Assembly (NCBI RefSeq): GCF_000003605.2
Contig: NW_003127383.1
Span: 10,558-36,079, forward strand
Source: Saccoglossus kowalevskii
Lineage: Eukaryota; Hemichordata; Enteropneusta; Harrimaniidae
DNA length: 25,522 bases
Direction of reading: 5' to 3'
The first letter of the stretch is position 1. Each line of letters opens with the position of its first letter. The position numbers were made by a program, and so were the translations under genes. The notes under the pieces were generated by a model that ran no database searches, had not been told where the DNA came from, and saw nothing but the letters and a program-made list of their open reading frames with translations. Below, piece after piece: positions 1 to 25,522 of the stretch.

Positions 1-637
1 TGGATATGTAATCGCTGCTGTACACTGTTGCAGTTATGTAGATGTAATCGCTGTTGTACACTGCTGAAGTTATGGATATGTAATCACTGCTGTATACTGC
101 TGCAGTTATGGATATGTAATCACTGCTGTACACTGCTGCAGTTATGGATATGTAATCGCTGGTGCACACTGCTGCAGTTATGGATATGTAATCGCTGCTG
201 TGCACTGCTGCAGTTATGGATATGTAATCGTTGCTGTACACTGCTGCAGTTATGGATATGTAATCGCTGATGTGCACTACTTCAGTTATGGATATGTAAT
301 CGCTGATGTACACAGCTGCAGTTATGGATATGTAATCGCTGCTGTACACTGTTGCAGTTATGGATATGTAATTGTTGCTGTACACTGCTACTGTTATGGA
401 TATGTACTCGCTGCTGTATACTGCTGCAGTTATGACTATGTAATCGCTGCTACACACTGCTGCAGTTATGGATATGTAATCGCTGATGTACACTGCTGCA
501 GTTATGGATATGTAATCGCTATTGTACACTGCTGAAGTTATGGATATGTAATCACTGCTGTATACTGCTGCAGTTATGGATATGTAATCACTGCTGCACA
601 CTGCTTCAGTTATGGGTATGTAATCGCTGCTGTACTG
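1..637. repeat. 36-bp minisatellite, about 17-18 copies
   Basis: A 36-bp unit repeats head to tail from the window edge to about 637. Its core is TGGATATGTAATCGCTGCTG, followed by a TACACTGCTGCAGTTA-like half. Copies differ by scattered substitutions, and the array decays after TGTACT. Because 36 is a multiple of three, more than one forward frame stays open and gives 12-residue repeat peptides rich in Cys, Leu and Tyr. These are best read as a by-product of the repeat. The left end is cut by the window, so the full copy number is unknown. Confidence 0.95.
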
Positions 638-770
638 AGGATAATTTATAAGATATGTGGTTTAAATATGACGTGACCGGATTGTTATTATATTAGACAC
701 TGCTGCTGATATTAAAGCATTGCTATGGTAATAGCATCGGATAAATAATATAACTAACATATTATCTGTT

Positions 771-1080
771 CATATATGATCATGTGACCTAATTAATATA
801 CATAGCTGTAATGTAATGGTCATTGCTACAGACTGTGACATGCAACCCGTGCTATAGTGAAGGCGTTTATCAAGTGGTGTGAGTAACATTTCACATGACC
901 ATGTGACTTCATTAATATACATAGCTGTAATATATTTAGTGCTGCTGCAGATATAGGCATGCAAACAGTGATAAAATGATGGTAGTTGTCAAAAGATATG
1001 CCTAACCAATCACATGACCATATAAAGTCATATGACCTAAGCAATATGCATAAACTGTAATATCTAGTGATCATATATGG
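771..1080. repeat. Diverged tandem repeat, period about 120 bp, three copies
   Basis: The block CATGTGACCTAATTAATATA followed by CATAGCTGTAAT starts at 781. It recurs with changes at about 900 and, more diverged, at about 1028. Spacings are roughly 119 and 128 bp. Both ends carry the mirrored word ATATGATCA / TGATCATAT. No coding content is apparent. Confidence 0.75.
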
Positions 1081-1694
1081 CTATGAATTGCTATACCATA
1101 ATCACTTAGAACCATTCTGATCACTACTTGTTGTTATAGTTTTAAATGTCATATTTACCTTATTATAAGCATGGGTGCTCAAATGTAAACGACAGAGGCA
1201 AGCCCATCGGCAAAATAAGGCATACTGCAATGATTTTTCATGCAATAGATGCAATTTCTGTATGTGTATTGGAGATGCGCATCTTATACAATAATTCAGT
1301 ATTCCTTATCGAATACATTCAGCATTTAGTAGTACTTTCAAGTGATTTTCGTTTTACGCTAACATGGAACATGCTCGTGTAGCAGATGACCTTAAAAGGT
1401 GAAAACAAATGCACGAGGAAAGTTTATAATATGTATTGCTTCGGTTTGTCTGCTTGATTTTCATTTGCGATACGAAAACTGCTCCAGCCCAATTTGTGTC
1501 GCGTGTCGCGACAATCAGTGGCTCACACGTCACGTCCCGAAGTAGGTCGCACCTTATCAATGAAGCTTGTAGAACACCATCTGAACCCACCAGATCACGT
1601 TTTCACATTGATTAACGATATGACAACAATTGCGCATAAAAGCTTACTCGTCAACATACTAACTAATAGACACATTCGCTCTAGACGGTTGACT
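1081..1694. other. Upstream flank and probable 5' UTR of the GPx gene
   Basis: No recognisable gene, repeat or RNA. The frame of the GPx start codon is open upstream as far as 1494, with in-frame ATGs at 1494 and 1620, so part of this stretch could encode a longer N-terminus. No convincing TATA box was found. Confidence 0.4.
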
Positions 1695-1905
1695 ATGGCG
1701 TTTAGGTTCGGGGCATTCGTGCTCCTGACGCTGGGCATCGTCGCATACGGCCAAGAGATACGCAAGAAGAAATACTGTGAAGTAGCAGACCCATTGGCAT
1801 CGTTTCATGCGTACTCTGCGGTGAGTCTCCATAGTGGAGAACTGGTTACATTTGACCAGTACAAAGGGTGGACAATCTTGGTAGTTCCTACCGCAACTTA
1901 CTGAG
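1695..1905 (+). CDS. GPx exon 1 (signal peptide to selenocysteine)
   Basis: Residues 1-70 plus the first base of Gly71. The exon ends ACT TAC TGA G, directly followed by GCAAGT, a GC donor. Splicing here restores Gly71 (G + GT) and then Leu-Asn-His-Gln, as expected for a GPx. The nearby GT at 1909-1910 would put a stop in the next exon. Confidence 0.93.
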
Positions 1906-2914
1906 GCAAGTCATTGTCTGCATATGATGTGTTTCCGCGCTCTTTCATTTCAAATCATATCATATGAAAATAATACGATGCTCTTATTCCAACAGGTTTA
2001 AACCACCAGTTTCTTGAATTGAATGATCTTGTAACTGAATTTAAGCAATATAACTTCACCATTCTTGGTTTTCCTGTTAACCAGTTCAGTGAGTATATGA
2101 TCTATACATGTCATCGTAATGACATGCATGATGAATATAACGCAAAAATATAAAATAAAATAATAAAAGCAATTTCATTAAAACCTGGCTGTATTAGACT
2201 GGCGAACCATATGTATAAATCATGAAATTAGATAGCATTTAACTTGAATGTTCTTGGCTGCTACAACTTCCACTGCCCAACCACTGGCATATTGAAGTTT
2301 GTCTGCTTTAAATGGTAGTATGTATGTATGTATGTTTTTTTACGAATGCAGATCTACAAGAACCAGCAGAAAACGACGAGATCCTAGCTTGTCTACGAGA
2401 AGTCAGACCAGGTAACGGTTTTGTACCCAACTTCGAAATCTTTGAGAAGGGCGATGCAAATGGAGTTCAGCAAACTGACATATGGTCATATTTGAAGGTA
2501 ACCATGTGTATTTTAAATATGTTGATACATCGTTGATCACAGAAAGATTCTTTCTAACGGCACATAATTGCGAATTGTTTTTCTCAACATTGTCTGTAAA
2601 ATGTTTTTGAGACAGTTACATTACAATAGTTGCAATTTGTTGCTGAGATATTGACCATTTATTTTATATTCTTCAACTTCCACTGTTTCCAGGACAACTG
2701 TGCGTCTGCTGACGAATCCCTAGGGGTCAGTACAAGCTTATTCTGGGACCCGTTTCACAATGATGACATTCGGTGGACATTCAGTGAGCGCATCATCCTT
2801 GATGTCGATGGTTTTGGGTATATACGTTACAATGATCCTACCGACCCCTACGCTCCAGGCGGTTTGCGTGATGACATCGAGCAATATCTGAGGGATGGTT
2901 ATATTGATTTGTAA
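1695..2914 (+). CDS. Secreted selenocysteine glutathione peroxidase (GPx3-type), 4 exons
   Basis: The spliced product has 223 residues, the usual length for the GPx1/GPx3 group (about 200-226). GPx enzymes reduce H2O2 and organic hydroperoxides, typically with glutathione. Seen here: a hydrophobic signal peptide (residues 1 to about 19, then Gln-Glu); the FHAYSAVSLHSGELVTFDQY stretch; the active-site TATY-U-G at 66-71, with selenocysteine 70 encoded by TGA; LGFPVNQF (94-101) containing tetrad Gln100; LQEPAENDEIL (103-113); and DIRWTF (175-180) containing tetrad Trp178. The fourth tetrad residue, normally Asn after this Trp, is Thr179. Exons are 1695-1905, 1996-2088, 2352-2497 and 2693-2914, and their phases agree (1, 1, 0). 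Start 1695 is chosen because it sits directly before the signal peptide and has A at -3 and G at +4. A SECIS element and a poly(A) signal follow. The signal peptide argues for an extracellular enzyme, and no ER-retention tail is seen (it ends IDL). Confidence 0.95.
1902..1904 (+). other. TGA selenocysteine codon (Sec70)
   Basis: This in-frame TGA lies exactly where GPx enzymes carry the redox-active Sec (context T-Y-U-G). The frame stays open across three further exons, and a SECIS-like hairpin lies in the 3' UTR, so recoding is the only reading that gives a complete enzyme. Confidence 0.95.
1906..1995 (+). other. GC-AG intron 1 of the GPx gene (90 bp)
   Basis: The donor is G|GCAAGT and the acceptor AACAG|GTTTA. 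A strong GCAAGT match is typical of genuine GC-AG introns, which need a near-perfect donor context. It is phase 1, and only this boundary keeps the reading frame. Confidence 0.88.
1996..2088 (+). CDS. GPx exon 2
   Basis: 93 bp, phase 1 on both sides. It encodes residues 71-101, ending in GFPVNQF with catalytic-tetrad Gln100. The donor is CA|GTGAGT. Confidence 0.93.
2352..2497 (+). CDS. GPx exon 3
   Basis: 146 bp. The acceptor GAATGCAG|AT completes Asn102, and the donor AAG|GTAACC is phase 0. It encodes LQEPAENDEIL through DIWSYLK. A short TGTATGTATG run precedes the acceptor. Confidence 0.93.
2693..2914 (+). CDS. GPx exon 4 (C-terminus)
   Basis: The acceptor is CTGTTTCCAG|GAC. It encodes residues 151-223 and the TAA stop at 2912-2914. 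It contains DIRWTF, where codon ACA (2777-2779) replaces the usual Asn codon, then ILDVDGFGYIRY and a short C-terminal helix. Confidence 0.93.
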   Translation, partial: DNCASADESLGVSTSLFWDPFHNDDIRWTFSERIILDVDGFGYIRYNDPTDPYAPGGLRDDIEQYLRDGYIDL

Positions 2915-3001
2915 AACACTAAACTGGGTTTATTATATACAAAGTAGGATTTAATTTAGAAATAGGAAAACGTTATTTTTGGAGTCGTTTGTTTGCTAGC
3001 A

Positions 3002-3063
3002 TGGCGTCAATTTCCATGACGAGAGAACAGTAAACCTATTAGGCGTGTTTGTCTCCGACGTCA
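3002..3063 (+). promoter_or_regulatory. SECIS element, type 2, of the GPx mRNA
   Basis: The core has ATGA at 3016-3019 and the partner GA at 3057-3058, forming the non-Watson-Crick quartet. Helix II pairs 3021-3031 with 3045-3055 (GAGA with TCTC, then AA/TT and CA/TG), with one mismatch and one bulge. The unpaired AAA at 3032-3034 lies 12 nt after ATGA, the expected spacing. The apical loop holds a mini-helix CCT (3035-3037) / AGG (3041-3043), which defines type 2. A short outer helix TGGCG (3002-3006) / CGTCA (3059-3063) is possible. It lies about 100 nt after the stop and before the poly(A) signal, which is where SBP2 would bind to recode UGA. Confidence 0.85.
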
Positions 3064-3138
3064 TCGCAAAGTTGGGAAATGTTTCATTCAATTCCATTTG
3101 CTAACAGAGTGATGTAATTGTTGCCATGTGTTCATCGC

Positions 3139-3144
3139 AATAAA
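3139..3144 (+). terminator. Poly(A) signal AATAAA of the GPx gene
   Basis: A canonical AATAAA lies 225 bp after the stop codon and 80 bp after the SECIS core, so the mature transcript keeps the SECIS. The cleavage site is expected near 3155-3170. Confidence 0.7.
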
Positions 3145-3159
3145 CTACCATTTTGAAAT

Positions 3160-6100
3160 CAACGATAGTTATTTTCCCTATGTGTTATTATGCTTCTATT
3201 CGATTGTTGTATATGTTCTTTAAGCGTCCAATCCTAACGAAATATCCATACGAAAACCAGGTTTTTCAAAAGTTTTAAAAACGTCAGTGTAATTATGAAG
3301 GTAAAATAGACATGATATTACCATTAATGATTATTGTTACCATACATATATACCTGTTATATACTGTTCCAAAATAGATCAAAGAAACAGTTACGTTAAT
3401 TGTTATAGGAAACAGTTGTGAAATGTTCTGAATCTATCAAAACATTTTTTAACTATGGTTCGACATCATTGGGATGCAGAGTTTTATAATATTGCATCTT
3501 GTTATGGGATGATGATGCGTTATTTGATCTGAATCATTGTATCAGTGAGTGTTTCACCAAAACACAATGAAAAGCAAATGTTAATTGGAAAATCTGAAAA
3601 TTAAGAAGTCATAAATACTTTACCAGTATATTTTTCGAAACCTTACATATGAACAAATTAAACACGTTCTGTGTTATATAAAATAAAGCCTTTAAGTCGT
3701 CGACTTAAATCATTCTCTATCACATTAACATTAGAGTTCTTGCAACACATATTTGGTAGACAATGTGGTTTATTGACATAAGGCCTCACAATATACATAT
3801 ATTCACAGTGTTGAGTATGTCGAAATAAATTTTAAAAAATAACTAATGACAACGTATCATTACTTTTTCTCTAAAACAACTTTTTACAAAATATTTCAAT
3901 ATCAAAATCCCACCAACTAATATCAATGTCAACTTTAATTTACAGACAAAGTGAAACACGCACTGACAATTATGTAAATATTTCGGGGTGATGATGGTCG
4001 TTTGGTGCGTGGCAAGTACATTATGTATCAATGTTCGCTACACACATACTAAGCAAGTTACGGAGAAGCTCGAGTGAGGGCGGGTGTCGGCAACTATTAT
4101 TAGCAAAACTGTCACATGTATCAGCATAGAACATTTGGCGTACATCAACGTTTTCTTGATGACTGTGGATATAGTCAATTACACCGAAGCATATTATATA
4201 TTATTATTAGTAGTAGTATTTTGACAGTAGCGATATATTGTAGAATGACTTGACACTGCAGTACATGTGATTGAGTATACGTAAAATATCCTTTAATTGG
4301 GGTTCGCCGCTTTCAGTAAGGACATATTCCACTGTAGTTCGAGCGTGAGTTCTTACCAAGTCCATTTTTCCTTTGTTCTGCTGTTTGTTGAAACAGAAAA
4401 CATACGTGTTACTCTACATTGTGTGTGTGAATACGATAGTCTGCTCAATAACACTGCCCATGCGCGGCTCAGTGCCAATGTCAATTGGTGGCATTGTTCA
4501 TATTCTATCTTGAAGTATAGGATTAGCGGCGTAATATATATTGAGGGACATATACCACAAAAAAAATCGATATTTGTTCGTGTTTGGGTGAAACATTCTG
4601 TCAAAACTTGAAGAAACATACGTTTGAATTCAATTTATGAAATACAAAATATATACTTAGTGGCTGTAAATTACTTGATAGTAAATAAGTGATATGAGCA
4701 GACTATTGTTATCATGGAGCGCTAATATACAAACATGTAGTGTTATAGAAAAAGAAGTATAGACAATATCGATATGCTGGTCATTCATGCTATAGTGTAT
4801 TTGTACAGAAAATAAGATTCGAAATTAGCTACACCAAAGAAAGATATCAAGAGTTGGGAATTACAATACAATATGACAACTTTATCGGGAATTACAATAC
4901 AATATGACAGTTTTATCGGGGCATTAGGCGAAATAACGAATACTTCACAGTCTTGAAAGGCTAGGCCTCTTTTAGTGGCCTCTTTGAAAATATTGTGTGG
5001 TAATTCCCAAAAAAGTGTGCGTCGTACTTCATAATTTTCTACTGTTCTATCGTGTGACCGATTTCAACCAAATGGCTACTATTCGACCCCACATCACATT
5101 TCACGCGGCATTAGCCTTGTGTAAAGTCACTTTTCAATTGAGTGCAAAACAATATTTCGGTAAGATTTGGTCATCATAGTATATAGACACAAAAGGTGCA
5201 AAATCGTAGCTATTGTCGCTTAAAGTACTAAATAAATATTATACATAAACAGAAAACTGGATAGTTTCACTATAAAGTTGGGATTATTCCTAAAAATCAA
5301 AATCAGGGTTCACAAGTTTATTTGGACTTGGAAAACGCCAGCAAAGATGATATTAATTTTCTCTGTGTTACATCATCAATCAAACGCATTTAGTTTGTTT
5401 TACATGGAAATTGTCAAACAATTGGTCAAATAATTTTATTCGACGCAATATGTTTTACTTAAGCATTGATACATTGGTCAATTAACGTTTTTGTATCGCA
5501 TACTATTTAATATACCAACATATTTTTCATACTGTAAGCATGTTTATTTCGGCAGTTAGTTGCAATATACGTTTTCAGATCACGCCCTCTAGTGGCAAAT
5601 TGTAACTATATATTTGTTTATCATTGTAAACGCTTACATGAGCAGATGGGACTTGTCGCTAGATTTGATTTAGCATGTTCATTTGGCTTGGTAGTATTTT
5701 ACCCCTCACTGACATATTCAAACCTGGCAATGAGTCCACTTCTTGGGTTAAATCATGCAATACTACTTGATATCAAAAACCAGTTTAAGTTGAATATTTT
5801 AGCGATTTCGAATTGTGATGCATACGATAACAAGATGGTGAGATAAAATAGTACATCGCACTGATGCAATAACTGTAAATTATCACAACCTAACTAAACT
5901 AAAGAATGCTAACGACTATGTTTCATTCTGTTCAAACTAATCAATCATTAGTATATGTTTCATATTATTGCAGAAAGCTTTTCGACGACATTGCCACGGG
6001 GAAGAATATAGAATGGATTCGTAAGACAATGACTATATAAATCAACACACATATAGCGTTCCATGAACACACTAGAGTAACCCATGTATTGTTACACTTA

Positions 6101-6249
6101 TGGAAAGTACTACGATTGATTATTTATATATTTAGTATATCATCCCGGAAGGGCTACTATAAAAACTATTTGTGTATCAAATATAAAAATGTATATATTA
6201 TGCATTTTTGCTATGTTATCACTGAATATACAACTTATAACTGTTATAG
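3160..6249. other. Intergenic region between convergent genes
   Basis: It includes the 3' UTR of the minus-strand GFR-like gene at its right end. Apart from a 31-bp tandem duplication (4856-4917), nothing recognisable was found. Open frames here are short, with no family resemblance or splice pattern. On the minus strand the first canonical AATAAA after the GFR-like stop is far off (5543-5548), so the true poly(A) site may use a variant signal. Confidence 0.5.
4856..4917. repeat. 31-bp tandem duplication
   Basis: The unit GGGAATTACAATACAATATG plus GACAACTTTATC-like sequence occurs twice back to back (4856-4886 and 4887-4917). The copies differ only near ACAACT / ACAGTT, so the duplication is recent. 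Confidence 0.85.
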
Positions 6250-6483
6250 TCATTGGAAAGCAACGATAACAGTAAAATACCCAAACGAAAGTAAAGTTAA
6301 GGTACAATAATAACCATATTGCAAAGCTGAGCTGCAAGACTTTGCTGGCATCGCACTACCCATAGGCTGCCCGCTGGCCGTCGACACTTTCAACACAGAG
6401 AGCAGTATATCGGTGATGATGCAGGGCGCCCTCGTATTTATTAAATCACTCAGCCTGATCAGGGTTTCTCGACAGACAGCATC
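6250..6483 (-). CDS. GFR-like last exon: C-terminus and GPI signal
   Basis: The acceptor is TTTTTATACAG|GAT, phase 0, and the stop TGA lies at 6252-6250. It encodes 77 residues: an amphipathic DAVCRETLIRLSDLI segment, a second Cys 17 residues after the first, then AMPAKSCSSA and a tail LTLLSFGYFTVIVAFQ with no charged residue. This layout (small residues, short spacer, terminal hydrophobic stretch, no cytoplasmic tail) is that of a GPI-attachment signal rather than a transmembrane helix. Confidence 0.85.
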   Translation of the reverse strand, partial: DAVCRETLIRLSDLINTRAPCIITDILLSVLKVSTASGQPMGSAMPAKSCSSALQYGYYCTLTLLSFGYFTVIVAFQ

Positions 6484-9400
6484 CTGTATAAAAACATCAT
6501 TACGTTGTTTATATATGCCATATTTAATTGCAACATAATAATGTACACACGTGTATTCCATATACTCTAGCATGGAACCGGACAATCTTCAAAATCAGTA
6601 TTTGTTCGAATTGAGTCGTGACGTAACGGGGGACCTCTGATTCTGATGTTGTAAATAAAATGTATATTGACGGGTAAGTTTCATCGCACAATCCGTAAAA
6701 TAGCGGTCAAAACTTATTCATGTCACAGTGAAAGTCGTCGTCATATACGGAGTAGTATTCAGATATCGACTGAATATATTGACATCGGTAAATGACGGAC
6801 ATTTCTTTATATTGATACCTCAGAATAATTGCATTAATGTAACTAATATCATTTAGATCGCATGTCTAAATAAACAAAAAATGTAGTTGTTTTTTGTCCT
6901 CGAAGACCTGAATGCGATGGAAAGCTTCGAATAGCGTAATCGTATACCATCGACAATCTGTATTTAGTGCTTTGAGAGAGAAGGGAAATAAAAAGGTAAT
7001 ATTAATAGAGAAGTGTGCTTACAGTTTCATTTGAAGCCGTCTCTCCATTAACCGACAACATCAATACACCCGGTTCGTGACCATTTAACTTCAGTTTGCA
7101 AGACTTATTCTACAAATAAATTGTTAATTGTAGATTTCTAGTAAAAATAGGATCAGCTATTGGTGTATTATATATTCATGAAAATAATATGTTCGTCTAA
7201 TTGGATAGTATTTTCGAATAAATATACCCCTACAAATACACCATGGTAATATATACCAGTTAGTAGACTTGTGATAAACTAATCGAAGTACCTCTCATTC
7301 ACTGAGCATCAATCATTCCCATCACATCACATACAAAATATACACATGTGTCTATTATGAGAAACTTGGATTTGTCTAACTAAAGCAGTGTACGTCCTTG
7401 GTTGATCGGAATGTTTTACAACGAACAAACGTTAACTACCGTATAAAATTCAATCAAATTCAAAGATTTATATTCGTATACAATGTGCGCCTTCGGCTCG
7501 CCGTCCGTTGGGCGCTGGACAATATCCCCAGAGCCTTCAAAAAACACTCAGACACGACTCAGCTAATTTAACCTACAGTTATGATACATCTCATCAGCTA
7601 CTGAGTGAGTGAGTGAGTGAGTAGGTGATTTATATTGACGTAGTATAATTGGTGGCAGGTCACAATACATGAACTCAAGTCAGTACTTACCCTCGTGCCG
7701 TTCACGTGAATTGTGTCGATAAGAAACTGAAGTTTTTGTTGCACTGTGCTTCCCAAGAACGTTTCGTGAACGTAGTCGCTCATCATTTTTTCTTCCTGTA
7801 GACTGTAACCAATATTTATACATGGGACTCCTACTAGAAAAAGAAAACATGAAGTTATATTTAAATAACAGATAAAGCGTCCATGGATGGCGAAGTCGTA
7901 GGCCAGATCGAATAATGTTCATAACGTTCACCCACACTTGCACCAAGCGACTTTAATTGTTTTTAGGGAATAAGGAAACACAAAATGGCGGATTGAATGA
8001 CGTGCTCGGACAAATAACTAACTCACCGTTATGTGTAAGACAAAGCCCAAAATTCGAGTGTTCAGTGATAGAGCATATGACTGTTCCCTCGAAACAGACA
8101 CAATTACCATGCAGTGGATCCCTGAAAACCTCGTTATGCGCTGAGAATAACAAACGGGAGACAGTTTTTGTTTACAATATTTGTGTATAGTCGTTGTGTT
8201 GACGATTGATTTGTTAACAATACAAAACGGCGCACACTAATAATAAATATGCATATAAAGTAGTACAGTGAGGACACGATCATATCATCCCAGACATGTA
8301 AGTACATAGATACATTTAGTTCATTAATGGATTGACGTATTAAATTGTATATGTGTGAGTAGTGTTTATTGTATAGGAAATATGGTCCACGTAATCAGCT
8401 AACAGCAAATATGCGCCATTTTGTCAGTTTAACGGGGAAAATGTGCAACATAATCAACTAAGCGAGAAATATATGCTTTATTGTAAGCTAAACAGGAAAT
8501 ATGGGTCATATTATCAGTTTGCAATGAAATGTGTGTCATATTGTTAATTTAGCAGGACATTTGTGCCATACTACAGGTTTAGCAGCAAACTATTTCATTA
8601 TATATACAGTACATATTTTGGTATTAAATGTGCATCTTTTATAGTGACAAATTCTTATCAGTTTTATATCAGTTTATGTGGAAAGTAGTTGTGTATTCAC
8701 AGTATTTATTTACTAATGGGAATCCACTAATAGGGTGAAACGATGTAGTCTGGTGATACTGTTGATTTCCCTAAAGCTTTCAAATAAATTTATTTGACTG
8801 GATATTATCTTGCTGAAATATCTGGTAGTCTGGTAATTTACACGACATAATATATTAAAACCAATTTAGTAGCGATGAAAAAACTGAATATTATAACTTA
8901 CAAACGTCTTTTAATATACTAAAATTGAAAAACAAACACTTTTTTGTAAATTCATTCCTCATTTCTGGTAGGATATAAACTCAACTGTATGAATGTAAGC
9001 TTTCTTTCTGAAATCATATCGGAAACGTAAGCCACTATCTTCACGTATACAAAAATAGTTGGCCACATACCATACGATTTGCCATTATATATACAATATG
9101 CTGAGACATTTACGCAGATGAGTTGGTCACAATTTACCAAGCTGCCGTATCGCGAACAGCGGCATACTGTCGAACATCCGGTAACTTTGAGTGGAATCTA
9201 AAAAAATAATGAGCATAGTTTTTCACAATATGTAAGCTTTGCTGAATCTGATTTGAAATGTAAATTACAAAATGTCACAGTATACTGATCTGAAGTGAGA
9301 TACGTACCCGGACATCATTGTCTGGGGGAACAGAAATGACGGCTTCACCATTGAATAACGATACCTGACAGTCAGCAACTGAAATCAGATATACTTTATC

Positions 9401-12400
9401 AGATATACGCTACGGAAAAGTTGTCAGCAACATAGAAGATAACCCATTAAGTATCAAATGGAATGTAAATGGGCTGAAAATAACAACACATTTTGCGACA
9501 GAAAGTTGATAGCACAGTCCTTCCACTGTGGCATGTAGGCAAAATACAACAAACTCAAACGCTGGTTTGTCTTTGTTCCATTTATGTCGCATAGGAGCGT
9601 GTACCTGTGATATACCAGTTAACAACCTCATAGTTGTACCTAGACTGTCGTCAGTTCTCGGGTCTAATAAAGAGTCACTTATTTTCAAACGCCGTATGCG
9701 TGTTAACGAAACGCCTAAGGCATTTCAAGCGAGGGCCATTATACTTCCTGTTTATTGGTGACCAGTTTCGCACATGATTGGTTAATCGGTGTATGACGTA
9801 GTTTGAGTGACGAGTCTCAGCAGGAACGTCACCGGGCAATTTCGACGTAATGCCACATGAAGGCGTTTTAGTCTCTCCGGTCTTAGGCCCTCGCTTTAAA
9901 AATGCCTTGGACATTTCGTTGAAATGCCCACGGCGTTTGAAAATAAGTGACTCTTTAATGGGCCCGAGAACTGTCGACAGTCTAAGTTATACCATAAGGT
10001 CACTCGTGTCACACCAACTAATGACACTATATCGTTCAATCCATCTTTGTTAGTTTTGTTAGCAGTGATTAATCCACATACTATCCCGTACCACTACTTG
10101 ACGTATTGTTTTTTTGTATTACTTTAAAGGGCGGTAGTCGTCACGCCGCGTCCTGTTCGATATGGGACTCATAGCGACGTATACAACACATGTATAATAC
10201 ATTGTTTATTTACACGAAATTCGAACACGCGCTACGCGACGACTACCGCGCTTTAATACTCGCATCAACCCGTTTCCCGCATCACTGATTACATTTTCAC
10301 TTTAACTACAAAACACAGCTTATACTCACATCAGGGCTAGACCTCAACAAAATAAAAATGCTAACTTTTATTGTGAACCGTTCAGTGTTGGAATTAACGT
10401 AATACGCTTAGGGAAACCTTATTGTCATTCTCAACGAACCCCTATTTCAAAACTCGTCACTTGTGCATCTTATTTAAGACTGCACGTTCATATTAAGGAA
10501 TTTCTTTGACGCCTGTAAAACAACTATCGGCGACCTTGTCAACGCGGAATGGGGTGGCTTGCTTAATTAACAGAGTTAAAATTCAATCTCGTCTTATACT
10601 CGTCCTCAGTCTTATAGCCACCTATGATGCAATTCAAACTGATTTAAAAAGCGACTATTGAAAGACACGTCGTTTTGATCTCACTAAATGACACCTACAG
10701 ACTCAACCTCAACTTTACTTAGTGGCCATTCCCTTATTCGGTTATGCTATGACGTAGTACTAGCCCACAGTGAATAGAAACTATGCATTTAGTACATAGC
10801 GGTGGCAAATGCAATACACTGAATAAGTATTATAATAAATATAACGAACCTCGTCCATTATATCCTCCAGTAGGTCCCACGGCAATTGAATCTATTCCCA
10901 TAGTCGTAACGTCTAAAAAACAATTACGATTAACTGTGTGTTATCAACAAACGCCCAAGCTTTGCCAAATAACGAACACAGTATATATATGATGTGTTGT
11001 TGTATGCAAAATACAATAGCTCCCGGCGAAACACAATGTTTATACGCAAGCAATCGCATTGGTAAAGTAAAACTATCATATTCCATTTTTTTCCTAATTC
11101 AAGAGATTTTAACACAAAACAAATGACTGACGAAACAACAGACAACTACACTACAATACATTGGTTAAATCAGTGGGAAATACATATATGTACCTTTACG
11201 CATACCGACAAAATATGATATTAGGTGTTTCGAAAAAAGTGAGCATCTGTTATTCAACATGTTGCACCCGTCATACATCAATCTGAGTCACAATCAAATA
11301 ATTTATGATTCAAGGAGTGGGCCATATCGGAAAAATAATGTAATGTATTATGATGCCATATTTGTAACATGTGCTGCGAAGTGGACGTTGACGTACCTGG
11401 CTCAGAGCTGTAAGTTTCATCTTCGAATTCACCATCTATTATATAAAAACATTAAAATCATGATATGATAATACGTAATATGTGCTATTATAATACAGGC
11501 TAGTGTTGTCCCGTGAATTCTACTGCTATAGGAGTGACAATATCACGCGTTATTGCGGTGTTCCAAATGACAATATCACGTGATTGGTGTTATTTTATAT
11601 TTTCACTCTGTGCCTGGTACTACTATTACGATTGTCACGGGAAAAGTTGGGCACTGAAAATAAACTAACTTCATTCGAGACGGAACATATTAACATATTG
11701 TTCCCAAATATGTGCAAGTATTTCAAATGTTTTTTTTCCCATAACAACTATGTAATTCCATATAATTCATGACGTGTCGATGTAAGTTAGCTATTGAAAA
11801 GCTATTCCTTGTGGCTCTTACTTCCTGGGGGGGGGCGATAACAATAGAGGCCGAGGAACGTTGATTACCATGGAAACCGAATAGTAGCAACATATGATGG
11901 CCAACAAGGAGTTTTGAGATTTAGCCATTTGGCATTCTCACTCACAATAATGTCAACATTTCTATCAATTCCCGATTCCCAAATTGCCGTCTAACGCGAT
12001 GTAATTCCATTTGCGCATCCGTAACCTACCTAGGAACGGGCGAGGGTATGACAAAAATATAAAAAGTAAAAAAAGCAACGGTATACATGCCACTCGGAAG
12101 AAGTAAGCGAAATATTTTAAACAGTTTTCTTTTAAAAGATAGCGACGGGAGTATGGGTAGGTACAAACAAGGGCAGATAGAAAAACTATTTAAGAAAGCT
12201 GAGAAACGTGGATTTCCAATTGAAAAAGATGATTTGGGTAATTATAAAATCAGTAATTCTGCGTGTTGTTGTGCCCTGCAAGACAGCAAAGTGTGCGTGT
12301 GTTTGTGAGATATTCGTCTGGAGCGAATATTAATTAGGAGTCGCATTTAACTTGTGAACTAGGGTTAGGGCTTTTACTGTTAGCACATTTAAGTGTATTT

Positions 12401-15400
12401 TTCTCGAGTTGGACGTTGAACTAACACTCATGCAGAATTGTATTGAGTTGTATCTGTTACTTTGTTGTATTTATCGAGCAACACACACTTTTCTCATTCC
12501 AATATTTATTGTTGTGTTTACACTGCATGTACAATGTCGGACATTGTGTGTAACGCTATTTGTACTGTGACTTGGTAGTAGTAATTATTATTGTGAAAGC
12601 TAGTGCTAGTTCTTTTAAATGTGTGTATTACTGATTCATGCAACTGTAGTGTTTATTATTATAATACTGTTATCTTAATTTAGGTTATTGTAGGTGTGAC
12701 ATATTCATTGATCAAGCATGTATGAACAGCATTTCAAATCTTGAATGCGTCTGTAACATATCAACTTGAAATGCTATTAAATTCCAAGACGTGTTTACAA
12801 TTTCAACAACGGCAATGTACATTCCGAGAGTCCTTTGAGGTCGGCCTTCTTAATTCAAGGCTTATTGTATGATTAACGCTTTACATGATCCGTTACCTGT
12901 ATAGAAAGTGAAAGTTGGCAAATCTAGTATCGTTTTACCTATTCAAATAATCAGAAGTTTTTCGCAATAGCTCTTCATTGGTATGTTTATGATGATAAAC
13001 TTACCTGTCACCACCTTGTGTTCCAGAGTTGTTGCCTTCACTGTGGATGCTATGTCCGATGAGTAAAATGCTTGCGCTGCAGTAGCTGCAAATAATACAA
13101 TAAACGTTGAAAGAAAACACCCATTTGTACATCATTAAAACAAAAGCCGTATGAACACAAAATATCTAAAACTAACAAACATGAATAATTATAACAAAAC
13201 ATGGAAGAATGATCCACATATATACAACCAAGAGGTCATGTATTGTATTTTTTTAAATGAGATCATATTCAGCACCACATGTGGCCTAATGGTTTATGTG
13301 AGAAACCTGGGATAAACATCGAACAAAGAACATGTCATATTTAACATATTTACCAATAATGAATGTTAGAACTGATGTTCGTTACAATACCCTCAGTTTA
13401 AAAGTTTGTACAAAAGAAAACAATGTATCTTTAAAACATCTCCATACAGTCACGAGCATTGCACATGAGCTAGAAACTATCATAGAAACTGTGGTCAATT
13501 GGCGATGGTAAATATTCAATGTCGCATTCAAAGCACAAAGTATGATGAAGCAGAAACATTACTATATCTAGAAATGATATATTTTGAATCAGCTTAAACT
13601 TCTGTCGCCGTTTTTCTGGTGTTTTTTTTGTATATCTGTAATCTACAACTTAAAGGGGCAATTTTCAGAACAATGTTCGGAAAAAATATCATTGAGACCA
13701 ATCATTACTTGTCCGGAGAGATCTTGATTTGGTTACCATGGAGAGAGCTGTTGTCATTGTCAGATAACTCAGTTGCGAACGAATTTGTCTTGCGCTCCAT
13801 ACAAAAACTATCGATTAGATTGTGTTGATTCTTATCCATTAGACTAATCAAGTGATAAAAAGTTGCTTACACACGCATTGATTGTGGAACAGTAACTTCT
13901 GAAAATCAGAGCATTCTGGTAGACCACTAATGCAGTTGCAAATTCTCGCAATTACTGTGCTGAGTATGCCTACGTAGGCGGTCCTACATTTTCCGAGTGA
14001 GCCACTGCAGCCCGATGGCGATGATCTGTCGGGAGTGCATTGTTGTAGAAACTGTTGGTATTTAGACCTGATCCAATAAGAAAGACAGAAGGGTGAATAT
14101 AACCCAATGCAAATCACAGATAGACTACTTACTTCACTAAAACAATGCCATAATCAGCGAATATGATATAAACATAATAAAGGCATATAATTGTGGTGTT
14201 ACGGATTTAGAATGACAGGCCCACATTTCTAGAAATACTGCTGCAAATGAGTGGCTTTGAGAATACAATGTTTAATTTTATTTTGAAGTTGCTTTCCCGT
14301 AAAATGTTGTATCTATTGAGTGCACACTTGTAGTTTTCGAATGTACAATACTTTTGTGCGACACAAGAGTATTGTATTGTATGGCAGCCATTGTTACTAA
14401 TAAGAGTCTATGACATGCTATTGGTCAAAAGTTACGCGTCTACGTGAAATTGAATCTTTGGTGCGCATCACCATAACTGGATATTACTGTTGAAATCAAG
14501 TGTCATCGAGAAATACTTTCTAATATAATAAGTGTGTTTTAAATTATTCAAACGCCATTAATTGACGTCCAACTGCGATCTATTAGTTTCATCAAAATTT
14601 TCAAATCACTTAATTAAATTTATTACAATTCGTTTAGTTTTCACTTTAAACTTGTTAAGGTCAATTTGTTTCATATTTGTGTATATTTATAAATAAGGTT
14701 GTTGTTTATTTTGCTACACTATCCATATCGTTAAAATCCATTAAAAGACAGTCATTGATGCTTACCCGCACTTTGCGTCGTCCGTACATCTTACGATCAA
14801 GTCTAGGCAATCCGGCGTTGGTGTCTCCATGTGAGAACAAACAGGATTCAGGCCGTTGTGGAGGGCAGTACACACATCATCTCCCTCTTTGCAGTGGCAG
14901 AAAACTAAGGAATGCGTCAGAATGTGTCTTGATGATTCAAAGAAAGAGCTCTTTGCAACAAGACACTCATCTGTTTTACACGTGTCGTCTACCAGTGGCG
15001 AACACTTTTGTATATAGTTTGCTAGAGTGTTTCGACAGATCGTGTCAGAGTTGCATTCAAATAATGCGTGGTCACAAGTGCTTTCTGTGAAAAGATATTT
15101 CAAACATTGATTTTCGCATTTAAAATTATTTCAATTTGCAAATTAGTTATCTGATGAACTAGACAACCAAATTTTGATGAAACCCAAAAATCTTACAAAC
15201 AGTTCAAGATATTTATTTGGTCTGTTCGTCTTAAATAAGCATATATTTTGTTGAAGTACGAGACACTTCGCGATGGGTGTCTTTTTACGAAAATATTTGT
15301 TCACCATTTTATAAACTGGCTTGGCAATTCCCACCTCTGACGTCACACTATTTAGTCTCGAAACAAAAGAAACCGTTCGATCGAAATGAGCTGCGTTTTT

Positions 15401-16134
15401 GAAAAGCGAGTTTCCGAAAGAAAAACGTCGATGTAAAAAACGACTGATTTTCGTCATTTCACCTATGATCTTCTGATAATGTCATTAATGGTATCAGGCC
15501 ACCCCCCCCAAACAATTGAAATATTTTGGGCAACTGTTTAATGTGATGTTTAATTCTGATGTTGGTATTTTTGTTATGTTGTATGGTATATAATACAGTA
15601 TCTAGAATACACGACAACGATGTTTTAATAAATTGTGACGCAAGTTGTAATAATTTGGCTGACATAATTTGTAATTTAAATTCTGATCTCTGTTTGGCTT
15701 CAAATAACCCATTCATATGTTTCAAGTTCTCAGTGCATAAGTTGACTGTAGAATTATTTATTGCAAATTGATTGGGTCAATTTTTCGGAAAGTGTAATGT
15801 AATACAAAATTATACAAAATACAGAATGCTCTTTTACAAACACGACCCAGTTGTGTGGCACCCCACAATCAATATAGTTGTACAACACTTGCGTTACACT
15901 AATAATGATTAGGCATATCAAGCTAAAATTGTATAGTGAGCTATTCCCCTTAATTCGCCTTAAAAAGTCAAATATATAAAGGTTTTCAAAGTTGAACACG
16001 ATAAATTATATCCTAGCACAATCGCTTCCTGGTATCGCTTTCGTTGAGTTAGGGCTGCTTCACTATAACGCCTGTTTTCTCTTCAGAATATAAAAATATG
16101 CCAATAAGTGCGATCTCCGTTAAGATAATGCAGT

Positions 16135-16187
<53 letters not shown>

Positions 16188-19100
16188 CCCGAATCTTAGG
16201 TTTGTTAATTCGATCATGGTCCACTCACGGTTATAATTGAAATATGATAAACTCTACCTCAACGAGTTAATACGTATGAATCTTCAATCAATTGAATTCG
16301 GAAATATTCCACAGATTCAAATATCAAACCTGAAACTGATCTCCGAGTGCTAAATCGGGGCAGATTTCCGGCGCAGGAGGGGGCCAGTTTCCCACGGGGC
16401 TATTGTCAGGGGCAGTTGTCCAACGGGGGCAGTTGTCCTAAAACCATCATTAATTCAGTCCAGCGGTTATTTTTTGAGACGTCCGGGAACCAAAATTTGA
16501 GATGTAAATCACTTCGGTAATATTAGCCAAGGGGTGAGGGACAGCATTTCAAACCCACATTTAATATGTAGGGTATTAACGTATTTTAAGATCAGTCTGT
16601 TAATTCAGAGATACTATGAGATAAATTATGACAGAGTACTAGTAACAAGATCTGAGAAATGTGTGATTTAATTACACGCGTGTAATTAGCTTAATTTACA
16701 TATTACTTAATCGTGTTAGCAATGAGGTGATCTACACTCACGGGAATTTATATTGAATGCACCAATACTGAAAATTGTATAGTATAGGAAGATTAAATTA
16801 CTATAGTGCATAATGAATTTACCGTGGCTTCACATTGTGCTGTTTGTTTTTCATATCGGGGTCGTGAGGCATGTTGATATCGATTGTGTTCTGAAATAAC
16901 CTTTTTGATGAAATTTGTTTTCTTAAGCAGTGTGTAGTAATTTTCTTAGTGGTTATTCCCTTCTTCGGTTAAACTAGGACGTAGTCCTACGGAAAACATG
17001 TCAACAAGTGAATGAAATCAATTTAGGATACGATCAAGTAAATTACCCAACTACTTTACTCGCGGCGGCAAATGCAATACACTGAATAAGTAAATATGAC
17101 GAACCTCCTCCATTATATCCTCCAGTAGGTCCCACGGCAATTGGATCTATTCCTATAGTCGTAACGTCTAAAAAACAATTAACTGTTTTTTACACTTTTT
17201 ATGTCAACAAACACACATGCAAGCTTTATTAATTAACAAACACAGTATATGCTTTTAATGAGTGATTTGTTTCCAGTGAACCAAAGATTTTTATCATCAC
17301 ATCACACAAATGAGGATGATTGATAAATAAAAACTAACATTATATCTTATCGATATTCAAATTTATCATAATGCAAGAGAATTTAAAACTAAACAAAAGA
17401 CTGACAAAACAACAGACAACTACACTACAACACACTGGTTAAATTCGAAATACATATATGGATTACATATGAGCACCTGTTATACAACATGTTGCACCTA
17501 TCATATATCGATACAATAGCACAAACCAAATTAATGCCGCAAGCAACATCAGCGGGCTTTAAGCGGAAGCAGGCTGTTGTACGATGTGAGGTCAAGTGAT
17601 AGCTGGTTATCATGATGCTAAAAACCAAATTTCAGATCAATGTGTTCCAAATGTCATTCAGGTAACGGTGGTTTAAACAAAGCACGCAAAAAAAAAAACG
17701 GCGGAAGCAGAATCACAAAATCAAAACGATAATATAAAGGAATAGAACCCAGTGACATTGCTAAAATCAGTCGGAAATACATATATGGACATTTACTTAT
17801 ACAGGCGAGATATGGTGTCAGGTGTTTCAAAAACTGAGCACGTTTATTCGACATGTTGCAAATACATGATTTATGTTAGCAGACATTTGATATATATGCC
17901 TTCTGAAGTCATCAGAGGTGATCAGATGCCGCGAAGTGAATGTTGACTTACCTGGTTCAGAGATATATGTTAAAGTTTCGTCTTCTAATTCACCATCTAT
18001 TTATATAAAAACATTATATTCATTATTATATGATAATATGTAATATATGCTGTTATCGATCGATATTATTCAAATAACCAGATGTGTCGGGAATATGCCA
18101 GAATTGTCTGGATATTTAGAAAAATATATATATAAAGTACGATTACCATTCGCGATACAATATATACTGAACAAATGTTTTCTAGGACTTTGTGTGCTTG
18201 AGAATATAGATTGTTTTTTTGTCTAGCAGTCGGCTAAACAAATTGTTCGTCAGTAAGATAAGAGTGGGTAGCACGACTGTAGTGCATACAATGCAGTTCA
18301 CGATTTCAATTCACTCACAGTGTAAACATTTGAATGTGTGTACAGAAAACTAATTCCATTTTCGTAGTATCATTCAAGTGTGAAAGTCTAAACAAACAAT
18401 GGTGTTATATGAGGTCGATGCTGTTATTGTGAGTGATATGTACTCAATATTTGTGTTAAATGCTGTGGCCTTTGTGTTAGAATACAGTAAGACTGGTTTT
18501 AAGAAATAATTTTGAACGGACCCCAAACCTATTCTGAACGATTAGTTTTATCGAGCAGCTTAGAAGTCAATTATTGGCAAAACTTTATTGACGGATGGCA
18601 AAACTGCAATTTTTAGATTGCCGTTTTCTCTGGCGTAAGCAAGTCTGATGTAGTCAATTTCATATTTTGACGGACGCCAAAACTGCAATTCTTGGCAGAT
18701 TGCCGTTTTCTCTGCGTAAGCAAGTCTGATGTAGTCAATTTCACATCATTTGTATCAAGTTTGAACGTCGAGATAAGTATTTTGGCCTGGACTGTTGATC
18801 AGTATATCTCTATCATAGAAACATTCGGACTGCATTAGGTAATATAATGCGTTAAGTTAGGCATAGTGTTTGGTGTCACAATGTTGTGTTGGTATCGCAA
18901 TGCTGTGTTGGTATCGCAATGTTATGTGGGCGTGTTTATTGTTATCTTTTCTGAATCATGACACTGACCAAGACATTGCTCAATATGTTTTGACGAGTCA
19001 ATTGCGTATGCAACATTGTTGCAATGAAATATATCACATTAGGGTGTGTAGTAATGTTTTTGCACTTGTCTGAGTGAATGGAGCTTTAATGAACAGAGAA

Positions 19101-22100
19101 TAAGAAATATTATTCATTAGACGAAGGTATTCAATCTGATTGGTTAGCTACCTTGGTTTAAGTGACTTATAATACTAGTATGATATAACCATGTAAGTTG
19201 ATTGTAATTTGAAAGGTGTTTGACACGTTTTTTTCTTAATAGAATAATAAAACTGAGAGAAAAATATACGGGGATATCGTACTATTGCTTTGTATATTAT
19301 AGAACCAGTCGCACATATTTTTACCTATGCAATGTTCATATTATCGTGTATTTTTGTTAATGTTTTTTTATATTTAGATATTGGATTTTTGATAATAAAT
19401 GTATCGCGATCATTCAGTAATTGATTCATCAAAAATAAGGAACATTTTAACCTTTCTGTAATCCCCAATCACAAGAAAAGTATAAGTTTCAATTCCGATA
19501 TAATTTCTAATATCCAAAGTAGGATTACAACATCGTCCGCCTGCACGGTTCTGTTCGGTTCGGACATTCCTGCCTCTCCGACCCCGTACGGTAACCCTAT
19601 TCATAACCGTGTATGATGAAAGTTTACCGACCAATAAAAACTTTGTTGCAATTGACTGTCAAAAATCACTTGCAATTTTGCATTTCTGACGTCTTTATGA
19701 GCATTTAGGTCACTCTTCTTCCCAGAGATCCTCGGCCTTGTATCTCTGCCACACATACCCCCATTTTGTGGTAAGACACCACAAGACTTTTACTACGCAT
19801 ACGCGTGTTGATTTAGTTCTACTGGTAAACAAGTTTTAAAATATTGTATCGATAGCTGACAATGATTCTTCCGTCAATGGTGAAAAATAGTTATAATTTA
19901 CAAAGGAAACAAACTTCATCGCGGAATAGCGGTTACTAAGGTGTTACTCGGTTCATCAAACTGTAATATACCGTTCTATCGATTGCCAGGCGAAAAAATG
20001 TAAACAAAAGAGAGCACTTCGTAGTATTAACGGCTAAATCGTCCTACTGCCACACCGTTTGTGCTACGGAAAGTAATCAAAATGAGTTTCTAGCTTTGAA
20101 AATAGCCATAATCCACAAACAACGTCTACGCTTTCGTTGGGTTAAACAATCGAAAACCTGCATGACAATATTTGTTGGCCGTCTTTGAAAGTAGTGCCAC
20201 TGTTACCATCAACCAATCAACGACGAGCATAAGATCGCGTGGTGGCAGAGATATATTTGTAGAAATAGAACTCTGCGTGGGAGATTGCTCTGAAGTATAA
20301 CGCCTGCTCCTCCATAATAGTCAACAGTGGTGACAACACTGTTACCACGCTCGACGGTCGCAAGGCCGCTAAAGCATAATAACATAATGAATATATGTGA
20401 GTTGTATGATGTCTCGATATTGTCGCTGTATTGCCTCGACATCCAAACCAACACATTTGTGTTGATGAAAAAAGCAATCTGATTGGCTGTTAATAAACTG
20501 ATTCTAAACTGTGAGGGCATTGTCACATACACATGGTCATAATGAAATACTTCAAGGTGATAGTGGAGTGATTTGCCGGAACATTCACCTAGACAATTCA
20601 CGATGGATTTTCTGTATAATGCTAATTGATATTGTTTTAACATTGATTTATTACAAAACGGGGGTTTTGTGGTTGAAAACAAATAGTGTATGCACGACCT
20701 GCTTTGAACCGTTCGATCATAAATTTAGTTCGAACCAAAAACTGCAATGCGCATAAATGTAAGCACGACTCACTACTCATGCTAGCCTGTTGTATAGTGA
20801 GATTACTGTCGTTGTCCGTTGGAACATTACTTTTTTCTGGCAGTAGTAAATTTAAACTATTCTTTCTTGCTGTCAATATAACAGTTTATACACCGTACAA
20901 CAGGTTTTACAATGCCAAACAATCATATCTGTAGTGACGATGACGCTGAACACACAATATTTTATTTTGAAACAACTGACAGAAAATGATCATTCAACAA
21001 TAGAAATCAATCACTACTCGCCTAAACATGGATTCTCGTGGATTCTCTTCAGAAGTCGTTGACATTTCTTGGAGCCATGCATACCAGGGTAACAACGGCA
21101 CCTACCCAATACCGTTGTGTTCAAATGACCCCTAGCATCCATACATGTGTCACCTATGCTCGACTCAGCCAGACAAACATTTTTTCTAAAAGGACAACTA
21201 TTCATGTAATACGTATACACTGCTTTACAATAGTCGTTTTCTAAACACAACGTCTTGGCAGTGTTGCAGTTGACTACGTCATCATACGCATTAGATATGG
21301 GAGTAAGAGTACCATCGGTATTTGATTCTGAAAAATATAACGCAAACACACATACGCGTTATACTATACACCTGTTTACACACGCATATCTGGTGGAATC
21401 TCACCTGTTAATTATTATGGTTTATTGCCGAACTGGTAACTATGCCCACAGAGTACTCAGTTGTGTTGAATATACACACTCTTCTTGTTTTTAAATCGAT
21501 CAAACTAGCCCATTTTTTTTTACTCGAGCTATAAGCTTACAGTAAAAATCACTACAGTTCGACAATTGGACAGTGACACTAAACCAAAATAAAGTGGAGT
21601 CTAGACATACACCCTCATGATTCAAGTCACAGACAATGTGGTTGATGATTATTATAAAAATGGTTGACGTTGATTACTCTAAATGCAAGAGATCACACTG
21701 GTCGTCGCCTGGCGTTGATAAATTGGCGCCGCGTTTCACGACTGATCCATATTGATGAAACATTATACTGGATTTGTCTGCAAATCGCCGAACAAATCAA
21801 ATTGTTGCGCGCAGCTCTTGTTGAACTGTCGAGCTGAATCGATTCAATGTGTTCAAATTATACTCATATCTTTTATCTATTGACTTATCTTGTATACGTG
21901 AACGCAGTGAGATAGAAATGTGCGACGGGTGTGTTAAAGCAGGGGTGTCGTCGCCTGCGCATGCGTCAGATGGCCATAGCGTGTCATTGTTTACAAACAA
22001 GCGTCTACCCACGAGCCTTTGCGTTTTTAGCGTGTGTTGTTATCATCGCTTGGGACTCAATTCCGCGCGTGAGCGGGTGACGACCCTCTCGTTTTAAAAA

Positions 22101-25100
22101 TAATTGTCATACGCTATTTCGAATTTTTTTCTTTGCAACGTTCTAAACTAACCACAGCTACTATTTCAATTGAATAAAACAGGATGCTTATAAACCAACA
22201 ACTGATATCGAAACTATGAATGACAGAATAGTGAACATAAATGTAGTCCATGGAGGCCAAATCCAGATAAGACACAATAAACAAGGGGATGTGTTTCACG
22301 TATTCCACGCACCACATGGAGTGGGTGGGGCGTGTTTGGTTTGGTTTTTTTTTTTTTTTTTTTTTTTGGTTTTTTTTTATGTGTTGCTTGATTGTTTAGA
22401 TGATTGACTGACTGATTAATGCCGGAATATATTAAACTGAACAGGTTTAATTTATTGCTGATTGCAGGCGATAATAATGTAAATTTTACATACTTGTAAA
22501 GGGCGTTACTTGTCCGGATAGCTTGGTCCCTGAAGGAGTGTAACTTACGTGCTCCGTCGACGTAGAAACATCGTGTGTGCTTGTCACTGTCAATAGAATT
22601 GAAAGCAAAATCTCTATAATCTGCAGGCCGTTTCTGACGCACAACCATACCAAAGAAAAACCAAAAATAGGAATAAATAAAAATGCCTCCAATCAATATG
22701 CATTCTCTAAATTGTTGATCCTCCAGAATATCGTGATTCCTAAACCTTCTCTCACCTAACCTCTAAAACACTATATCTACAGTGGGGGAGAGAAAATATT
22801 CATTTATGTTCAAGTTGAATGTCTTCCTACCAATACTAGTGAGTGGTTTTCTCAGTGGGTGGCGTTCTTCTTATGTGTGAAATCAAAGGGTGGGGACAAA
22901 CACAGATAAAAGTAACTAAATGAACGTAATATTTCTTACCTGTGTTATCAATACATGAATCGTCGAACAACATACGAAACAGATGATTACACTCAGCGAA
23001 TTCTAGTGTATGACTGTCACAGTAGCATGATTGAAATAATGGCTGAGCTGCAATCGCCGTGGCCACAGCTTGGCAACCTGTGGGATCTGTCAATTGGCAT
23101 GCTGGCACTGTGACCAAATTTGAAACTCTGATAAGTATGATGTGGAGCTATCAGTTCTGATCAAAAATACACATCGTGTCATTATAGTTAATGAAAACAG
23201 TTTCCTACAGTGAATGCATGGACTACATGGACTGTATACACGGGACAAATTGAACCCGTAATGCACATTACACATTGTTTGTACTGCTACCGAATGTTTC
23301 TAAGCATGGAACACTACGATAATGACTTTCTGCTTTCGACATACAGAAATTCTTTCGTTTTTTGGGAGAAAAAAACCTCGGAAATTCATTACAGAATGTA
23401 TTTCCTGCGAACCCATAAATAATTTTAATAATTACCGATCACACAAGAATATTACAGAAAAAAAGATTATTTGCTATACTCTCTATATGTTTGCCTTTTA
23501 TTTCTCTTGAATTATGATTGAAAGAAGCTGAATGAAATAAAACAATGTGTTCAACAAATCATATATGAACAATAACTTAAATAAATATGATTTTACTTAA
23601 AAATACTGTATTTTTCTGCATAAAAACGAAAGCATTTCACAATGTCGAACGGAAAGTCTTTATCACAGTGTTATGGCTTGAAATGACCTTTCACAATACA
23701 CAGGTGCATTGTCAGGAAAGTATAACTAGTCTCTTATTTAAAATCTATGTCCGTGCAGATTAAATTACTATTCGCAAATATAACAGGGAATGGTGCAGCC
23801 TCTATTTTATGGTTACAGAATGTGCATGATAGAAAAGCAAATAGCTTCCACGTCATTGAAGCGTTCTTGGTTTGGTCCGATTCACAGAAATGACAGAAGG
23901 GATGTCGTTTCTGAAACAGTACTCGCTGTATTGTCTTTCATTAATTTCAAAAATATACACATCTCAGACAGTTGTATTTGATATGTGATGCGGAAATCGT
24001 GACTGAATAGTGTTGTTATCAGTGGCCTCGATCATTCACTCTTACCGTTCAAATAAAGGGTAAAATGCAGCTTTACCCTGATTTCATGACAGTGTTCGAT
24101 TTGAATGTAATACTATAAGGTCTATATTCCTTCAATATTTTTCAAAACAAGTTAATTATATTATTTCTAAAAAAACATGTAAAATAATCCAAAACGAGTG
24201 AAACAGTTCATCATATCAAACGGCACGGACAGGTTAGTCAAGCCACTACCTGAACATGTTATTGACAATCTAAGATATTAAAATAAGAACGTTGCAGCAT
24301 CAATGTTTGTTCTAAATGCACCCGGTCGAATAATAGAATGCACAAAATACATATAAATTTGTTAATATGTGTACGTTGTTATGGAAACTATATGCAATTT
24401 GTTCGTACCTGAGTTGTTGCAGTGTACCTTGAAGTAATTGAGTACCATGCTGCATGAATCATCCTTGACACATTCTTCCCAGGCAGTGAGGCAGTCCATT
24501 TGACACGTGATGGTCACGATAAGATATAAGAATAACACGCATACTAAAAAAGAAGGAAGTCATAGTTACAGTTGCATTTGCGGCTGGAAGGAATATTTGA
24601 AATTTGTCAATATCGTTGACGGACTGTCAGGTGTGAGAATTGTAAATATTATTTCGTATATAAAAACATAGTATGAGTTTACATTCGTGATGTATTAACA
24701 AATGCTGAGTTCAGATATATAGCCTTGCTGTTTAATACAGTGCAGATAAATAGAGTTGTTGACATAAAGTAAAATGTTAATGCTATTGATGTGCGGGTAA
24801 TTTAAGGATGCATTGGTGTGTTTAACAATTAACATCGCATATGATAGGGCTTTTAGAAGCATATACCACGCAATTATTATTTCGATTCTGAGAAATGCAA
24901 TTCTATTTAAAGTTGGATTGTTTCTAATTGAGTAACGTGAGATTCCAGAAATGTTCAAATATAAAAGCTGATATATAACCATATATATCATATTATTTCA
25001 ATGGTGGAATACACACACAAATAGAAAATTATAAATTATAAGCAAATGCGTTCAATTGTTACTATATTGGAATATCGTTTTCAAAATTGAGGCAATATTT

Positions 25101-25225
25101 AAAAAAGTATCTTTCGGCTCTTTGAATAGTACTACAGCAATTTACTTGCATGATTACAAATATTACGTTTTTAAATTGACAAATGTGTGAAACCTACCGA
25201 TTAATCTGTTTTCTGACGAAGCCAT
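6250..25225 (-). CDS. GFR alpha-like (GDNF family receptor-like) GPI-anchored protein, 16 core exons
   Basis: The spliced product has about 703 residues. Order: signal peptide (1 to about 22, hydrophobic VCVLFLYLIVTIT); four GDNF/GAS1 domains, each with exactly ten Cys (27-106, 131-211, 216-295, 305-383); a linker rich in Ser, Thr, Gly and acidic residues (385-445); a second Cys-rich region (446 to about 626) with CxC motifs at 481/483 and 525/527; and a last exon ending in a hydrophobic tail (about 684-703) after a KSCSSA-type small-residue site, as in GPI-anchored proteins. Known GFR alpha proteins bind GDNF-family ligands and signal through RET; vertebrate members have two or three such domains. 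The ligand here is inferred only from family membership. All sixteen junctions agree in phase. The gene is convergent with GPx. The main uncertainty is which small linker exons are used and whether undetected exons exist. Confidence 0.85.
7023..7109 (-). CDS. GFR-like exon 15
   Basis: 87 bp, phase 0 on both sides. The acceptor is ATTTGTAG|AAT and the donor ACT|GTAAGC. It encodes NKSCKLKLNGHEPGVLMLSV plus NGETASNET. Its C-x-n-LNG pattern recalls CQVSLFNGEAVISV of exon 11, hinting at an internal repeat. Confidence 0.75.
7691..7833 (-). CDS. GFR-like exon 14
   Basis: 143 bp, phase 1 in and phase 0 out. The acceptor TTTTTCTAG|TAG|GAG is a tandem NAGNAG site; the donor AGG|GTAAGT is strong. It encodes VGVPCINIGYSLQEEKMMSD followed by YVHETFLGSTVQQKLQFLID and TIHVNGTR. 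A shorter start at 7795 was rejected because it breaks phase with the previous exon. Confidence 0.78.
7834..8026. other. Intron between exons 13 and 14
   Basis: A short intron (193 bp) with GT-AG ends, containing the polypyrimidine tract TTTTCTTTTTCTAG on the minus strand. Nothing else is seen. Confidence 0.6.
8027..8140 (-). CDS. GFR-like exon 13 (Cys-rich, CxC)
   Basis: 114 bp, phase 1 on both sides. The acceptor is TTATTCTCAG|CGC and the donor AACG|GTGAGT. It encodes AHNEVFRDPLHGNCVCFEGT plus VICSITEHSNFGLCLTHN. The spacing C-x-C-x6-C with Gly in between resembles a VWC-like half-module, but it is not a full match to that family. Confidence 0.75.
8373..8590. repeat. Degenerate tandem repeat of about 39 bp within an intron
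   Basis: Units of the type AGGAAATATGGGTCATATTA followed by TCAGTTTA repeat five or six times (near 8376, 8405, 8437, 8470, 8510 and 8550), with many substitutions and small indels. They lie in the 930-bp intron between exons 12 and 13. Confidence 0.6.
9071..9197 (-). CDS. GFR-like exon 12 (Cys-rich, CxC)
   Basis: 127 bp, phase 0 in and phase 1 out. The acceptor is TTTTTTTAG|ATT and the donor TATG|GTATGT. It encodes IPLKVTGCSTVCRCSRYGSL then VNCDQLICVNVSAYCIYNGK and SY, with Cys at residues 477, 481, 483, 492, 497 and 504. Possible earlier donors at 9138 and 9114 (GTAAAT) would remove Cys residues and break the phase with exon 13. Confidence 0.75.
9308..9378 (-). CDS. GFR-like exon 11
   Basis: 71 bp, phase 1 in and phase 0 out. 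The acceptor is CTGATTTCAG|TTG and the donor CGG|GTACGT. It encodes VADCQVSLFNGEAVISVPPD plus NDVR, the start of the second Cys-rich region. Confidence 0.75.
9633..9993. mobile_element. Inverted-repeat (foldback/MITE-like) element
   Basis: The left arm 9633-9737 and right arm 9886-9993 are imperfect reverse complements over more than 100 bp. They share TAGACTGTCG, CAGTTCTCGGG, AAAGAGTCACTTATTTTCAA and GGCATTT...GCGAGGGCC. The spacer is about 148 bp and has no transposase. No clear target-site duplication was found, so the family is not assigned. It lies in the intron between exons 10 and 11. Confidence 0.75.
10128..10252. mobile_element. 125-bp TTAA-flanked MITE-like element
   Basis: Both ends carry TTAA (10124-10127 and 10253-10256). 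Both then read inward as AGSGCGGTAGTCGTC, where S is G on the left and C on the right. The inverted similarity extends to about 35-40 bp (CGCG then TGTTCGA). TTAA target duplication is characteristic of piggyBac-type transposition, but the terminal bases do not start CCC, so this assignment is tentative. It is too short to code. Confidence 0.7.
10850..10912 (-). CDS. GFR-like exon 10 (linker)
   Basis: 63 bp, phase 1 on both sides. The acceptor is TTTTTTAG|ACG and the donor CGAG|GTTCGT (weak). It encodes DVTTMGIDSIAVGPTGGYNG plus R. It has a near-identical second copy at 17105-17167, with 3 differences in 63 bases, all changing an amino acid. Confidence 0.68.
11397..11435 (-). CDS. GFR-like exon 9 (acidic linker)
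   Basis: 39 bp, phase 1 on both sides. The acceptor is TATAATAG|ATG and the donor CCAG|GTACGT. It encodes DGEFEDETYSSEP. It is duplicated at 17952-17996, where the copy is two codons longer. Confidence 0.68.
11436..13004. other. Intron between exons 8 and 9
   Basis: No gene is supported. It contains two close copies of GACAATATCACG near 11536 and 11569, a G-run at about 11827-11835, and a Lys-rich plus-strand open frame (12087-12308) of unknown meaning. Confidence 0.45.
13005..13085 (-). CDS. GFR-like exon 8 (Ser/Thr linker)
   Basis: 81 bp, phase 1 on both sides. The acceptor is TATTTGCAG|CTA and the donor ACAG|GTAAGT. It encodes STAAQAFYSSDIASTVKATT then LEHKVVT. A second CAG acceptor nine bases in (after 13077) would drop three residues without a frame change. 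Confidence 0.65.
13871..14067 (-). CDS. GFR-like exon 7 (end of GDNF/GAS1 domain 4)
   Basis: 197 bp, phase 2 in and phase 1 out. The acceptor is TTGGATCAG|GTC and the donor GTGT|GTAAGC. It carries Cys 329, 339, 346, 362, 364, 371 and 383, including the family's C-x-C (ICNC) and the final PECSDFQ...NQC. Confidence 0.85.
14346..14374. repeat. Short hairpin in an intron
   Basis: CAATACTTTTGTG (14346-14358) and CACAAGAGTATTG (14362-14374) are inverted repeats with 12 of 13 positions pairing and a three-base loop. No function is assigned. Confidence 0.5.
14766..15084 (-). CDS. GFR-like exon 6 (GDNF/GAS1 domain 3 and start of domain 4)
   Basis: 319 bp, phase 1 in and phase 2 out. The acceptor is ATCTTTTCACAG|AAA and the donor GCGG|GTAAGC. 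Domain 3 has Cys 216, 223, 229, 240, 248, 253, 275, 277, 284 and 295, the complete ten-cysteine pattern including FCHC and NPVC. Domain 4 starts with Cys 305, 312 and 318. This is the clearest single piece of evidence for the family. Confidence 0.9.
16139..16184. repeat. (AT)23 microsatellite
   Basis: 46 bases of uninterrupted AT dinucleotides, followed by GGCCCC. Confidence 0.98.
16357..16440. repeat. G-rich degenerate tandem repeat (GGGGCAGTTGTCC-type)
   Basis: Five units start with GGGG(G)C and end in TTTCC or TTGTCC, at about 16357, 16379, 16396, 16408 and 16424. Spacing is 12-22 bp. The stretch is far more GC-rich than its surroundings. Confidence 0.65.
16669..16688. repeat. Perfect 20-bp palindrome
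   Basis: TAATTACACGCGTGTAATTA is its own reverse complement. It could be a binding site for a dimeric factor or chance in AT-rich DNA. Confidence 0.7.
17105..17167 (-). CDS. Exon 10' (duplicate of exon 10), possible alternative linker exon
   Basis: 63 bp, phase 1 on both sides. The acceptor is TTTTTTAG|ACG and the donor GGAG|GTTCGT. It encodes DVTTIGIDPIAVGPTGGYNG plus G. Against exon 10 it has Met to Ile, Ser to Pro and Arg to Gly. It could be spliced between exons 5 and 6, or be unused. Confidence 0.45.
17952..17996 (-). CDS. Exon 9' (duplicate of exon 9), possible alternative linker exon
   Basis: 45 bp, phase 1 on both sides. The acceptor is TAAATAG|ATG and the donor CCAG|GTAAGT, a better donor than that of exon 9. 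It encodes DGELEDETLTYISEP. With exon 10' it would add 36 residues between domains 2 and 3 without a frame change. Confidence 0.45.
18586..18743. repeat. Tandem duplication, units of about 77 and 81 bp
   Basis: 18586-18662 and 18663-18743 share TTGACGGA, AAAACTGCAATT, GATTGCCGTTTTCTCT and GCGTAAGCAAGTCTGATGTA. They differ by small indels. Confidence 0.9.
18872..18928. repeat. Three tandem 19-bp units
   Basis: GGTATCGCAATGCTGTGTT and variants occur at 18872-18890, 18891-18909 and 18910-18928. Confidence 0.88.
21022..21327 (-). CDS. GFR-like exon 5 (GDNF/GAS1 domain 2)
   Basis: 306 bp, phase 1 on both sides. The acceptor is TATTTTTCAG|AAT and the donor TTAG|GCGAGT, a GC donor; the alternative GT at 21017-21016 would end in phase 2 and break the link to exon 6. 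It encodes a short acidic/Ser lead and then a complete ten-Cys domain (131-211) with GRCRC and NPCL. An N-glycosylation sequon N-T-T lies at residues 180-182. Confidence 0.88.
21956..21966. promoter_or_regulatory. NRF1-like site TGCGCATGCGT
   Basis: It closely matches the palindromic NRF1 core GCGCATGCGC and sits in a locally GC-rich stretch inside an AT-rich intron. It is a candidate intronic promoter or enhancer element; no transcript is visible from it. Confidence 0.25.
22549..22620 (-). CDS. Possible optional GFR-like exon (72 bp)
   Basis: It is open in phase 1 on both sides, with a strong donor CAC|GTAAGT and a weaker acceptor GGCCTGCAG|ATT. It would encode DYRDFAFNSIDSDKHTRCFY plus VDGA between domains 1 and 2 without disturbing the frame. 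The poor polypyrimidine tract and the odd extra Cys make this uncertain. A stronger-looking acceptor at 22587/22586 gives a frame-breaking 38-bp exon. Confidence 0.3.
22940..23107 (-). CDS. GFR-like exon 3 (second half of domain 1)
   Basis: 168 bp, phase 1 on both sides. The acceptor is TTGGTCACAG|TGC and the donor ACAG|GTAAGA. It carries Cys 58, 66, 82, 84, 94 and 106, with the C-x-C (SCYC) hallmark. Confidence 0.88.
23108..24408. other. Intron between exons 2 and 3
   Basis: About 1.3 kb, AT-rich. No gene, repeat or RNA recognised. Confidence 0.5.
24409..24543 (-). CDS. GFR-like exon 2 (signal-peptide core and first half of domain 1)
   Basis: 135 bp, phase 1 on both sides. The acceptor is CTTTTTTAG|TAT and the donor TCAG|GTACGA. 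It encodes VCVLFLYLIVTIT, then CQMDCLTAWEECVKDDSC and the CNNS sequon. Domain Cys are 27, 34, 40 and 51. Confidence 0.87.
24544..25197. other. Intron 1 of the GFR-like gene
   Basis: 654 bp, AT-rich, with GT-AG ends. Nothing else recognised. Confidence 0.55.
25198..25225 (-). CDS. GFR-like exon 1 (start codon)
   Basis: 28 bp: MASSENRLI plus one base, then donor ATCG|GTAGGT. The ATG has A at -3 and G at +4. Joined to exon 2 it gives a conventional signal peptide, with a polar/basic n-region and then a 13-residue hydrophobic core. Confidence 0.78.
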
Positions 25226-25344
25226 CTTCCCACTTTGCTATTTCTGGGTGCGTGGCACAGAAACTGTTCGAGTCGCGATTTAGGAAGGATGTTCAGTCGA
25301 TAGATAGATGACTATATTAATGAAACAACTCGAAATTCACACTC

Positions 25345-25351
25345 ATTTATA
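25345..25351 (-). promoter_or_regulatory. Possible TATA box of the GFR-like gene
   Basis: The minus strand reads TATAAAT about 120 bp before the ATG, which would place transcription start near 25315-25320 and leave a 5' UTR of about 90 nt. It is based on one short motif in AT-rich DNA. Confidence 0.3.
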
Positions 25352-25522
25352 GAGACTCGGTATGATTCCGTTCAAACATTGCAATTATGTAGCCGGAAAC
25401 GACACGGACGTGAGGATAAACGGTCGCAACTCGCATACGCCTTCCATTGTGACATTAATACACGCATAGACACGTTGAAAACACAATCAGTGGGGCGTGG
25501 TCTGAAACAAATTGTGATGAAC

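Follow-up and report, generated by a model that had tools for sequence, protein, structure and literature searches.

The region analyzed in this work (referred to below as the window) is a stretch of 25,522 nucleotides from the hemichordate Saccoglossus kowalevskii. On the minus strand of the window, a gene of 15 exons running from 25225 to 6250 was modelled from the sequence only, and these exons form a single open frame encoding a protein of 703 aa, whose translation contains hydrophobic stretches at both the N- and the C-terminus. The whole protein matched the Pfam GDNF/GAS1 family (6.5e-25) in four stretches, and when four pieces of it were scanned separately, each of them was found to contain one GDNF domain with a score above the cut-off (29, 27.8, 34.8, and 45.1 bits for PF02351; cut-off 22), which is the domain content of the GFRL/GFRalpha receptors. 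The best relative of this protein among solved structures is GFRalpha1 (1.6e-16). In the alignments, the second GDNF domain corresponds to the vertebrate D1 domain, and the third and fourth domains to D2-D3. Since domains 2-4 are aligned in this manner with D1-D3, the designations D0-D3, as employed for Drosophila Gfrl (PMC3527400), also suit this receptor. The main features of the locus are as follows.

6250..25225, minus strand: GFRL-type receptor gene (15-exon model with a continuous frame; Pfam GDNF domains; GFRalpha structures as relatives)
21022..21327, minus strand: D1 exon, ending at the GC donor TAG/GCGAGT
15085..21021, minus strand: D1-D2 intron of 5.9 kb that holds the copy (exon model)
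14766..15084, minus strand: D2 exon, extending into the start of D3 (exon model, domain alignments)
10714..11491, minus strand: block with exons 9 and 10 (self-BLAST, alignment)
11397..11435, minus strand: exon 9, 39 nt, phase 1-1
10850..10912, minus strand: exon 10, 63 nt, phase 1-1
16941..18056, minus strand: duplicated block with exons 9' and 10' (self-BLAST, alignment)
17952..17996, minus strand: exon 9', 45 nt, phase 1-1
17105..17167, minus strand: exon 10', 63 nt, phase 1-1

When the window was compared with itself by BLAST, two main collinear matches were observed, one between 10799-11190 and 17062-17460 (E 7e-57) and the other between 11158-11491 and 17755-18056 (E 8e-31). Two short matches were also detected, of which that between 10714-10762 and 16941-16989 extends the block. 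The block around exons 9-10 measures approximately 0.78 kb and that of the copy 1.12 kb, a discrepancy that is mostly due to indels in the intron separating the two exons, and their alignment consists of two well-conserved exon regions with an indel-rich intron between them. The copy is in the same orientation as exons 9-10 and it lies inside the D1-D2 intron, with three model exons (15084-14766, 14067-13871, and 13085-13005) present between the two blocks. The term copy is used here only as a label for the pair in the D1-D2 intron, as either pair may be the older one. This locus thus contains a local, DNA-level duplication of two whole linker exons together with introns within one receptor gene. 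The preliminary description of this DNA had claimed that a block with exons 9 and 10 recurs in another intron, and the two main matches bear this out. The junction positions that it gave (21022, 17996-17952, 17167-17105, and 15084) likewise match our exon model. Its placement of the copy between domains 2 and 3 also stands, but the numbering requires revision, as the gene has four GDNF domains and the joint in question is the D1-D2 joint of vertebrates. Ungapped repeat finding on the window returned 0 families and missed the duplication, which was recovered by gapped BLAST.

To place the duplicated DNA in its genomic context, the species' own genome (572,110,611 bases in 4830 contigs) was searched; the counts of matches are lower bounds, as very common words were skipped. 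Apart from itself, the DNA of the copy had matches to two segments of the other copy and to a single 35-nt stretch, which lies on a different contig, and the linker peptide was found in only three places, all within the receptor gene (these counts again being lower bounds). An origin from an abundant dispersed repeat, for which many genomic copies are expected, therefore found no support in this search. At the ends of the duplicated block, no repeat could be recognised. In a tblastn search of the window with the 703-aa protein, the only matches beyond the model exons were to 10' (1e-6), to 9' (0.5) and others with E values of 0.66 or higher. Searches of bacterial and archaeal contigs with the protein of the D2 exon (15 pattern matches, none confirmed) and of viral contigs with the exact exon 10 pattern (0 matches) are uninformative on animal relatives. 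A search of the D1-D2 intron for paired RNA elements yielded 13 inverted pairs, 11 of them in one AT run and the other two distant and imperfect; one of the latter places an arm immediately upstream of 9' (18015-18034). A separate inverted repeat (9625-9737 / 9886-10000), with arms of about 114 nt that are 82% alike, is located in the intron after exon 10 and looks like a small transposon remnant.

Intragenic exon duplications are a known class, of which this one is a member. A survey of tandem exon duplications describes unannotated exon copies in introns, some of them with apparent tissue-specific expression (PMC9013439). The pairs 9/9' and 10/10' resemble these tandem or mutually exclusive exons in being homologous, phase-matched copies within one gene, but in the present case two exons have moved as a single block and the copies are not adjacent, three model exons lying between them; for these reasons an either/or choice of exons is not implied. 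For dmrt1 of Solea senegalensis, an intragenic duplication of more than 10 kb that includes part of exon I has been reported, and a SINE is proposed to be responsible for it (PMC7605655). The likeness to our case lies in the duplication of several exons and intron DNA inside a gene, whereas the size, the partial exon and the SINE set it apart from a block whose ends contain no recognised repeat. Drosophila Gfrl, as far as the consulted part of its description extends, is a GPI-anchored protein with four GFR-like domains and a long post-D3 region, its transcripts Ab and Bb are without exon 12 (the content of which is not stated there), and it failed to mediate phosphorylation of RET in the assays reported (PMC3527400). 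It is similar to the present gene in being an invertebrate four-domain receptor, but exon duplication is not mentioned in that part. No report of this duplication was found in the titles and abstract openings of the open-licence papers that were searched.

As each of the exons 9' and 10' is of phase 1-1, the reading frame would survive the inclusion of both, either, or neither of them, and the two together add 36 residues with no stop. Their splice sites are intact, and none of the marks of a dead copy that were looked for (stops, frameshifts, or lost splice sites) is present in either exon, a result with which an undamaged neutral copy is still compatible. The donor of 9' (CAG/GTAAGT) agrees with the consensus in 9 of 9 bases versus 8 of 9 for the exon 9 donor (CAG/GTACGT), and its computed U1 pairing (-12.1, compared to -7.9 for exon 9) is level with that of exon 8 as the lowest in energy among the model exons. 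The donor of 10' is weak (dG -5.2). Exon 10 likewise has a weak donor, and the first six intron bases of the two are identical. Exons 10 and 10' differ at three positions, all of which change the amino acid (M/I, S/P, and R/G), and exons 9 and 9' differ more, by five or six substitutions, depending upon the alignment, and by an in-frame 6-nt indel. The phase, the better donor of 9', the replacement nature of all three changes in exon 10' and the size of the in-frame insertion were all correctly given in the preliminary description, which made no mention of the changes between 9 and 9'.

In the absence of the insert, the last D1 cysteine and the first D2 cysteine are separated by 4 residues (LEST), whereas with the insert, which is cysteine-free, the distance becomes 40 residues, in accordance with the change in domain spacing that had been claimed earlier. 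In the alignments of the whole protein, the stretch from the matched end of D1 to that of D2 comprises 5, 6, and 3 residues here versus 43, 39, and 37 in the chains 6q2n, 4ux8, and 7aml, and hence the GFRalpha1 chains are 33-38 residues longer at this joint. For the D1-D3 segment without the insert, the best structure alignments begin at D2 (best 9.8e-17), whereas with the insert the top three GFRalpha1 chains were aligned unbroken from D1 through the linker to D3 (best 4.3e-19). The local scores against two GFRalpha1 chain segments rose upon addition of the real insert from 51.8 to 72.4 bits and from 56.9 to 73.4 bits; exons 9+10 as the insert gave 72.8 bits with both segments, and 9' or 10' singly led to little gain. 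However, when random inserts of 11 lengths were scored against two GFRalpha1 chain segments, with 20 inserts per length, their mean scores climbed from 51.8/56.9 bits at length 0 to a peak of 68.3/71.2 bits at length 36 and were falling by length 50, and the best random inserts of 36 residues (76.9 and 80.4 bits) exceeded the real one. The sequence of the insert was thus rejected as the cause of the gain, which random inserts of about 30-42 residues reproduce. A common LED motif hinted that the insert and the vertebrate D1-D2 linker might be homologous, but a shuffle test (P 0.10-0.86 in 12 comparisons) led us to reject this as well. Hence, the insert is vertebrate-like in its length and not in its sequence, and as agreement in length can arise by chance, it provides a lead rather than a proof of function.

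One explanation of this agreement is that 9' and 10' are part of every transcript as the ordinary D1-D2 linker, the post-D3 block perhaps being the newer of the two. With these exons, the 4-residue joint would attain the length seen in vertebrate GFRalpha1, and the evidence from intactness considered below applies equally to this possibility. We nonetheless regard it as unlikely, since shuffled sequences match vertebrate linkers as closely as the insert does, so that nothing points to an inherited linker, the donor of 10' is weak (although this is common to exon 10), and a 4-residue joint may be normal among invertebrate relatives. The explanation that we tentatively favor is that 9' and 10' constitute a retained, in-frame linker cassette that is included in some transcripts, where it would lengthen the D1-D2 joint. 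Through the local duplication of about 0.8-1.1 kb shown above, the D1-D2 intron now contains a second, identically oriented pair of linker exons, and according to this proposal the pair in this intron would have been kept as a usable in-frame cassette that enters some transcripts. Its inclusion is computed to extend the joint from 4 to 40 residues by means of a cysteine-free segment, and the longer joint may let the N-terminal D0-D1 part move freely against D2-D3 or take another position, as vertebrate structures suggest. In structural studies, the D1-D2 linker of human GFRalpha1 is described as extended and mobile, with D3 central, and the linker region as less exposed once the heparin pentasaccharide fondaparinux is bound (PMC13228243, a preprint); D1 is reported to be dispensable for the ternary complex with RET and to be differently placed in the GFRalpha1 and GFRAL complexes (PMC8266384), and in another study it could not be resolved in three out of four complexes (PMC6760901). 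A more specific proposal, in which splicing would switch a hinge and one gene would supply both a compact form with a 4-residue joint (by skipping) and a form with a 40-residue linker and a mobile D0-D1 (by inclusion), appears improbable to us at present. Such a hinge would have converged on the extended linker of vertebrates, using exons that otherwise function after D3.

Vertebrate GFRalpha1 exists as isoforms a and b, which differ in the presence or absence of a 5-residue linker segment encoded by exon 5. We know of no indication that this segment is a copy of another linker. The variation resembles that proposed here in being within the D1-D2 linker (chain 6q2n has the residues DVFQQ and 4ux8 is without them), but it involves 5 residues versus 36 in our case and the sequences are unrelated. 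In the portions of the literature searched, including PMC9030868, PMC5572274, and PMC9648972, no description of this exon 5 variant was encountered.

The aligned copies differ at 8 of 102 positions in the exons versus 112 of 582 in the intron (Fisher P 0.004), and with a second alignment scoring the intron value was 145 of 649 (P 0.0003 against the same exon count). This contrast was rejected as proof that the copy is used, since constraint on one copy alone suffices to account for it: when only one copy is constrained, for which the expectation is half of the intron divergence, 9.6-11.2% of exon positions should differ, and the observed 8/102 is not significantly lower (P 0.34 and 0.18). Codon counts gave 5 nonsynonymous and 4 synonymous changes (pN 0.065, pS 0.163), and the resulting ratio near 0.4 could come from one free and one constrained copy and thus fails to separate a retained copy from a dead one. 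It is accordingly quite possible that 9' and 10' are a neutral intronic relic, skipped in splicing, whose exons are intact by chance, and it also speaks for this possibility that the case was chosen for looking intact.

The likelihood of such chance survival was estimated by simulating neutral decay, at one half of the intron distance (K80 0.223) and of the intron indels (26 gaps per 582 aligned columns), in 20,000 runs per starting pair. The free copy was still usable, i.e., both exons retained all four splice dinucleotides and the frame and had no stop, in 4.6% of the runs starting from 9+10 and in 3.9% of those from 9'+10'. Across 16 rate settings this fraction ranged from 1.9% to 34%, and the rates, being derived from alignable intron only, may understate the divergence. 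The 34% obtained at lower rates is in accord with a dead copy, whereas the 4-5% at the intron-derived rates argues against it, as does the perfect consensus of the 9' donor, which that of exon 9 does not possess. Furthermore, exons 10 and 10' have 3 differences, whereas each of 428 overlapping intron-only windows of 63 columns has at least 7. For windows of 39 columns, 16 of 527 intron-only windows have 3 or fewer differences, and due to the indel in exon 9/9' this test yields no value for exon 9. Overall, the balance leans toward retention of 9' and 10', but not strongly. Of the two outcomes foreseen in the preliminary description, a route to receptor isoforms or a dead copy, neither is settled: the simulation inclines toward retention, and the divergence of exons versus intron does not by itself tell them apart. 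If the cassette is spliced in, it would represent a clean case in which one duplication has equipped a new inter-domain joint with a frame-neutral linker cassette of two exons, and a natural gene that varies the length of its D1-D2 linker would allow the effect of this linker to be tested in a further member of the receptor family; a dead copy would simply be an ordinary relic of duplication.

It is also conceivable that the conserved stretches owe their preservation to something else, for example to a regulatory element, of DNA or RNA, that lies around exon 10 and is common to both introns. Identity between the copies extends beyond exon 10/10', with 26 of 26 bases being the same shortly inside the downstream intron. 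However, the differences are just modestly lower near the exon (9/72 within 20 nt versus 61/304 beyond 100 nt), scanning the window for Rfam families and tRNAs gave no match at threshold, and no element was identified; we consider this explanation very improbable.

In our exon model, every product that crosses the D1-D2 joint, with or without the insert, would rely on the GC donor of the D1 exon. Reading through this donor leads to a TAG after two codons, and use of the next GT, located four bases past it, with the same acceptor results in an immediate in-frame TGA in the D2 exon. An AATAAA is present at 20966, behind this donor (20961-21022, minus strand), and a truncated D0-D1 product formed by intronic polyadenylation behind the D1 exon is conceivable from this arrangement, but the D1-D2 intron contains 15 AATAAA/ATTAAA hexamers in all.

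Some other features of the window may also be noted. The post-D3 region of the receptor (8027-9197, minus strand) is weakly RECK-like, with all of its scores below cut-off (EGF1_RECK 26 bits, cut-off 27; VWC 17.2; FnI_RECK 14.3). On the plus strand, a gene at 1695-2914, which we take to be glutathione-peroxidase-like, is interrupted at 1902-1904 by an in-frame TGA that probably encodes selenocysteine, the surrounding residues being VVPTATYUG. The exon containing this TGA apparently closes at a GC donor (1906-1907), and a SECIS_1-like element is located at 3009-3072 on the same strand, with a score (22.8 bits, E 0.2) that is below the Rfam cut-off of 35. Positions 1-635 of the window consist of a tandem repeat with a 36-bp unit present in 17.6 copies with 88% matches.
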